This document shows, one piece after another, positions 1-64,000 of a DNA stretch of 64,000 nucleotides. Position numbers and translations under genes: made by a program. Numbering within the stretch: position 1 is the first letter of the stretch; each line of letters opens with the position of its first letter. The stretch is from Candidatus Neomarinimicrobiota bacterium (GTDB lineage: Bacteria > Fidelibacterota > Marinisomatia > SCGC-AAA003-L08 > TS1B11): assembly GCA_022560655.1 (NCBI GenBank), contig JADFSS010000002.1:1-64000 (forward strand), written 5' to 3'. Under the pieces are notes generated by a model. It worked only from the letters and a program-made list of their open reading frames with translations. It did no database searches and was not told the DNA's origin.

Positions 1-300
1 GAGCAGCTCGCGCCGCAGCAACGCGCCGTATCAGGCGCTCGATCAGCTTCCGTGAAGGCGACCAAGCCTTTGTCGGCGGCTAAGGCCGAGCAGCTCGCGC
101 CGCAGCAACGCGCCGCATCAAGCGCTCGATCAGCTTCCGTGAAGGCGACCAAGCCTTTGTCGGCGGCTAAGGCCGAGCACCTCGCGCCGCAGCAACGCGC
201 CGCATCAGGCGCTCGATCGGTCTCCGTGAAGGCGACCAAGCCTTCATCGGCGGGCCAGACCGAGCAGCTCGCGCCGCACCATCGTGCAACCGGTAAACCA
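1..300. repeat. 87-bp in-frame tandem repeat
   Basis: The unit beginning GAGCAGCTCGCGCCGCA recurs at 1, 88, 175 and 262, an exact 87-base period. It encodes a 29-residue unit of the type EQLAPQQRA..GARS.SVKATKP. The first copies are nearly identical in DNA and the fourth decays. The array continues past the left edge, so the copy number is unknown. The period is a multiple of three, so copy-number change would lengthen or shorten FliK without a frameshift. Confidence 0.93.
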
Positions 301-1326
301 GAATCTCGCCCACTGCCATCAGCCATTGAACAGGTCCCGGCAAATACTCATCCCTCGAATGGGAACGTAAGCCGGAGTGACCCGAGCAAGGCTGCTCTAG
401 CCAACAATGGTGCCGTGTCCAGTCCGAATGGACGTGGCCCGTCAAGCGCGAAACAGGCCCAACGGGCCGTTAGAGCGCACCGCATTGCTGGCAACGAGGC
501 AGCGAGCACCGAGCGCATACAGATCCAGCTGAGGCTGGACGGAACCCCAAGCCCCTCGAATCGCGTGGAGTCGCAGGCGTCACAGCCGGGCTCGGGACGC
601 ATCGATGGCCCACGACCGGCCGCAAAACGGCAGACCCGTTCCCGGGTAAGCTCTGTGCGGACCGCAGGCACAGCTCACGCTGGCGCCTCGAAGGCGATCG
701 ATCATGGGGGCAGCGAAATCGGTTCCACGAATAGCCTCACCACGCAAGACGGGTTGCGGCCAATTACCGCCCTTGGGGAGGGAAAGGGTCGCGGCTTCGT
801 CAAACCCGAATCGGTTGGGGTTCTAAGCAGTGATGCGTCCAGGGGAGATGCATCCCCGGCACCACTGCAGCCATCCTTGCCAGCACCTGTTCCGGCTACG
901 GTGTCTGCCGGTCTGGCCTCTCTGGTCCGGCTGACGACACTTCACTACAGCCGCTTTATCGCCGGCGATCAGCGTAGCGACGTATTCGCATTCGATGGCG
1001 GCTCGCTGGGCAAGGTGCAACTCACTTTCCAGGAAAATCAAGCCGGAACCACTCTGAGTATCGTGGTCGATTCGTCCGAGGTGCGTCAAATGCTCCAGCG
1101 GGCGCTTCTCAACCTCGAGCAGCAGTGGTCCCAGCATGGCTTGAACTTCTCCGATGTGAATGTGACGGTTGGCAATGGCGACCATGGAAAAAGTTACCCC
1201 AGTGGGGAGCATTCCACGGAATCCTCGACCGATGCTTCAGAAACGATCGACGAGGTCAGCTCAGATGACCTCGAATCAAACCGCGTCAAAGACTACGGTT
1301 ACAATACCGTGGAATTTGTCGCCTAA
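1..1326 (+). CDS. fliK: Flagellar hook-length control protein FliK (5' partial)
   Basis: FliK measures hook length and switches the export-gate specificity from hook to filament subunits. The frame is open from base 1, so the true start lies outside the window; the GTG at 52 sits inside the repeat and is unlikely to be a start. The N-terminal part is a low-complexity Ala/Ser/Lys/Pro-rich ruler-like segment carrying the 29-residue repeat. The last 130 or so residues (about bases 950-1190) match the FliK C-terminal substrate-switch domain: a GSLGKVQLTF strand, then a serine/valine strand and the helix REVRQML-type followed by LLNLEQQWSQHGL. An acidic tail ends the protein. It is followed after 15 bases by flgD, the usual order. 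The repeat region could alter the ruler length. Confidence 0.85.
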   Translation, partial: EQLAPQQRAVSGARSASVKATKPLSAAKAEQLAPQQRAASSARSASVKATKPLSAAKAEHLAPQQRAASGARSVSVKATKPSSAGQTEQLAPHHRATGKPESRPLPSAIEQVPANTHPSNGNVSRSDPSKAALANNGAVSSPNGRGPSSAKQAQRAVRAHRIAGNEAASTERIQIQLRLDGTPSPSNRVESQASQPGSGRIDGPRPAAKRQTRSRVSSVRTAGTAHAGASKAIDHGGSEIGSTNSLTTQDGLRPITALGEGKGRGFVKPESVGVLSSDASRGDASPAPLQPSLPAPVPATVSAGLASLVRLTTLHYSRFIAGDQRSDVFAFDGGSLGKVQLTFQENQAGTTLSIVVDSSEVRQMLQRALLNLEQQWSQHGLNFSDVNVTVGNGDHGKSYPSGEHSTESSTDASETIDEVSSDDLESNRVKDYGYNTVEFVA

Positions 1327-1341
1327 CCAAGGAGTGTTTCC

Positions 1342-2028
1342 ATGGTAGAAGCCACACCGCTCACAGGTGGCAACCTGGCCGCACCCGATGGGCAGCAGAT
1401 CCCCAACAGAGCGACCATCAGCCAAGATGAGTTCCTGACACTGTTGATTGCGGAGCTGACGAACCAGGATCCCCTGGAGCCCATCAAGGGTCAGGAAATG
1501 GCCGCCCAGCTGGCTCAGTTCGGCAGCCTGGAACGTCTGTACAGTATCGATCAGCAACTCGGCGAAAACCTCAAACTCGACCTGTTGATGACCCAGGCGG
1601 TCAACAACACGATGGCTGCCAGCCTCATAGGTCGCGAGGTGGAAGCTGTCGGCGACAGTATCATGTTGACCGGCGGCGAGGCGAAATTGCGCTTCAGGCT
1701 ATCAGATTCTGCCGCGGAGGTGACTCTTACCCTCCACGACGAGTCCGGCCAGATTGTACGTTCGATTCAGCGCACCGATCTGGAGGCCGGCGAACATGAC
1801 GTCGTGTGGAATGGAACTGATGCTGACGGTCAGTTGCTGTCCGACGGAATCTACCGCCTGTCTATCTCCGCAAAAGATGCCGACGGCATTGTGGTGAATA
1901 CCATCACAACCACTGGCGGCGTCATCACCGGTATCAGCTATGAGACCGGCACCGCGGTTCTGATGGTGGGCGATATTGCGATCCCCATGGGCAGCGTAAT
2001 CTCAATCCGAATAGCGGAGGGGGGATAG
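1342..2028 (+). CDS. flgD: Flagellar hook cap/scaffold protein FlgD
   Basis: FlgD caps the growing hook and is needed for FlgE polymerisation outside the cell. Of 228 residues, positions 29-75 carry the family core, FLTLLIAELTNQDPLEP followed by a Gln-rich helix ending in QFGSLERL. Residues from about 90 hold the C-terminal FlgD Ig-like/Tudor-like region, with the DGxxLxDGxYxL turn typical of the FlgD_ig domain. The start at ATG 1342 has AAGGAG just upstream. It lies between fliK and flgE as in many flagellar operons. Confidence 0.93.
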   Translation: MVEATPLTGGNLAAPDGQQIPNRATISQDEFLTLLIAELTNQDPLEPIKGQEMAAQLAQFGSLERLYSIDQQLGENLKLDLLMTQAVNNTMAASLIGREVEAVGDSIMLTGGEAKLRFRLSDSAAEVTLTLHDESGQIVRSIQRTDLEAGEHDVVWNGTDADGQLLSDGIYRLSISAKDADGIVVNTITTTGGVITGISYETGTAVLMVGDIAIPMGSVISIRIAEGG

Positions 2029-2030
2029 AC

Positions 2031-2462
2031 ATGCGACCCGAGGAATTAGCACTTCGCACACGACTACAACCGCTCAAACCGCCGCAGACGGCAGCCGGGC
2101 CACCCGCCAAGGGTGCCACAGCGGTGCGGAAGGGGTCCCCTTTCTCCGAGGTACTGGCAGACAAGCTAGCGACCAGGAGCGAGACAACCGGAGCAGCCCA
2201 AAGCAGTTCCGGCGTGGCCTTTTCTGCCCATGCCCGTGCGCGGCTGAAGGAGCGAAATGTGGAACTCTCACCTCTCAGTCTCCAGCGCCTCAATAACGGG
2301 GTGCGGCTGGCCGAGAGTAAAGGCAGTGAGAATACCTTGGTCCTGATGGACGACACCGCCTTTATCGTGAGTGTGAGGAATAGAAAGGTGATCACGGCGA
2401 TCACCAAGGACGCTGCTGTCGACAATGTGTTTACCAAAATCGACAGCGCGACCATCGTATGA
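2031..2462 (+). CDS. Flagellar operon protein of the TIGR02530 type
   Basis: A 143-residue protein with a disordered N-terminus and a C-terminal conserved block: FSAHARARLKERNV (about residues 64-77), then an LNNGVRLAESKGS helix and two strands ending near residue 140. This matches the small 'flagellar operon protein' family usually found between flgD and flgE. Its molecular role is not established; proposals centre on hook assembly. The start is 2 bases after the flgD stop, so translation is probably coupled. Confidence 0.75.
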   Translation: MRPEELALRTRLQPLKPPQTAAGPPAKGATAVRKGSPFSEVLADKLATRSETTGAAQSSSGVAFSAHARARLKERNVELSPLSLQRLNNGVRLAESKGSENTLVLMDDTAFIVSVRNRKVITAITKDAAVDNVFTKIDSATIV

Positions 2463-2531
2463 AATAGATACGGCAAGGCTGGCCCCTCGTCGTCCGCCCC
2501 TCATAATCGGGCTGACAGTCAGGGAAGCCTT

Positions 2532-2559
2532 GGTCCCGCCGAACGACTGACGCGGGACC
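2532..2559 (+). other. Perfect 8-bp hairpin in the flgE leader
   Basis: GGTCCCGC (2532-2539) and GCGGGACC (2552-2559) are exact inverted repeats with a 12-base loop. No U-tract follows, so it does not look like a normal intrinsic terminator. It lies in the 132-base gap before flgE and could stabilise or punctuate the mRNA. Confidence 0.45.
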
Positions 2560-2594
2560 CTAGCCATAACCTGAGACTAGAAGGGGATTTCACA

Positions 2595-4313
2595 ATGCTG
2601 AAATCACTTACATCAGCAGTATCGGGGTTGAAAAACTTCACGACCATGTTGGACGTGCTGGGAAACAACCTCGCTAATGTTAGAACACTTGGCTTCAAGG
2701 GAAGCCGGGTGACATTTTCCGAAACCCAGTCACTGTCGCTGGCGGGAGCATCCCGGGGCGTCGGTGGCGGATTTGGCAACCAGAAGCAACTCGGTCTGGG
2801 CATGATTGTCAGTTCCACCGACCTTGATTTTACGCAAGGCAGCCTGGAGTTTACTGGCACACCCACGGACCTAGCCATCCAGGGGAACTCGTTTTTCGTT
2901 CTGAGTGATGGCCAGTCGAACCGTTATACCCGGGCAGGGAACTTCTTTTTCAACAGCCTGGGAACCCTGGTGAATCCAAATGGATTGGCTGTTATGGGGT
3001 GGCGTGCCGACGCCAGCGGAGAGATCAACACATCCGCCCCGTTGACCGAAGTGCTCCTGGACAAGAATCTGCGGTCGCCCGCAGCTGAAACGGCAACCGT
3101 TTTCTTGTCCGGTAACTTCGACGCGACCCTGATCCCCAAGGCGAACACCTTGCTTTCGGCAAGTACGCTGACGAAAGATGCCGGGGAGACGCTGGCAGTC
3201 GGTGGCGATGATCTGAACGATCTGGATCAAACCGCTGTGGGGCTGGTAAGCGGTGATGTCATCAATATCGTGGCCACGAAACCGAATGGAGACACTGTCT
3301 CCGCGACCTTCACCTACACGGGCGCTTCTGGCGGCAAATCGATTGATGATCTGCTTGCAGTCATCAATATCGCCTTTGGCGGAGATGCGGTGGGTGCAGG
3401 CGGTGACGCGGTAGCGCGCCTCGTGGACGGCAAGATCGAGTTCGAAGACGTGCTCAATAACGATGGCACGTTGTTCGGCACGTCCCTGGAGGCGTCCGAA
3501 ACCAGCACAGCGCTGAAGCTCGACCCCGATGATGCCAATACGGGCACCATCAGGGTGCCGGCCTTCGAGGTCAGCCAAGCAGGCTTCACAGGCACAGTCA
3601 GCACGTCCACGGTGGTCTTCGATAGTTTGGGCGGCAGCCATAACGTGGTTGTCAGTTTCACCAAGACCGATGAGCCCGGCGAATGGCGCTGGGTGGCTGA
3701 GCTCGCCGATGGTGGCGAGGCTAAGATTGCCGACGGCACCGATGCCGGTACCATCCAGTTCAACGAGGCGGGTGAGGTCATCGACTTCGACGTCACGGGC
3801 CCAGCGGAAGGGATCACGATCGTCCCCGACCCCGCCGCCGGAGCAGCTCAGTTCACGGTGGAAATCAACGTTGCGGGCGGTAGCGGTTTTGCCGGTGTCA
3901 CCCAGTTCGCGTCCGATTCCACCTTGATCGTGCGTGATCAGGACGGTCGGCCCTCGGGGACGCTGCTGAGGTTCGATATCGATACTCAGGGCATCATCAC
4001 GGGCATCTTCTCCAATGAAGAGAATGTTGCTCTGGCCCAAATAGCCCTGGCGGAGTTTCCCAATCCACCTGGATTGTTGAGAGGGGGCAGTGGGCTGTTT
4101 GAGGCTGCTGCCGGATCGGGCATCCCGGTGATAGGAGCTGCTGGTGAGCAGTTCTCCTCATCCGTAATATCCGGGTCAGTGGAGCAGTCCAACGTAGATC
4201 TCGTCCGGCAGTTTACGGATATGATCACGACCCAGCGTGCCTTCCAGGCCAACGCCAGGGTTGTCACTACTGCCGACCAGATCCTGGAAGAAACCTTAAG
4301 GTTGAAGCGATAA
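2595..4313 (+). CDS. flgE: Flagellar hook protein FlgE
   Basis: Structural subunit of the extracellular hook. The N-terminus has the rod/hook signature, SAVSGLKNF then LGNNLANVRTLGFKGSR at about residues 24-40. The C-terminus has EQSNVDLVRQFTDMITTQRAFQANARV and ends in LEETLRLKR, the coiled-coil that packs in the hook core. At 572 residues it is longer than the roughly 400 of enteric FlgE. The extra length lies in the middle (about residues 150-470), the surface-exposed D2/D3 region, which varies between phyla. ATG 2595 follows AAGGGG at a good distance. Confidence 0.94.
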   Translation: MLKSLTSAVSGLKNFTTMLDVLGNNLANVRTLGFKGSRVTFSETQSLSLAGASRGVGGGFGNQKQLGLGMIVSSTDLDFTQGSLEFTGTPTDLAIQGNSFFVLSDGQSNRYTRAGNFFFNSLGTLVNPNGLAVMGWRADASGEINTSAPLTEVLLDKNLRSPAAETATVFLSGNFDATLIPKANTLLSASTLTKDAGETLAVGGDDLNDLDQTAVGLVSGDVINIVATKPNGDTVSATFTYTGASGGKSIDDLLAVINIAFGGDAVGAGGDAVARLVDGKIEFEDVLNNDGTLFGTSLEASETSTALKLDPDDANTGTIRVPAFEVSQAGFTGTVSTSTVVFDSLGGSHNVVVSFTKTDEPGEWRWVAELADGGEAKIADGTDAGTIQFNEAGEVIDFDVTGPAEGITIVPDPAAGAAQFTVEINVAGGSGFAGVTQFASDSTLIVRDQDGRPSGTLLRFDIDTQGIITGIFSNEENVALAQIALAEFPNPPGLLRGGSGLFEAAAGSGIPVIGAAGEQFSSSVISGSVEQSNVDLVRQFTDMITTQRAFQANARVVTTADQILEETLRLKR

Positions 4314-4349
4314 TAATCGTTCGACCAATCTGGTTTAAGCTTGCCGCTC

Positions 4350-4387
4350 AGGCCACCTTATCGCGCTAAATTCGGATAGGGTGGCCT
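4350..4387 (+). terminator. Terminator-like hairpin between flgE and motA
   Basis: AGGCCACC (4350-4357) pairs exactly with GGTGGCCT (4380-4387) across a 22-base loop and is followed by a short TTT. The long loop and weak U-run make it a leaky terminator or processing site at best. Confidence 0.4.
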
Positions 4388-4423
4388 TTGGGCGGAAGTG
4401 ATTTAAGATGCAGGAGGAAATAA

Positions 4424-5245
4424 GTGGACATCGCCACCATTGCCGGCATTGTGGCAGGCTTTCTATTGCTCATCGGAACGATCTTGCCCGGCGGAAGCGC
4501 AGGGTCATTTATCGATGCTCCTTCGTTTATGGTCGTGTTTGGTGGCTCTACGGCTGCAACCTTGGTCAACTTTCCAATGAACCAGATGATTGCAACCATT
4601 AAGGTAGCCGCCAAGGCCTTCAAGGCGCAGGATAACCAGGCGATCACGGTGGTTAAGCAGATCTCGGAGTATGCCCGGATTGCCCGGCGGGATGGAATTC
4701 TGGCGCTTGATCGAGTGCTCAAGGATGAAGAGGAGCCGTTTATTAGGATTGGACTCGAAATGGCCGTGGATGGCACCGAACCTGACACCATCCTCGATAT
4801 CATGGAAACTGATGTCGAATCCATGATCGACCGCCACAAGGTCGGGCAGGGGGTCTTTACTGCGCTGGGAGCCTATGCGCCCGCCTTCGGAATGATTGGA
4901 ACGCTTATCGGTCTGGTGAAAATGCTCGGGAATCTGGATGATCCCGACAATATCGGGCCTTCGATGGCCATCGCCCTGATAACCACGTTCTATGGCGCTG
5001 TGCTGGGCAACCTTGTTTATCTGCCCATGGCCGGAAAACTGAAGAACAAGTCGGCCAGTGAAGCAAACTACAAGCGCATGATTATTGAAGGTGTGCTCGC
5101 GATTCAGCGCGGGGTACACCCCCAAAATATTGAACGTAAACTTATGAATTATATAGCGCCCAAGGATCGCAAGCTTGATGACGATGAAGGCGCTGCTGAC
5201 AAAATTACGGAAGGGACCTCAGATGGCACGGAAGCCGCAGCCTGA
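4424..5245 (+). CDS. motA: Flagellar stator protein MotA
   Basis: MotA is the inner-membrane stator subunit that couples ion flow through MotA/MotB to FliG rotation. The protein is 273 residues with four hydrophobic segments (about 3-22, 33-50, 145-167, 181-203). The third carries the conserved proline region YAPAFGMIGTLIGLV. The cytoplasmic loop (about 60-140) has the charged residues ARIARRDG and EEEPFIRIGLEM, where MotA contacts the rotor. The start is GTG 4424 with AGGAGG six bases upstream. It overlaps motB by 23 bases. Confidence 0.94.
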   Translation: MDIATIAGIVAGFLLLIGTILPGGSAGSFIDAPSFMVVFGGSTAATLVNFPMNQMIATIKVAAKAFKAQDNQAITVVKQISEYARIARRDGILALDRVLKDEEEPFIRIGLEMAVDGTEPDTILDIMETDVESMIDRHKVGQGVFTALGAYAPAFGMIGTLIGLVKMLGNLDDPDNIGPSMAIALITTFYGAVLGNLVYLPMAGKLKNKSASEANYKRMIIEGVLAIQRGVHPQNIERKLMNYIAPKDRKLDDDEGAADKITEGTSDGTEAAA

Positions 5246-5945
5246 AACGGATGACAGTGGAATGCCGACAGCACCTTTCTGGATGACCACCTATGGTGAC
5301 ATGGTAACGCTGCTGCTCACCTTTTTTATCCTGATGTTCGCAATGTCATCGATTAACGAGCAGAAGTTCTTGAAGGCTGCCACGTCCCTGTCGAAGGCGC
5401 TGGGCATGCTGGACAAGAACATTGGCGTGATCGGGGAGTTGTCTCCGGCCATCGGTACGTCGGGAGTCTCCAGGGAACCGGGGGATGTCTTGGCGAGCTT
5501 CGCGCGAATTGAGGAAATCTTCCGGGAGGAGTCGCTGGAGGACATCGCTTCCGTGGAAATGGCCGGGCCCGGGGAGGTCATCATTCGCATGGGCGACAAG
5601 CTTCTGTTCGACCCGGGCGAATCGGGTCTCAAGCCCCAGGCCATAAGAGTGCTGTCCGGCATTGCAAGAGCAGTCACTGGCAAAACGGAGACTGTGTACG
5701 TTGAGGGGCACACCGACACAATCCCCATTAATACTGCGGTTTTCCCTTCTAACTGGGAGCTCTCGTCTGCCAGGGCAATAAGCGTTGTCCGTCTGCTGGA
5801 AGATCAAGGCATACCTCCCGGCCAATTGGCCGCCGTCGGTCACAGCCATTATGTGCCCCTGGAATCCAATAGCACGGTGCAGGGAAGGGCCAAGAACCGC
5901 CGTGTGGAGCTCTATATAACCTGGAGTGAGGCTGATAATGAGTGA
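5223..5945 (+). CDS. motB: Flagellar stator protein MotB
   Basis: MotB anchors the stator to peptidoglycan and contributes the ion-binding aspartate. I place the start at ATG 5223 (240 residues) because GGAAGG lies upstream and the residues before it show no family similarity. There is one membrane helix (about 22-42) with TTYGDMVTLLLTFFI, where Asp26 is the expected ion-binding residue. The C-terminal half is an OmpA-like peptidoglycan-binding domain with VEGHTDTIPI, NWELSSARA and RAKNRRVELYI. It overlaps motA by 23 bases and fliL by 8. Confidence 0.93.
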   Translation: MARKPQPETDDSGMPTAPFWMTTYGDMVTLLLTFFILMFAMSSINEQKFLKAATSLSKALGMLDKNIGVIGELSPAIGTSGVSREPGDVLASFARIEEIFREESLEDIASVEMAGPGEVIIRMGDKLLFDPGESGLKPQAIRVLSGIARAVTGKTETVYVEGHTDTIPINTAVFPSNWELSSARAISVVRLLEDQGIPPGQLAAVGHSHYVPLESNSTVQGRAKNRRVELYITWSEADNE

Positions 5946-6519
5946 AATTGATGAGCGGGGAACGCCCGCCGACGAGCCTGAGCCAACTCCAGACGAGGAC
6001 GAGGAGGAGCAGGAGACCGACGAATCCAAACCACTACCCCCTATCGTCAAGTTGCTCCTACTTGTGGTGGGAGTTGTGGCGCTGGCCGGAGGTGCGTATC
6101 TGCTTACGACGCAGGTTATCCTGCCACGTGTTACGCAGACACCCGTAGGTGAAAAGTTAACGGAGGTCAAGCAGAAGCTGCAAAAACCGAAAAAGAAGAA
6201 GGAGAAGAAGAAAGGCCCGGTCATCAAGCATCCCATTCTGGGGATCACTGCGAATACCGCCGGTTCAATGGGTCGCAGGTACGTAGCGTTTGACTTGATG
6301 GTGGAAACAACCTCAGAGGAGGCCCGGGAGGAGATGATAGCTAAGGACTATCAAATACGAGATGCCCTGATTTTTTATTTTGGGGGCCGGACGGTACGGG
6401 AGATCGCCACCAGGGATTTTCAGTATATCGCCCGGGACACCGTACGCAGCCTAATTAACGCGGTGATCGATGAGGGAGAAGTGGATACAGTGTTTTTTAC
6501 GAGCTTTCTGATTCAATAG
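5938..6519 (+). CDS. fliL: Flagellar basal-body-associated protein FliL
   Basis: FliL is a single-pass inner-membrane protein that surrounds or stabilises MotAB stators. From ATG 5938 it has 193 residues: a very acidic cytoplasmic N-terminus (1-31), one membrane helix (about 37-60), a Lys-rich stretch, and a periplasmic domain with RDALIFYFGGRTVREI and the C-terminal VDTVFFTSFLIQ typical of the family. The start lies inside the end of motB, so translation is coupled. fliM follows after 10 bases. Confidence 0.88.
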   Translation: MSEIDERGTPADEPEPTPDEDEEEQETDESKPLPPIVKLLLLVVGVVALAGGAYLLTTQVILPRVTQTPVGEKLTEVKQKLQKPKKKKEKKKGPVIKHPILGITANTAGSMGRRYVAFDLMVETTSEEAREEMIAKDYQIRDALIFYFGGRTVREIATRDFQYIARDTVRSLINAVIDEGEVDTVFFTSFLIQ

Positions 6520-6529
6520 GGAGGTTGTT

Positions 6530-7525
6530 TTGGCCAAAATACTCAGTCAGGCTGAAATCGATGCGCTCCTGTCGACTGTAGCCGATGATACCGCTGAAGA
6601 GGCCGGCACGTCCGGTCCAGCGCGACGGGTCGTGCTCTACGATTTCAAGCACCCCAATCTCATATCCAAGGAGCAGATGCGCTTGCTGGAGAACATCCAC
6701 GAGAATTTCTCCCGGTCTTTCGGCGTTTTTCTCTCAGCACAGTTGCGCATGATCGTCGAGATCGAATTGCTGGCCATCGATCAGCTGCTCTATTCAGAGT
6801 TTGTCATGTCCATCGCACCTCCCGGCTGCCTTTACGTCATGAAAATGGACAAGCCAGAGGGTGAGGCTATTGTGGAAGTCAGTCCCAGCCTCGTTCTGTT
6901 TATCGTGGAAAAACTGTTTGGAGGTCACGGCTCGTTTTCGGGCACGATCTCGCGACCGATTTCGGCCATTGAAGAAAAAATTATGCGCCATATCATCAAT
7001 CGGAGCATGCAGGAACTGGGCAACGTGTGGGACCCGATTATGAAGCTGGATTTTGCGCTTGGCAGATACGAGAGCAATCCGGAATTCATCCAGATTGTAG
7101 CAGGGTCAGAGCCGGTCGTGGTGGTCTCACTCCAGATCAAGATTCACGACCACAAGACGTTGATGAACTTCTGTTACCCCTATCGCTGGCTGGCGGAAAT
7201 AATTGGGAGTCAGGAAGTCCAGGACAAGCTCCATTTCGGCAGCGGAGAAATCAACATTGAAGAGCGCGATTTGATTGAATCACACTTGCGAAAGGCCAGC
7301 TGTCCTGTCAAGGCGAATCTGGGCAACACGACCATCACGATCAATGATTTTATCAATTTGCAGGTAGGCGATTTGCTGGTTCTGAATGAGAAGCCGAATC
7401 AAACTAACACCATTTATGTGAAGGAAAAACCGGTGTTCAAAGGCATCATCGGGCGGCGCGATAAAAACCGCGCTGTGCTCCTGACAAGCATACTTGAAGA
7501 GGACCTTAACAATGCAATACGATGA
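6530..7525 (+). CDS. fliM: Flagellar motor switch protein FliM
   Basis: FliM is the middle ring component of the C-ring switch and binds CheY-P. The 331-residue protein begins with LSQAEIDALLS (about residues 4-14), the conserved N-terminus next to the CheY site. The central CheC-like domain and the C-terminal SpoA domain (NTTITINDFINLQVGDLLVLN region) follow. The start is TTG 6530 with GGGAGG upstream; no ATG fits better. It overlaps fliN by 14 bases. Confidence 0.94.
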   Translation: MAKILSQAEIDALLSTVADDTAEEAGTSGPARRVVLYDFKHPNLISKEQMRLLENIHENFSRSFGVFLSAQLRMIVEIELLAIDQLLYSEFVMSIAPPGCLYVMKMDKPEGEAIVEVSPSLVLFIVEKLFGGHGSFSGTISRPISAIEEKIMRHIINRSMQELGNVWDPIMKLDFALGRYESNPEFIQIVAGSEPVVVVSLQIKIHDHKTLMNFCYPYRWLAEIIGSQEVQDKLHFGSGEINIEERDLIESHLRKASCPVKANLGNTTITINDFINLQVGDLLVLNEKPNQTNTIYVKEKPVFKGIIGRRDKNRAVLLTSILEEDLNNAIR

Positions 7526-8696
7526 ACTTAGCCAAAAATACCAGGCAGCGACCAAGGAGCTTCTGGATACACTGGGCGAGGCCGTTGGCCAAGTGCTCCA
7601 GGACAAGATCAACATCAAAGCCGATGATCCAACGGAGCTGTCTGCATCCGTAGAAATCAAGCACGAGTTTCCCATCCTGAAGTTGACCACGGGCAGCAAG
7701 ACCGATGCTTCCTACGAGCACATTTTTCTGATGGACAAATCCCTGGCGGGGCTCATCTTCAGTTGGATGGCGGGCGGTGACCCGCCCGAAGAAGTTGGCT
7801 CCGAGGAACTGAATGCGGTCAAAGAGGTCGTCGCCCAAGTGTTGGGCCAACTCCAGGCCGCACTGGAAGGGGAGGAGTTTAGCTTCACCGCTGGCGAAGT
7901 CGAGCTGGAGGAGGTGGCTTCGCAGGATGATCTCAGTCTACCTGAGGCAGGCCTTTTGGCCACCTACAAGTTTACCCGTGGGAAAAAGAAAACGGGTTAT
8001 ACCGTGACCCACGGTTTGACAGGCGATTTGCCTGCCCAGGACGACGGCGAAGCCACATCTGAGGTGGTGGCTGACGAGGAGCCCTCCGAAGTCGCTGAGG
8101 ATGCCCCCGCAGACTCCGTGGCGGCTGACGAGGAGACGTCGGAAGGCACAGAGGATGCCCCCGCAGACCCCGTGGTGGCTGACGAGGAGCCGTCGGAAGG
8201 CACAGAGGATGTCTCTAAAGACCTGGCGGCGGATGATGACGCCAGCGACGCTATTGCCGATGATAAGACTGCTGACCTGGCCCTCGAGACAGATGATCTT
8301 CCGGGCGGCGCAACGGACATGGATGCCCTGTTCGGGGATTCAGGTGCTGACACCGCAGGAGGCGGAATCGTGGAGATCAGCCAGGCCGATTTCGGTGACC
8401 TGGGTGAGTCCGCGGCTCCGGCTAATGGCCGTGGTCGCAAGATTGACATGTTGCTGGACGTCAAACTCGAAGTGACGGTGGAGCTGGGACGCAAGGATAT
8501 GCTAGTGGAGGAGATTCTGCGGCTGGGGAAAGGTTCGGTTATCGAACTCGACAAACTGGCCGGTGAGCCCGTCGATGTGCTGGTGAATGGCAAGAAGCTG
8601 GCCGAGGGGGAAGTGGTCGTGGTGGAGGACCACTTTGGCGTGCGCTTGACCCACCTGCTGGAAACAAGGGAGCGCATCAAAAGCTTGGGCACTTAA
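7512..8696 (+). CDS. fliN: Flagellar motor switch protein FliN/FliY, long form
   Basis: FliN/FliY forms the base of the C-ring. I choose ATG 7512 (394 residues), inside the fliM tail, behind GAGGAC. The first 150 or so residues resemble a CheC/CheX-like domain, as in FliY, with a paired-helix pattern around EELNAVKEVVAQVLGQL. Residues about 185-290 are a highly acidic Ala/Asp/Glu linker that includes an 18-residue tandem repeat. Residues about 310-390 are the SpoA (FliN C-terminal) domain, DMLLDVKLEVTVELGRKDM and LGKGSVIELDKLAGEPVDVLVNG. No phosphatase motif was confirmed in the N-terminal domain. Confidence 0.9.
   Translation: MQYDELSQKYQAATKELLDTLGEAVGQVLQDKINIKADDPTELSASVEIKHEFPILKLTTGSKTDASYEHIFLMDKSLAGLIFSWMAGGDPPEEVGSEELNAVKEVVAQVLGQLQAALEGEEFSFTAGEVELEEVASQDDLSLPEAGLLATYKFTRGKKKTGYTVTHGLTGDLPAQDDGEATSEVVADEEPSEVAEDAPADSVAADEETSEGTEDAPADPVVADEEPSEGTEDVSKDLAADDDASDAIADDKTADLALETDDLPGGATDMDALFGDSGADTAGGGIVEISQADFGDLGESAAPANGRGRKIDMLLDVKLEVTVELGRKDMLVEEILRLGKGSVIELDKLAGEPVDVLVNGKKLAEGEVVVVEDHFGVRLTHLLETRERIKSLGT
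8070..8213. repeat. 54-bp acidic-linker repeat inside fliN
   Basis: GCTGACGAGGAG starts at 8070, 8124 and 8178, a 54-base (18-residue) period with about 2.7 copies. The units encode ADEEPSE.(A/T)EDAPAD.V variants. The repeat stays in frame and extends a disordered linker between the CheC-like and SpoA domains. Confidence 0.85.
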
Positions 8697-9226
8697 TGGC
8701 GCGATTCAAAGCCCGGCGAACTTCGAATCTGTATCTGATTGCCGCCTTGGTCCTGGTGGCCATTGTCGGGCTCCTATTACGGAATAGGTCCATTGGGGAC
8801 AGTCTGACCCCCTCCCAGGGGGCTGCTACGGCACCTGCGCCCGAAGCGGAGGCAGTCGCCCCGCGTGTACCGCCCGCGGGCGGTGGCAGAATAGCTCAGC
8901 CGAGCATGACCGATCAGCAAGATTTGGCTGGCAGAGCCTGGAAGGTCGTGATCTACCTCGGCGTGATTCTGGCAACCATTCTGCTCGTTGCAAGGGGGAT
9001 CAAGCGCTATGGAGGAGGACGATTTGCCGGCGCCACATCGTCAGAGATAAGCGTTCTGGGACGACACTATATCAGTCCCAAGCAGTCCCTCGCCATGGTT
9101 AAGGTACGGCAGAAGGAGCTCCTGCTGGGCATTACCGACCAGTCCATACATCTAATTTATGACTTCACACCCGAAGAGGAGGACAGGAATGGCACGGAGT
9201 TTGCCGAATCTTCAGCGGAAGTCTAA
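8696..9226 (+). CDS. fliO: Flagellar export protein FliO
   Basis: FliO assists assembly of the FliP ring in the export gate. It is 176 residues with two hydrophobic segments: one at the N-terminus (about 10-28) and one at about 80-100. The C-terminal cytoplasmic part has GRHYISPKQSLAMVKV and KELLLGITDQSIHLIYDF, the FliO consensus. The ATG at 8696 shares its first base with the fliN stop. A sigma-54-like promoter sequence lies in its last 40 bases. Confidence 0.86.
   Translation: MARFKARRTSNLYLIAALVLVAIVGLLLRNRSIGDSLTPSQGAATAPAPEAEAVAPRVPPAGGGRIAQPSMTDQQDLAGRAWKVVIYLGVILATILLVARGIKRYGGGRFAGATSSEISVLGRHYISPKQSLAMVKVRQKELLLGITDQSIHLIYDFTPEEEDRNGTEFAESSAEV
9190..9204 (+). promoter_or_regulatory. 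Sigma-54-type promoter before fliP
   Basis: TGGCACG-GAGT-TTGC at 9190-9204 matches the sigma-54 consensus TGGCACG-N4-TTGC at every specified position, with GG and GC separated by 10 bases. It lies inside the fliO 3' end. The predicted start near 9216 is about 13 bases before the fliP ATG. Being inside a coding region, it may be a chance match, but the same motif also occurs at 56320 and, with one mismatch, at 19364. Confidence 0.5.
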
Positions 9227-9228
9227 AT

Positions 9229-9984
9229 ATGACTCGACGTTGGTTACCGCTATCCATCCTGACCCTGATTATTCTGGGCGCCCCGCTGGTCGCTTACGGC
9301 CAATCCTCCGGCTTCCCGGCCATTAAACTATCGCTCGATTCCGCCGAAACTCCCGAACAGCTCAGCACCACCATTCAGATCGTGATTCTCATCACGATCC
9401 TCTCCCTCGCACCATCCATTCTGATCATGACCACGTCCTTCACACGGATCGTGGTGATTTTCCACTTCCTGCGCCAGGCCATCGGCACGCAGAACACACC
9501 CTCTAATCAGATTCTCATCAGCTTGGCGCTGTTTCTGACCTACTTTGTCATGACCCCCGTCATTAACGAGGTGAATACCACCGCGCTGCGTCCCTATCTG
9601 GACGATGAGATCGAACAGCAGGAAGCCCTCGCTCTGGCTACCGTACCGATAAAGCATTTCATGATCTACCATACCCGCGAGAAGGACTTAGCGCTTTTTG
9701 CCGGTTATTTTCAGGCACAGGATGCAAAATCACCTGAAGAACTCTCACTGTTCGTCGTTATACCTGCATTCATGATTAATGAATTGCGCATCGCTTTCCA
9801 GATAGGGTTCATGCTGTATCTGCCCATGCTGCTCATTGACATGGTGGTCTCGGCGGTGCTCATGTCCATGGGTATGATGATGTTGCCACCGGTCATGATT
9901 TCCATGCCATTTAAGGTGCTTCTGTTCGTTTTGGTTGATGGTTGGTATCTGGTGGTGGAATCCATTATACGCGGACTGCAATAA
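9229..9984 (+). CDS. fliP: Flagellar export gate protein FliP
   Basis: FliP forms the core of the type III export gate with FliQ and FliR. The 251-residue protein starts with a cleavable signal peptide (about 1-25, ending VAYGQ), typical for FliP. It continues with transmembrane segments, including the signature TSFTRIVVIFHFLRQAIGTQ, then a periplasmic loop and two more membrane segments ending at a conserved VDGWYLVVESII tail. It starts 2 bases after the fliO stop. Confidence 0.95.
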   Translation: MTRRWLPLSILTLIILGAPLVAYGQSSGFPAIKLSLDSAETPEQLSTTIQIVILITILSLAPSILIMTTSFTRIVVIFHFLRQAIGTQNTPSNQILISLALFLTYFVMTPVINEVNTTALRPYLDDEIEQQEALALATVPIKHFMIYHTREKDLALFAGYFQAQDAKSPEELSLFVVIPAFMINELRIAFQIGFMLYLPMLLIDMVVSAVLMSMGMMMLPPVMISMPFKVLLFVLVDGWYLVVESIIRGLQ

Positions 9985-9986
9985 TC

Positions 9987-10256
9987 ATGAATACCGATTT
10001 TGTCGTTTTCATCAGCAACCGGACCTTGATCACCGCCCTACTGCTCTTGCTGCCGATTCTGGGCAGCGCCCTGCTGGTGGGTGTTATCGTGGGCCTGTTT
10101 CAGGCGGTGACTTCCATCCAGGAAATAACGCTTACTTTTATCCCCAAAATCGCGGTGGTGGGGCTTGTGATTCTGATGACCATACCATGGATGCTGGACT
10201 TGGTCATCGAGTTTAACCTGCTCATATTCGATCAGATTACCCAGCTGGGCCGATGA
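9987..10256 (+). CDS. fliQ: Flagellar export gate protein FliQ
   Basis: FliQ wraps around the FliP-FliR core of the export gate. From ATG 9987 it is 89 residues with two membrane helices (about 16-38 and 50-72) and the usual LFQAVTSIQEITLTFIPKI loop between them. The longer reading frame begins inside fliP and its extra 15 residues do not fit the family, so the start at 9987 is preferred. Its stop overlaps the fliR start. Confidence 0.94.
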   Translation: MNTDFVVFISNRTLITALLLLLPILGSALLVGVIVGLFQAVTSIQEITLTFIPKIAVVGLVILMTIPWMLDLVIEFNLLIFDQITQLGR

Positions 10257-11041
10257 GCCTGTCCATCCTCGACCTTCTATCGGGATGGGGCGTCTCATTC
10301 ATGCTGGTGCTCACCAGGGTCTCGGCCATGCTGTTTGCCTTTCCGTTATTTGGCTCGCCGGCCATCGCCCGGCGGGTAAAAGTCGTGATAACCCTGGTGC
10401 TCAGTTTTATGCTGTTGCCAGTAGTAGGCGTGGACGGGCTGGGTCTCGATTGGGGCCTCGGCAAGCTCAGCCTCGCCGTGGGTCGGGAGTTGGCGGTTGG
10501 GCTGGTTATCGGATTCGGAACCAAATTCATGTTTGAAGCATTTTCGCTGGCGGGCACCTTTGCCGGTCGACAGATGGGCTTTGCCATGGCCGATCTCATT
10601 GATCCGATCACCAGCGCCCCCCAGTCCATGGTGGGACAGTTCTGGTCATTGGTGGCGATACTCTTTTTTCTGGCGGTGGACGGCCATCACTTTCTAATCA
10701 GGCTCCTGGTGCAAAATTTTTATCTCGTGCCGTTGAACACCGGCGTGCTGACCCCGGCAACGGGGCGCATGCTCATCGATGGCTCAAACGAAATGTTCCG
10801 CCTGGCCATTAAATTGGCTGCACCGGCCGTCATCCTCATGCTTATGCTTGATGTGGGGATTGGGGTTCTATCCCGAGCACTGCCGCGGCTGCAGGTATTT
10901 TTCGTCGCGTTGCCGCTGAAGCTCTTCGTCGGGGTGCTGGCCCTGGCGGTTTCACTGCAGCTGTTCCAGGCACTGTTCTCATCAATGTATGATGAGTTTC
11001 GGGAATACGTCGCCACGTTGATGACGACGCTGGGCAGCTGA
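10253..11041 (+). CDS. fliR: Flagellar export gate protein FliR
   Basis: FliR is the single-copy subunit that closes the FliPQR export gate. It is 262 residues with about six hydrophobic segments and the family motifs LTRVSAMLFAFPLFG near the N-terminus and GRQMGFAMADLIDP in the middle. ATG 10253 overlaps the fliQ stop by 4 bases (ATGA). flhB follows after one base. Confidence 0.94.
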   Translation: MSLSILDLLSGWGVSFMLVLTRVSAMLFAFPLFGSPAIARRVKVVITLVLSFMLLPVVGVDGLGLDWGLGKLSLAVGRELAVGLVIGFGTKFMFEAFSLAGTFAGRQMGFAMADLIDPITSAPQSMVGQFWSLVAILFFLAVDGHHFLIRLLVQNFYLVPLNTGVLTPATGRMLIDGSNEMFRLAIKLAAPAVILMLMLDVGIGVLSRALPRLQVFFVALPLKLFVGVLALAVSLQLFQALFSSMYDEFREYVATLMTTLGS

Positions 11042-11042
11042 A

Positions 11043-12140
11043 ATGGCGGAAAAAGCGGCCCAGGACCGAACAGAAGAAGCGACTCCGAAACGGATTCAGG
11101 AAGCGCGGGAGAAGGGCGATGTTGCCAAGAGCGTTGAGCTCAGCTCCGCCGTACTCATGCTGTCGGTGGTGCTGCTATTCTACTTTACGGGACACGATTT
11201 CCTGATGGGTCTGTCAGGCGTGATTCAGGAGGTCTACAGCTCCCTTTCGACGACGACGCTGACAACCGATAGCCTGCCTATGTTGGGCTCCTGGATGACT
11301 GACAGGGTCATTACGATCATGGGTCCCATTCTGGTGTTGGTTTTGGTCATGGGGCTCCTGGTGAATTATTTACAGGTAGGGGTAATTTTTGCCCCCAAGG
11401 CCCTTGGTCCCAATTGGGAACGCATCAATCCTCTCACTGGACTGAAGCGGATTTTTTCGACGAGGGGCTTGGTCGAGCTCATCAAAGGCATCCTCAAAAT
11501 GATCATCGTTGGCACGATTATTTACATCTACCTGTCCGAGCGCATCAAGGATTATCCGTTTTTGACATACATGACGACCTTTCAAATCATCGGCTCACTG
11601 GCCAGCGACCTCTTCAGGATCGGGCTGTACGTGGGTCTGGCCTACTTGGTGATGGGTGCTGCGGATTACTTCTACCAGCGGTGGGAGTACAAGCGCAAGC
11701 TGCGAATGACCCAGCAGGAGGTGAAGGATGAACACCGTCAGACCGAAGGTAGTCCCGAAGTTCGATCGCGCTTGAGGGTCTTGCAGCGAGAACTGAGCCG
11801 CAACCGGATGATGACCGAGGTAGCCCGGGCGTCGGTGGTGATCACCAACCCGACGCACGTGGCCGTGGCGCTGTCCTATCAGGAAGCCGGCGATGCCAGC
11901 GCTCCAAAGTTGGTGGCCAAGGGCCAACGCAAAGTTGCGGAGCGCATCAAGGAGGTTGCCAGGGCTCATGACGTGCCCATTAAGGAGAACCCCGTGCTGG
12001 CGCGGGCGCTGTTTGATAACTGTGAAATTGGAGCCGAAATACCCTACACTTACTATCAGGCAGTTGCAGAACTGCTGGCCGAGATTTTCTGGGACCGCTA
12101 CGGCACCGGAAAAGCCCCGGCGGTTGCTGTCCCGGTATGA
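11043..12140 (+). CDS. flhB: Flagellar export specificity switch protein FlhB
   Basis: FlhB controls the switch of exported substrates together with FliK. In 365 residues, the N-terminal DRTEEATPKRIQEAREKGDV is the family hallmark. Four membrane helices span about 33-210. The cytoplasmic domain carries the self-cleavage motif NPTH at about residues 269-272 (VVITNPTHVAVAL), so the autocatalytic switch should be intact. The expected end, DNCEIGAEIPYTYYQAVAEL, is present. Confidence 0.96.
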   Translation: MAEKAAQDRTEEATPKRIQEAREKGDVAKSVELSSAVLMLSVVLLFYFTGHDFLMGLSGVIQEVYSSLSTTTLTTDSLPMLGSWMTDRVITIMGPILVLVLVMGLLVNYLQVGVIFAPKALGPNWERINPLTGLKRIFSTRGLVELIKGILKMIIVGTIIYIYLSERIKDYPFLTYMTTFQIIGSLASDLFRIGLYVGLAYLVMGAADYFYQRWEYKRKLRMTQQEVKDEHRQTEGSPEVRSRLRVLQRELSRNRMMTEVARASVVITNPTHVAVALSYQEAGDASAPKLVAKGQRKVAERIKEVARAHDVPIKENPVLARALFDNCEIGAEIPYTYYQAVAELLAEIFWDRYGTGKAPAVAVPV

Positions 12141-12166
12141 TGAAAACCCGTGGTGAATAAGAGCTC

Positions 12167-14212
12167 ATGCGCCCCCTGAAATTTACCGACATAGGTTTGG
12201 GCACCGCTATCATCTTGATTCTGGCGGTGATGCTGGTCCCTATGCCCACCTTCCTCATGGATGTCTTTTTGGCCATGAATATCCTTGGGGCTTTGGTTAT
12301 TCTGTTTGTGGCCCTATTCACGCTCCGGCCGCTGGAGTTTGACGTCTTTCCCAGCCTGCTGCTCATCGTGACACTGTTCCGCCTGGCGTTGAATGTTGCC
12401 ACGACCCGGCTGATTCTGGGCCGGGGTTATGCGGGCGAAGTCATTCAGGGATTCGGCACCTTTGTTGTCTCCGGCAACTTCGTGGTAGGCTTTATCATTT
12501 TCCTGATCCTGGTGATCATCAACTTCATGGTCATCACCCGTGGCGCCACCCGGATTGCCGAAGTGGCCGCCCGCTTTACCCTTGATGCCATGCCGGGCAA
12601 GCAGATGGCCATCGACGCCGATCTGAACTCCGGCCTGGTGGACGAGGACGAGGCCCGCGAGCGCCGCCGGCAGATCGCCGCGGAAGCCGACTTTTACGGG
12701 GCCATGGACGGCGCAGCCAAGTTCGTGCGCGGCGATGCCATCGCGTCCCTGCTGATCACCGGAATCAACATTATAGGTGGCCTGGCCATCGGCAGTCTGC
12801 AGCTGGGCATGGACCTGGGGGACGCTGCCCGCAAGTACACCTTGCTTACCGTCGGCGATGGTCTTGTGGCACAGATTCCTGCGCTGATCATCTCCACGGC
12901 CGCCGGCATTATTGTCACCAGATCTGCCACTGAACACGACCTGGCCGCCGATATAGTGGAGCAGATCACGGCCCAACCGCGCGCCATGTATGTGGCGGCC
13001 GGTTCGCTGGCGCTGGTGGGGTTCATTCCGGGCCTGCCCTTTCTGCCGTTTTTCCTGCTGTCTGTGGGCCTCGCCGGCGCTGCGGTGATGAGCACGCGGG
13101 CCAAAGTGACCCAGGCGCGGAAAATTGCCGAAGCTGAAGAGGCCAGGATCGAGGTGCCCGAGGAACGGATTGAAGCCTTTTTGCATCCGGACCCGTTTGA
13201 GATCGAGATCGGTTACGGCCTGATTAGCCTGGTGGACACCAATCAGGGAGGCGACTTGCTGGGCCGAATCTCCTCTATCCGCAAAACCATTGCTCTGGAA
13301 CTGGGCGTCATGATCCCACCCATTCGACTGCGGGACAATATCAATCTCGGTGCCAATGAGTACCATTTCAAGGTGCACGGCATCGCGGAAGCCAGTGGTG
13401 AGGTCATGGTAGGCTATTACCTGGTTCTGAATCCTGACCCGGAGGCGGGCCTGGTCGGTATTGCGACGGTGGAGCCGACGTTTAATTTGCCGGCCCTGTG
13501 GATCACGGAGGATCAGAAAGGCAAGGCCGAGGGGGCGGGCTATACGGTGGTCGAGCCCCAGGTGGTGATTGCCACCCACCTGATGGAAGTGCTCAAGAGT
13601 AATGCGCACAAGCTTCTGGACCGTCAGGAGGTGCAGAAGATGCTCGATGACCTGAAGGAGGACAAGGCTGCAGTGGTAGAGGGCCTGGTACCCGATATCC
13701 TGCCGTTGGGGGTCATTCAACAGGTGCTCCGTAACCTGCTCAGTGAAGGCATACCGATCCGCAATCTGGTCACCATTTTGGAGACCATGGCGGACCACGC
13801 CCACGTAACCAAGGACGCGGTTGCACTCACCGAGCACGTCCGTTCAGCCCTGTCCGATACCATTACCAACATGTTTAAACGCGATGACCAGGCCATTCCA
13901 GTGGCCACGCTGGAGCCGCGGTTGGAGGACCACATTTTGCAGACAACCAAAAAGGGTGACGTCTATCAGGGCAATTTGGGGTTGACTCCGGACCAGGTGA
14001 AAGACGTCTTGACCGGCATCAGCGAGCAGGTCGAGCAGATTATCCGTGATGGAGGCAAGCCGGCCCTGCTGGTCTCGCCACCCATCCGGCGAAGCGTGCG
14101 CCAGTTTACCGAACCGGTCCTGCCCAACGTGGCGGTCCTCTCATTCGCGGAATTGGCGCCCACCGTACAGATCAGATCAGTAGGCATGGTGAAATATCCC
14201 GATGCTGTTTAA
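12167..14212 (+). CDS. flhA: Flagellar export gate protein FlhA
   Basis: FlhA is the large export-gate subunit; its cytoplasmic domains form a nonamer that docks substrates and chaperones. The 681-residue protein has about eight membrane helices in the first 310 residues, with the FHIPEP-family signature RFTLDAMPGKQMAIDADLN at about 136-154. The cytoplasmic linker and four-subdomain region follow. The end (about 12 bases) overlaps flhF. Length and domain order are typical. Confidence 0.96.
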   Translation: MRPLKFTDIGLGTAIILILAVMLVPMPTFLMDVFLAMNILGALVILFVALFTLRPLEFDVFPSLLLIVTLFRLALNVATTRLILGRGYAGEVIQGFGTFVVSGNFVVGFIIFLILVIINFMVITRGATRIAEVAARFTLDAMPGKQMAIDADLNSGLVDEDEARERRRQIAAEADFYGAMDGAAKFVRGDAIASLLITGINIIGGLAIGSLQLGMDLGDAARKYTLLTVGDGLVAQIPALIISTAAGIIVTRSATEHDLAADIVEQITAQPRAMYVAAGSLALVGFIPGLPFLPFFLLSVGLAGAAVMSTRAKVTQARKIAEAEEARIEVPEERIEAFLHPDPFEIEIGYGLISLVDTNQGGDLLGRISSIRKTIALELGVMIPPIRLRDNINLGANEYHFKVHGIAEASGEVMVGYYLVLNPDPEAGLVGIATVEPTFNLPALWITEDQKGKAEGAGYTVVEPQVVIATHLMEVLKSNAHKLLDRQEVQKMLDDLKEDKAAVVEGLVPDILPLGVIQQVLRNLLSEGIPIRNLVTILETMADHAHVTKDAVALTEHVRSALSDTITNMFKRDDQAIPVATLEPRLEDHILQTTKKGDVYQGNLGLTPDQVKDVLTGISEQVEQIIRDGGKPALLVSPPIRRSVRQFTEPVLPNVAVLSFAELAPTVQIRSVGMVKYPDAV

Positions 14213-15356
14213 GACTTTCACAGGCACCAGCGAACGGGAAGTCCTCGACCTGGCCAAGTCGGAGTTGGGCGAGAAACTCATGATATTGGGCCTGCGCCGG
14301 GACAGAGAGTCAGCCGTTGGTCCCGATGGCCGCCATGCGGTTATTCTGCGCGTCGGTGCTAGTCCTCGCAAGGGGCAGGCAGCCGGCGGGACCAGGGCTT
14401 GGCGGAGTCCGTCAACGGGTGTTGCCGCCAAGCGTATGAATGGGGGCAATTCATGGGCGAATCGTGACCAGGCACAGGCCGCAGAACTCTTTCAGCTGCG
14501 CAGGCAGATGCGGAGCCTGAAAGCCCAGCTTCGGGTTCTCCGGAGCAGCCCATTCATGGAGCCATTCGACTCCCTTTTCGACCTGCTGACGGAAGCTGGA
14601 GCGCCGGACAATGTGGCAGAGCAACTTATTCAACGCACCGAGGAACGTGTTGTGGGCATGAACGGCGAGGGGGCTGTGGATCCCGTTGAGGCGTTAAGAG
14701 TATTGAAAAAGCAGATTGGCACGCTGTTTCTTCCCGCAACGAAGAAGACTCGCCGCCGGAAGCAGGAAATGATAGCCGTGGTGGGACCATCCGGCGCTGG
14801 CAAAACGTCACTTATCGTGAAGCTCGCCTCCCATCGCGCTGTTTACGGCCGCCGCCGGGTAGGCATCATCTCAACAGACATCTTTCGAGCCGGCGCCAAT
14901 GCCGGACTTCGGTCCATCGGCAAAATCTTATCCGTGCCTATCATCGAGGCGCGGCAGGTAGACGATCTTCCCCGGGCTGTAAAAAATTTACGTTCTCGAG
15001 ACGTGATATTGGTGGATACCCCTGGTCGCAGTCCCCTATCGCAAGGTAGCCTGCCAGATCTCCAAACTCAGCTGGCGGTGCTGCGGCCTGACCAAACCCT
15101 CCTTGTGCTCAGCGCCAATATGGCGTTAGAGGAGTTATGGCTTTTTGCGGGGCTGTACCAGGGGCTCCATCCAACAGGCATGGTCATCACCAAGTTGGAT
15201 GAGACCAGCAAGCCGGGCAAGGTATTGGGGCTTATGGATGAGACCTATCCGGCGGTAAATTATGTCACCACTGGACAGTCGGTGCCCGATAGCCTGGCTC
15301 TGGATGTAGGGCAAGCCATCATCGAGCGTTTACCACTACTGTTCGGGGGGGCCTGA
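14202..15356 (+). CDS. flhF: Flagellar biosynthesis GTPase FlhF
   Basis: FlhF is an SRP-type GTPase that sets flagellar position and number. It has 384 residues: a B domain (1-90) beginning LFKTFTGTSEREVLDLAKSE, an N domain (about 95-185), and a G domain from about 190. Motifs are GPSGAGKT (195-202), DIFRAGA, a DTPGRSPLS switch and TKLDETSKPG. The start ATG 14202 lies inside flhA, so the two are translationally coupled. flhG follows after 5 bases, the usual regulatory partner. Confidence 0.94.
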   Translation: MLFKTFTGTSEREVLDLAKSELGEKLMILGLRRDRESAVGPDGRHAVILRVGASPRKGQAAGGTRAWRSPSTGVAAKRMNGGNSWANRDQAQAAELFQLRRQMRSLKAQLRVLRSSPFMEPFDSLFDLLTEAGAPDNVAEQLIQRTEERVVGMNGEGAVDPVEALRVLKKQIGTLFLPATKKTRRRKQEMIAVVGPSGAGKTSLIVKLASHRAVYGRRRVGIISTDIFRAGANAGLRSIGKILSVPIIEARQVDDLPRAVKNLRSRDVILVDTPGRSPLSQGSLPDLQTQLAVLRPDQTLLVLSANMALEELWLFAGLYQGLHPTGMVITKLDETSKPGKVLGLMDETYPAVNYVTTGQSVPDSLALDVGQAIIERLPLLFGGA

Positions 15357-15361
15357 GCCAA

Positions 15362-16246
15362 ATGATGAGCTCCGCAGAGAAAATGACAGCCCCAGCCACG
15401 GTAAGGCGGCCACAGTCCCCGATGCGGGCGGTACTTCCCGAAATCATTACGGTGACCAGCGGCAAGGGGGGCGTCGGCAAGACCAATCTCGCCGTAAACC
15501 TGGGTATTACGCTGACCCAGCGGCGCCAGCGGGTGCTGATCATGGACGCCGACCTGCATCTGGGCAAACTCGATGTGGTGATCGGGGCCACGCCCCGCTA
15601 TACCCTGGCCGAACTGGTGGAAGGCACCCAGAGCCTTGAAGAGATCATCATGCATCACCCATCGGGCATCGATATCCTCCCGGCATCGTCGGGAGATTTG
15701 GACCTGCTGGACGCTGACGCCCGGATGCTCAAGGTGCTGGCGGAGTCGTTTTCCTCTATTCAGGCCCGCTACGATTACTTGATCGTGGATACGGGCGCAG
15801 GGGTCTCCCGAACAGTTTTGACGATGGCTCTGGGGGCCGACAAGGTTATCTTGGTGGTTACGCCGGAGCCTGCCTCTATCTCCGATGTGTATGCCATGAT
15901 CAAGGTGATCCGCAGCAAGTCAGCAAGCCTGCCCCTGATTTTGGTACCCAATAGGCTCAGATCATTGGATGACGGGCTCGACCTGTTCAAGAAACTGAAC
16001 CTGATCACGCAAAAATTCCTGAAGACCAACCTGTACTACGGCGGTTCGCTGGTGGAAGACCCGGCTATTGGTCAGGCGATTATCCGTCAGCGACCCTTTG
16101 TGATCGAATTTCCCCGCAGTCAGGCGACCCACAATTTGCGGCTTGTGTGCCAGCGCCTGCTGAAGCTCCCGCCGCAGGATCTGGAATATCGGTCCAACAT
16201 CTTTGACCGTCTCCGAGTCAGCCGCAAGGAAGCGGAGGCGCTCTGA
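15362..16246 (+). CDS. flhG: MinD-like ATPase FlhG (FleN/YlxH)
   Basis: FlhG works with FlhF to limit flagellar number. The 294-residue protein has the deviant Walker A SGKGGVGKT at about 33-41, the MinD-type DADLHLGKLDVVIG, a switch YLIVDTGAGVSRTVL, and the C-terminal membrane-targeting-like tail. Two consecutive ATG codons (15362, 15365) make the exact start uncertain by one residue. Its N-terminal extension before the P-loop (about 28 residues) could carry the FlhF-activating segment. Confidence 0.92.
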   Translation: MMSSAEKMTAPATVRRPQSPMRAVLPEIITVTSGKGGVGKTNLAVNLGITLTQRRQRVLIMDADLHLGKLDVVIGATPRYTLAELVEGTQSLEEIIMHHPSGIDILPASSGDLDLLDADARMLKVLAESFSSIQARYDYLIVDTGAGVSRTVLTMALGADKVILVVTPEPASISDVYAMIKVIRSKSASLPLILVPNRLRSLDDGLDLFKKLNLITQKFLKTNLYYGGSLVEDPAIGQAIIRQRPFVIEFPRSQATHNLRLVCQRLLKLPPQDLEYRSNIFDRLRVSRKEAEAL

Positions 16247-16247
16247 T

Positions 16248-16508
16248 ATGCAGGCTGTTATCTACCAACTCACGCTTGTCATGGGATTAGGAACGCTCAT
16301 CGTCCTCCTGTTGAGGGGCTACAGTCTACAGGCGTCTATCATCCGGAGCGGACTGGTGCTTGTGGCGGTCCTCATCCTCATGATTGTGGCTGCAAACATC
16401 CTGCGCGTGAGCATGCGGACTAGAAATCTGGAGTCCTTGTCGGAGGAACTATCAACCGCGCCGCTGGTCGGCGAAGAAAATGAAGACGACGAAGCCAGTT
16501 CAACTTAG
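16248..16508 (+). CDS. Small two-helix membrane protein of the flagellar operon
   Basis: From ATG 16248 it has 86 residues: two hydrophobic helices (about 2-20 and 29-50), then a basic patch and an acidic tail ending DEASST. No family was recognised. Placement between flhG and fliA, overlapping fliA by 29 bases, indicates it is co-translated with regulators of flagellar assembly. The topology resembles small membrane adaptors seen next to sigma factors, but no function can be assigned. Confidence 0.7.
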   Translation: MQAVIYQLTLVMGLGTLIVLLLRGYSLQASIIRSGLVLVAVLILMIVAANILRVSMRTRNLESLSEELSTAPLVGEENEDDEASST

Positions 16509-17247
16509 CGGCGACGCTCTCCTGAGCGAATATTACGCCACCAAAAATCCGCTGCTCAAGGAGCAGGCGGTCAAAGAATTTCTGCCACTGGTTTACTATG
16601 TGGTCAATCGAATTCCGCTGCCTGTGACCGATGTGATTTCCAGGGAAGACCTGGAGCAAAGTGCTATCCACGGATTGCTCGAGGCCATCGATCGTTTCGA
16701 TCAGGACCGTCAGGTCAAATTCAAGACCTTTGCCTACAAGCGCATTTACGGCGCCGTCATCGACGCTATTCGTCAGGTGCGGATATTGAGCCGCACCAAA
16801 CTGGAGCGCCTGATGGAGGTCCAAAAAATAGGCGAAAGGCTGTCCCAAAGTCTGAATCGGGAACCGACTCCTGAGGAAATCTGCGAGAAGGCCAGTATTT
16901 CGCTGTCCGAGTACGATGAACTTTTGGTGGCTGGGCAGTTGAGCTATGCAACCTTCTCACTTGACGATCCCGTAACGGGAGACCATGATGTTTCGTCAAA
17001 GCAAATCGACCTCCTGGCAGACATGGAATCCGAAGATCCGGAGAACGCCTACATGATTAATAATCTTAAGTCGCAATTGGTTAACTTGCTCAAAGATATG
17101 CCTGAAAGGGAGCGACTCATATTGGCGCTTTACTATTATGAGAACCTGACGTTAGTCGAGATCGGCGAGATTCTGAATATCTCGGAATCACGGGTATCTC
17201 AAATCATGAGCAAGACGCTGGATCAATTGCGGACGCAGCTCGGATGA
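16480..17247 (+). CDS. fliA: Flagellar sigma factor FliA (sigma-28)
   Basis: Directs RNA polymerase to late flagellar promoters. In 255 residues, sigma region 2 covers about 31-104 (DLEQSAIHGLLEAIDRFD then FKTFAYKRIYGAVIDAIR), region 3 about 105-165 (NREPTPEEICEKASIS), and region 4 about 196-252 (LKDMPERERLILALYYYENLT and the helix-turn-helix LVEIGEILNISESRVSQI). The FliA/WhiG subgroup fits the flagellar location. No anti-sigma factor FlgM was recognised in the window. The stop overlaps the next start (ATGA). Confidence 0.95.
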   Translation: MKTTKPVQLSGDALLSEYYATKNPLLKEQAVKEFLPLVYYVVNRIPLPVTDVISREDLEQSAIHGLLEAIDRFDQDRQVKFKTFAYKRIYGAVIDAIRQVRILSRTKLERLMEVQKIGERLSQSLNREPTPEEICEKASISLSEYDELLVAGQLSYATFSLDDPVTGDHDVSSKQIDLLADMESEDPENAYMINNLKSQLVNLLKDMPERERLILALYYYENLTLVEIGEILNISESRVSQIMSKTLDQLRTQLG

Positions 17248-17534
17248 TCGAAGCCTTCGATCCCAACCTGAACATACTGCCGCCTCCCCAGTCGGATGCG
17301 CAGCAGGTTGATCCGATCAAACCCGAATCGGTGAAGATCGAAAAACAGGAGTTGGAGCGAAAGAAAACCGGGGATGAAGAGGGGCAAGGCAAAAGGCGTC
17401 GCAAGCGCAAACGGAAGGACAGGGTTGAGCTGTCCAGCCGCCCCGATCTTTCAGATGTGGAGTATGTAAATAAGGAGCAGTCTGGTGAAGTGGCCCGGAA
17501 GCGCGACGACAAAAATATTGATATTATCATTTAG
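17244..17534 (+). CDS. Hypothetical highly charged protein after fliA
   Basis: Ninety-six residues with no hydrophobic segment. An acidic/Gln-Pro N-terminal half leads into a very basic stretch (GKRRRKRKRKDRVEL, about residues 50-64). It is probably cytoplasmic and disordered, with potential to bind nucleic acid or an acidic partner. ATG 17244 overlaps the fliA stop by 4 bases, and its end overlaps the next gene by 50 bases, which supports real translation. I do not recognise a family. Confidence 0.65.
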   Translation: MIEAFDPNLNILPPPQSDAQQVDPIKPESVKIEKQELERKKTGDEEGQGKRRRKRKRKDRVELSSRPDLSDVEYVNKEQSGEVARKRDDKNIDIII

Positions 17535-18363
17535 TCCCGGCCTGGCGCTGCTGGCGCTGGGGCTGACGGGCTCGCTCCTGAGGGGGGCGAGCGACCGGTA
17601 CGTGGCCGTGTTTTCGGCTGAGCAGAAATCCTACCGGCGTATTGTCCTGGACGGCATAGGCGACCGGAAAGTGCAGGTGGCGCTGGACAGCATCGGGCGG
17701 GCCGAGGTAAAGGTCTTCGGCATAGGTGAAGACTCCTATGTGGGGCGCAGGGCATACGAAAAGGGCTATCTCATCCCCGTCACTTTTCGCATTGATTTTC
17801 CCGGCAAGAACGTGATGACCATCAAGATTTCCGGCACCCGGTTCAGGGATATTGTCCGCTTCCATGTGGTGGAGTCGGATATTTACGTGATTGACCTGTA
17901 CACCCACGCTCTGCCCCGGGAAAGTTATTTCCGGGAGGAGACTATCTCCTCTTTCTGGCCTACAGGGCGGTTTCAGCCGGACATTATTGCCGGCACAATC
18001 CGGGAGGCGACCGCGGCCCCGGCCGCTCCCTTGGCTGGAGAGATCAGCCGGCCAGTGCCAACCGGGCGTACGCCTTACCGGCGAGTCGTACAACGTGCGG
18101 TGGCCTGGGCAGGGGGTCTATCCGGGCTACTGCTACTCGCAGGCGTGCCCCTGGTGTGGTACTACCAGCGGAGGAGAGAGCAGCTGAACGGCACTGTGTC
18201 AGCTGGGTTGGACATGCCAGGCGACGATCAGCAATCCACCGGCTCCAGGTCGAGAGTCTGGGCCATCATGGCGCGTAACGGTGCCCTGAGCTACGATGAG
18301 GCCACCCTCCTGACTTCGATGGAGAGCAGCAAAGCTGTCGGCAGATCGCCTGTATCGAATTAG
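17485..18363 (+). CDS. Two-helix envelope protein with AMIN-like periplasmic region
   Basis: A 292-residue protein starting at GTG 17485, seven bases after AAGGAG. It has an N-terminal hydrophobic helix (about 10-33) and a second one at about 205-228, followed by a basic stop-transfer. The intervening region (about 40-140) is beta-rich (TFRIDFPGKNVMTIKISG, VVESDIYVIDLY), resembling an AMIN-type domain; this resemblance is weak and inferred. The cytoplasmic tail is about 60 residues. It sits between the sigma factor block and the GAF-HisKA gene, so a role in anchoring flagellar or envelope components is possible. Confidence 0.65.
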   Translation: MKWPGSATTKILILSFSPGLALLALGLTGSLLRGASDRYVAVFSAEQKSYRRIVLDGIGDRKVQVALDSIGRAEVKVFGIGEDSYVGRRAYEKGYLIPVTFRIDFPGKNVMTIKISGTRFRDIVRFHVVESDIYVIDLYTHALPRESYFREETISSFWPTGRFQPDIIAGTIREATAAPAAPLAGEISRPVPTGRTPYRRVVQRAVAWAGGLSGLLLLAGVPLVWYYQRRREQLNGTVSAGLDMPGDDQQSTGSRSRVWAIMARNGALSYDEATLLTSMESSKAVGRSPVSN

Positions 18364-18387
18364 CGCCCACCCAGCCCCGCAGTTATC

Positions 18388-19188
18388 ATGATTGGCCTGG
18401 AATTCCTACAGAAAATCGGTGAAATCCTGCAGAACAGTCTCTCTAGCGAGGAGACTTACTCGGCGGTATTCGATATCTTGGACGGTGTTATTGAGTTTGA
18501 TGCCGCCACCCTGTTTGTCGTCAACTCGACCACGGAGCAGCTGGAAGTGGTGGAAAGCCGCGGCGAGCAACGGGTGGACCTAGCCTCGGAGGTGCCGTTT
18601 TCCAAGGGCGGCGGGCTCAGTGGCTGGGTAGCTTCACAGCGGGAGCCAGTCATTCTCTCCAGCATGGGAGCGGACGGCGGCGCACGGGGCTTCCGGTCGT
18701 TTGTGTCGGTTCCCCTGTGGAGCGGAGACAAACTTGAGGGCGTGCTCAATCTGGGTCACGGCGAACCGGGCTTTTACCAGCAGGACATCCGGGCCGATCT
18801 GGTAAAACTGGGCGTCCAGCTTTCCCTGATCATTGAGCAGCTCCGGCTCAGGGCAGATGTTCGGGCGAAAAATGACCTGCTGGAAGCGGCCTTGGAGGAA
18901 CTGCGGTCCACGCAGAGTGTACTGGTTGAAAAAGAGCGGTTGGCCGCCACGGCCCAGCTGGTAGTGGCAATCAACCACGAAATCAACAACCCACTGGCCA
19001 TCATCATCAGTCTCATCGATCTACTCACCGTGAAAAGCGAGCGGGATTTGCCCGAAATTCATGCATCGCTGATCAAGATGAGAGCCGCCGCATTCCGCAT
19101 CGACGAGGTTACCAAGCGCCTTGAGAGCCTTGAATCCACCGACGTAGAAGAGTACATGGAGGGGGTGAAAATGCTTAAGCTGCGCTAG
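18388..19188 (+). CDS. GAF-HisKA protein lacking a kinase ATPase domain
   Basis: A 266-residue protein. Residues about 10-150 form a GAF domain (FDILDGVIEFDAATLFVV, SVPLWSGDKLEGVLNL). A coiled-coil signalling helix (about 150-190) and a HisKA dimerisation/phosphoacceptor helix follow, with the H-box VVAINHEINNPL and His197 as the phosphoacceptor. The protein stops at residue 266 with no N, G1, F or G2 boxes, so it cannot bind ATP by itself. It could be a phosphoacceptor, a phosphatase or a dominant partner of another kinase. The closest known role is FlgS-type control of sigma-54 flagellar genes, but that is inference from the neighbours. Confidence 0.82.
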   Translation: MIGLEFLQKIGEILQNSLSSEETYSAVFDILDGVIEFDAATLFVVNSTTEQLEVVESRGEQRVDLASEVPFSKGGGLSGWVASQREPVILSSMGADGGARGFRSFVSVPLWSGDKLEGVLNLGHGEPGFYQQDIRADLVKLGVQLSLIIEQLRLRADVRAKNDLLEAALEELRSTQSVLVEKERLAATAQLVVAINHEINNPLAIIISLIDLLTVKSERDLPEIHASLIKMRAAAFRIDEVTKRLESLESTDVEEYMEGVKMLKLR

Positions 19189-19363
19189 CCGCAATTTGCC
19201 CTTGCGGGAATAATTTCCCATCCCTCGCCCACTTTACCTTTCTATACCCTATTTCAACCCAATTTCCTTTGGCAACAGACCCCCCACTGCGCCCCGTAAA
19301 TTTTACCCTCTTCGTCGAGAAGACGTGCCATGAGAGGCCGATGCACGCACGCATTCTGGTCTT

Positions 19364-19378
19364 TGGCACGGCATTTGA
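19364..19378 (+). promoter_or_regulatory. Sigma-54-type promoter upstream of flgF
   Basis: TGGCACG-GCAT-TTGA at 19364-19378 matches TGGCACG-N4-TTGC except for the last base. The predicted start near 19390 lies 30 bases before flgF. The 231-base gap (19189-19419) is the longest in this part of the cluster, which fits a new transcription unit for rod, ring and hook-filament junction genes. Confidence 0.65.
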
Positions 19379-19419
19379 ACTAGTTAGTGCCAGCACGCCA
19401 TGTTTACAAGGGAATAGCC

Positions 19420-20133
19420 ATGGATTTTGACCTAGCCCGAGTTGCCCGGAATATGACGCGTAATCTGTTCGGGACCGATATTGTGGCTAACAATCTGGCC
19501 AACATCGGCACCACGGGCTTCAAGCGCGATGATGCCTTCACCGACTGGTTCATCGAGTCCCTCCACGCCGTGGGTGCGCAGCGCTATACCGACTTTAGTC
19601 AGGGCGAATTGCATCAGACTGACAACCCCCTGGATATTGCGCTGACCACCCGGGGCTTTTTCGTCGTACAGACTTCGTTCGGCCCGGCCTTCACGCGCAA
19701 TGGCCATTTTAACGTGGATGATGAAGGCTTCATTCAGACACCACAGGGGCACAGGCTGATGGGTGAATCCGGGGTTATTTCGACCCGCTCAGACAACGGC
19801 GTTGCCGGGAATATCCAGATTACACGCGATGGTGAGATTTATCTGGATGGCGTCATCATCGATACGCTGCTGATTGCCAACATACTGGATTTGAAGGGGC
19901 TGGAAAAAATTGGGACCAGTCTTTACCGCTCACCAGGGGATGCCGTGGTGACGCAGCTAGAGCCGGGACAGTTCCGTGTGCGGCAGGGGATGCTGGAAGG
20001 CTCCAATGTGCAGCCCATAACTGAGATGGTCAGTCTGATAGAGAAACAGCGAAATTTTGAATCCAGCCAACGGGTTGCCCGCGCCATGGATGAGATACTG
20101 GGCCGGGCCACCCAACTAGGGGATTACCGTTAG
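19420..20133 (+). CDS. flgF: Flagellar proximal rod protein FlgF
   Basis: Rod subunit of the basal body. ATG 19420 (237 residues) is preferred over the upstream GTG at 19387 because AAGGGA precedes it and the N-terminus MDFDLARVARNMTRNLFGTDIVANNLANIGTTGFKR region is a proper rod signature. The C-terminus carries EGSNVQPITEMVSLIEKQRNFESSQR. It lacks the long insertion of FlgE. flgG follows after 9 bases. Confidence 0.9.
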   Translation: MDFDLARVARNMTRNLFGTDIVANNLANIGTTGFKRDDAFTDWFIESLHAVGAQRYTDFSQGELHQTDNPLDIALTTRGFFVVQTSFGPAFTRNGHFNVDDEGFIQTPQGHRLMGESGVISTRSDNGVAGNIQITRDGEIYLDGVIIDTLLIANILDLKGLEKIGTSLYRSPGDAVVTQLEPGQFRVRQGMLEGSNVQPITEMVSLIEKQRNFESSQRVARAMDEILGRATQLGDYR

Positions 20134-20142
20134 GGAGGCATT

Positions 20143-20931
20143 ATGATTCGGTCATTAAGAACATCGGCCTTGGGCATGGCGGCCCAGCAGCTTACGCTGG
20201 ACGTCATCGCCAATAACCTTGCCAACGTCAACACGACCGGTTTCAAGCGCAGCAGCGTCCAGTTCCAGGACATCCTGTACGAAACCATCGTCTCCGGCGC
20301 CGGCGAAGGTGGTATTGGGCAGGAGAAACCCACCAACATACAGGTGGGGCACGGCAACAGGGCCGTGTCGACGTTCCGAACATTTGCACAGGGCGCCTCG
20401 GCTGAAACGGGCAACCCCCTTGACCTGGCCATTGAAGGCGACGGCTTTTTCCAGGTCCTGAAGGCCGATGGCGGATTTGCCTACACCCGTGATGGCACCT
20501 TCCGCATCAATGCAGACGGCTTTATCGTTACCACCACGGGGCTGAGATTTGGCACCGAGATCAGCCTGCCCCCTGATACCGACAGTATCAATATTGGTCA
20601 AGACGGTCTCATCTCCGTCATTCTGGCGGGCGAGTCCGGTCCTGAGGAGATCGGTCAGATTGAGCTGGCCAGGTTTGTCAATCCTGCCGGCCTGCAGGCC
20701 GTGGGAGGGAATCTGTATGAGGAAACGGTGGCTTCAGGCCCGCCCGCGCTAGGCTTTGCCAGCGATGAAGGGTTTGGTTCCATCATCCAGGGTTTCCTGG
20801 AGAAGTCCAACGTGGACGTGGTGCAGGAGATGATCAACATGATCATCGCCCAGCGGGCCTACGAAATCAATTCCAAGGCCGTAAAAACCGCCGATGAAAT
20901 GCTGGCGGTGGCCAACAACTTGAAGCGGTAA
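20143..20931 (+). CDS. flgG: Flagellar distal rod protein FlgG
   Basis: Distal rod subunit; 262 residues, the normal length. N-terminal SALGMAAQQLTLDVIANNLANVNTTGFKRS and C-terminal EKSNVDVVQEMINMIIAQRAYEINSKAVKTADEML are textbook FlgG. ATG 20143 sits behind TAGGGAGG. The two adjacent rod genes and then flgA-H-I form the usual rod/ring unit. Confidence 0.95.
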   Translation: MIRSLRTSALGMAAQQLTLDVIANNLANVNTTGFKRSSVQFQDILYETIVSGAGEGGIGQEKPTNIQVGHGNRAVSTFRTFAQGASAETGNPLDLAIEGDGFFQVLKADGGFAYTRDGTFRINADGFIVTTTGLRFGTEISLPPDTDSINIGQDGLISVILAGESGPEEIGQIELARFVNPAGLQAVGGNLYEETVASGPPALGFASDEGFGSIIQGFLEKSNVDVVQEMINMIIAQRAYEINSKAVKTADEMLAVANNLKR

Positions 20932-20936
20932 CAATC

Positions 20937-21677
20937 ATGCGGGCTAATCAAATGTGGTCCAAGATACTGCGGGCTCCCAGCTATGTGCTGGGACTTGCCA
21001 TCCTGGCAGGAGTTGCGCCGCTCGCTGGCGACGCCCAACAGGCTTCGTTGCACGACCAACTGGAGGAGGTCGTGCGGGAGCATGTGGCCGCCGGGTTCCG
21101 GCAGGCTGGGCTGGAGGGCGAGCTGGTGGCCATTCACCTGCCCGCCAATGTGGCCCATATGAGCGCCGCCGCGGCCGTCAAGCCGCTGCGGACCTTCACC
21201 CCCCGGGAAGCGGCTGGGCGCTACGTCATTCCGTTAGAAATTACCTTGCCGGGGGGCAAGATAATGAAGCTGAACGCCACGGCAGAGTGTGTGGCCGTTG
21301 TGCACGGCTGGGCCGTACGGCTGCCCACCAAGCGAGGCACCCGTCTGGATAAAAAAGATTTCGAACGTAAGACTATCCGGGTCACCCGTCGGGAAAAGGA
21401 ATTCTTCACCGATGGTGAACTGCCCGCGAATTTCCAACTTACGACCCATCTGGCCGCGGGGAATTTTCTTCGGATGCACCATTTGGAAATGATTCCGGTG
21501 GTACAGCGGGGCGAGCAAGTGGAGATCCACTTCCGGCGCCAATCCATCACCCTGATCAGCCCAGGCAAAGCCCGGCGGAAAGGAAACATAGGCGATACCA
21601 TCCCTGTTGTGGCCTCCGTTACCGGCAAGCGGCTCTATGGCCGCCTGGTTGCTCCTGGGAAGGTTGTTGTGGAGTAA
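20937..21677 (+). CDS. flgA: P-ring assembly chaperone FlgA
   Basis: FlgA is a periplasmic chaperone for the P-ring protein FlgI. The 246-residue protein has a signal peptide (about 1-35, ending near GDAQQ) and a C-terminal SAF/FlgA domain, with GTRLDKKDFERKTIRVTRREKE and the family end SVTGKRLYGRLVAPGKVVVE. It begins 5 bases after flgG and precedes the ring genes flgH and flgI. Confidence 0.88.
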   Translation: MRANQMWSKILRAPSYVLGLAILAGVAPLAGDAQQASLHDQLEEVVREHVAAGFRQAGLEGELVAIHLPANVAHMSAAAAVKPLRTFTPREAAGRYVIPLEITLPGGKIMKLNATAECVAVVHGWAVRLPTKRGTRLDKKDFERKTIRVTRREKEFFTDGELPANFQLTTHLAAGNFLRMHHLEMIPVVQRGEQVEIHFRRQSITLISPGKARRKGNIGDTIPVVASVTGKRLYGRLVAPGKVVVE

Positions 21678-21681
21678 GTCG

Positions 21682-22344
21682 ATGAACCATGCCGCGTCAA
21701 ATCGTACCCCTGGATTGATTGCCGCCTGCATCGTATTATCTGCGGGCATCAGTTTCGGTCAGGAGGCACCACCGTCCCTTTTTGCCGACAGAAAAGCCCG
21801 CTCGGTAGGTGATGTAGTGACCGTACTGATCTCAGAAGTCGCCAGCGCTACCCGGCAGTCCCAGGTACAAAAAGCTGACAACAATTCCGTGGACGCCTCT
21901 GGAAGTATCGAGGGCAACCTGCTGCAATTCCTACCCGTTTTCGGTCTGGGATCCCGCCTGAAAACCGACGCTAGTTCCAAGGAGGCGACGGCCCAGAAAG
22001 ATCTGCTCACGGGCCGCATCTCAGCAGTGATTACCGAAGTGACCCCCAACGGCAACTTCAAGATTTCTGGTTCGAAAGTTATCAATATAAACGGCGCCCG
22101 TAATCTCATGACCATCCGGGGGATTGTACGGCCCCGGGACATAAGAGCGAACAATACGGTTTTATCGTACCAACTGGCCAATTCAAGGATTTATTACAGC
22201 AAAGCCGGTATATCCGGCAGGCTGTTCCAGCGGGGCGCATTTCCACGCCTGGCCAACCTGATCATGGGCGGAATCGGCCTGGCCGTCATCGGCTATGTGG
22301 GCGGCATCAGCGCACTCACCCTCATCCAGACTCTGACGCAGTGA
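21682..22344 (+). CDS. flgH: Flagellar L-ring protein FlgH
   Basis: FlgH forms the outer-membrane L-ring bushing, which implies a diderm envelope. From ATG 21682 the protein is 220 residues, with an N-terminal hydrophobic signal and the family motif PSLFADRKARSVGDVVTVLISEV at about 34-56. Canonical FlgH is a lipoprotein; here the only Cys is early (residue 16) inside the hydrophobic stretch and not at a convincing lipobox, so ordinary signal-peptidase cleavage after FGQ is possible. The stop overlaps the flgI start. Confidence 0.9.
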   Translation: MNHAASNRTPGLIAACIVLSAGISFGQEAPPSLFADRKARSVGDVVTVLISEVASATRQSQVQKADNNSVDASGSIEGNLLQFLPVFGLGSRLKTDASSKEATAQKDLLTGRISAVITEVTPNGNFKISGSKVININGARNLMTIRGIVRPRDIRANNTVLSYQLANSRIYYSKAGISGRLFQRGAFPRLANLIMGGIGLAVIGYVGGISALTLIQTLTQ

Positions 22345-23471
22345 TGAAGCGCGTAATCGAGTTGAGTTTCGCCATCCTGCTGGCCATTCAGGTGCTGTCG
22401 GGCCAGGCAGTGAGCCGCATCAAGGATGTGACCACCTACGGCAATATCCGCCAGGTGAGTCTGGTGGGCTACGGCCTCGTGGTGGGCCTGAACGGCACGG
22501 GCGACCGAGCCGTAGGCAGCCGCGGCGCCATCTTTACCGTGCAAAGCATTGCCAACATGTTGGAGGAATTCGGTCTGACCATCAACAGTCAGCATCTGCG
22601 CACGCGCAACGCGGCCGCCGTCATGGTGACGGCCAGCACCCCGCCGTTCGCTAAGCTGGGGACACAATTCGATGTAAATGTTTCATCCCTGGGAGACGCC
22701 ACCAGCCTGGAAAACGGCGTTCTACTCATGTCCTCGCTACGGAGCGCCCGGGGTGAGCATTATGCCCTGGTCCAGGGCCCCGTATCGGTGGGTGGGTTCA
22801 ATGTCACCACACTGGGCGGTGAGCGCTTGCGGCAAAATTATGCCCTGGTGGGCCGGGTTCCCGATGGCGCCCGGCTGGAACGAGCGCTGGACGAAGTTGC
22901 CCTCCAGGCCGGCCAGCCGCTGGAATTGCTCTTGAAGGAGCCCAACTATACCACCGCCTACCGCATCGCCGACGCCATCAATTTATTCGTACCAGCAGTA
23001 CAACCGCTGGCACAGGCACAGGATGCCGGCGTGGTACACATAGCCTTTCCGCCCGGACTGAGCGCCAACTGGGAACTGGTCCAGTTCGTGGCCAGTATCG
23101 AAACATTACAGGTTGTGCTGGACGTGGAGGCCCGAGTCGTCATCAACGAGCGCACGGGCACCGTCGTGGCAGGGGGGAACGTTACCATCGGAGCCGTAAT
23201 GGTCTCCCATGGTTCGCTTCAGATTCATACCACTACCCGACCCTTTGTAGCCCAGCCTACGCCTTTCAGTGTTGGGCAGACGATCACCATTCCCATTACC
23301 CAGACCACGGTGATCGAACAGCCGGGCGAAGCGTCCGTGTTCTCGGCGGCTACGGTGGCCGAGTTGGCGACGGCTTTGAACGACATGGGCTTCAAGCCCC
23401 GGGATATTATCGCCGTCTTCCAGGCCATCAAGGAGGCCGGTGCCTTGAACGCAAGACTCATCATCATGTGA
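22344..23471 (+). CDS. flgI: Flagellar P-ring protein FlgI
   Basis: FlgI forms the P-ring in the peptidoglycan layer. It is 375 residues with a signal peptide (about 1-24) and the start of the mature protein SRIKDVTTYGNIRQVSLVGYGLVVGLNGTGD, a near-invariant FlgI motif. The C-terminus LATALNDMGFKPRDIIAVFQAIKEAGALNARLIIM is also standard. ATG 22344 overlaps the flgH stop by one base. Confidence 0.96.
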   Translation: MKRVIELSFAILLAIQVLSGQAVSRIKDVTTYGNIRQVSLVGYGLVVGLNGTGDRAVGSRGAIFTVQSIANMLEEFGLTINSQHLRTRNAAAVMVTASTPPFAKLGTQFDVNVSSLGDATSLENGVLLMSSLRSARGEHYALVQGPVSVGGFNVTTLGGERLRQNYALVGRVPDGARLERALDEVALQAGQPLELLLKEPNYTTAYRIADAINLFVPAVQPLAQAQDAGVVHIAFPPGLSANWELVQFVASIETLQVVLDVEARVVINERTGTVVAGGNVTIGAVMVSHGSLQIHTTTRPFVAQPTPFSVGQTITIPITQTTVIEQPGEASVFSAATVAELATALNDMGFKPRDIIAVFQAIKEAGALNARLIIM

Positions 23472-23481
23472 TGGTTCAGCT

Positions 23482-23880
23482 ATGAAGATTGACGCCACGG
23501 CAAACACTTTAAATGCACCCGTAGCACGGGATCGTGCGGCCGCCGGCAGCGGCCCTGACCATGCTGGACGGAACGGCGACCTGTGGAAGGCCTGCCAGGG
23601 TTTTGAGGCCCTCTTCATGGGCCATCTGGTCAAGACCATGGAAAAATCGCTGCCCGAGGGCAGCCTGTCAGGTGGCGGATTGCCCGATCTCATGTTCCAT
23701 CAGGTGATGGGCACCGCTTTGAGTGAGGGTGGCGGCATTGGCCTGGCGGATCTGCTGTACCGCAACCTGCAATCTCATGTTCCTGAGAACGCCGACGAGA
23801 CCAAGCAGGGTGCCGCACCACAGGATCTGCTGACTCCCAGAATAATGAAGGTTATCGATGACCAAGCAACCGGTCGCTGA
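23482..23880 (+). CDS. flgJ: Rod-binding protein FlgJ, N-terminal domain only
   Basis: FlgJ of enterics has a rod-capping domain plus a muramidase. This 132-residue protein contains only the rod-binding domain (LWKACQGFEALFMGHLVKTMEKSLP, then LPDLMFHQVMGTALSEGGGIGLADLLYRNL). The peptidoglycan hydrolase must therefore come from another gene. It overlaps flgN by 23 bases. Single-domain FlgJ is common outside the gamma- and betaproteobacteria. Confidence 0.85.
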   Translation: MKIDATANTLNAPVARDRAAAGSGPDHAGRNGDLWKACQGFEALFMGHLVKTMEKSLPEGSLSGGGLPDLMFHQVMGTALSEGGGIGLADLLYRNLQSHVPENADETKQGAAPQDLLTPRIMKVIDDQATGR

Positions 23881-24376
23881 ACGCCTGCTTGCCAGGCTCA
23901 TTACGGTCCTGTCCCAGGAGATGCGGATGTACAACGAGCTGCTGCTCGTGCTCCGCAAGAAACAGTCCAGCATCATCGAAGGGCAGTTGGAGGATCTCAG
24001 GGAGGCGATGAGCCAGGAACAAACCCTTCTGCAACAATCCGAAGAGGTAGCCAAGACCAGAGCATCTTCGCTTAAGGCGGTGGGCGAGGCGCTGGGCAGT
24101 GAGGACGAGATTCAGAGCGTGAGCCAGCTGATTGCGGTGGTTGAGTCAACCTATTCCGAGCGCCTGTCAGATATTCACCGCAGCCTCCAGCAAATCCTCA
24201 AGGAAGTGATGTTGACCAACGAGGAAAACAGTTACTTGCTGGATTACTCCATCAAGTTCGTGCGTGACGCTGCCCGCGAGCTCATCAAATCATCCGAGCG
24301 CTTTCCGGTCTATTCGGCCGAAGGCAAGGATGATCAGGGTACGCAGGGCTCCAGTCTGATCGAAGGGAGAATCTGA
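23858..24376 (+). CDS. flgN: FlgN-family export chaperone
   Basis: FlgN binds the hook-filament junction proteins FlgK and FlgL before export. The 172-residue protein is almost wholly helical, with a long coiled coil (about 8-120): EMRMYNELLLVLRKKQSSIIEGQLEDL followed by QEQTLLQQSEEVAK. This matches the FlgN pattern. Placement directly before flgK and flgL supports the assignment. ATG 23858 overlaps flgJ. Confidence 0.8.
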   Translation: MTKQPVAERLLARLITVLSQEMRMYNELLLVLRKKQSSIIEGQLEDLREAMSQEQTLLQQSEEVAKTRASSLKAVGEALGSEDEIQSVSQLIAVVESTYSERLSDIHRSLQQILKEVMLTNEENSYLLDYSIKFVRDAARELIKSSERFPVYSAEGKDDQGTQGSSLIEGRI

Positions 24377-24377
24377 G

Positions 24378-25736
24378 ATGGGTGGTTTAAGTTTATTGTC
24401 CGAAATCGGGAAGCAGGGCATGCTGCTCTCCCAATTCAAGATACAGATTACCGGAAAGAATGTATCCAATGTGAATACGGACGGGTACAGCCGGCAGCGC
24501 GTTGACGTCAATCCCATTCTGCCGGAACTGCTGTCCGGCTTTAGCCTTGCCAGCGCCATTAACGGGGATACCCTTAGGCGCATTCGAGAAAATTTTGTGG
24601 ATCGCCAATTGTGGAACCAAAACTCCCTGCTGTCCCGCTACACATCGGAAAACACCCTGCTGAGGCAGATCGAAGGGGTATTGCCGGCCAGCAATGAAAC
24701 CGGCCTAGGTGTCATGCTTGACGACTTCTGGAGCGCCTGGAACGGCCTGGCCAACGATCCCGAAAGCAGCGTTGCTAGAACCGTGGTGCGTGACAGGGGG
24801 CAAACCCTTGCGCTCAGCTTTAATCGGGTATTCGAGGAGTTTTCTGATTTACAAGGCGTAATCAGCGGCGAGATTAAAGCACGCGTGTCGTCATTGAATG
24901 AGCTCGCCTCCCAGCTGGCCCAATTGAACGAACTAAATCCCACCGGCAACCCGGATCTGGAAGATCAGCGCGACCGCATTATTGGGCGTATGGCCGAGCT
25001 CGCCAACATTGACGTCCAGCGCGGTGAATCCGGGGAGTCCGTCTTTGTCTCGGGACTATTGCTGGTCGCGGGTACCATATCATTTGAACTGACGGTGCAG
25101 GAATCGGTGGGCGCCGATGGGATTAGCCAAATTATCACCACCATCGGCGGAACCGAGCGGCAGATCGAGATAACCGCTGGGGAAATAAGCGGCCTAATCG
25201 CAGTGCATAATGAGGACATACCCACGATTCTGAATAATCTCGATACCCTGGCCGTTACGATTGCTCAAGAGGTCAATTCCCGCCACAGCGCCGGCTTTAA
25301 TTTGGATGGGGTGACCGGTCTGAATTTTTTCACCGATTCGGTGGAAGGGGCTGCCTCGCTGGCGCTTAACAATGCGATTTTGGACAACGTCGACCTGATT
25401 GCCAGCGCCGATGCTGCAGGCGAACCCGGCAATAGTAATGTCGCCAAATCGCTGTCTGACCTGGTGGATATTGACACAATTGGTAATCAGACCATGGGAC
25501 AGTTTTACCGCTCTCTGGTGGGCACCCTGGGGAACAGGATCCAGGCGGTAGATTTCCTGCAAAACAACCAGCAGCGCATCGTTGATCACCTTCGGGCCCA
25601 GCAGCAATCTGTCGCCGGTGTCAGCATAGAAGAGGAAATGACGCGCTTGATGCAACTTGAGCAGGCCTTTGTTGCTGCCTCTAGGTTGGTTAGGACCGCT
25701 GACGAATTGACGCGCACACTGTTGAACATGACCTAA
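24378..25736 (+). CDS. flgK: Hook-filament junction protein FlgK (HAP1)
   Basis: First junction protein between hook and filament. The 452-residue protein begins with LLSEIGKQGMLLSQFKIQITGKNVSNVNTDGYSRQRVD, a FlgK N-terminal signature, and ends with EEMTRLMQLEQAFVAASRLVRTADELTRTLLNM. The middle is shorter than in enterics. It begins one base after the flgN stop. Confidence 0.93.
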   Translation: MGGLSLLSEIGKQGMLLSQFKIQITGKNVSNVNTDGYSRQRVDVNPILPELLSGFSLASAINGDTLRRIRENFVDRQLWNQNSLLSRYTSENTLLRQIEGVLPASNETGLGVMLDDFWSAWNGLANDPESSVARTVVRDRGQTLALSFNRVFEEFSDLQGVISGEIKARVSSLNELASQLAQLNELNPTGNPDLEDQRDRIIGRMAELANIDVQRGESGESVFVSGLLLVAGTISFELTVQESVGADGISQIITTIGGTERQIEITAGEISGLIAVHNEDIPTILNNLDTLAVTIAQEVNSRHSAGFNLDGVTGLNFFTDSVEGAASLALNNAILDNVDLIASADAAGEPGNSNVAKSLSDLVDIDTIGNQTMGQFYRSLVGTLGNRIQAVDFLQNNQQRIVDHLRAQQQSVAGVSIEEEMTRLMQLEQAFVAASRLVRTADELTRTLLNMT

Positions 25737-25756
25737 ATAGGATTTAGAGGTTTCCC

Positions 25757-26629
25757 ATGCGAATTACTAACGCCCAACTTCAGGATCAGATCATCAGTTT
25801 TCTGGCGGGTAATCAGGAACGGCTGGCCAGTGTCCAGCGGCAGATCAGTACCAGCAAGGAGGTCGCGACCTCATCCGATGATCCCGTAAAATTCAATCGG
25901 GCGGGGAGGTTCAAGAGCCTGCTCAAGCGGACCGAACAGCACCTGGACAATATTGATTCCGGGTTGGCGTGGATCAGGGTGGGAGCGGAATCGCTGAATA
26001 TCGTTTATGATGCCCTGCAGCAAATCCGGCAGCTGGGGATGCAGTCGCGCAGCGACGCCGATCCAGGCGCCCGCGCTACAACCGCGATCTATGTTGAAGC
26101 GGCGATAAAGGAAATGGTTCAAATGGGCAATACCCGCTTCGCAGGCAGGTTCCTTTTTGGCGGTACGATCACCAAGGGCGCCGATCCGTTCACCTTCGAC
26201 GGCATTTCCGTGACATATGCAGGCAATGACGGCGAGATTAGCCGCAAGGTGGGTGAGGGCACCTACCTGCGGATTAACATAGTGGGCTCGGAATTCGATA
26301 ACATTTTCGACGCCGGCATCGCCATGCGCGATGCCATGGTCGCCAATGACGGACTGGCGATGGATGCAGCCCTTGCCGCGATCGATACGGTCAGTGAAGA
26401 GCTGCTTACCACCATAACAGGTTCAGGCTCCATTCAGCGTCGGCTGGAGCTCACGCGGGATAATCTGGAAATCTCACGCATCAATCTTCAGGCCACCATT
26501 TCTCAGTCCGAAGATGTAGACTTGACCGAAGCTATTATGCGGTTTAATGCCCGAGAGCTCGGTTTCAGAGCTGCTTTGGAGTCCAGCACGCGCATCATGA
26601 ACATCAGCATTCTAAATCATCTCCGCTAA
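25757..26629 (+). CDS. flgL: Hook-filament junction protein FlgL (HAP3)
   Basis: Second junction protein and flagellin-like subunit. The 290-residue protein has the flagellin-type N-terminal coiled coil (QERLASVQRQISTSKEVATSSDDPVKF) and the C-terminal ISQSEDVDLTEAIMRFNARELGFRAALESSTRIMNISILNHL. Its ATG has AGAGG upstream. fliW starts at the same base as its final base. Confidence 0.94.
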   Translation: MRITNAQLQDQIISFLAGNQERLASVQRQISTSKEVATSSDDPVKFNRAGRFKSLLKRTEQHLDNIDSGLAWIRVGAESLNIVYDALQQIRQLGMQSRSDADPGARATTAIYVEAAIKEMVQMGNTRFAGRFLFGGTITKGADPFTFDGISVTYAGNDGEISRKVGEGTYLRINIVGSEFDNIFDAGIAMRDAMVANDGLAMDAALAAIDTVSEELLTTITGSGSIQRRLELTRDNLEISRINLQATISQSEDVDLTEAIMRFNARELGFRAALESSTRIMNISILNHLR

Positions 26630-27081
26630 TGGCTCGCGCAGCCGTACGCCCGTCGAGGCAGCCGGAGTGGCAGCGGGACTCAGGGCCACTGCAGTTTCCC
26701 GCCGGATTGCCCGGCTTCGAGGAGCACAAAATATATGTGCTGGAGAGCAGGGAAGATCTCAGGCCGTTCTTGTGGCTCCGGTCCACCGTAGATCCCGAGG
26801 TCGCCCTCCCTATCCTCAGCAGTTTTCTCCTGAAAAGAGACGTGCTCCCGAATCTCAGCAAAGAACACCTGAGCTTGATTGGAAATCCTTCGATGGATAG
26901 CGTGGCGTCCTACTACGTCCTGCGCGTGAATTCGGAGACCAATTCCATTACCGTGAACACCAAGGCGCCGATTATCATTAGCACCCTCACTGGCCGGGGG
27001 CACCAGATTATTCTAGATGCGAACGGCCTCAAGTTTGACGAACCACTCGCGTCCCTGGTACCCTCCATGGGGGGAGATTAA
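26629..27081 (+). CDS. fliW: Flagellar assembly factor FliW
   Basis: FliW binds CsrA when flagellin is scarce, relieving CsrA repression of flagellin translation. The 150-residue protein shows LQFPAGLPGFEEHKIYVLE (about 22-40), LRPFLWLRSTVDPEVALPIL and TVNTKAPIIIS, typical FliW motifs. It precedes csrA with 5 bases between them, the conserved pair of the flagellin homeostasis switch. The flagellin gene is outside the window. Confidence 0.93.
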   Translation: MARAAVRPSRQPEWQRDSGPLQFPAGLPGFEEHKIYVLESREDLRPFLWLRSTVDPEVALPILSSFLLKRDVLPNLSKEHLSLIGNPSMDSVASYYVLRVNSETNSITVNTKAPIIISTLTGRGHQIILDANGLKFDEPLASLVPSMGGD

Positions 27082-27086
27082 CTGTC

Positions 27087-27359
27087 ATGCTGGTCCTTAC
27101 GCGGAAGTCGGGTGAAAGTATCAGGGTGTCCGATGGCATTATTTTCACCATATTGGAATGTGCCGGCGGCCAGGTGAAAGTTGGGATAACTGCCCCTGCG
27201 GAAGTGTCCATTCACCGGGAAGAAGTCTACCTTCGAATCCGTGCCGAGAATCAGGCTGCTGCTCTGTCCGGCAGCGCCGTGGACGCGCTGGCGAAGAGTG
27301 TGCCGGATGAGCTGAAAAAGTTGGGCCAGGGCAAGGCCCCCGGCTCAAAAGCGAAATGA
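27087..27359 (+). CDS. csrA: Translational regulator CsrA
   Basis: CsrA dimers bind GGA motifs in mRNA leaders and repress flagellin translation. The first 60 residues are canonical: MLVLTRKSGESI, GQVKVGITAPAEVSIHREEVY. The protein is 90 residues, about 25 longer than most CsrA. The extra C-terminal tail (AAALSGSAVDALAKSVPDELKKL) resembles the C-terminal extension that in some CsrA proteins tunes FliW control; this is inferred, not shown. Confidence 0.94.
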   Translation: MLVLTRKSGESIRVSDGIIFTILECAGGQVKVGITAPAEVSIHREEVYLRIRAENQAAALSGSAVDALAKSVPDELKKLGQGKAPGSKAK

Positions 27360-27365
27360 CGCCTC

Positions 27366-27914
27366 ATGTTCAAGGGCGTTCTACAGCCGTTAGATGAAAT
27401 TGAGCAGTGGTACGACAAGCCAGACCCCTGGAACTATGAGAGCAACCGTTCCGACCTAGTTCGCCGGGCGAACCTGTTGTCTGTACTACCCAGAAAGCGG
27501 TACCGACGCATTCTGGACATTGGCAGTGGTGACGGCTTCATTACCAGGCGATTACCGGGTGACGAAGTCATTGGTGTCGATATATCGAACCGGGCAATCC
27601 AGCTCGCCAAAGACAAATTCCGGGACCAGTCACACCTGAGTTTTTATCCCCTTTCGCTATTTGAGCTACCCGACGCGGGGTGGGGGCAGTCGTTTGACCT
27701 CATTGTTATCGCGGGTGTACTTTATCCCCAATACATCGCGGAGGGGGATCAACTGGCGTTCAGTATCCTGGACGATTTGTTGGTTCCAGGTGGGCATCTT
27801 GTAAGCGTCCACATCGACGAGTGGTACAGGTTCCGTTTTCCCTACCTGACTCTCCACCGGGAATATTATTCCTACCGCGAGTATTCTCACCATCTGGAAG
27901 TCTACCTGAAATGA
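27366..27914 (+). CDS. SAM-dependent methyltransferase
   Basis: A 182-residue class I methyltransferase. It begins with an EQWYDKPDPWNYESNRSD stretch like NodS-type or sugar methyltransferases, and carries motif I, ILDIGSGDGFITRRL (about 49-63), and a VDISNRAIQLAKDKF acidic loop. The acceptor cannot be read from sequence. It lies directly behind csrA and overlaps the next glycosyltransferase start by 4 bases (ATGA), so methylation of a glycan or a glycan precursor is likely. Confidence 0.82.
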   Translation: MFKGVLQPLDEIEQWYDKPDPWNYESNRSDLVRRANLLSVLPRKRYRRILDIGSGDGFITRRLPGDEVIGVDISNRAIQLAKDKFRDQSHLSFYPLSLFELPDAGWGQSFDLIVIAGVLYPQYIAEGDQLAFSILDDLLVPGGHLVSVHIDEWYRFRFPYLTLHREYYSYREYSHHLEVYLK

Positions 27915-29854
27915 TCCTGCTGTACCACAAAGTGTTCCTGGAGTCGCCCACCCCGTGGTGGGTCAACTGCAATCAGTTCTGGCGCCAGATGGCCGAACTC
28001 GCCCACCGGACCGTGGTCCATCTTGATGACTATGACCCCCACGATCCCGACCACGTGGTCATCACCTTCGATGGTGTCTACGAAAACGTCTATCAGTACG
28101 CGCTACCGATACTCAAGTCGTTCGGTTACCCGTTTGAACTCTTCGTGGTGGGTGATTCGATTGGGCAGGACAACTCATTTGACCAGCAGGTGGAACCCCC
28201 TGCGCGGTTTGCGGATCGCGATACGCTGGCAAAGTTGATCCAGGGCGGGGGCCGCCTGCAGTGGCATGGCAAGACGCATAGCGACCTGGTGAAAGAGGGT
28301 GACCCGGACAAGCTGCTCAGAGAGCTGCAGGTCCCCGATGAACTTCGGGCGCTGGACCCAGATGGATTTGGCTGGTTCGGCTACCCCTACGGAAACCATG
28401 ATGATGAGCTGATTGAACTGACCCGCAAGCATTTTACCGGGGCACTGTCGTGCGTAAATGGCAACAATCATGACCCCTTCCAATTCAACAGGATCATCGC
28501 TGTCAACGATACTTCGTTTAAGACTTCCACCGTCTCGCTCATCATTGCTAACTACAATTACGGCTCGTTTGCCGCAGAGGCCATTGAATCGGCCCTGGCG
28601 CAGTCGATACAACCGGATGAAATTGTGTTCATGGATGACTGCTCCACCGATAACTCCATGGATATCGCGGAACGCTACAAGGATCGCATCAGAATCGTTC
28701 GGAACGAGGAGAACCTTGGCATTATTGGGAATTTCAATAAGGCCGTAGCCCTTACTACAGGCGATTACATTTGCTTCCTGGGCGCGGACAATCGATTTCG
28801 CAGCGATTATGTCCAGCGCTGCAGGCTGGCCTTGGATCGCCACCCCAAGGCAGCCATCGCGTACACCAACACGGTCCTCTTTGGGCCTCGGGCCGAGCTC
28901 ATTGCGTCGCAGGTGGGCGCCAAGCCTGTGCCGAATGTGGACGACATGTATCTGTGGGAATTTCCCGAATTCGACCGCGCCCATCTCGATAAGCTGAAGA
29001 CCGCCAACTACATGCATGGCTCGTCCATGTACCGCCGGAAAGCCTTTGAGCAGGTGGGGGGCTACGGCGAGTCCGAAGGGCATGAGGACCACGACCTGTT
29101 TGTCCGCATGGTCACCGCTGGCTGGGACGCGGTGCTGGTGCCTGAGTTTGTGCTGGAATACCGGCACCACTCCGGCGAGCAAACCGGTAGCCGGGTCTCC
29201 ACCGAGATGGAGCTGGTGCATACCCGCAGGATGGTCAAAGAACGAGATAAGCGCCTGGAGGCCTATAACCGGGTGGTAGAAGACCGTCTGGGGCACTACC
29301 TGAAGCTGGAGAAGACAATGGAAGCCATTCGTGACAAGATGGCCAAGGGGGACTCCGCAGGCGCAATTGAGCTGACGGAAGATACATTACAGCAATTTGT
29401 GGAGCAGGCGCATTTGCTCCGCCTGTATGCACAAAATCTCCTTTATCGGGACGACACACCCGGCGCGGTCCTGGTGCTGCAATGTGCCTTGCTTTACAGC
29501 CCCGATTTTGCTGCGGCCCATAACGATCTGGGCTCTCTATACTATGAACAAGGGAAAATGAGTGCTGCCGTTTACCACCTTGAGCAGGCTGCGAGCTTCA
29601 AGCCCGACGATAGCACGAGCCTGAAAAACCTTGCCGAACTGTACGAGGAGACCGGTAGAATAAACGATTCCCTGCTGACCTACAAGAAAATCATCCGGCA
29701 TCACCCCCAGGATCTCGAGGCGCTCATCGCATTGGGTAAGATTTGTCAGAAAATGGAACGCGTAAATGACGCCGGATTTTTCTTCGAGCGCGCTCTGGAT
29801 ATCGATCCCGGTAGTTCTATTGTCAAAGAGAGCCTCAAGAATCTGCATGCGTGA
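27911..29854 (+). CDS. Polysaccharide deacetylase-like / GT2 / TPR fusion protein
   Basis: A 647-residue three-part protein. Residues 1-200 resemble a NodB-type polysaccharide deacetylase: MILLYHKVFLE, VVITFDGVYENVYQYALPIL (about 49-68) and HGKTHSDL (119-126). The usual TFDD metal motif is TFDG here, so catalytic metal binding is uncertain. Residues about 206-440 are a family 2 glycosyltransferase with SLIIANYNYGSFAAEAIESAL, DDCSTDNS and a GADN in place of the usual D-x-D. Residues about 500-647 are TPR repeats (NDLGSLYYEQGKMSAAVYHLEQA). The start ATG 27911 overlaps the methyltransferase stop. A TPR-glycosyltransferase combination suggests protein (flagellin?) glycosylation; this is inference. 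Confidence 0.82.
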   Translation: MILLYHKVFLESPTPWWVNCNQFWRQMAELAHRTVVHLDDYDPHDPDHVVITFDGVYENVYQYALPILKSFGYPFELFVVGDSIGQDNSFDQQVEPPARFADRDTLAKLIQGGGRLQWHGKTHSDLVKEGDPDKLLRELQVPDELRALDPDGFGWFGYPYGNHDDELIELTRKHFTGALSCVNGNNHDPFQFNRIIAVNDTSFKTSTVSLIIANYNYGSFAAEAIESALAQSIQPDEIVFMDDCSTDNSMDIAERYKDRIRIVRNEENLGIIGNFNKAVALTTGDYICFLGADNRFRSDYVQRCRLALDRHPKAAIAYTNTVLFGPRAELIASQVGAKPVPNVDDMYLWEFPEFDRAHLDKLKTANYMHGSSMYRRKAFEQVGGYGESEGHEDHDLFVRMVTAGWDAVLVPEFVLEYRHHSGEQTGSRVSTEMELVHTRRMVKERDKRLEAYNRVVEDRLGHYLKLEKTMEAIRDKMAKGDSAGAIELTEDTLQQFVEQAHLLRLYAQNLLYRDDTPGAVLVLQCALLYSPDFAAAHNDLGSLYYEQGKMSAAVYHLEQAASFKPDDSTSLKNLAELYEETGRINDSLLTYKKIIRHHPQDLEALIALGKICQKMERVNDAGFFFERALDIDPGSSIVKESLKNLHA

Positions 29855-29892
29855 CAAGCCGTCAGTGAAATCCAGGACCGATAACAGCCCGT

Positions 29893-29919
29893 TGCCTGGC
29901 TCGACAAGGTAGCCAGGCA
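29893..29919 (+). other. Perfect 9-bp hairpin after the glycosyltransferase fusion
   Basis: TGCCTGGCT (29893-29901) and AGCCAGGCA (29911-29919) pair exactly around a 9-base loop. No U-run follows. It lies in the 191-base gap before the TPR gene and may be an mRNA end or processing structure. Confidence 0.4.
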
Positions 29920-30045
29920 CCGCAGTACATGCATGCAGTCAGGGTCAGCATCCGTCGCCCTCAATGTCGGGCACGATGAAGCTTTCCCCGCGGGAGTTAC
30001 GGTAGATCATTCGGAACGCGTTAGCCTGTGCAGCAGGAGGTAGTT

Positions 30046-30633
30046 GTGATTGAGTCAGCAGAACAGAGGACCAGCGAGTTGCAGCGCAAAGCGCTTGCGG
30101 CCATCGAGCAGATCAACCAGGGCGACCTGGACGGCGGGGCCGAAATCTGCCGGGAGGTTTTGGCCCAGGACCCCGCCAGGATCGAAGGTATCTACGGGCT
30201 GGGGCTGGTGGCGCACCTCAAGGGCGATCTGCTGGAAGCTAGGAATCACTATCACCACGCCGTAAGCTTAAATGAGGACTGGACGCCAGTCCAGCACAGC
30301 TTGGCCTTGCTGGATGTGACTGAAGGTAGCATGAGTGCCGCTCAACTTCGCCTGGTAGAGGTGCTGGAAAAGGATTCTCGCGATCTGGATACCCGGCGCC
30401 TACTGGGACAGATACTGGTGGAGGCAGGGCAGTACGACGACGGGGTGGCCTTGCTGATGAGCATCCTGGAAGAAGATCCCAACGAATGGCAGACCCACTT
30501 CATCCTGGCTTCACTCTACGCCGAGGTTGAGCGAACGCCGGAGTCGAAGCGTCATCTTGAAGCCGTTATCGCGGCAAATCCCGAGCATGAGCAGGCGCGG
30601 GAGCTGCTTGACCAACTTAACCGCCAAGGATAG
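30046..30633 (+). CDS. TPR-repeat protein
   Basis: I choose GTG 30046 (195 residues) because AGGAGG at 30035-30040 sits 5 bases before it; a longer frame from GTG 30028 would place that site inside the gene. The protein is a run of helical hairpins of TPR type (ALAAIEQINQGDLDGGAEICREVLAQDP, IYGLGLVAHLKGDLLEARNHYHHAV), about five repeats with no other domain and no signal peptide. It likely acts as a cytoplasmic adaptor within the surrounding glycosylation gene set. Confidence 0.82.
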   Translation: MIESAEQRTSELQRKALAAIEQINQGDLDGGAEICREVLAQDPARIEGIYGLGLVAHLKGDLLEARNHYHHAVSLNEDWTPVQHSLALLDVTEGSMSAAQLRLVEVLEKDSRDLDTRRLLGQILVEAGQYDDGVALLMSILEEDPNEWQTHFILASLYAEVERTPESKRHLEAVIAANPEHEQARELLDQLNRQG

Positions 30634-30703
30634 GCTCGGCCACGACAGCCTTGCTTTTGGGGCCCGTTCCGGGCCAGATTACCGCATAGTGAGGTAGGGT
30701 AGA

Positions 30704-31699
30704 TTGAGCACTTTGGGAGAGCGCCTAAAAAGGTATTACGCCCCGGGTGACGTGATCTTCAAGGATGGGGACGCGGGGCAGACCATGTTCATCGTTCTCG
30801 AGGGTGAGATCGAGATATCCAAGGTGCTTGGCGATCAGAAGACGGTATTGGAACTGCTGAAGGCGGGCTCAATTTTCGGGGAGATGTGCCTGATCGATAA
30901 TCAGCCCCGCTCTGCGGCGGCAACGGCTGTTTCCAAGGTGGTTCTCTTGGAAATCAGCCGTGAGATGTTTCGCAGCCGCATGGAAGAAGTGCCTAAGTGG
31001 CTGCGAGGGTTTTTTGCCATTCTTGTGGAACGACTGCGGTCGGCGACAAAGAATCAGAGTATTCTGCTCGCACGGGGTGCTGGCCGACAGGTGATAAACA
31101 TCGTCGCACTTATGGCTCGGCAGACTGAGCCCGATACTCATGACAAGATTATTCTGGAATGGGCCACGGCGGTGAGCACCACCTCTTTCATGCTGGGATT
31201 TAACGAAGAGCGGGTTAACGACACGATGAACCTGTTGGTTACCGCAAAGCTGGCCGAATCTGACCGCAGGGAAGGAATGGGCCGAGTTCTTATCATATCA
31301 GACACCCCAAGATTTTTCCAGTTTGCCGATTTTTGCCGCGACCGATACATGCTCGAAACGGGCTATGCCAAGTCGATGTCCGAGCAGTTCAAATTTGGTG
31401 ATGTGCGTGAGCCGGAACTGCTTGAGGCCATTAAAGAAATCTTATCTGCCGAGGGTGCACCGGAAGACTTTCCGATCAATGCGCTGGAGAAAGTGCTCAA
31501 GGAGAAATTCAATAAACCACTGGAAAAATATAAGTCTTTGCTCGATCAGTACAGCAACGAGGGCCTATTGGATACTTTTAAGCCGGGGGGGAGTGAACCG
31601 GCTTTGCGTGTCAACAATCGGGAACTCTTCGAAAAGAAAATGGCCAAGATGCGATTGTTGTTGGAGTTTGGGGAGGTCGAAAAAAAGATTATGGCATGA
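30704..31699 (+). CDS. Cyclic-nucleotide-binding regulator-like protein
   Basis: A 331-residue protein starting at TTG 30704 behind GAGGT. Residues about 5-115 are a Crp-type cyclic-nucleotide-binding domain (YYAPGDVIFKDGDAGQTMFIVLEGEIEISKVLG, GEMCLIDNQPRSAAATAV). Residues about 155-200 look like a degenerate Crp winged helix (LGFNEERVNDTMNLLVTAKLAE). A further 130 residues with helical character follow and are not recognised. It may bind cAMP made by the CHASE2 cyclase 22 kb away, but no link is shown. The stop overlaps the next start (ATGA). Confidence 0.75.
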   Translation: MSTLGERLKRYYAPGDVIFKDGDAGQTMFIVLEGEIEISKVLGDQKTVLELLKAGSIFGEMCLIDNQPRSAAATAVSKVVLLEISREMFRSRMEEVPKWLRGFFAILVERLRSATKNQSILLARGAGRQVINIVALMARQTEPDTHDKIILEWATAVSTTSFMLGFNEERVNDTMNLLVTAKLAESDRREGMGRVLIISDTPRFFQFADFCRDRYMLETGYAKSMSEQFKFGDVREPELLEAIKEILSAEGAPEDFPINALEKVLKEKFNKPLEKYKSLLDQYSNEGLLDTFKPGGSEPALRVNNRELFEKKMAKMRLLLEFGEVEKKIMA

Positions 31700-32895
31700 G
31701 TGGCGCGGGTGAGGCTGCAGTCAACCTTATCACTCTTTGCATGGTGATTCAGTCACGGAGCGGAAATCTAGCCAATGCGTTGCACTCAGTCAACAAAGTA
31801 GCCGGTCAGATTGTGATCGTCCATACCGGTGGGGCGGGCGAACAGATGGTGCAGCATCTCGCCTCGGAATATGACGCCCAGTATCTGCCCGTGCCTGACG
31901 ATCCAAACGAGAGTGCCCTGCTCAACACTGCCCTGGATCAGGTGCGATCTCCCTGGGCGCTGTTCCTGCATCAGGAGGAAGTCCTCCATGTGGCTGATCC
32001 CCCGGCCCTCACCGACTGGCTCAAGGATGTGGAGGCCGTTGCCATAGAATTCCCCATCCTTAGCTTTGAGGAGCCCCGCAACTACTATTTCGATGCCCGG
32101 CTCGTACGCACAGGCAGTTCCCTGCGCTGGGAACATGAGATCTACCCTACACTGCAGGACAGCCTTGAAGACGCCTCGGCCGCTGGGGCCGGGCGGGAAC
32201 AAGTTACCGAATTCATGCCTCACGCTGCCATTATCAGCTTGGGCACCCCGGCACCAGAGGAGTGGGAGCTGCGTGACGCTATTGTCAGAATTGAGAAAGA
32301 GCTCGACAGGGCCCCGGAATCCGTGCGGTCCTGGTTTTATCTAGCCGAAGCCGCCAGGGCCCTGAAGGAATGGGACCGCGCCAGTGCGGCCGTGGAGGAG
32401 GGCCTCAATGTCGTCAGCAGAGACCCGGATGTGCCCCGTCGGGAGCCCATGGCCGTGAGCGGGCTTATCGGCATGCTGTGTAATTCTTTACTGGCCGGCA
32501 AGCACTACCCCGAAAAGACGGTTGAATCGCTTTGGATCATTCACCAAAACATGGAGGCCAACGGGCGCTTCAGCGAGCCTCTTGGGCGTTTGCTTCTGGC
32601 TGCAGACCGGAAGGCGGACGCCATTGCGGCCCAGCACCGGGCGGTGGAAAGTTACTTTGGCGAAAGGCGCTACTACCTGGGCATGGAGGAGGGACTATAT
32701 CAGCCGATTCAGCTGGCCTGGGAAATGGAACAGCAGCTGTCCCATGATGAGTTGCTCAACTCTATTATGAAGATTCAAGCCCTGTTCAACAAACATCAAA
32801 TAAAAATTCAAGCGTTGCTCCAATATATCTCCGGCCGAAACCAACCCCTTTTCATTGCCATCCGGGATGCGCTTCAAACGGGTCTGGCTGGATAG
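31696..32895 (+). CDS. Glycosyltransferase-like/TPR protein, degenerate GT2
   Basis: A 399-residue protein that starts with a GT2-like Rossmann fold (NLITLCMVIQSRSGNLANALHSV, QIVIVHTGG) but has LFLHQEEVL where active GT2 enzymes have a D-x-D. Its second half (about 190-400) has TPR-like helices (SWFYLAEAARALKEWDRASAAVEEGL). It may be a pseudoenzyme or a partner of the next gene, which keeps the catalytic motif. The start overlaps the previous stop. Confidence 0.65.
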   Translation: MSGAGEAAVNLITLCMVIQSRSGNLANALHSVNKVAGQIVIVHTGGAGEQMVQHLASEYDAQYLPVPDDPNESALLNTALDQVRSPWALFLHQEEVLHVADPPALTDWLKDVEAVAIEFPILSFEEPRNYYFDARLVRTGSSLRWEHEIYPTLQDSLEDASAAGAGREQVTEFMPHAAIISLGTPAPEEWELRDAIVRIEKELDRAPESVRSWFYLAEAARALKEWDRASAAVEEGLNVVSRDPDVPRREPMAVSGLIGMLCNSLLAGKHYPEKTVESLWIIHQNMEANGRFSEPLGRLLLAADRKADAIAAQHRAVESYFGERRYYLGMEEGLYQPIQLAWEMEQQLSHDELLNSIMKIQALFNKHQIKIQALLQYISGRNQPLFIAIRDALQTGLAG

Positions 32896-32903
32896 GCCCC
32901 GCC

Positions 32904-34259
32904 ATGGGCCGGACCACCCTTTCAGTCTGCTTGATCGTGCGTGACGAGGCCCGGATGCTTCCGGGCTGCCTGGAAAGTGTCGCGGGGGTCGCCGATCAAC
33001 TGGTGGTAGTGGACACAGGCTCCACGGATGACACCACGAGCATCGCCCGCTCCTTCGGTGCGGAGGTGCATCACTTTGCGTGGATCGACGACTTTTCAGC
33101 CGCCCGCAACGAGTCCATTCGCCACGCCACCGAAACCTGGATTCTGTGGATCGACGCGGATGAGCGGTTGCTTGAGCACTCGGTAGAGCCACTTCGGAGC
33201 CTGCTGGTTGTGCCGGCTAGACCCACGATTTATCAGGTCCAGATCAGGAACCTGCAGGCTGACAGGCACAGCTACACCCTCTCCATGTCGCACCGGCTGT
33301 TCTCCCGTCATCCGAAAATCCAGTTTTCTGGTCGCATTCACGAGCAGGTTCATCCCAGTCTCAAGGCTGCGGGTGGGGAAGAAAAGAGTTCCCAGGTTAT
33401 CCTGGAGCACGAGGGGTACGCCCTGGACAAGGCCGGGCTGAAAGCCAAGTTTAGGCGCAACCAGCCCCTGCTGGAAGCCCAGGTCGCCGAGGAGCCGGAC
33501 TCAGGCTACGCTCACTACACCCTCGGACAAAATTATGCCCTTATGGGTGACCCTCAAGCGGCGCTGCACGAATACGTGCGGGCCATGGACCTCAAGGAAT
33601 TTTCCGGCGCATCGTTGGCAACGGTGCTCAATGCGGCCGCTGAGGCCTGCTGGCAACTGGATCGTTTGGCTGAGGCCGAGAATTATGCCGCGGAATCGAT
33701 TCAACTGGTCCCCCGGCAATCCAGTGGAAACTTCATTATGTATCGGGTAATGCGGTCGCGGGAAGACCCTGCCGGCCAAATCCGGTACCTTTCGGCAGTA
33801 CTCTCCCAGCCGCAGGAGGGAGCGGTCACGGGGGGGAGCGATTTGCCGAAGGACGTCCTTATTCCCCGGCAGCACTTGCTCTACAGCTTGGGAGAACTTC
33901 AGCTGGCCAACGAGGACCCAGCTTCTGCTGAGCGGGTCCTCCGCGAGTGCCTCACTCTGAAACCTGACAGTCAACAAGCCATGACCCTACTGACCAAGGC
34001 ACTTGCCCAGCAGGGGAAGTGGGAGGGAATTCTTCAGGCTCTGGCGGATTTGCCGCAGCCGCCATCAAGCGAATCACGGGGTATCATCGGTACGGCGCTG
34101 ATCAAGCTCCAGCGGTTTCCAGAAGCCGTCGACCACTACCGCGCGTGGCTTGATGATGAGCCCGACTATGAAGGCTTAAGGGAACGCCTCGCAGGCCTGT
34201 ATGCTAAAGTGGGCGATCGGGCGGCAGCGGAAAGCCTTCTTCGGGGTGGTTCGCCCTAA
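32904..34259 (+). CDS. Family 2 glycosyltransferase with TPR repeats
   Basis: A 451-residue protein. Residues 5-110 are a family 2 glycosyltransferase (LSVCLIVRDEARMLPGCLESV, VVVDTGSTDDT) with the metal motif WIDADERL at about 82-89. Residues about 165-450 are TPR helices (YAHYTLGQNYALMGDPQAALHEYVRAM). This GT2-TPR architecture is widespread in SPINDLY-like or O-glycan type enzymes. It follows the degenerate copy by 8 bases, suggesting a duplicated pair. Confidence 0.82.
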   Translation: MGRTTLSVCLIVRDEARMLPGCLESVAGVADQLVVVDTGSTDDTTSIARSFGAEVHHFAWIDDFSAARNESIRHATETWILWIDADERLLEHSVEPLRSLLVVPARPTIYQVQIRNLQADRHSYTLSMSHRLFSRHPKIQFSGRIHEQVHPSLKAAGGEEKSSQVILEHEGYALDKAGLKAKFRRNQPLLEAQVAEEPDSGYAHYTLGQNYALMGDPQAALHEYVRAMDLKEFSGASLATVLNAAAEACWQLDRLAEAENYAAESIQLVPRQSSGNFIMYRVMRSREDPAGQIRYLSAVLSQPQEGAVTGGSDLPKDVLIPRQHLLYSLGELQLANEDPASAERVLRECLTLKPDSQQAMTLLTKALAQQGKWEGILQALADLPQPPSSESRGIIGTALIKLQRFPEAVDHYRAWLDDEPDYEGLRERLAGLYAKVGDRAAAESLLRGGSP

Positions 34260-34639
34260 GACCGCGATATCGCGAGGAGCCCGGCCCCGCCTGCGCCTGC
34301 AACAGCTCACCGCGCCGATAAAAGCTGCGCCTCTCCGGACGCTAGCTGCTCGGCGCCGGCAGCTCCCAGAACACCAGGATCAGCTGTGGCGGATCGGTGC
34401 CGGCGACGCGCGTTGCAGACAATTCAACTGAGACCTTAGCAGTGCCCTTTGATCGGCAAACAGTCCTTGCGGAGTAGAGGGCTGCCTGAGCTTATTTGGC
34501 TCAGTGGATGTTGATTATTCAGTCAGTCGGTCGTCATCCAGAACCTCGCTCCTCACGGAAAATCAACTGGGCCCGGAACAATAAGGTTTTTTCAAACTGG
34601 AGGTGATGCGCTTAAGATAAATCGGAGGAGGCTATTCGG
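34260..34639 (+). other. Intergenic stretch with no gene seen
   Basis: I see no convincing coding region or RNA here. Directly after the glycosyltransferase stop there is the 12-base perfect palindrome CGCGATATCGCG (34263-34274). Composition shifts from GC-rich to AT-rich towards 34640. Confidence 0.5.
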
Positions 34640-34819
34640 ATGATACACAGGTTCGGCGGTGATCTGAAGCGCTATGATGACTATTTAACCCCATTAAGAA
34701 ATCATATTATTTTGAATTCGGATGCAACTCTCCCTATATTCCTTTATTCCTTCGAGGCCGGATCGATCAGAAATACTGTTTCAAATATAAGTAAAATACC
34801 AAATACGGACGGAATGTAG
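34640..34819 (+). CDS. Possible small AT-rich ORF before the XRE regulator
   Basis: An open frame of 59 residues, ATG 34640 to TAG 34817-34819, with a strong GGAGGAGG upstream (34624-34631 region). It is soluble, with mixed polar and hydrophobic residues, and matches no family I know. Its composition is AT-rich, unlike the flanking genes, and a promoter-like TTG-N20-TATATT lies inside it, so the region may instead be the regulator promoter. It could be a small partner of the XRE protein (toxin-antitoxin style), but nothing beyond position supports that. Confidence 0.35.
   Translation: MIHRFGGDLKRYDDYLTPLRNHIILNSDATLPIFLYSFEAGSIRNTVSNISKIPNTDGM
34712..34742 (+). promoter_or_regulatory. Candidate promoter of the XRE gene
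   Basis: TTTTG at 34710-34714, 20 bases, then TATATTCC at 34735. The spacing is close to the TTG-N21-TAnnTT form seen before rplM and the tRNA gene. It lies about 100 bases before the XRE start in an AT-rich patch. The -7 element lacks the final TG. Confidence 0.3.
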
Positions 34820-34848
34820 TTCCGGCCTATACAAAGTGTCAAGAATAA

Positions 34849-35280
34849 ATGGATAAAGCAATGATTAAATTTGCCTGGCAATTCGGTGAGCGGTTCAGAT
34901 GGATTCGCAAGACCACCAAGCTGACCCAGGAACATTTCGGCCAGATATTGGGCGTAAGTCGACAAACGATCAACGCCTACGAGAATGATCGCCAGCGGCC
35001 CACCCTTGACATGATGGAGAAGGTATGTCGGGACCTGGATGTGTCTCCAAGTTGGCTCCTGGTCGGGATTGGTGAGCCCAAAGGGGAGGGTAGTTACCTG
35101 GCTGTGAGCGAGGGTGGCCCCGTACCGATGACTTCTGAGGCGAGTCTCTCGCCCGAGCAGTTGTCATTGGTCCGATTTGTTACTCAGAATCCCGCCCGGG
35201 CAAATAATCTGGCGCGCATTCTCTTCGATGAAGGACTTAAGAACCTCTCAGACCAGACTGATGAAGGTGCCGGGGGCTAA
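34849..35280 (+). CDS. XRE-family helix-turn-helix regulator
   Basis: A 143-residue protein. Residues about 13-72 are an HTH_3 (Cro/CI) DNA-binding domain, with FRWIRKTTKLTQEHFGQILGVSRQTINAYENDRQRPTLDMMEKV giving the whole motif. The C-terminal half is polar and of unknown function, possibly for dimerisation. The SD is weak, and the start could be ATG 34849 or 34861. It stands alone, with an intrinsic terminator behind it, so it may be a self-regulated monocistronic gene. No target operator was identified. Confidence 0.85.
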   Translation: MDKAMIKFAWQFGERFRWIRKTTKLTQEHFGQILGVSRQTINAYENDRQRPTLDMMEKVCRDLDVSPSWLLVGIGEPKGEGSYLAVSEGGPVPMTSEASLSPEQLSLVRFVTQNPARANNLARILFDEGLKNLSDQTDEGAGG

Positions 35281-35333
35281 ATCTCCGGTTCCACTCAGGG
35301 GGGGTGATGGTGGGTCTGACGTAGTTTCCAACA

Positions 35334-35366
35334 GAAATAGCGCCCACGCTATTTCCGTTTTTCTTT
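35334..35366 (+). terminator. Intrinsic terminator after the XRE gene
   Basis: GAAATAGCG (35334-35342), a CCCA loop, and CGCTATTTC (35347-35355) form a perfect 9-bp stem, extended by AAC/GTT after one mismatch. A run of T residues follows from 35358. This is a standard intrinsic terminator. Confidence 0.88.
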
Positions 35367-35485
35367 CCCCATAATTCTGCATTTTAACGCTCGACACATA
35401 ACTCCCTGTCCGGGACACTTAGCCGGTTATTATCTGGCAAGCGCCTTTCTACCGCCGATAAAGGTGAAAGAAAGGAGCCTTGGAT

Positions 35486-35818
35486 ATGGGGTCTCTGGCG
35501 GGAATGTTAGTCTTTTTCTCACTCATCGTCGCAGGCGGGAGTGCGTGGCACGTTGAGGAGTTGCGTAGCCAAGCCACGATCTATGTCGCAACAGGAGAAA
35601 AGATCTTCGTTAGTGTGAAAAACTCCGGGGACTATTTCTGCCCCCGGTACTGTCGGGTGGACCATCGACACCGCGTGCACGATGTCCGCTGGGTTTGCCG
35701 CCAGCAGCAGGCCTGCGGCCACTATCAGGTGCTACACATAGCCGGGTCCCCGAAAAATCGATCCCCTCAGCCACAGCTCGCCCTTGATGGCACTGTCGAT
35801 CTCGGCCCGGTCCCCTAG
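35486..35818 (+). CDS. Small exported Cys/His-rich protein, unknown
   Basis: A 110-residue protein. I take ATG 35486 because GGAG lies 8 bases upstream; a TTG at 35480 is too close. It begins with a hydrophobic signal or anchor (about 3-20). The mature part has four cysteines at residues 52, 56, 71 and 77 and histidines at 60, 62, 65, 79 and 84, clustered in one 30-residue stretch (CPRYC then VDHRHRVHD and CRQQQACGH). This suggests metal binding or two disulphides, with possible haem or zinc ligation. No family is recognised and the gene has no obvious operon partner. Confidence 0.6.
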   Translation: MGSLAGMLVFFSLIVAGGSAWHVEELRSQATIYVATGEKIFVSVKNSGDYFCPRYCRVDHRHRVHDVRWVCRQQQACGHYQVLHIAGSPKNRSPQPQLALDGTVDLGPVP

Positions 35819-35918
35819 CTGCGAACATCATTCGTCAGACTGATAGGTTGCACAAATCCCGATTGGGTGCGGATGTGCCGAGTTTGCCGGTGTCACACCT
35901 TTTCTGGCTCAGCAAGCC

Positions 35919-36686
35919 TCAGGCAAACAGATCAATGACAGCAGGTTCCGCCCGCGGCGCTGGAGCTTGATCATTTTGCTCGTTTTCTTCCGCATCGGGA
36001 CCGGATTTCTCAGCTCGTTCCTGGGCCAGTTCCATCCGGGCGTTGAATTCCATTTGGGTTGCGGCCGCAGCCACCCGCTGGTCCTGAGACGATGGATTGG
36101 AGGGTGCCAGGGCTGCCCTGCGAACCGTCTGGGCCTTCTGAATGGTTGCTTGCGGGTCATCGGGTACTTCCGAGGTGTCGATCTGGACTTCGCCACCGAC
36201 GGCGTACAGCTTGCCGTCAGGCCCCAGCACATACTGAAAATTCGCGCCCCCACGGGCGTAGCGTCCCGCCGCAGCCACATGGGCCTGCTCATGCCGCCGC
36301 ACTGCGGTATCGCGGCGCTTGAGCTCCTCAACCCGGGCATTTTCCTCGGGTGAGAGTTCCAGCTTACCGTTACCGCCGAAACTCCCCTCCAGCGCTTTCG
36401 CTGAATTCCCACCTTTTGTCGCACTCAGCCCCTGACCGCTCTCAGCAGGTTCGTCCGTAGCCCCCAATGGGCGCTGCGGGCCACGGGTGGCCCCGAGACT
36501 GGATGCTGCTTCGGGCTGGCGAAGGGCGGGCGGCAGATAGGGATTGGCCTGCGGAGCGGATCCGGGATTACCGGCAGGTTGGTTGGAGCCCGCACCTCGA
36601 CCAGGGGCATCACCATCCGCTTGCTCGCGCTGGGGCAAGTAAGCGCCCAGTCGTGGGCTAGCAATGGCTATCGGGGAGATGTTCAT
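35919..36686 (-). CDS. SprA-related putative metalloprotease (CJM1_0395 family)
   Basis: From ATG 36686 (255 residues), with AGAGG 5 bases upstream; a longer frame from TTG 36782 adds residues without similarity. The N-terminal half is Pro/Ala/Gly-rich and probably disordered. The conserved half carries RRHEQAHVAAAGRYARGGANFQY with the zinc-binding HEQAH at about residues 132-136, then YAVGGEVQIDTSEVPDDPQATIQKAQTVRRAALAP. This matches the SprA-related family (PF12118-type), whose enzymatic role is unproven. No signal peptide is seen. It is convergent with the Cys/His-rich gene. Confidence 0.85.
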   Translation of the reverse strand: MNISPIAIASPRLGAYLPQREQADGDAPGRGAGSNQPAGNPGSAPQANPYLPPALRQPEAASSLGATRGPQRPLGATDEPAESGQGLSATKGGNSAKALEGSFGGNGKLELSPEENARVEELKRRDTAVRRHEQAHVAAAGRYARGGANFQYVLGPDGKLYAVGGEVQIDTSEVPDDPQATIQKAQTVRRAALAPSNPSSQDQRVAAAATQMEFNARMELAQERAEKSGPDAEENEQNDQAPAPRAEPAVIDLFA

Positions 36687-36972
36687 GACCTCTGGGGTGC
36701 CAATAGGTGAGTGTGGGTAATGCGGTGCTTCATTTGCGAGCTTGGCTGGTGAGTCCAACTTCCCACATCCGTTATCGGCCAAAGCCAGTGATACTTTACT
36801 ACTTTCTTTTCGCGCAGGCAGTACTCAACCTACCTCGGTCCCCTGAAGGCGCAGGAGGGCCTTGCGCTTACAAAACCCCGCCCGTAACGTTGGTTCACCT
36901 GAACTCAGTGACACAGACACTCATTGGGGGGGCTTCTTCGGCCCACCGATCCATTCACGCCATGGCAACCTC

Positions 36973-38412
36973 ATGATTGAGCATAATGACCGGGAAAACG
37001 TGCAGCGCAAGACAAAAACGGTTGTAACCATCGGGCCTGCCTCAGCCGCGTCTGAAACATTGCGACAACTCATGGCGGCAGGTATGGATGTAGCCCGCAT
37101 CAATAGCTCCCACGCCAGCCTGGAGGAGATGACCGATCTGGTCCCCCGGCTCCGAGAGGTCGAAAAACAGGCGGGTAGTATGCTTTGTATCCTGCTCGAC
37201 CTTTCCGGCCCGAAAATACGGGTAGACAATATCCCGCCCGAGGGCACGATGTTAACCGACGGTGACGAGTTCACTCTCGGCTCCGATAGTAAGGCGGACG
37301 TACGAATCCGCCCCCAGATCGGCTTCCAGGGGGTGGAAGACCGTGCGCGCGTCATGCTGGATGATGGACGCATTGAATTGCAGGTCCTTACGCGCGAGTC
37401 ATCCTCCCGTCTCCGCGTTCGGGTGACTTTCGGCGGCAAGTTGCGAGCCAATAAGGGAGTGAATTTTCCGGGCGTAGCCCTGGCTGTCCCCTCACTTACC
37501 TCGGCGGATAAAGATTTTTTGCGCCACGGTCTGGCTCTGGGGGTGGATTGGGTGGCGCTGTCGTTTGTCCGCTCCCCCGATGATCGGAAGCCTATAGACG
37601 CCATTTTTTCTGCCGCAGGCAAGCAGCTACCCGTCATGGCAAAGATCGAGAAACCTGAGGCAGTTGCTCGACTGGAGGAGATCGTCCAGGCCTTCGACGG
37701 CATCATGGTAGCCAGGGGCGATTTGGGAGTCGAGATGCCCCTGGAAGAGGTGCCCCACATCCAAAAGAAGATTATCCGCGCATGCAATTCGGTCGGCAAA
37801 CCCGTGGTGACGGCGACCCAGTTGCTTGACAGTATGATCTCCTCGCCAGCGCCCACGAGGGCGGAAGTCAACGATGTCGCCAATGCCATCTATGACGGCA
37901 CTGATGCGCTGATGCTGTCAAATGAGACCGCCGTAGGGTCTTACCCCGTGAAGGCTGTCCAAACCCTTAGCACGATTGCCCTTGCCACCGAGAGAGAGAC
38001 GGTGGGTACCATGGGCCGGCGCCGAGTGGACTACAGCCTCCTGGGCGTGGGAGCATCCATCAGCCACGCGGCGAGCACCATTGCACGGGAACGCGAGATA
38101 CCTGTTGTGGTCACGATGACTCATTCCGGCAACACTGCCCGGCATGTAGCCCGGTACCGGCCCAAGTCGCGCATCGTCGCCCTATCACCGCACCTGTCAA
38201 CCTGCCGCCAGCTGCAGCTCTCCTGGGGTGTAACGCCGGTGCATGTGGAGAGTTATCGGAGCACGGACGAGATGCTGGCCGAGTCTGAAAAGTTGCTGCT
38301 GGCGAAAGGATTCGTGCGGCCGGGCGAATATTTTGTCCTGACTGCCGGCGTACCCATCGGTCAGTCAGGCACCACCAACCTCCTTAAAGTTCAGAAAGTG
38401 GGTGCGGGTTAA
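36973..38412 (+). CDS. pyk: Pyruvate kinase
   Basis: Converts phosphoenolpyruvate and ADP to pyruvate and ATP, the last step of glycolysis. From ATG 36973 it has 479 residues, the usual length. Motifs are KTVVTIGPAS at about 15-24, ARINSSHAS at 41-49, LDLSGPKIR, the active-site VMAKIEKPEAVARLEEI and ARGDLGVEMPLEEVP, and the C-terminal domain. The frame continues upstream to 36862, but the added residues are not family-like. No good SD is present. It is followed by the pyrR leader. Confidence 0.95.
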   Translation: MIEHNDRENVQRKTKTVVTIGPASAASETLRQLMAAGMDVARINSSHASLEEMTDLVPRLREVEKQAGSMLCILLDLSGPKIRVDNIPPEGTMLTDGDEFTLGSDSKADVRIRPQIGFQGVEDRARVMLDDGRIELQVLTRESSSRLRVRVTFGGKLRANKGVNFPGVALAVPSLTSADKDFLRHGLALGVDWVALSFVRSPDDRKPIDAIFSAAGKQLPVMAKIEKPEAVARLEEIVQAFDGIMVARGDLGVEMPLEEVPHIQKKIIRACNSVGKPVVTATQLLDSMISSPAPTRAEVNDVANAIYDGTDALMLSNETAVGSYPVKAVQTLSTIALATERETVGTMGRRRVDYSLLGVGASISHAASTIAREREIPVVVTMTHSGNTARHVARYRPKSRIVALSPHLSTCRQLQLSWGVTPVHVESYRSTDEMLAESEKLLLAKGFVRPGEYFVLTAGVPIGQSGTTNLLKVQKVGAG

Positions 38413-38476
38413 CGTGCAGGGGAGCTCAGCCGGGCGACGAGTTTATATTGTCCTGTTCTCTAAAGATTAGGCTGAC

Positions 38477-38597
38477 TAACTTTGACCTTTGAAGTGAGCC
38501 GTCCATTGAAACCGAGCGGTTGTGACGGGGCTCTCCCACCTTACCAGCCGCCACTGCTAAGCCTCCAGTCTGGGGGCTTTGTTTTGTCACCGTAATC
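38477..38597 (+). promoter_or_regulatory. pyrR leader: -7 element, hairpin and attenuator terminator
   Basis: TAACTTTG (38477-38484) matches the FCB-type -7 consensus and predicts a start near 38491. The leader then holds a hairpin, CCGTC (38499-38503) with GACGG (38524-38528) around an inner AACC/GGTT stem. A terminator stem follows, AAGCCTCCA (38559-38567) with TGGGGGCTT (38571-38579), a 3-base loop and a TTTGTTTT run ending just before the pyrR GTG at 38598. This layout fits transcription attenuation of the pyr operon. I could not confirm a PyrR-binding loop or an antiterminator. No clear -33 element sits at the expected distance. Confidence 0.65.
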
Positions 38598-39149
38598 GTG
38601 AGCACAGCCAAGGCCACATCAGTTCTGATGGATGGCGCCGCCATGGCGCAGGCGCTGGAACGACTGTGCCGACTGATTACGGACCAGCATCCCAATCAGG
38701 ACACCCTAGCCCTGGTGGGCATCCAACGGCGGGGCGAATTCCTGGCCCGCCGCATGCAGCAAATTCTGAGCTCAGCAAGCGCTGGCCCCATCAGGTTCGG
38801 CACGGTAGACGTAACCTTCCATCGTGACGATTTTCGCACCAGACTCCCCGCACCCAAGATCGGCCCCACCAACATCTCGTTCGCCGTTGACGATCTGCAC
38901 ATTATCCTGGTAGACGATGTGCTCTACACGGGCCGGACCGCTCGCGCCGCTATGAACAGCGTCATGGATTTCGGCAGGCCAGCATCCATCCAGTTGGCGG
39001 TGCTGATAGACCGTGGGCATCGCGAGCTGCCCATCCAGGCCGACTACGTGGGCCAATTCCACCAAGCGGAGGCGAACCAGCAGGTGCACGTCCACGTGGA
39101 AGAAGTTGATGGGGAGGACCAGGTGTTACTGGTGGATTACGGCGCGTGA
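38598..39149 (+). CDS. pyrR: Pyrimidine operon regulator / UPRTase PyrR
   Basis: PyrR is a phosphoribosyltransferase-fold protein that senses UMP and PRPP and controls pyr mRNA attenuation, often with weak uracil phosphoribosyltransferase activity. In 183 residues, the PRPP-binding motif VDDVLYTGRT is at about 105-114 and LVGIQRRGEFLARRM at about 39-53. The start GTG 38598 has no SD and lies directly after the attenuator stem. It overlaps pyrB by 4 bases (GTGA). Confidence 0.92.
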   Translation: MSTAKATSVLMDGAAMAQALERLCRLITDQHPNQDTLALVGIQRRGEFLARRMQQILSSASAGPIRFGTVDVTFHRDDFRTRLPAPKIGPTNISFAVDDLHIILVDDVLYTGRTARAAMNSVMDFGRPASIQLAVLIDRGHRELPIQADYVGQFHQAEANQQVHVHVEEVDGEDQVLLVDYGA

Positions 39150-40090
39150 GCGGAACCGCCGTTGCCACCCAGCACCTGTTGGGTCTGGAGGGGGTTTCCC
39201 GACCGGATATTCAGCAGTTCCTGGATACGGGCTTCATGTTTCGGGAGGTGCTCGACAGGCCTATCAAAAAGGTGCCCACGCTCACCGGGATCAACGTGGT
39301 CAATCTGTTTTTCGAGCCGTCTACTCGCACCCGCATGTCATTCGAACTGGCCGAGAAACGGCTCAGCGCGGAAGTGATCAATTTTTCCGCCAGCCAATCC
39401 AGTCTCGATAAGGGCGAGAGCCTGAAGGATACCGTCCGGAACATCCATGCCATGAAGATGGATGCCGTAGTGATGCGGCACCCCGCTCCCGGTTCGGTGC
39501 GGCAGCTGAGCCAGTTTGTCGACGCGGTGGTGATCAACGCCGGCGATGGAACCCATGAGCACCCGACCCAGGCACTGCTGGACATCATGTCCCTGCACGA
39601 AAGGTTTGGCCGGGTGAAGAATCTAAAAATTGGCATCATCGGCGATATCGCCCACAGCCGGGTAGCCCTTTCGAACATCTTCGGCCTCATCACCATGGGT
39701 GCCAAGGTGACGGTGTGCGGCCCAGGGCACCTGATTCCGCCCTTCATTGCCGACCTCGGTGTCGCCGTTACCACCGATACCGACGCCGTGTTGGACGACA
39801 CCGATGCTGTGAACGTCTTGCGCATTCAGCGCGAACGGATGGGGGTCGGGATGATCCCCTCGGTCCGGGAGTATCGCAGCCGCTTCGGTATCACGAACGA
39901 GCGCCTCTCGCGGCATAAAAAGGAGCTGGTCATCCTACACCCCGGGCCGGTGAACCGTGGCGTGGAGCTGGACAGCGATGTCGTCGACGGTGACCAGGCC
40001 ATCATTCTGGACCAGGTCATCAACGGCGTGGCCATTCGCATGAGCGTCCTCTACCATCTGTTGGGGGCCAACCCGCCGGAGGGAACTTGA
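39146..40090 (+). CDS. pyrB: Aspartate carbamoyltransferase catalytic subunit
   Basis: Condenses carbamoyl phosphate and aspartate, the second step of pyrimidine synthesis. The 314-residue protein has NLFFEPSTRTRMSFELAEK with the carbamoyl-phosphate-binding S-T-R-T-R (about residues 57-61), HPTQALLDI (about 133-141) and a conserved HPGPVNRGVELDSDV C-terminal loop. GTG 39146 overlaps the pyrR stop, and its own stop overlaps pyrC. No regulatory subunit pyrI is seen, so the PyrR type of control is likely. Confidence 0.96.
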   Translation: MSGTAVATQHLLGLEGVSRPDIQQFLDTGFMFREVLDRPIKKVPTLTGINVVNLFFEPSTRTRMSFELAEKRLSAEVINFSASQSSLDKGESLKDTVRNIHAMKMDAVVMRHPAPGSVRQLSQFVDAVVINAGDGTHEHPTQALLDIMSLHERFGRVKNLKIGIIGDIAHSRVALSNIFGLITMGAKVTVCGPGHLIPPFIADLGVAVTTDTDAVLDDTDAVNVLRIQRERMGVGMIPSVREYRSRFGITNERLSRHKKELVILHPGPVNRGVELDSDVVDGDQAIILDQVINGVAIRMSVLYHLLGANPPEGT

Positions 40091-41385
40091 AGGGCAGCAT
40101 CGGCGCCCTGCCCAGCGAGGTTCTCATCCGGGGTGGCACCCTTTACGACCCACGCACCGGCCGCAGCCGCAAGCAGGATCTGGCCATCAGAAACGGTCGC
40201 TTGGTAGAAGCAGCAGAGCTGCAGGACACGCCCACCGTCATTGAGGCAACTGATTGCCTGGTTACCCACGGGTTTATTGACACCCACGTTCATTTTCGTG
40301 AACCGGGGCGGGAGGACAAGGAAACGCTGGCTACCGGCAGCAGGGCGGCCCTGGCCGGCGGATTTACCAGGGTATGCCTCATGCCCAACACCGACCCGCC
40401 CATAGATTCCCCCGAAGGAATCCGGTTCATGGTGGAACGCTCGGCGGACCTGCCGGTGATCATGTACCCCATCGGGGCCGTGACCCGCGGCCAGCACGGC
40501 GAGGCCCTGGCCGAGCTTCTGGAGATGCATGCTTCCGGTGCCGTGGCATTCTCCGATGACGGGCTACCGATTCGGGATGGTCAAATGCTTAGGCAGGCCC
40601 TTTTGTATGTAAAGGATTTGGGCGTACCGATCATGAACCATGCCGAAGACCCTCACCTCCGCGCCGAGGGGGTCATGAACGAAGGCGCCCTTGCCACCCG
40701 TCTGGGTCTGCCCGGCAATCCGGTCCAGGCCGAGGCAGCCATGCTTTATCGCGATCTCCTGGTGGCCGAGGAGACGGGGGGGCGATTGCACGTACCCCAT
40801 GTGAGCACGGCTTTGGGAGTCGATCTCCTGCGCCAGTTCAAGGCCCGGGGTGTAGCCGTGACAGCCGAAGCCACGCCACACCACCTCGGGCTGACGGAAC
40901 AGGCCATCGCTGACTTTGATACCAATGCCAAGGTGGCTCCACCGCTGCGTACGGAGGCAGACCGTCAGGCTGTTGTCGAGGGACTGGCCGATGGGACCCT
41001 GGACTGCATTGCCACCGATCACGCCCCCCACACGGTTGAGGATAAAGAACAGGACATGCTGCGCGCACCGTTCGGAATGATCGGACTGGAATCTGCGTTT
41101 GGGTTAGCCCACACGGTATTGCGGAAGGCAGAGCTCTCCACGGAGGCGGTCATCAACCTGTTCACGTCCGGCCCGGCTCGCGTGGTAGGGATTGAACTTA
41201 CGCCTCTGGAGCCGGGCCAGGAGGCGGAATTGGTGGTTTTGAAGCCTGACGAAGCGTGGGAATTTCGCCGGGATGACATCCATTCACGCTCCCGCAACAC
41301 CCCGCTGGTGGGCTCCAGATACCGCGGGCGGGTTCAGGCAACCATCGCACGCAATACCCTGTTTTCCCGCCCTGAAAAGCCTTGA
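40087..41385 (+). CDS. pyrC: Dihydroorotase
   Basis: Closes carbamoyl aspartate to dihydroorotate, third step of pyrimidine synthesis. It is a 432-residue, class I type (long) enzyme. Zinc ligands are in [17 protein letters not shown] (about residues 58-74); further metal or substrate motifs are [20 protein letters not shown] and [13 protein letters not shown]. The C-terminus has [13 protein letters not shown], common in this group. TTG 40087 overlaps the pyrB stop by 4 bases. The rplM promoter elements begin inside its last codons. Confidence 0.95.
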
Positions 41386-41413
41386 CCTCCTGTCGACCCG
41401 GCCGCTAACTTGC
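41382..41413 (+). promoter_or_regulatory. FCB-type promoter of the rplM operon
   Basis: TTGACC at 41382 and TAACTTGC at 41406 are separated by 21 bases after TTG. The same spacing appears before the tRNA gene. Predicted start near 41420, a few bases before the rplM ATG, so the leader would be very short. The element overlaps the pyrC stop, consistent with a separate ribosomal-protein transcription unit. Confidence 0.55.
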
Positions 41414-41425
41414 CGCGCTATACAA

Positions 41426-41854
41426 ATGCGTACATTTACTCTCAGAGGGGGCGACATCCATAAGGATTGGTACCTGGTGGATGCCGAAGGGCAGGTCCTT
41501 GGGCGACTGGCCTCGGGCATCGCAACGGTGCTTCGTGGAAAGCACAAGCCCACCTATTCGCCCCATCTGGACATGGGCGACTTTGTCATCGTCACAAATG
41601 CAGAGAAGGTGAAGACGACAGGTGCCAAGGAGTCGCAAAAAAAGTATTGGCGCCATACGGGCTTTCCAGGCGGCCTGAAACTCACCCCTCTGGAAGATGT
41701 ACGCAGGACCCATCCCGATCGGATTATCAGGCGCGCCGTTAAAGGTATGTTGCCTCACAATCGTCTTGGACGACAGCTGCTGAGACACCTGAAAGTGTAT
41801 GCAGGTGCTGCTCATCCGCACACAGCCCAGCAACCTAAGCTGATGGAACTCTAG
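41426..41854 (+). CDS. rplM: 50S ribosomal protein L13
   Basis: Structural protein of the large subunit. From ATG 41426 it has 142 residues, typical for L13. Key stretches are [38 protein letters not shown] and [27 protein letters not shown]. The frame runs further upstream through the pyrC 3' end, but those residues are not L13. It leads the rplM-rpsI-rpsB-tsf-pyrH-frr set. Confidence 0.96.
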
Positions 41855-41861
41855 CCGGAGC

Positions 41862-42254
41862 ATGGGCAAGGCCATGGCTACTACCGTTGGGCGGCGCAAG
41901 ACGTCCGTTGCCATCGTACGGATTGAAAGCGGCAAAGGGCAAATCCTGATCAACAAGCGGACCGTTGACAATTACTTTCCCCGTGTGGCCCATAAGCAGA
42001 TCATAGCGCAGCCTCTTGAGGCGGTGGGTGCTGCGTCGCACTTTGATATTACCGTCAGGGTGCGGGGTGGGGGGTCCTCCGGGCAGGCCGGTGCTGTCCG
42101 GCTGGGTATTGCTCGTGCCCTCGAAAAAGTTGACAGCAGCAATCGCCAGCCACTCAAGCAGGCCGGTTTATTGACCCGCGATGCCCGCGAGGTGGAACGT
42201 AAGAAGTACGGCCAGCCGGGTGCGCGGAAGAAATTCCAGTTTTCGAAGCGCTAA
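41862..42254 (+). CDS. rpsI: 30S ribosomal protein S9
   Basis: Small-subunit protein whose C-terminal tail reaches the P site. It is 130 residues. Key stretches are ATTVGRRKTSVAIVRI, GQAGAVRLGIARALEKVD, and the basic end KKYGQPGARKKFQFSKR, which includes the terminal Lys/Arg that contacts tRNA. The start is ATG 41862 (GGAG is only 2 bases before it) or 41874; the latter gives the usual N-terminus. It pairs with rplM as in most bacteria. Confidence 0.95.
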   Translation: MGKAMATTVGRRKTSVAIVRIESGKGQILINKRTVDNYFPRVAHKQIIAQPLEAVGAASHFDITVRVRGGGSSGQAGAVRLGIARALEKVDSSNRQPLKQAGLLTRDAREVERKKYGQPGARKKFQFSKR

Positions 42255-42280
42255 GCTCCTGATATCCTACTGATATCGCG

Positions 42281-43105
42281 ATGCCTGCCGGCCACCAGCT
42301 AACCGTAGAAGATCTTATCAGCACCGGTGCCCATTTCGGGCATCTTACCCGGCGGTGGCATCCCAACTACAAGCCATACATTTACATGGAGAAAAACGGA
42401 ATCCACATCATTGATGTAGAGCAGACCATGATCTGTTTGCAGCGTGCTGTGGAGGTGGCCTCGCAGATTGTCCGGGATGGCGGTACGATTCTCTTCGTCG
42501 GTACCAAGAAGCAGGCCAAGGATGTCTTGCAGCGCGAGGCTGACCGGTGCGGCATGTATTACGTCGTGGAGCGTTGGCTTGGTGGAACGCTGACCAACTT
42601 TGCGACCATTAAGCGCAGCATCAAGCGACTTCAGCAGCTTGAAAAGGATGCCGATACTCTATACCAGTCCTTGACCAAGAAGGAGATATTGCGCCTGGAG
42701 CGTGAGCGGATACGGCTCTCCGATCAACACCGGGGTATTAAAGACATGAAGCAGCTCCCCGATGCAGTTTATGTTGTCGATGCCCAGCATGAGGCTACGG
42801 CCATCAGGGAGGCCCGTCGCCTGGAGATTCCCGTGATCGCCATCGTTGACAGCAACACGGATCCCGAAATGGCCGACTATCCTATTCCTGCCAATGACGA
42901 TTCCCTGCGCACAATCCAATTAATCACCGCCGAGCTGGCAGACGGCATCATTGCCGCTCGCGGCGGCGAGTCCTTTGAAGAGGAAGATGGCGAGGAGGCA
43001 GCCAAGCCCGGGCCTGAGGAAACCGAAACGGTGAAAGAAGCTCAGGTCGAAGCTGTGGTCGCTGGTGAAGGCGAACATCTTCCCAAGGAGGCCAGCGAAG
43101 CGTGA
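42281..43105 (+). CDS. rpsB: 30S ribosomal protein S2, with acidic C-terminal extension
   Basis: Small-subunit protein of 274 residues. N-terminal LISTGAHFGHLTRRWHPNYKPYIY, then TILFVGTKKQAKD and RWLGGTLTNFATIKRS, are conserved S2 motifs. The last 45 residues (about 230-274) are an acidic tail (FEEEDGEEAAKPGPEETETVKEAQ) beyond the S2 core, which ends near LADGIIAARG. No SD precedes ATG 42281; a duplicated CTGATATC lies just upstream. The stop overlaps the tsf start. Confidence 0.95.
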   Translation: MPAGHQLTVEDLISTGAHFGHLTRRWHPNYKPYIYMEKNGIHIIDVEQTMICLQRAVEVASQIVRDGGTILFVGTKKQAKDVLQREADRCGMYYVVERWLGGTLTNFATIKRSIKRLQQLEKDADTLYQSLTKKEILRLERERIRLSDQHRGIKDMKQLPDAVYVVDAQHEATAIREARRLEIPVIAIVDSNTDPEMADYPIPANDDSLRTIQLITAELADGIIAARGGESFEEEDGEEAAKPGPEETETVKEAQVEAVVAGEGEHLPKEASEA

Positions 43106-43716
43106 TCCCCGCCAGCCTCGTCAAGGAACTTCGGCAGAGGACGGGGGCCGGCATGATGGATTGCAAGCGGGCGTTGGAGGCAGCCGGCGGTGATCTTGAA
43201 AAGGCCATTGACCATCTGCGAGCCAGTGGCATAGCGAAGGCCGAGAAAAAGTCGCATCGCGACACCGGCGATGGGGTCGTGCTCTCTTACATCCATCCCG
43301 GGTCAAAACTGGGTGTTCTGATTGAGGTCAACTGCGAGACCGATTTCATGGCCAAGACGGAAAGTTTTCAGAGCTTTGTCAAAGATATTGCCATGCATAT
43401 CGCAGCCGCGGCGCCTATGGTGGTTCAGCGTGAAGACATGTCTCCCGATGTGCTGGAACATGAAAAAGGCATATTTGCGGAGCAGGCCCGCCAAGCAGGT
43501 AAACCCGACCATATCCTTGAGAAAATTATCGCCGGCAAGGTCGACAAGTTTATTTCTGAAAACGTTCTCCTCGAGCAAGGTTTTGTTAAGGATCCGCAGA
43601 GGACGATTGGTGATTACGTGAAAGAGGTCATCGCCAAGATGGGTGAGAACATATCCATTGCCCGATTCAGTCGCTTTCAACTTGGCGAGACAGATCCCCT
43701 GAATAGCGGCGCCTGA
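43102..43716 (+). CDS. tsf: Elongation factor Ts (short form)
   Basis: Exchange factor that recharges EF-Tu with GTP. The 204-residue protein begins with the conserved LVKELRQRTGAGMMDCKRALE and EKAIDHLRASGIAKAEKK, then has GVLIEVNCETDFMAKTESF. It is shorter than enteric EF-Ts (about 280), lacking the second core subdomain. GTG 43102 overlaps the rpsB stop (GTGA), giving coupled translation. Confidence 0.94.
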   Translation: MIPASLVKELRQRTGAGMMDCKRALEAAGGDLEKAIDHLRASGIAKAEKKSHRDTGDGVVLSYIHPGSKLGVLIEVNCETDFMAKTESFQSFVKDIAMHIAAAAPMVVQREDMSPDVLEHEKGIFAEQARQAGKPDHILEKIIAGKVDKFISENVLLEQGFVKDPQRTIGDYVKEVIAKMGENISIARFSRFQLGETDPLNSGA

Positions 43717-43734
43717 CCCAATCCCTGCATTCAC

Positions 43735-44460
43735 ATGGCTGATTTGCCGTATCGTCGCGTCCTCCTGAAAATGAGCGGCGAGATTCTTGCTGGCGAACGA
43801 GGCTTTGGTATCGAGACTGCCGTTGTCGATAATCTTGCCCGTCAGGTCAAGACCGTTGCGGAGCGGGGCATCGAAATTGGCATTGTCATCGGCGGGGGCA
43901 ATTTTTTCCGGGGTGCCTCTGCCGCCGATAATGGCGTAGACCGAGTTTCCGCAGATTATCTGGGGATGTTGGGCACCGTCATGAATGCGGTTGCCTTTCA
44001 GAATGCCCTGGAGAGGCTCGGCCTCGATACGAGGGTTCTTTCGGCCATTACCATCACCCAGATGGCGGAACCGTATATCCGCCGCCGCGCTATTCGGCAT
44101 TTGGAAAAAGGGCGGGTGGTCATCTTCGCCGGTGGCACGGGCAACCCCTATTTTTCCACCGATACGGCAGCAGTGTTGCGCGGCATTGAAGTTGGAGCAG
44201 CGCTGATCTTGAAGGGCACGAAAGTCGATGGAGTGTACAGCGCCGATCCCATAGTCGACCCCGGGGCGAGGAAGTATGACAAACTTGATTATGAGGAAGT
44301 GATTTCGAAAAAACTGCGCGTCATGGATCTGACCGCGGTTACGCTCTGCATGGAAAACCAGCTGCCCATTCTGGTCTTCAACATGCAGTTAGATGGCAAC
44401 ATGTTAAAGGCTGCCAGCGGTGAGGCAGTGGGCACCATTGTTAGGGGGGAAGGGTCATGA
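43735..44460 (+). CDS. pyrH: UMP kinase
   Basis: Phosphorylates UMP to UDP; a bacterial amino-acid-kinase-fold enzyme. The 241-residue protein has [32 protein letters not shown], and [22 protein letters not shown], plus [15 protein letters not shown]-type residues ([18 protein letters not shown]). It is in the classic rpsB-tsf-pyrH-frr cluster and supplies UDP in parallel with the PyrR-controlled pathway upstream. The stop overlaps frr by 4 bases. Confidence 0.96.
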
Positions 44461-45014
44461 TCAACGAGCTACACGCCCGCACGAAGGAACAGATGGATGC
44501 AACTTTGGAGCACACGCGTCAGGAGCTGGCAACATTGCGCACAGGACGTGCTAATCCCCGCCTGGTCGACCACATTAAGATCGATTACTACGGGAGTCAT
44601 CAGCCGCTGAAAAACCTGGCCAGCATATCGGCGCCGGAGCCGCGCATGCTGGTGGTTGAGCCTTTCGACAAGACCCAGATTGGGGCTGTCGAGAAAGCGA
44701 TTCAACTTGCTGATTTGGGACTCAATCCTACCAATGACGGGCAAGTCATCCGTCTGCCCATACCCGAGCTCACTGAGGAACGGCGGCGCGACCTTGTCAA
44801 GATAGCGCATGCGACCGTTGAAGAAGGCAAGGTAACGGTTCGCAATGTTCGCAGGGATGCAAACGCCGAACTTAAACTATTCGCCAAAGAGCACGATTTG
44901 TCCGAGGACAATATGCACCGCGAGATGGACAATATTCAGGGCATGACGGATGCTCGCGTCACTCAGCTGGATGAGATGCTGGCGACGAAGGAGCAGGAGA
45001 TTCTGCACGACTGA
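44457..45014 (+). CDS. frr: Ribosome recycling factor
   Basis: Splits post-termination ribosomes with EF-G. The 185-residue protein has the RRF core [24 protein letters not shown], then [54 protein letters not shown] and [16 protein letters not shown] 44457 overlaps the pyrH stop. A bidirectional terminator follows after 27 bases. Confidence 0.97.
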
Positions 45015-45041
45015 CACAAGCGAGCTAGCGATGGCTGGATA

Positions 45042-45075
45042 AAAAAAGGGCGGGATGGGATTCCCGCCCTTTTTT
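45042..45075. terminator. Bidirectional intrinsic terminator between frr and nrdJ
   Basis: AAAAAAGGGCGGGA (45042-45055) pairs with TCCCGCCCTTTTTT (45062-45075) across a 6-base loop. The A-run and T-run on the two sides make it work for frr on the plus strand and nrdJ on the minus strand. Confidence 0.95.
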
Positions 45076-45102
45076 GCCCGTGTGGTGCGTAGTCAGGGGG
45101 GG

Positions 45103-47658
45103 TTAGCACCGGGAGTACCCGCATGCCGGGCAGGTAACGCAGCCGCCCTCGTGGACGACATTGCCGCCGCAATGCGGGCATGTAATCATGGTCTTGGAAC
45201 TAGGCTCCTCAGGGGTTGGCCCGCTGGCGGAAGAGTACCCAGGGGCAGGTTTTGGGCCGTCGGGTCTCAGGCCATTAGCACCGGCCCTGTCTCCAGCGCC
45301 GTTTTGAACAAGTTCCCACGGCCGTTTCTGTCGCTCGCCCAGATAGCGGCCCAGCGCCTGGCCAATGGCGTCCGGCGTCGACAGAATGAGGCGGCCTTGT
45401 TCCCAGGTTGGGCTGGGGCCGCTGATGCCTCTGAGCTGCTTCACGATTTCCCACGGATCCACGCCGGACCGAAGGTTCAGTGATATCAAGCGACTGATGG
45501 CTTCGGCCTGGGTGGACGCGGCGCCGCCAGCCTTACCGATCGTGGTGAAGACCTCGCAGAGCCCACGCTCATCCTCGTTGATGGTGATGTAGAGATTGCC
45601 CTCGCCGGTCCGGACCCTGCGCGTGACACCCCCGGTTATCTCCGGTCTGGGGCGGGGGTGCAGTTGTGGCCGGCCCATGAGGCTCTCAGAAACAGCGACG
45701 GAGGGTTGAGCCTGGGCATCAACGGTGCTCTCAGAATCACCGGATTGTCCGTCACGGTCAGCCTCTGGCTCATGAGGTGGCGGCTCATTTCCCTGTGGCT
45801 GGGACTGCTCGTCGGATATCAGGATACCCTCACGCGAACCCTCCCGGTAGACGGTAATGCCCTTTAGGCCTTCATGATAGGCGGCCATGTAGATCTCCGC
45901 CACCGTCTCCGCGGAGATGTCCTGGGGCAGATTCACCGTAGAAGAAATGGAGCTGTCGACGAAGCGCTGGATAACACCCTGTAGCTTCACCCGAAAAAAG
46001 GGGTCAATCTGGTGTGCGGTTGTGACATACTCGGGCATATCGCCGTCAGTCCCAAACAGATTCTTGATAATGGGGTGATAGACGGTGTATTCCCGGAAAG
46101 TATCGCCCAGCCCCTCATTCCGCTTTACGCGGCGCTTGTAGGAAGTGGCGAAAATCGGCTCGATGCCAGAGGTCACCTGGGCGACGATCGCCCCCGAGCC
46201 GGTAGGTGGCACAGTCAGAATGGTTACGTTGCGAATCCCCTGCTCTCTGATGTCCGTGCGCAGATTCTCCGGCAGGCTGGGTATGAAGTGGCTCTGGCGA
46301 TAGCCGTCCCACTCAAAGTTGGGGAAGACGCCCTTTTCAGCTGCAAGACTGATGGAAGTTGCGTAGGCCGTGTCCCGCATGGTTCTCATGATCTCCTCTA
46401 CAGCTTGGAGCGCCTCATCACTGTCGTACCGGATGCTCCGGCGCACCAGCATGTCGCCCAAACCAAGAATGCCCAGTCCAATGCGGCGATCGTTCTTGGC
46501 GTTTTCTTGCTGGATGGGGAGGGCATGGCGGTCAATGTTGTAATCGATCACATTATCGAGGAAGCGGGTGGCCACGCTCACCGTCTCATCAAACGCCGCC
46601 ATCATAAACTGGCCATCGGCATCCACAAAGCGCTCCAGGTTGATGCTGCCCAGATTGCAACAGCCACCATCGGGCAGCGGCTGCTCGGCGCAGGGGTTGG
46701 TGGAAACCAGCGGGCTGCAATACTCCCCGTTATGGTAGTCCCGCATGGTGTCCCAGAATATGAGCCCCGGTTCGGCGCTGGCATGGGCCGCGGCAATGAT
46801 CTCATGCCATAATTCCTGGGCGCGGACCGTGCGGTAGACCTCACCGCCCCACCGCAGTTCGAAGTCCTGATCCTGCTCCACCGCATGCATGAACTCATGG
46901 GTGAGCAGGACGGAGATATTCGAGTACATCACCTTGTCCAGATTTTTCTTGATCGTGATGAAGCTTTCAATATCGGGATGATCAACCCGCAGGGTTTGCA
47001 TGTTTGCACCCCGGCGCCCGTGCTGTGCGATCGTATTGGTGTTCGTGCTGAACAGGTCCATGAAGCCGATGGGGCCGCACGACTCCCCGCCCGTGCCGGC
47101 GATGGGCGAACCGGACGGCCGCAGGGTCGACAGGTCGTGGCCGCAGCCGCCGCCATACTTGTAGGTCAACGCCTCGTCAAAAATAGCCTGGTAGATGGCA
47201 CTGATGGCATCCTCCTTGATGGCCACAACATAGCAGTTATTGAGGGTCGTCTTGATATCTTCACGCCCCGCGCCGTGCATAATGCGACCGCCAGGAACGA
47301 AGCGAAAATCCTCCAGGAGGTACAAGAATCGACCTTCCCACTGGCGCCTCAACTCCGGGGTGGCTTCCACGCCGGCAATGGCCCTGGCCTGGCGCACCCA
47401 CAGATCCCACGGGTGGCTCTCTCCCGGCGCCAGATATTTGGCCCGCAACACGTCCCTGGCGATTTCGTCATCCTGATAATAGGCGTCCAATTTGTACTTT
47501 GGGGGCGACTGTTCGTCGCGGGTCTTGGGGGGCAAGGAGGCCTCGGCCATCCTGCCACGCCCGTTTCCAGTCTCGGCAGGCTCTAAGGGAAGCCTTGTTC
47601 CTGTGCCAGGGGCCCCGATAATCGTTTCAAAGAAATCAAATTCCATCGCTTCGGCCAT
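45103..47658 (-). CDS. nrdJ: Adenosylcobalamin-dependent (class II) ribonucleotide reductase
   Basis: Reduces ribonucleotides to deoxyribonucleotides using coenzyme B12 as radical source, independent of oxygen. From ATG 47658 (851 residues), preceded by AAGGAGGAG on the minus strand; the frame upstream of this lacks similarity. Motifs are LNNCYVVAIKEDAISAIYQ, KYGGGCGHDLSTLRPSG, the catalytic region NPCAEQPLPDGGCCNLGSIN, and TVPPTGSGAIVAQVTSGIEP. The C-terminus carries a Cys4-type ribbon, CPHCGGNVVHEGGCVTCPACGYSRC, typical of long NrdJ and probably involved in reducing the active site. A low-complexity linker (about residues 590-650) precedes it. Confidence 0.95.
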   Translation of the reverse strand: MAEAMEFDFFETIIGAPGTGTRLPLEPAETGNGRGRMAEASLPPKTRDEQSPPKYKLDAYYQDDEIARDVLRAKYLAPGESHPWDLWVRQARAIAGVEATPELRRQWEGRFLYLLEDFRFVPGGRIMHGAGREDIKTTLNNCYVVAIKEDAISAIYQAIFDEALTYKYGGGCGHDLSTLRPSGSPIAGTGGESCGPIGFMDLFSTNTNTIAQHGRRGANMQTLRVDHPDIESFITIKKNLDKVMYSNISVLLTHEFMHAVEQDQDFELRWGGEVYRTVRAQELWHEIIAAAHASAEPGLIFWDTMRDYHNGEYCSPLVSTNPCAEQPLPDGGCCNLGSINLERFVDADGQFMMAAFDETVSVATRFLDNVIDYNIDRHALPIQQENAKNDRRIGLGILGLGDMLVRRSIRYDSDEALQAVEEIMRTMRDTAYATSISLAAEKGVFPNFEWDGYRQSHFIPSLPENLRTDIREQGIRNVTILTVPPTGSGAIVAQVTSGIEPIFATSYKRRVKRNEGLGDTFREYTVYHPIIKNLFGTDGDMPEYVTTAHQIDPFFRVKLQGVIQRFVDSSISSTVNLPQDISAETVAEIYMAAYHEGLKGITVYREGSREGILISDEQSQPQGNEPPPHEPEADRDGQSGDSESTVDAQAQPSVAVSESLMGRPQLHPRPRPEITGGVTRRVRTGEGNLYITINEDERGLCEVFTTIGKAGGAASTQAEAISRLISLNLRSGVDPWEIVKQLRGISGPSPTWEQGRLILSTPDAIGQALGRYLGERQKRPWELVQNGAGDRAGANGLRPDGPKPAPGYSSASGPTPEEPSSKTMITCPHCGGNVVHEGGCVTCPACGYSRC

Positions 47659-47706
47659 GCGACCATCTCCTCCTTGAGGGTAAAAGACTTCCTCTGCTTC
47701 AAGCGG

Positions 47707-47751
47707 ATACCTGGCAACTGTTAGGTATACGGGGGCGGCATGAAATGCCGC
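47707..47751 (-). other. Two perfect hairpins in the nrdJ leader
   Basis: ATACCT (47707-47712) pairs with AGGTAT (47723-47728) across 10 bases; GCGGCAT (47735-47741) pairs with ATGCCGC (47745-47751) across 3 bases. Both lie in the nrdJ 5' leader (predicted start near 47775, start codon 47658). A cobalamin riboswitch would need about 200 bases and its B12 box; neither is visible, so these are unclassified. Confidence 0.5.
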
Positions 47752-47781
47752 GCAAAATGTAGGCCGCCTAAAATTAGGGTG

Positions 47782-47818
47782 CAAGTAAAAATGTGGCCTG
47801 GACCACAAAATATTGTGG
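47782..47818 (-). promoter_or_regulatory. nrdJ promoter with overlapping NrdR-box-like palindrome
   Basis: On the plus strand CCACAAAATATTGTGG (47803-47818) has perfect arms CCACAA/TTGTGG and matches the NrdR consensus ACACWATATNTWGTGT at about 13 of 16 positions. On the minus strand TTGTGG at 47808-47803 and TACTTG at 47787-47782 form a promoter-like pair, so the box overlaps the upstream element. NrdR boxes normally come in pairs; I could see only one. NrdR would repress reductase genes when dATP is high. Confidence 0.6.
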
Positions 47819-47904
47819 AGCAGTTCGAAGTATGAACTAGATGTTGCAGCGCAGGTTCACCAGGTAGATCGTGGCCCAACCGCGCAAGAACTCATATTGG
47901 TGTC

Positions 47905-47936
47905 TTGTGTTGGCAGGATAAGGCCCGGTAAATTGG
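47905..47936 (+). promoter_or_regulatory. Promoter of tRNA-Gly
   Basis: TTG (47905-47907), 21 bases, then TAAATTGG (47929-47936). This is the TTG-N21-TAnnTTnG form of FCB-group promoters and has the same spacing as the rplM promoter. The predicted start near 47943 is 4 bases before the tRNA. Confidence 0.6.
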
Positions 47937-47946
47937 ATTGGCCCGT

Positions 47947-48017
47947 GCGGGTGTAGTTCAATGGCAGAACACCAGCTTCCCAAGCTGGTTACGAGGGTTC
48001 GATTCCCTTCACCCGCT
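47947..48017 (+). tRNA. tRNA-Gly (anticodon CCC)
   Basis: Acceptor GCGGGTG (47947-47953) pairs perfectly with CACCCGC (48010-48016), with discriminator T. The anticodon stem CCAGC/GCTGG (47972-47976 and 47984-47988) closes the loop TTCCCAA, with anticodon CCC at 47979-47981. The T arm is GAGGG-TTCGATT-CCCTT, with one G-T pair. CCA is not encoded. It reads GGG glycine codons. It stands alone between nrdJ and the LPP20-type gene. Confidence 0.95.
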
Positions 48018-48101
48018 CAATCTTCAGGCTGTCGCCGGTCGCGGGCTTGCGGTAGCCCATGAGCGGAAACATTGGCCTCAATTACCAGAGAGCGTACCGA
48101 C

Positions 48102-49244
48102 ATGATCAACAACAGACTCTCGCCGAAACGAATCCTGCCACCGAATCTGGCCGTAGCCGTGCTCGTGGGACTGGGTGCCATCCTTAGTGCCCAGACACTG
48201 ACAGTGACCGGTCAGGGGATGGCCATGACCCGCGATGCTGCGTTGTCTGCCGCCAAGCGTGATGCCGTGGAGAAAGGGGTCGGCGTGGTGGTTGCCAGCG
48301 AAACGCTGGTAAAGAATTTTCAGGTGGTGGAGGACCGTATTCTGAGCAAAGCCAACGGGTTCGTAAAGACCTACGAAGAGCGGTCAGCCAGCCAGGGCCC
48401 TGATGGACTGTGGACAGTAACGATTGAGGCCGTCGTAACAGATATCCTGGACGAGGTGGTGAAGGATCAGTTGGCACTGGACCTCTTGCTATCGTGGGTG
48501 CGGCACCCACGGTTCATGATCATGATCGATGAGACCAACATTGATGATCCCAACTCCATCGTAGCCGAAACGGAGATTGGGCGGGCGCTGGCGGCCAAGG
48601 GGTTCAGTATCGTCAGCCCGAGCCAGAGCGAGGCCTTGCGGCAGAGGAATATCAGCCTGGCCTCCATTCAGGGAAATGCGGCCCAGGCCGCTGGCGTGGC
48701 AGCCGAGTTTGGCGCCGAGTACATCATTGTGGGCATCGCTAGCTCCAAAGCCGTAACCCATCCCATGCTGGGCACGCGGCTCTCGGGCCAGGCGAACATC
48801 AGCGCTCAGGTGATCCGCGCGGATAATGCCGAAATCATGGCACAGGAGACTTTCCACGGCAAGGGCACTCATATTGACGCCCGAACCGCCGGCGTGAGCG
48901 CCCTGAAACAGGCCGCCGGAAAAGTGAGCGACTACCTGTTGGCCGAAACGGTCAGGCGCTGGAGCCTCGAACAATCCAACGCCCGTCTCGTTACCCTGCG
49001 AATTTCCGGGGTGACCTTCCAAAGCCGTCGGCAGATCATCGCCAGTCTGGGCAGCGAGATCGAGGGCATACAGTCGGTGGACCAGCGCAGCTTTGCCAGT
49101 GGGACGGTCACCTTGGCCCTGCGCTATACAGGCAGCAATGAGGACCTGGGATCGGCCCTGGACGGGAAAGATTTCGGGACCTATGCACTATTCGTTGTGG
49201 CCATGACGCCCAGCGGCTTAGATCTCACAGTCCAGGCCAAATGA
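48102..49244 (+). CDS. Secreted LPP20/FlgT-N-type envelope protein
   Basis: A 380-residue protein from ATG 48102, with a signal peptide (about 1-31, ending ILSAQ). It begins TLTVTGQGMAMTRDAALSAAKRDAVEKGVGVVV, which is the LPP20/FlgT N-terminal repeat pattern (residues about 31-65). It continues through a Rossmann-like region (AAEFGAEYIIVGIASSKAV) similar to the FlgT middle domain, then a C-terminal strand-rich part. FlgT-like proteins assist flagellar ring stability in vibrios, so this may be a flagellar or envelope accessory; the gene is far from the flagellar cluster. It leads a five-gene plus-strand group. Confidence 0.7.
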   Translation: MINNRLSPKRILPPNLAVAVLVGLGAILSAQTLTVTGQGMAMTRDAALSAAKRDAVEKGVGVVVASETLVKNFQVVEDRILSKANGFVKTYEERSASQGPDGLWTVTIEAVVTDILDEVVKDQLALDLLLSWVRHPRFMIMIDETNIDDPNSIVAETEIGRALAAKGFSIVSPSQSEALRQRNISLASIQGNAAQAAGVAAEFGAEYIIVGIASSKAVTHPMLGTRLSGQANISAQVIRADNAEIMAQETFHGKGTHIDARTAGVSALKQAAGKVSDYLLAETVRRWSLEQSNARLVTLRISGVTFQSRRQIIASLGSEIEGIQSVDQRSFASGTVTLALRYTGSNEDLGSALDGKDFGTYALFVVAMTPSGLDLTVQAK

Positions 49245-49402
49245 CTCACTGCCGTGGATTTCGAACGGCGTCCACCGTGCTGAAATGCTGACCGTGGTGG
49301 CAATCCCCTTGCGGATGATGCTATCCATACCTACCTTCATTCCGAGCTACTCTTGCGTCCCGCGCCATGTCATTCAGTGCCACCAGCGGAGGAGTTTTCA
49401 CG

Positions 49403-50542
49403 ATGCGCGCTAAAGTATTGTTATCCCTTGCTTTGATAGGGCTAATGGGCTTGCCGGGGTGTGCTCCGAAGGTCGTATCACAGTCCGACCTGGACACGCC
49501 TGAGTACCACCAGCGGCTCGGTGTCCGCAGCCTTGAGAGCGGCGATTATGCCCGGGCCGAGGCCGCCTTTCAGCGGGCGGTGGACCTGGACAAGAATTTT
49601 GCCCCCGGTTGGGGTGGGCTGGGCCTGACGCGAGCCTACATGATGGACTTTCAGGATCGGGAAAAGGCCGTCAACAAAGCGGTGAAACTGGCCCCCAAGG
49701 ATCCTACGGTCTGGATATTCCGCGGCCGGTACTGGCTTGCCAAGAGGTCGCTGGAGAAGAATTGGTTGAAGAAAGCCGAAGGCGATCTTAACCGTGCCGC
49801 CAAACTTGACCCCGGTAACGAGGCAGTCGATTACTATCTGGGCGAGGCCAGCTTCTACGGACTGAATTTTCAACAGGCTGGCGCACAATTTGCCAAGGTG
49901 GTTGACCTGAAGGGCGACTTGGCGGGCAAGGCGGATGAGATGTGGACCCTTTCGCAGAATATTGTCAGGGCCAGACCGGGCACAGACGCGGGCCGGAAGA
50001 TCGCCATCAAGAGCGAGATCACCCGCTCCGACCTGGCGGTCCTCTTCGCTGAGGAGCTCAAACTCGCCGCCATATTCGAGCGTATGGCGCCCCCGAGCGC
50101 CGGGCAGGTGGGCTTCCGGCCCCCAGGGGCTTCGGAGACCCCAGCCGCCGCGATGGTTCCCCGGGATGTGGCCGGCCATTGGGCTGAGCCGTGGATCGTG
50201 GAGGCGTTGCAACTGGGCGTGTTCCAGGTGGATCCCGCAGGCAATTTTTCTCCCGACCAAACGGTAACTCGGGTCGACTATGCCATGGCCGTGCAACGCA
50301 TCCTGGTTACGGCTACGAGGGACGCCTCACTGGACACCCGCTATTTTGGGGAGAACCCGTCACGCTTCGCCGATGTGCCCAGTAGCCACTTTGCCTACAA
50401 TGCGATGGCGCTCTGTGCGGAGCGGGGCATCATGAAAGCCGACACATTCACCGGCCGGTTCGATCCGGGGGGCCACGTAACCGGAGCGGACGCCCTGCTC
50501 ATCATCAGGGATTTTCAAACTGCGCTACGAACCACCTTTTAG
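49403..50542 (+). CDS. TPR and SLH-domain lipoprotein
   Basis: From ATG 49403 (379 residues) with GGAGGAG upstream. It has a lipoprotein signal, GLMGLPGC, with Cys at about residue 20. It has TPR repeats (about 35-190, RLGVRSLESGDYARAEAAFQRAVDLD, LGLTRAYMMDFQD). The C-terminal third has two S-layer homology-like motifs (VAGHWAEPWIVEALQLGVFQ, FADVPSSHFAYNAMALCAERGIM). SLH domains bind secondary cell-wall polymers in monoderms; in diderms they occur in outer-membrane-peptidoglycan linkers. It likely anchors to the envelope. Confidence 0.82.
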   Translation: MRAKVLLSLALIGLMGLPGCAPKVVSQSDLDTPEYHQRLGVRSLESGDYARAEAAFQRAVDLDKNFAPGWGGLGLTRAYMMDFQDREKAVNKAVKLAPKDPTVWIFRGRYWLAKRSLEKNWLKKAEGDLNRAAKLDPGNEAVDYYLGEASFYGLNFQQAGAQFAKVVDLKGDLAGKADEMWTLSQNIVRARPGTDAGRKIAIKSEITRSDLAVLFAEELKLAAIFERMAPPSAGQVGFRPPGASETPAAAMVPRDVAGHWAEPWIVEALQLGVFQVDPAGNFSPDQTVTRVDYAMAVQRILVTATRDASLDTRYFGENPSRFADVPSSHFAYNAMALCAERGIMKADTFTGRFDPGGHVTGADALLIIRDFQTALRTTF

Positions 50543-50611
50543 AGCGCAGTCCATAGAGTTCTTTTGAGCGCCACGCTGTCCCGCACAACGAAATTTCCAG
50601 GGAGAAAACCT

Positions 50612-51523
50612 ATGCGACACAACAAACTTATGGTGACCGTGCTGCTTCTGCTCCTTTCCGTAGGCGCTGCGCGGGGCCAGGGATTGGGCGCCCCCGGGGC
50701 CGTCACCGAGCCGAATGAATTCGGTGTAGTGGACTATTCCATGCGGATCATTACCGCCACGGGTATCGGCGCCATTCCTACCAATGCGCCCAATGTGGGC
50801 ATGGCCCGGGCCAATGCGATTCGGGCGGCTAAATTGGACGCCCTGCGTAACCTCGTGGAGGCGGTGAAGGCGGTGCGAATCACGTCGGAGACCACTGTCA
50901 TGAACAACATGGTTTCAAGTGATGTCATCCGAACACAGGTGGAAGCCATGGTCCGGGGTGCCCGGCAGGTGGGGGACGTGAAATATCTGAGCGACGCGTC
51001 GGTGGAGCTCAGCATGACCGTGCCCATGAGCGGCATCATGGACGCCGTTCTCCCGGCCAGTGCCGCGGTGGCTACCCCCGGTGAAGACCAGCCCATTGCT
51101 TTCCTCCCAGGTATTGCTGGTGCTGCCAACCGCGCCCTTGCCCCGGCGGCTGGAGCTAGCGTTGCCCTCGCCATCGCGGGCCAGCCCATTACGGGTCTGA
51201 TTATCGATACCCGCGGCTTGGGAGTCAAACCGTCCATGTCGCCCCGCGTGTTTACCAGCGATGGGTCGGTGATCTACGGCCCGGGCAACTATCCCCGCGA
51301 CTTTGCTGTTACCCAGGGCGTGGTGGGCTACCACAAGGATATCGCCGCGGCCAAGCTCGATTCCCGCGTTGCGGGTAACCCGCTCACCATCAAGGGGACT
51401 GCAACCCAGGGCACGTTCGGCACCGATGTGGTTATCGCCACCCGCGATGCCCAGCAGGCGGCGGGATATGCCGGCTTCGCGGAGGCCCTCAGCAATTGCC
51501 GGGTGATGTTCATCCTCGACTGA
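50612..51523 (+). CDS. LPP20-family secreted protein
   Basis: From ATG 50612 (303 residues), behind AGGGAG. A signal peptide (about 1-23, ending AARGQ) is followed by MRIITATGIGAIPTNAPNVGMARANAIRAAKLDALRNLVEAVKAV, the LPP20 pattern with the Ala-Arg-rich helix. The centre has VRGARQVGDVKYLSDASVELSMTVPM. The last 110 residues form a separate beta-rich region with MSPRVFTSDGSVIYG. It shares the LPP20 head with the gene at 48102 but is shorter; the pair suggests duplication. Confidence 0.75.
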   Translation: MRHNKLMVTVLLLLLSVGAARGQGLGAPGAVTEPNEFGVVDYSMRIITATGIGAIPTNAPNVGMARANAIRAAKLDALRNLVEAVKAVRITSETTVMNNMVSSDVIRTQVEAMVRGARQVGDVKYLSDASVELSMTVPMSGIMDAVLPASAAVATPGEDQPIAFLPGIAGAANRALAPAAGASVALAIAGQPITGLIIDTRGLGVKPSMSPRVFTSDGSVIYGPGNYPRDFAVTQGVVGYHKDIAAAKLDSRVAGNPLTIKGTATQGTFGTDVVIATRDAQQAAGYAGFAEALSNCRVMFILD

Positions 51524-51626
51524 TGAGAGCGTGCGGTTGGGGCCAAACGACACTCGCTCGCGATATTCTCGCCAGCCTACCGCTAGCTGTCTCCTAAGGC
51601 GGATCCGATAATCCCTCCGACCGGGC

Positions 51627-52400
51627 TTGAATGACGGCATGACAGCTCCTTACCGGTATCTTCCGGTCTTACTGCCCATATTTCTAACTGCTCTATCGGC
51701 CCAGGACAAACAACTGTTCGGCCGGGTGACCTTTCCCCTGGGCAACGTCCAGATCCTGGTTCGGCCCAATCCGGGCTGGGGCAAAGCGATTATGAATCAG
51801 GACGTATTTGTGGGCGACAGGATCAGGACGGCACCCAAATCGCGCTGTGAGATTACCCTCGATGGAGGCGGGAAAGTCCGCATTGCGGAGAAAAGCGAGC
51901 TGCAGCTGACCGCTGCAAGTGTAACCCCCCTCCAGAAGGACTTCGGGGCGACAATTTTTTCGGGCCAGGTGTGGGTGGCGGCCAAGGCGGCTTTTGGTGA
52001 GACCAGGAACGTCGCTATCCGGGCGCCGACGGCAGTGGCCGCCATACGCGGCACCAAGTTCAGGACCATCGCCGACACGGCTGAGAGCTCGGTACTGGTG
52101 TACGAGGGCAATGTGGACGTTATCTGGGCGCAGGCCGGCGATGGTGGCCAGCAGGGCGATGGTGGCACCGGTGCACCGGACCCCATCAGGATTGGGCCGC
52201 CCCAGGAAGTAGCCCCGCCTGAGGAGGTGCCAGGCCCCTACGAGGTGTCACTGGAAGACTGGATCACCCTGGTTGAAGGCATGCAGATCAACGTCCGCTC
52301 GGACGGCCGCTACAATCTGTTCGAGTTTGATCAGGCGACCGATGATCAGTTGGAGTTTGTCCGCTGGAACAAAGACCTCGATCAACAACAGGGAGAATAG
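51627..52400 (+). CDS. FecR-domain periplasmic protein
   Basis: A 257-residue protein with a signal peptide (about 1-26). Residues about 30-170 are a FecR domain: FPLGNVQILVRP, DVFVGDRIRTAPKSRCEITLDGGGKVRIAEKSEL, and the RAPTAVAAIRGTKFRTIAD signature. A Gly/Pro linker and a short C-terminal segment follow. FecR proteins carry signals to sigma factors or, next to CHASE2 cyclases, form an envelope sensing pair. It ends 32 bases before the cyclase gene. Confidence 0.87.
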   Translation: MNDGMTAPYRYLPVLLPIFLTALSAQDKQLFGRVTFPLGNVQILVRPNPGWGKAIMNQDVFVGDRIRTAPKSRCEITLDGGGKVRIAEKSELQLTAASVTPLQKDFGATIFSGQVWVAAKAAFGETRNVAIRAPTAVAAIRGTKFRTIADTAESSVLVYEGNVDVIWAQAGDGGQQGDGGTGAPDPIRIGPPQEVAPPEEVPGPYEVSLEDWITLVEGMQINVRSDGRYNLFEFDQATDDQLEFVRWNKDLDQQQGE

Positions 52401-52432
52401 GGGTAAAACCGTGGCATCGCTTCGTCGGCTAA

Positions 52433-54805
52433 GTGGCCAGGGTGTCTGACAAACTCAGGCAGCTGCTCATTGGCTCCGGGCTGGGTGTGGTCTCAGCCCT
52501 TTTTATATGGACGGTCACCACGGCACCGTGGTCATTTCTGACGGAAGTCGTGGGCGGCTATGAAAACCGGTCCTATGACAGCAGGTTCCGGGCTAGAACA
52601 TCGAACTTCCGCGAAGAATCCATTGATACCGTGCTGATCGTCGATATTGATCAACAAAGTATCGACGAATTGGGGAACTATTTTCGATGGTTTCACGATC
52701 GCCATGGCGTGCTCATCAACTATCTCAGCAGTGGTCAAGCCAGGGCGATCATATTCGATGTCCTGTTTGATCCCGAGCCCGAGCTCCACCATGACACGGC
52801 GTTTGTTAATGCCACCTACCGCGCGGGCAATGTCTATCACGCCATTTCACTCTCCCAGGCAGACACTCTGAATTTCCAATATCCCATGACCGAGCCGCCT
52901 GAGGGTGTGCACCTGCATACGGTTCGGGAGGGCGAGTCCATGGCCGACATTGCCGGTGCCTATTTTGGCGACACCGCTGCCGCCGATTATCTCAGCGGGC
53001 TGAACACCGACCTGCTGCCGCCAGTTGGCCTTGAGGCGGGGATGGTTATCCGCATTCCATCCCTGCTGGATGCCGCTGCAAAGACGATTCGGGTGCCCGC
53101 TGATGTCGCTGCCCGCTTTCCCGCCGGTGAGCGTTTCGACCTCAAATTTATAGATCTGCTCAACGCCAGCAAGGGCATCGGCAGCGCCAACTTCCCCCAG
53201 GACGCCGACGGCATCATCCGCCGCGGTCCCACCGCCGTGCACTTTTCCAGCGCGGGCCAAGTCTACCCCAGCCTCACGATGGCTGCGGTCATGGACATAC
53301 TCGACATTCCTGCGGACGGCCTCGAGTATGATATGGACCGGCAGCGACTCAAATTGAGGGACCGCAGCGGCAAGGTTGTACGCGAGGTCCCCACCGATGC
53401 CAGCGGCCGCATATGGGTGAACTATTTTGGCACCCATCGCACCTTTCGGTACATCCCCTATGCCTGGGCCTCGCCTGATATGCTGCCGGCGGAATATTTC
53501 CAGGGCAAGATTGTACTGGTAGGGTCCACACTGCCGGGCTTGATGGATCTGAGAAGCACGCCCGTGCAGGAGGCCTTCCCCGGCGTGGAGATCCACGCCA
53601 ACATGATCATGAGTTTCCTCGCGAACGAGTTTGTCCACCCCGTACCGCAGGCCGCCATGTTCTGGATTGTAGCTTTGCTGGGGGCGTTGGCAGGCGCTGC
53701 ACTGACCCGGGTCAAGGGCATCTGGTCATTACTCGTCGCGGGGGTATTCGCTGCGGGCTGGATGCTGTTCGCCTTCAACCGGTTTATCGAGGTGTTGCAG
53801 GTGTTCGAAATCGTACGACCCATCATGGGCATCGGAGGGTCCTTCCTCAGTGTGAATCTCTATCAGTACGTGGTTCTTGAAAAGGACAAACGGTTCCTCC
53901 GCAAGACCTTCAGCACCTACATATCGCCAGAGCTCATCGACGAGCTGGTTGAGACCAACCAACAGCCCGAGTTGGGGGGTGATTCTGGGGTGCGCACCGC
54001 TTACTTTACCGATATTCAGTCGTTTTCAAGCTTTTCGGAGATCCTTACGGCCACGCAGCTGGTGGAGTTGCTCAACGAATACCTTACGGCAATGACCGAC
54101 ACCCTGCTGGCCGCGGGCGGCACGCTCGACAAATACGAGGGGGATGCCATTGTGGCATTTTTCGGGGCACCGTTGCGTATGGACGATCACGCTGCCCGAG
54201 CACTGAGAACGGCCCTTGGGATGCAGGCGAATCTTACCGAACTCCGGGAAAAGTGGCATTCGGAGGGCGATAAGTGGCCTGAGCTGATCCACGAAATGCG
54301 CATGCGTATCGGCGTGCACTCAGGTGATTTTGTCACCGGCAATATGGGAACCCCGACGCGGATGAACTACACCATGATGGGCGATGTGGTCAATACGGCC
54401 GCCCGGCTGGAGGCCTCCGCGAAACAGTATGGCATCTACATCCAGTGCACGAACGAGACCCTCGATCTCGCCGGGCCCGACAACTTCGAGTGGCGAGAGA
54501 TCGACAAGGTTCGCGTCATGGGCAAGTCAGAGGCCGTCTCGACAGTCGAAATCATGGCCACAGCAGGGCAGCTGACGCCCCCACTGGTTGAAATGCGGGC
54601 TATCTACCGCGCGGGCATGGCGCTGTACGGAGAGCAGGTGTGGGATGAGGCCATGGAGAAGTTTCTTGCCAGTGAACCGCTGGAGGAGACCTTCACGAAG
54701 CGCCCCACCACCCCCAGCCAGGTTTACGCCCTGCGCTGCGACCATTTCAAGGCCCACCCCCCCGGCGATGACTGGGACGGCAGCTGGACCCTCACCTCCA
54801 AGTGA
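52433..54805 (+). CDS. CHASE2-LysM adenylate cyclase
   Basis: A 790-residue membrane enzyme from GTG 52433. It has one N-terminal membrane helix (about 10-30), then a periplasmic CHASE2 sensor (about 40-400) with DIDQQSIDELG and FPQDADGIIRRGP. Inside CHASE2, residues about 161-210 resemble a LysM peptidoglycan-binding module (HTVREGESMADIAGAYFGD, then PGQ-like GLEAGMVIRIPS). Three membrane helices (about 405-480) precede a class III nucleotide cyclase catalytic domain, YFTDIQSFSSFSE and LDKYEGDAIVAFFGAP, with metal-binding aspartates near 527 and 571. Lys567 and Asp in MMGDVVNTAARLE favour ATP as substrate. The LysM insertion is unusual. Confidence 0.88.
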   Translation: MARVSDKLRQLLIGSGLGVVSALFIWTVTTAPWSFLTEVVGGYENRSYDSRFRARTSNFREESIDTVLIVDIDQQSIDELGNYFRWFHDRHGVLINYLSSGQARAIIFDVLFDPEPELHHDTAFVNATYRAGNVYHAISLSQADTLNFQYPMTEPPEGVHLHTVREGESMADIAGAYFGDTAAADYLSGLNTDLLPPVGLEAGMVIRIPSLLDAAAKTIRVPADVAARFPAGERFDLKFIDLLNASKGIGSANFPQDADGIIRRGPTAVHFSSAGQVYPSLTMAAVMDILDIPADGLEYDMDRQRLKLRDRSGKVVREVPTDASGRIWVNYFGTHRTFRYIPYAWASPDMLPAEYFQGKIVLVGSTLPGLMDLRSTPVQEAFPGVEIHANMIMSFLANEFVHPVPQAAMFWIVALLGALAGAALTRVKGIWSLLVAGVFAAGWMLFAFNRFIEVLQVFEIVRPIMGIGGSFLSVNLYQYVVLEKDKRFLRKTFSTYISPELIDELVETNQQPELGGDSGVRTAYFTDIQSFSSFSEILTATQLVELLNEYLTAMTDTLLAAGGTLDKYEGDAIVAFFGAPLRMDDHAARALRTALGMQANLTELREKWHSEGDKWPELIHEMRMRIGVHSGDFVTGNMGTPTRMNYTMMGDVVNTAARLEASAKQYGIYIQCTNETLDLAGPDNFEWREIDKVRVMGKSEAVSTVEIMATAGQLTPPLVEMRAIYRAGMALYGEQVWDEAMEKFLASEPLEETFTKRPTTPSQVYALRCDHFKAHPPGDDWDGSWTLTSK

Positions 54806-54823
54806 GCGTTAGCGGCTAGCTAC

Positions 54824-54849
54824 CCGCTTTCAAGGGCGGCCGATTTTTC
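54824..54849 (+). terminator. Possible terminator after the cyclase gene
   Basis: CCGCTT (54824-54829) and GGGCGG (54834-54839) pair with two G-T wobbles across a TCAA loop, followed by a short TTTTT at 54844-54848. Weak, but well placed 18 bases after the cyclase stop and before the convergent CsgG gene. Confidence 0.4.
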
Positions 54850-55023
54850 GGATGCTCTCAGCGGCGGCAGAGCGGTCAATATCAGTCCTGTCGCCAGCAG
54901 TTTGGACAGGGCTCTGCAGAGGCGGGCCCTAGGTAGTGGGGACCTCATGTGCCTGGCGCTCGTGGCGACCTCCAGCGGATAGAATTGAGGGTGAAGCAGC
55001 AAACCCGACCGGGGCACCTCCGG

Positions 55024-56034
55024 TCAGATCTGCTCCTTGAGTTTCTCCGCATTTTCCTTCTCGTCCTTGGCCCTCACGATGGTTTTCTGGATGCGCCTTG
55101 ACTTTGGATTCAGGCTCAGGGCGGTCTTGAGGTGTTTCAGCGCCGAGTCAAATTCCTGCGTATAAATCTCTGCCAGACCCAAATTGTAGTAGACCTTGGA
55201 CTGAACCTCACTGTCCAGTCCCAGCTTGCCCACGGCGTCCCTGAGCAAGGTTATGCCGTCCTCCCATTCACCGATACGGAAAAATGCGATGGCCTGGTCT
55301 GTTTCCGGCAGCAGATCATCCGTGAGAAACGCCGCCCGAACCTGAACCTCGTAGGGGGCCACCATCCGCATGAACTGCCCGGAGATATTCTTGATGCAGC
55401 TGCGGAACAGCGCGTCGCGGTCTATCCTGCCCGGGTCCTTGAGGTCGGCGGTTTTGCGGGCTGATCTGTTGGCGGTGAGGGTCCTGGCAGCCAGCACTTT
55501 AGCTGTTTGGATATCTATAATCTGCAAGTTTGCCGTCACGCGGTAGGTCCCTATTCTCGTATGCGTCTGATGGACTTTGCCTTTTTTATCTTTGTACGAT
55601 GCCCCAGTGCTCAAGTCTTCCTCGTATTGGTCGGTCTGAATGCGTCCGAATATCAGTGCCGCTGTTCCGATGAGCTTGCCGAGTTCCGGCGCTGTCGATT
55701 CATCAATGATTCCGGTTTCACTCAGGTCATGCTCAGTCATGATCCGTGCGAGATTCTTGCGGTTGAGGACCTCAAATTGATTCGAAGCAACCAGGGCAGA
55801 GGTGAGTTCATCCGACAGATCCTTGGCGTGCTTCCCCTTGCGTTCATCCTGGCCAATGATATCTCCGATGGCGATCTTGCGATAATCCTTCAGATTGATT
55901 TCGGCTGGCCTGGTAACTGTGATGGCGACGGACGCGGTGCCACAGCCTGCCGCAAGTAATGTCACCAGGAACAGGGCAGCCGCCGTGTGTTTGGCTCGTT
56001 GCTGAATGACTTGGGCAAGTAGGCCGTGTCCCAT
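55024..56034 (-). CDS. CsgG-family lipoprotein with TPR tail
   Basis: A 336-residue protein from ATG 56034 with AAGGGG upstream on the minus strand. A lipoprotein signal ending LLAAGC (Cys about residue 31) is followed by a CsgG-type domain (about 45-230; IAIGDIIGQ, VASNQFEVLNRKNLARIMTEHDLSETG, GKLIGTAALIFGRI, LQIIDIQTAKVLAARTLT). The C-terminus (about 255-330) has TPR-like helices (QSKVYYNLGLAEIYTQEFDSALKHLKTALSLNPKS). CsgG forms outer-membrane secretion pores in curli; here it may form an envelope pore or partner for the LPP20 proteins, which co-occur with it in some genomes. Confidence 0.85.
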   Translation of the reverse strand: MGHGLLAQVIQQRAKHTAAALFLVTLLAAGCGTASVAITVTRPAEINLKDYRKIAIGDIIGQDERKGKHAKDLSDELTSALVASNQFEVLNRKNLARIMTEHDLSETGIIDESTAPELGKLIGTAALIFGRIQTDQYEEDLSTGASYKDKKGKVHQTHTRIGTYRVTANLQIIDIQTAKVLAARTLTANRSARKTADLKDPGRIDRDALFRSCIKNISGQFMRMVAPYEVQVRAAFLTDDLLPETDQAIAFFRIGEWEDGITLLRDAVGKLGLDSEVQSKVYYNLGLAEIYTQEFDSALKHLKTALSLNPKSRRIQKTIVRAKDEKENAEKLKEQI

Positions 56035-56319
56035 ATTATCCCCTTCGCCTGTGGCGCCATGACTCCATTGCCATGTTGTTCTTAATTTAACCCCGTAGCG
56101 CGCCCCATTTGGCAGCCGTCAGCATTGACTGGCCGAGGAGCGCCCACCTCGGTCAGGGATTTCGTTAACCGCACCGGCGAGCCGGCAGGATGCGCCCTGA
56201 TTGTGCTTTGTTCAGCCACATTTCCCGTCATCCAGGCACACTCTACACCAGGTTCAATTATTTGGTAATCAATGATTTAATCTACTGGAGGTATGCCAGG
56301 ACGGCAGAACTGGACATTA
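56035..56319. other. Intergenic region, CsgG promoter side
   Basis: No gene is seen. The minus-strand leader of the CsgG gene begins with AAGGGG at about 56041-56046. The plus strand becomes AT-rich from about 56240. The region ends at the sigma-54-type promoter. Confidence 0.5.
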
Positions 56320-56334
56320 TGGCACGGATGTTGC
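56320..56334 (+). promoter_or_regulatory. Sigma-54-type promoter before the lysozyme-like gene
   Basis: TGGCACG-GATG-TTGC at 56320-56334 is an exact match to the sigma-54 consensus TGGCACG-N4-TTGC, GG-N10-GC spacing included, and it is in intergenic DNA. Predicted start near 56346. The lysozyme-like gene starts at 56569, leaving a leader of about 223 bases, in which I see no strong gene. An enhancer site for an activator was not identified. Confidence 0.75.
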
Positions 56335-56568
56335 CAATTATACGCTAGCGAATGATGCGTTGTGCAGCTATGAATGAATGCCACGATCATATGAACCCCG
56401 CGGGAAGCCTGGGAGCAGCACGGGCCGTGCCGGTGCCAACATCGTTGCTATGCAATGCTGGCCGACACCTGAACAGTGCCCTCCTGAGCCTGCTGGGGTG
56501 CCTTACCAGTGCGCCTTCAATGCTCCCAACACCTGTCTGCTAAGCCAACCAACACCACCATACGAGCC

Positions 56569-57132
56569 ATGCGATTCATTCTCATACTTCTGAGTGTACC
56601 CGTCATATTGGGTAGCGGTGTCCGGACCCACACCCCGATCGGGATTCACTATCCCGACTATCGACTGCTGGCAAGGCTGGTGCTCCAAGGCCTGGATATG
56701 TGGTCGCCGGACGTGGAAGAGCTGGTGCTCAGGACCGGCGCGGTGGAAAGCCTGTACCAATTTCGGCAGGGCATCAGCAATGGACCCGAACTGGGCTACT
56801 GGCAGATTCACCCGCGTACGGCAAAGGATATCCTGTTCCGTTACCTGCAGCGTTCGCGCAAGGAGGAATGGCGCCGTCGGCTCGAGCGGGTGCTGGGGTA
56901 TAAGCTGACCTGGCTGCTGGAGGAGCCGGGGCGTTTTGATGAGGAGCTCCGCAACAACGATATCCTGGGGATCGCTCTCTGCAGGCTGTGGTATATGATG
57001 GCGCCCTATCCCATACCGCAGGCGCGCAACCTCCCTGCGCAGGCCTGGCTGTGGAAAAAGTGGTTCAATACCGGGCGTGGTACGGGCACCACCAGCCGAT
57101 TTATCCGCGTGGCACGACAGGTCAACGTGTGA
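56569..57132 (+). CDS. Secreted lysozyme/transglycosylase-like protein
   Basis: From ATG 56569 (187 residues), with an N-terminal hydrophobic signal (about 1-17). The core has TGAVESLYQFRQG and NGPELGYWQIHPRTAKDI (residues about 57-88), then NNDILGIALCRLWYMMAPYP and AQAWLWKKWFNTGRGTGTTSRFI. This resembles phage-type lysozyme-like proteins that show E-S...GPALG.WQMEP and WKK.YNT..GKGT patterns, from my memory of such families; I could not search. Glu60 is the candidate catalytic acid. Because FlgJ here lacks a muramidase and this gene has a sigma-54 promoter, a role in piercing peptidoglycan for rod assembly is plausible. Confidence 0.6.
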   Translation: MRFILILLSVPVILGSGVRTHTPIGIHYPDYRLLARLVLQGLDMWSPDVEELVLRTGAVESLYQFRQGISNGPELGYWQIHPRTAKDILFRYLQRSRKEEWRRRLERVLGYKLTWLLEEPGRFDEELRNNDILGIALCRLWYMMAPYPIPQARNLPAQAWLWKKWFNTGRGTGTTSRFIRVARQVNV

Positions 57133-57297
57133 GGGCCATGGCCCCCTGATGTGCCGGTCAACAGCTGTCGACACGCCCCCCATCGTCAACCCCTGAACGC
57201 GCCCTCCACTCCAATTTCAGGGGTAAGGGCCAAAACACAACGCCCCGCGGAGTCGCAGGGCCATCATGCTGTCGCCTTTTGAGATGTGTGCGAGCTG

Positions 57298-58656
57298 CTA
57301 CGGCCAGCGGGCCTCGTTGCAGCTAACATGGTCGTTGTTGTCCGACTCGTCGTCGGGGATGGGGAGATAGTAGGGCAGCGGCTGCACTCCCGGAACCTGC
57401 CCACCCGTATAGTTCACCTCGGTTACTCCGTAGCGGATCAGGTCTGACAAACGGCGTCCCTCGAAAAAGAACTCGTACTTACGCTCTCGCCGCAGAATTG
57501 TTGTTACCTCGGCAATCGTGGCGCCCGTGGCAGCGGCCAGGCCCGCCTCCACACGCACGCTGTTGATCCAGCCCAGGGCTGCCGTCACGTCCCCGTTGAC
57601 TGTCAGCTCTGCCTCGGCCGCAATAAGGGCGCTCTCCTGCCAGCTGGCGATACGGAGCGGCCGATCCCTGGCATCATACTTGTCGGGTACCCACAGCGCA
57701 TCGGACTGATTCAATGCCAGTTGGCCGGAATTGGTGACCGCCACACGCGGATCACCCGTATTGCGAAATTCTGGTGCCACGGTCTGACCACCTCTCTGTG
57801 TAATCCAGACATAGATGAAGTTCTCATCCAGATTGCTGTAGGGGGCCATATAATTCCAGCGTCCAGTGGCTGAAGCAGCCGCATGTGGCAGGGCAGCAGC
57901 CAGGTCACCCAGCAACAGATAGGCCCGTGCCAGGCCGCTGCGGGCATAGCTCTCCAACTCAGGCGACGCCGCGGCCTCTGCTACGGCTTGAGCTTCGGTG
58001 AAGCTATCCACGGCCCGGTTAAGTATAGCCGTCTGCTGTTCCATGGGACCGGGAACGTATTGGACGCCATCAAATTTCGCAAAGGGCATCTCCCACCACG
58101 TCTCGGCGGCCACCAGATAGCCCGATCCCAGGACGCACAGGGTCTCAGCGAGGCGGATATCCTTAGCGGCACTGTCAGCTGCTGTGCCTCCCGCAGCTGG
58201 CGGCGGCAGCACCCGCTTCATACGACGCGCTAGGTCTGCTCCCAAAAAAAGGGCAATGGACAGCGAGGCGTACAGCCCGTCGAGGCTTCCGTCGCTGCAC
58301 TGGACATCGCGCGTCACCAAGGCCTGAAAATAGGTGAAGGTGTCGGCATTATACGTCTCGCCCGCCAGCAGGGCTTGGGTAAGGACGATCATGGGGAGAC
58401 TGTTGAAATTACCGGCAAAGAGCTCGGCTTTGAACCCCGTCAGAAGGGGATCGATCGCCGTGTCCGTTTCCAAATCCTGCTCGAGGATCGAGCCGGGGTT
58501 TTCAACGTTGAGCAGGGCGTCGCAGCCCGGAAAGGCGATGGTGGCCGCGAGCAGGGCTACCAGGGCTGTTTCCATGGGCCCGGGTAGCTTCCTGCGAACT
58601 TCACCGGACACTGGGTGGCGCCTGACTCTTAATAGCTTGGCAAGGACTGATCCCAT
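57298..58656 (-). CDS. RagB/SusD-family outer-membrane lipoprotein
   Basis: Surface lipoprotein that, with its SusC partner, captures a nutrient, usually a glycan or peptide. From ATG 58656 (452 residues), with the signal ending TIAFPGC (Cys about residue 45). Typical SusD features: LNVENPGSILEQDLET near the mature start, long helical TPR-like stretches, and the C-terminal RRERKYEFFFEGRRLSDLIRYG followed by PLPYYLPIPDDE. The substrate is unknown. The gene is 14 bases downstream of the SusC gene stop. Confidence 0.88.
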   Translation of the reverse strand: MGSVLAKLLRVRRHPVSGEVRRKLPGPMETALVALLAATIAFPGCDALLNVENPGSILEQDLETDTAIDPLLTGFKAELFAGNFNSLPMIVLTQALLAGETYNADTFTYFQALVTRDVQCSDGSLDGLYASLSIALFLGADLARRMKRVLPPPAAGGTAADSAAKDIRLAETLCVLGSGYLVAAETWWEMPFAKFDGVQYVPGPMEQQTAILNRAVDSFTEAQAVAEAAASPELESYARSGLARAYLLLGDLAAALPHAAASATGRWNYMAPYSNLDENFIYVWITQRGGQTVAPEFRNTGDPRVAVTNSGQLALNQSDALWVPDKYDARDRPLRIASWQESALIAAEAELTVNGDVTAALGWINSVRVEAGLAAATGATIAEVTTILRRERKYEFFFEGRRLSDLIRYGVTEVNYTGGQVPGVQPLPYYLPIPDDESDNNDHVSCNEARWP

Positions 58657-58670
58657 CACTTTGCCCCCGC

Positions 58671-61600
58671 TTAGAAACTTGCCCTGAGCATGAGGGTGAA
58701 CCTGCGGGGCGAGGGGGTTGTGAGGAAGTCAACACCGTTGGACTGGGTACTGCTGGCGCCGGACCAGTTGACTTCCGGATCCGGGCCGTTGTAGGGCGAA
58801 GCGGTCCAGAGATTCCGGCCCGCTGCCACCAGGGTGAGGCTCTCCAGACCCGGGACGTTGCGGAAGGTGTACGACGCCGATATCTCCCTCAATTTGATGA
58901 AATTGGCGGGTGACATCATGTTGTAGGCCTCTCGGTCGTCCAGGCGGGCCAGCTCGATGAGCCGCTCCTTCTCGTCCGGCTCCAACCCGCCAAAGCCCAC
59001 CGTGGCCAGCTTGTTCGTATAGTACTGAACCTCATAAGGGGTGAGTTCCGGCTTCTTCAAATTGCCGAACTCAAACTGGAACTCACGCGTACTGTTATAC
59101 ATCCAGTGCCCATCAGTCCAGTCCACAAGAAATGAGAACCGGAAATTTCCAAACAGCGTGATGTCATTGCGCAGGTACCCAGTTTCTAACGGCAACGATG
59201 GACCGATGTAGACATTGCCCGCCGTCACCACTCGCTTGCCGTCCAGGATCCCGATGCCGTCCAGGGCGGGATCTCCGGCGTCCACTGCCGGCACCGGCAC
59301 CGCCCGCACGCCGCCACTGACGATCGCCACCGTATCGCTCCGCAGGCCCCGTGCCCAGAGCGAGGCGACGGGATAGCCCTCCTCATTTCGGTTGACGCCG
59401 CCCAGGTTACCCACTGGGACGGCCGCATCTCCCAGACTGACGACATTATTTTTGCTTGCGGAGTAGGAAAATCGAAGGTCCCACTTCAGGGTCGCGGTAT
59501 GGATAATGAGGCCACGGAGGAACAGTTCCAAACCGTTGTTGCTCACCTCTCCAATATTGCTCTGCTGGAAACCGGCAAAACCTGTAGACGGAGCAATCTG
59601 CTTGAGCACCAGTGCATCGATTGTGCGCTGATTGTACAGCGTGAATTCAAGCCCCCAGCGCTCGTTCAGAAAACTGAGATCAAACCCGACCTCCAGCTCT
59701 GTGCTGACTTCGGGCTTAAGCTCCTTGTCACCAACGTTAGAGGACGTTAAACCGGGAGCGCTCGCCAGGGAGTTAGGCTCGAAGGTCCGGTCCTTGTCGA
59801 AGACTCCCGGTTGACTTCCCGAGCTGCCCTGGGCTACCCGCAATTTTAGGCTGCCACTACCGAGCAGAGGCAGGCTGAAATTATCCAGTACGTAGGACAC
59901 CCCCAGCTTAGGATAGGTCTGCGATTGAAATTCATCTCCGAAGGCACTGTTACCATCCGTGCGCACGGCGCCTGTAATATAGAGGGCGTTGCTGAGGTCA
60001 ATCACCTCCTGTATGTAAAATCCGGCATTGACCGACCGGAAACGACTCTCCCATGCGCGTGAGAATCCCGTACCGGCGATGGTGGAGAGGCCCGTGAAAG
60101 GGAAATCTTCTCCGCCGGCGGAGACGAGTTTGGTGTCCTCCAGGAAGCCCTGTGCGCCCACCGACGTGGCAAAACCGATGTTGCCCAACCGGGCTCGGTA
60201 GACGGAGCTGGCGTCTAGGGTCAGCGACCAGAACTTGCGGCCGTCAATCAGGCGTTCGCCCAGAGGTACCAGCATGATCCCCGCTCCGAAGGGGATGAAG
60301 TCACCCAGCTCAGCCGAGGTCAGGTCCAGCCCAAACAGAAGCCGATTGCTCCAATTCTTGTCGGGTCGGTACTTGAACTGGACGGACCCTGTATAGCGGA
60401 AAGTCTCGTTGAGGTTCTGGATCTTGTCGATCTTGTCAAGATCATAGAGGGCTTCTCCCCGGGGTGCGGCGGCGGATGTATCGCCGACGGATAGCAGGGC
60501 CTGCGCCATGTAGCCAAACACGTGATTGTCATTGTTCACGGCCCGTTGCCGGTTGTAGCTGATGGAGTTGGTTGTATACAGGGACAACTTGTCGGAAACA
60601 TGCAGCTCCACATTTGCCTTCCCGCTGTAGAACTGGTTGGTGTTGGTGCCCGGCATGAAGGCGCCCGCTTCACGAGATGACCGGCCGGCGACATAGTAGG
60701 TAACGGCTTCGCCGCCACCACGCACACTCAGACTATAGCTTTCGATGGCCCCCTGGCCGATCATGCTCTCCCGAAGCAGCTTGCCACCGAAACTGGTCAC
60801 ATCAATAATCTCATTCTGGGTTGCGGAAAACGGGGCTGTATAGCTGAAACTTTCCTCCGGGTAGGTGAAGATTTCCGGATCGTAGTTCGAATAGCCCTGT
60901 TCGGTTTCGAAGGTCCAGCGTGCCTTGGAATTGAGGGCGCCGCGCTTGGTAAAGATCTGGATCACGCCGTTGGCCGCGGTAGTACCATAGAGTGTAGCCG
61001 CTGCCGAGCCCTTGACGATCTCAATCCGGTCGATGTCGTCGGGATTGATATCGCCCAGGCGCGACTGCTCCTGTCCGCCAAGGTAATTGAACCCGAAACC
61101 GGATGGGTCGAAGGCAGCGTTGTCTACTTGGATGCCATCGACGTAGACAATAGGCTCATTGCTGACGCTCAAACTGGTCATGCCACGGACGCGAATCCGG
61201 ATGGCTCCACCCGCTGTGCCCGTGGTGCTCATGGCCATGACGCCGGCCGTGCGGCCCGTCAGCATTTCACCCAAGCTTTGGATAGGCATGTTCTCGGTGT
61301 CGGCCGCGCGCACCGTGCTGATCGTCGTCGCAAGTGACCGCTTGGTCACCTCCTGGCCGGTACCGGTGATCACCACCTCATCCAGCGACAAGGCTGACAC
61401 GCCCAGGCCGAAGTTGAGCGTCACGCTCTGTCCCGCGACCACGGCGATCTCTTGCTCGGATGATTTGTAGCCGATGTAATGGGCAGCCACGGTGATACTC
61501 CCCACGGACGCGTTCCCGATTCGATAGTTGCCGTCCGCATCGGTGGCTGCACCCCGTACTGTCCCCACTATCAGCACGTTGGCGCCCACCAGGCGGACCC

Positions 61601-61715
61601 CCGTCCTGGCGTCCGTCACCGTTCCGGAAATTTCCGCTGCCTGCTGGCCTACTTGAGCAAATGCGACCAGCGGCAAGATAATGATTCCCAGCGCAGTCGC
61701 AAATTTCCTTCTCAT
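58671..61715 (-). CDS. SusC/RagA-family TonB-dependent receptor
   Basis: Outer-membrane active transporter paired with the SusD protein. From ATG 61715 (1014 residues), with GAGGGG upstream. A signal peptide (about 1-21, LPLVAFAQ) leads to a carboxypeptidase-D-like regulatory domain (ISGTVTDARTGVRLVGANVLI, TDADGNYRIGN), a plug with SNEPIVYVDGIQVDN, DDIDRIEIVKGSAAATLYGTTAANGVIQIFT, and a long beta-barrel ending in RRFTLMLRASF with a terminal Phe. No substrate can be deduced. The TonB box was not identified. Confidence 0.93.
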   Translation of the reverse strand: MRRKFATALGIIILPLVAFAQVGQQAAEISGTVTDARTGVRLVGANVLIVGTVRGAATDADGNYRIGNASVGSITVAAHYIGYKSSEQEIAVVAGQSVTLNFGLGVSALSLDEVVITGTGQEVTKRSLATTISTVRAADTENMPIQSLGEMLTGRTAGVMAMSTTGTAGGAIRIRVRGMTSLSVSNEPIVYVDGIQVDNAAFDPSGFGFNYLGGQEQSRLGDINPDDIDRIEIVKGSAAATLYGTTAANGVIQIFTKRGALNSKARWTFETEQGYSNYDPEIFTYPEESFSYTAPFSATQNEIIDVTSFGGKLLRESMIGQGAIESYSLSVRGGGEAVTYYVAGRSSREAGAFMPGTNTNQFYSGKANVELHVSDKLSLYTTNSISYNRQRAVNNDNHVFGYMAQALLSVGDTSAAAPRGEALYDLDKIDKIQNLNETFRYTGSVQFKYRPDKNWSNRLLFGLDLTSAELGDFIPFGAGIMLVPLGERLIDGRKFWSLTLDASSVYRARLGNIGFATSVGAQGFLEDTKLVSAGGEDFPFTGLSTIAGTGFSRAWESRFRSVNAGFYIQEVIDLSNALYITGAVRTDGNSAFGDEFQSQTYPKLGVSYVLDNFSLPLLGSGSLKLRVAQGSSGSQPGVFDKDRTFEPNSLASAPGLTSSNVGDKELKPEVSTELEVGFDLSFLNERWGLEFTLYNQRTIDALVLKQIAPSTGFAGFQQSNIGEVSNNGLELFLRGLIIHTATLKWDLRFSYSASKNNVVSLGDAAVPVGNLGGVNRNEEGYPVASLWARGLRSDTVAIVSGGVRAVPVPAVDAGDPALDGIGILDGKRVVTAGNVYIGPSLPLETGYLRNDITLFGNFRFSFLVDWTDGHWMYNSTREFQFEFGNLKKPELTPYEVQYYTNKLATVGFGGLEPDEKERLIELARLDDREAYNMMSPANFIKLREISASYTFRNVPGLESLTLVAAGRNLWTASPYNGPDPEVNWSGASSTQSNGVDFLTTPSPRRFTLMLRASF

Positions 61716-62267
61716 GGCCTGCCCCTCACGTTCGCTTCGGTTCCGGGCCGGCCATCGGGCTGGGTAAAAACGAGGGCCACTGCCTTCCCCATAATCAAAA
61801 AAGGAGTCCCGCATTAACTGCACCGACTCCCCGAACTGAAGAAAGGTCGTATGGTCTGGCTGAGGATTCCACGGCTCTGCCTATATTCTTCGCGAGCATT
61901 TCTTTGGCACGGCCCCCCACGCTTCGTAATGTTGCACAAGGTGTTTGATCCGCGCCGAACGATACCTCCGCCGCCCTGAGTATCGAGTATACAGCTTAAA
62001 ATATGAATGAGAAAGGAGTAATTATTCCGCTTGATCCAGCGACCCGGGGCGCACTGAATTTCCGGGCAGTAATGGTCGCGGAATGACCTGTTTAAAGCCA
62101 CGGCCAACCCTATTCGCCCTGGGCCATCTTGGGCCCGACAGATCTCCATGTTGGTCACGACATTTTCGCCCGTTTTGATTTTCAGGGCCTGCCGGGGTAA
62201 CTAAACTAGCAGCTGCTTAGGCCAGCTGGCAGGCAGACCGGAACAATGTACGCATGCGCAGATAATC
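61716..62267. other. Divergent region between susC and the DUF3179 gene
   Basis: About 550 bases without a recognisable gene. The susC leader lies on the left. A TGGCACGGCC sequence at 61914-61923 lacks the -12 element of a sigma-54 promoter. The start region of the DUF3179 gene has no clear SD. Confidence 0.5.
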
Positions 62268-63338
62268 ATGCCCCCATCAGGGGCGACTGAGTTTGGAGAG
62301 GAGTTGAGCCGCCCCCGCGGTCTGCTGGTCCCATGGGCTGAATTCCTGCTCTATGGTATGTTGATCTCCGTCGCCTCACCCGCCAGTCTCCAGGCGCAGA
62401 TAATTGATGGCGATCCGGTCTACGATGTGCTGCCCCGTGACGCCATCCCGGCTATCGTTGATCCCGAGTTTGTCACCGGCAAAAAGGCCCGCCGTATCAT
62501 GGCTGATTGGGAACAGGTAATCGGAATCGTGGGGCCGGAAGGCACGGCCGTGGCCTATTCCACTTGGCACCTGGATCACCATGAGATCGTCGATGACGTG
62601 GTGGACGGCCTCCCACTGGCTGTCACTTGGTGACCGCTCTGCTTCACGGGCATCGTGTATGTCCGCACCGTGAATGACCAGACGCTGACCTTCGGCGTCT
62701 CCGGCAAGCTCTGGAGAGACGCCATGGTGATGTACGACCGCGAAACCAATTCCACCTGGGCCCATGTCACAGGCAGGGCGATCACTGGCCCGTTGCTGGA
62801 TGCCCAGCTGGAAACGTATCCGGCCCTGCAGACCACCTGGAAGGCCTGGCTGGCCGCCTATCCCGAGACCAAGGTGTTGAAGAAGCCGGTGCTCTACGGT
62901 TCCTCCTATGCGCGCTATAACGCCGATCCCCGGCGCCAGGGCATTCACGGCCGCCGAATGGGCAGATCGTTGCTGCCCGCCAAATCCAAGGTCATCGGCT
63001 TCCAACTTGAGGAAAGCCCCTACGCGGTTCCCGTGCAGGCGTTGCTGCCCGGCAGCCTGACCGAACTCTCTGTCGCCGACGTACCCTTGTTGATCTTCAC
63101 CGATGTGGCGGGCGAGGGGGTCACCCTCTGGCAGCGGGAATATGAGCAGGAAGTCCTCGACTTTACGCTGGTCGACAAGGATCAGCCCCGCGCTCGCACC
63201 GGTGATGGCCGGTCGTTCGATCTGGTCACCGGGGAGGAGGCCGGCGGTGGTCCACCACTTACCCGCATCCAGACCACAAAAGCCTACTGGTTCGGCTGGC
63301 ACAATTTCTACCCGGAGACGCAGGTCGTATCCCCCTGA
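62268..63338 (+). CDS. DUF3179 protein with in-frame UGA, candidate selenoprotein
   Basis: One frame of 357 codons with a single TGA at 62631-62633 (codon 122). Before it: a signal-like N-terminus ending near LQAQ, then GDPVYDVLPRDAIPAIVDPEF and WHLDHHEIVDDVVDGLPLAVTW. After it: PLCFTGIVYVRTVN, TFGVSGKLWRDAMVMYDRETNSTW, and DUF3179 features to the C-terminus. Family members have a V-T-(Y/F)-C-P-L-C motif here, so UGA replaces the first Cys exactly, giving U-x-x-C. The downstream 235 codons remain open and conserved, which argues against a decayed gene. DUF3179 function is unknown; a redox role is suggested. A sequencing error or nonsense mutation remains possible. Confidence 0.8.
62643..62674 (+). 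promoter_or_regulatory. SECIS-like hairpin after the in-frame UGA
   Basis: GGGCAU (62648-62653) pairs with AUGUCC (62659-62664), one G-U pair, closing the loop CGUGU with G second. Below it UUCAC (62643-62647) pairs with GUGAA (62670-62674) with a 5-base 3' bulge. The loop G is about 21 bases after the UGA, inside the spacing commonly used for bacterial SECIS searches. An alternative 7-bp stem UUCACGG/CCGUGAA also exists. Confidence 0.6.
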
Positions 63339-63493
63339 TCACGGGCTGAGCGTCGTAAAACCCGGCGCATCCAATCACGCGCGTACGTCTTGGCGATGCA
63401 TCAATTAACGTTGCTTGATTGGGTGCCAATCCTTTCTGACAGCCATAAATTAACACTGGTAGTTCTACAAATATATTCTTGGAGGTGAACCCT

Positions 63494-64000
63494 ATGCGTG
63501 GCGCGTATCGGTCTGCTTTAGTTTTGGCTGCGGTGCTGGCACTTCAGTCGATGCCAGTCCGGGCCCAGTCGGTTTTCCCCTATCCCGTGAAGAAGGTGAC
63601 GCTGGACAACGGATTGGACGTCCTGCTCGTATCCATGCCCGAGTTCAAAGACGTACTCAGCCTGAATGTGCTAGTTCTGGCCGGTGCCGGAAACGAAACC
63701 GAAAAGGGAAAAACTGGCTTTGCCCACCTGTTTGAGCACATCATGTTTCGCCACGAGTTTAGGGGCCAGAGCGACGGCTACCGCAAAGCCATGAACAAAC
63801 TGGGCGCCTTCAACAACGCCTGGACGTGGTTTGACGTCACTTTCTATCACCCCCTGACATTTAGCTCCAACCTTGATGCGGTGACCCTCGCATCGGGCGA
63901 AGTGGTGCCCGGCCTCCTGGAGCTGGAGGCGTCCCGCTTTACGGCCCTGGAATTCGACGAAAAGATATTCCAGACCGAGACGGGCGCGGTGCTGGGGGAA
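63494..64000 (+). CDS. M16-family zinc metallopeptidase (3' partial)
   Basis: From ATG 63494 to the right edge (169 codons, no stop), with GGAGGTG upstream. A signal peptide (about 1-25, ending VRAQ) is followed by the M16 N-terminal domain: VTLDNGLDVLLV (about 35-46), GAGNETEKGKTGFAHLFEHIMF with the inverted zinc motif HLFEH (His, Glu and His at about residues 80-84), and a downstream Glu expected outside the window. It is likely a periplasmic or outer-membrane-associated peptidase. Its missing C-terminal half lies beyond the window. Confidence 0.93.
   Translation, partial: MRGAYRSALVLAAVLALQSMPVRAQSVFPYPVKKVTLDNGLDVLLVSMPEFKDVLSLNVLVLAGAGNETEKGKTGFAHLFEHIMFRHEFRGQSDGYRKAMNKLGAFNNAWTWFDVTFYHPLTFSSNLDAVTLASGEVVPGLLELEASRFTALEFDEKIFQTETGAVLGE

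Follow-up and report, generated by a model that had tools for sequence, protein, structure and literature searches.

A probable selenoprotein gene of the DUF3179 family in a Neomarinimicrobiota genome, with an in-frame UGA at the conserved cysteine

In the window, the whole 64,000-nucleotide stretch of DNA that was analysed, we identified a DUF3179 gene whose single internal TGA is very probably read as selenocysteine (Sec). We put the probability that it is a genuine selenoprotein gene at about 0.95. The gene had been proposed as a candidate selenoprotein in an earlier note on this DNA, and the proposal is supported by a complete Sec pathway, conservation of the TGA and conservation of a bSECIS-like hairpin. 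The UGA aligns to a conserved Cys and is kept in independent genomes, two features by which bacterial selenoproteins are recognized. Positions of the gene and its elements are collected in Table 1.

Table 1. Elements of the predicted selenoprotein gene, in positions of the window.
Element	Position	Strand	Remarks
DUF3179 gene, predicted selenoprotein	62268..63338	+	frame as in the earlier note; terminal TGA at 63336-63338 is the true stop
First repeat of internal duplication	62499..62885	+	carries HE and UPLC
His-Glu (H105-E106), invariant	62580..62585	+	51/51 homologues; 15-16 residues before Sec; putative active-site partners
Predicted Sec codon, in-frame TGA	62631..62633	+	residue U122, counted from 62268
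U-P-L-C motif	62631..62642	+	C-P-L-T or C-P-L-C in Cys homologues
Candidate bSECIS hairpin CGGGCAU-CGUGU-AUGUCCG	62647..62665	+	7 bp stem
Apical loop CGUGU	62654..62658	+	G at position 2; 20 nt from UGA to loop
Second repeat of internal duplication	62973..63335	+	Cys/Sec motif lost; lacks HE and CPL

The TGA is the sole break of the frame and is followed by CCG CTC TGC (P-L-C). The two open frames described earlier (62268-62633 and 62655-63338) do lie in one frame, split by this codon and resumed with P-L-C; however, the second is already open from 62634, and 62655 merely marks the first GTG beyond the TGA. Pfam scanning of the window's open reading frames included nine that contained a single read-through TGA and another that contained four. 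The read-through product of 356 residues matched PF11376 over the full length of the profile (residues 57-351 on positions 1-292 of 292), scoring 229 bits against a curated cut-off of 27 bits, so the assignment to DUF3179 made from the letters alone holds across the TGA. Residues 1-24, counted from 62268, find no support among relatives. The real start is more likely the TTG at 62304, which is preceded by GGAG at 62295-62298 and would give a neat signal peptide, MSRPRGLLVPWAEFLLYGMLISVASPASLQA-Q (ending LQA-Q).

A phylum-wide PF11376 search covered 245 Neomarinimicrobiota genomes, and a genome scan added a copy from an Acidobacteria MAG. Besides the window's gene, we found 16 TGA-containing DUF3179 genes, 15 in Neomarinimicrobiota and the one in Acidobacteria; four other genomes of the same taxonomic family carry the TGA form, and further TGA forms turned up in other families. 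All 17 TGA-containing homologues have their only in-domain TGA at this one column, which indicates that its position is not due to chance, and the column is Cys in all 38 other aligned copies. The suggestion that the stop falls exactly on the first Cys of the motif is thus borne out, and the Cys-to-UGA column that was to be sought in related genomes is present there: the TGA replaces the otherwise invariant Cys of CPLC or CPLT. The proposed U-x-x-C arrangement is present in 16 of the 17 Sec copies (15 UPxC, one UGVC, with a single UPLA as the exception). The V-T-Y-C-P-L-C sequence given earlier as the family norm, in contrast, is matched at C-P-L-C by only three of the 38 Cys copies, the remaining 35 having CPLT (CxxT). 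Either Cys or Thr can stand as the second motif residue, so that the first Cys or Sec is the key residue.

One of the TGA-containing homologues, G001:C18:58442-59017 (L091), is a DUF3179 paralogue that is shorter than the others and divergent; its TGA falls in this column too, but its motif is U-G-V-C. We found no good hairpin in the same register in this gene, which may represent a second type of Sec protein or may be decaying.

Downstream of the TGA, the candidate hairpin was compared with published rules for bSECIS elements, namely a loop of 3-9 nt, a stem of 4-16 bp, a G in the first two loop positions, a distance of 16-37 nt from the UGA and a minimum free energy at or below -7.5 kcal/mol (PMC13188914, Fig. 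2 legend). With a loop of 5, a stem of 7, a distance of 20 and an energy of -8.3 kcal/mol in isolation, the hairpin agrees with all of these rules. The isolated hairpins of some relatives miss the energy threshold, and the window's own segment, folded freely, prefers a partly different, longer stem. Because free folding of the UGA region gave a stability no better than that of shuffles (z -0.34), we relied on comparative tests. Across 15 distinct sequences, pairing is preserved in 91% of cells, as against 19-53% in slid registers. Compensatory changes on both sides occur at three pairs, and the observed covariation was attained in 2 of 500 shuffles. In the Acidobacteria copy, GGGCAU/AUGUCC is changed to GGGUGU/ACACCC, so that two inner pairs are replaced while the CGUGU loop is kept. 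Among the Sec copies, synonymous identity peaks most sharply at the site of the hairpin, where codons +7 to +12 reach 0.79; elsewhere in the gene it is mostly 0.3-0.5, apart from a smaller peak (0.67) at +70 to +75. Six or seven of the seven stem pairs form in 15 of 17 Sec copies, and all 17 have the loop G. The Cys copies as a class lack this hairpin: at the same offset, only 2 of 38 reach six or seven pairs, most have one to three, and 12 of 38 have the loop G. When codons were shuffled synonymously within single sequences, the folding energy of the 7-bp copies had a modest significance of 0.02-0.05 under genome codon usage, and several 5-6-bp copies were not significant.

The source genome (G000), a Neomarinimicrobiota MAG of 2.33 Mb in 128 contigs and 95% complete, contains all four genes, selA, selB, selC and selD, that the earlier note had named as a check. 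Among genomes with a name, Candidatus Neomarinimicrobiota MAGs are its nearest relatives. Its tRNA-Sec, with a UCA anticodon, scores 65.2 bits, the cut-off being 47. selA lies at C62:2059-3156, with selB directly after it at C62:3216-5060. selD (G000:C7:32972-33940; L107:2464-3561) has one TGA, in GAGUACKL, and thus encodes the Sec form of SelD, a well-known selenoprotein. Like the DUF3179 gene, this UxxK form has an in-frame TGA at the Sec position, although the two proteins are unrelated. Having selA and selB says little within this phylum, where both are very common and 167 of 245 genomes carry selB; in the drafts G003 and G008, whose assemblies are fragmented, no selB scored above threshold. 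By analogy with established bacterial biology, SelD would make selenophosphate and SelA the Sec-tRNA(Sec), while SelB would bind the hairpin and bring Sec to the UGA. The result would be a full-length exported protein rather than a fragment of 121 residues. A separate open frame at G000:C14:34994-35437 (L019) also matches SelD, in its C-terminal half, with a score that exceeds the family cut-off.

In a maximum-likelihood tree, 16 alignable Sec copies fall on one side of a branch with support of 99/94, and the group is present in 100% of bootstrap trees; the G001:C18 copy was too short to be included, and the root is not fixed. Branches within the group are long and reach about 1.1 changes per site. 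The Sec copies may therefore have had one origin, as judged from this unrooted tree.

Two other explanations of the TGA were weighed. For a nonsense mutation, a pseudogene or a sequencing error that struck the Cys codon in a DUF3179 gene of the Cys type, it can be said that TGA lies one base away from TGC or TGT and that the sequence was assembled as a MAG. However, the same TGA recurs across different genomes and families, 17 homologues in all, as one old group with long branches. The frame decay in relatives named earlier as a sign against a selenoprotein was not found, their downstream frames being intact. That the RNA following the TGA is under selection speaks against this explanation as well, and we regard it as highly improbable and already refuted by the conservation of the TGA. 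Reassignment of UGA to Trp or Gly throughout the genome, or low-level read-through without Sec, would also yield a full-length protein. Yet a TGA ends this gene and, at the matching C-terminal position, three close relatives (in G001, G003 and G008); the in-frame TGA replaces only Cys and occurs nowhere else within the domain in the homologues, and the genome has a complete Sec pathway. This leaves reassignment or read-through with a negligible probability, below even that of a nonsense mutation or error, and decoding of the TGA as Sec as the preferred reading.

As to function, the most likely reading, at roughly even odds, is that the Sec-containing DUF3179 protein is an exported, selenol-based redox enzyme. 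Its invariant residues include H105, E106, C/U122, P123, D157 and W164, in addition to structural Gly, Pro, Leu and Tyr residues. Comparison of the N-terminal with the C-terminal half (hhalign probability 99.4, E 5.5e-22) reveals an internal duplication. The selenolate of U-P-L-C could act as the nucleophile and Cys125 as the resolving residue, with His105 and Glu106 nearby; the second half of the protein would then serve as a scaffold without a catalytic residue. The reaction may be an extracytoplasmic redox reaction, possibly the reduction of a thiol, a peroxide or an electrophile.

Alternatively, the protein may be a selenoprotein in which the UxxC pair binds a metal, heme or a Rieske-type iron-sulphur cluster and does not serve as a redox nucleophile. 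The best PDB matches that Foldseek gave for an AlphaFold2 model were Rieske ferredoxins (probability 0.9-1.0, target TM about 0.5), and the spacing D-x-H-x16-[C/U]-x-x-[C/T] resembles the Rieske pattern C-x-H-x15-17-C-x-x-H. The E-values of these matches, however, exceed 0.01, and hhalign gave only weak agreement with Rieske proteins (probability 0.2 for the N half and 15.5 for the C half), placing the Cys/Sec motif off the cluster ligands. The motif reads D-x-H ... U-x-x-C and thus lacks the C-x-H ... C-x-x-H ligands of a Rieske [2Fe-2S] cluster; in addition, Thr, a poor cluster ligand, occupies the fourth motif position in 35 of 38 Cys copies. We consider metal or cluster binding the main alternative, though an unlikely one, and the Rieske relationship, unconfirmed at the motif, a weak lead. 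Equally speculative is a scenario in which the Sec copies form a distinct, obligately selenium-using DUF3179 branch of one origin, with a duplicated fold, perhaps descended from Rieske proteins, in which the iron-sulphur ligands gave way to a selenol active site that catalyzes an undescribed extracytoplasmic redox reaction. The redox enzyme set out above remains our preferred reading.

Whether a Sec form of DUF3179 had been described was left as a question in the earlier note, and the answer is yes. Two reviews list the Sec form as a predicted family with the motif UxxC/T (PMC9312934: MBW1804167.1; PMC13188914: MDJ0986319.1), which lowers the novelty implied for it. It is credited to Zhang and Gladyshev 2007, from an Olavius algarvensis symbiont. 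An NCBI RefSeq product name on a plasmid also reads 'DUF3179 domain-containing (seleno)protein'. Compared by family and motif description only, the listed proteins share with the window's gene the Pfam family and the motif with Sec in first place, but come from another phylum. The sole Cys-type paralogue in the source genome (G000:C40:12331-13272) shares this domain and its invariant HE...CPL core; it is 33% identical to the window's protein and carries CPLT instead of UPLC. Among the papers searched, none was found that pairs Neomarinimicrobiota with selenocysteine; two mention both Marinimicrobia and selenoproteins. As far as we have seen, what is new is a phylum-wide, Sec-only group with a conserved SECIS and an internal duplication whose second half lacks the Cys/Sec motif. 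These observations point to Sec use by uncultured Neomarinimicrobiota in a DUF3179 protein, a kind of selenoprotein that is easily missed because the standard code cuts such genes in two. The conserved Sec position, the invariant HE and the internal duplication offer handles for finding the function of DUF3179.

Searches by sequence against the PDB gave nothing relevant, and an NCBIfam search returned no family. An AlphaFold2 model built from six sequences reached a pLDDT of 75 and a pTM of 0.79. Foldseek also matched an uncharacterised Indivirus protein (E 2e-5, TM 0.35-0.44), from which no function was gained. No specific reaction is supported by close structures or by the gene neighbourhood, in which the neighbours, named from their sequences only, are M16-like peptidases downstream and, on the opposite strand, genes for a TonB-type receptor and a SusD-like protein.
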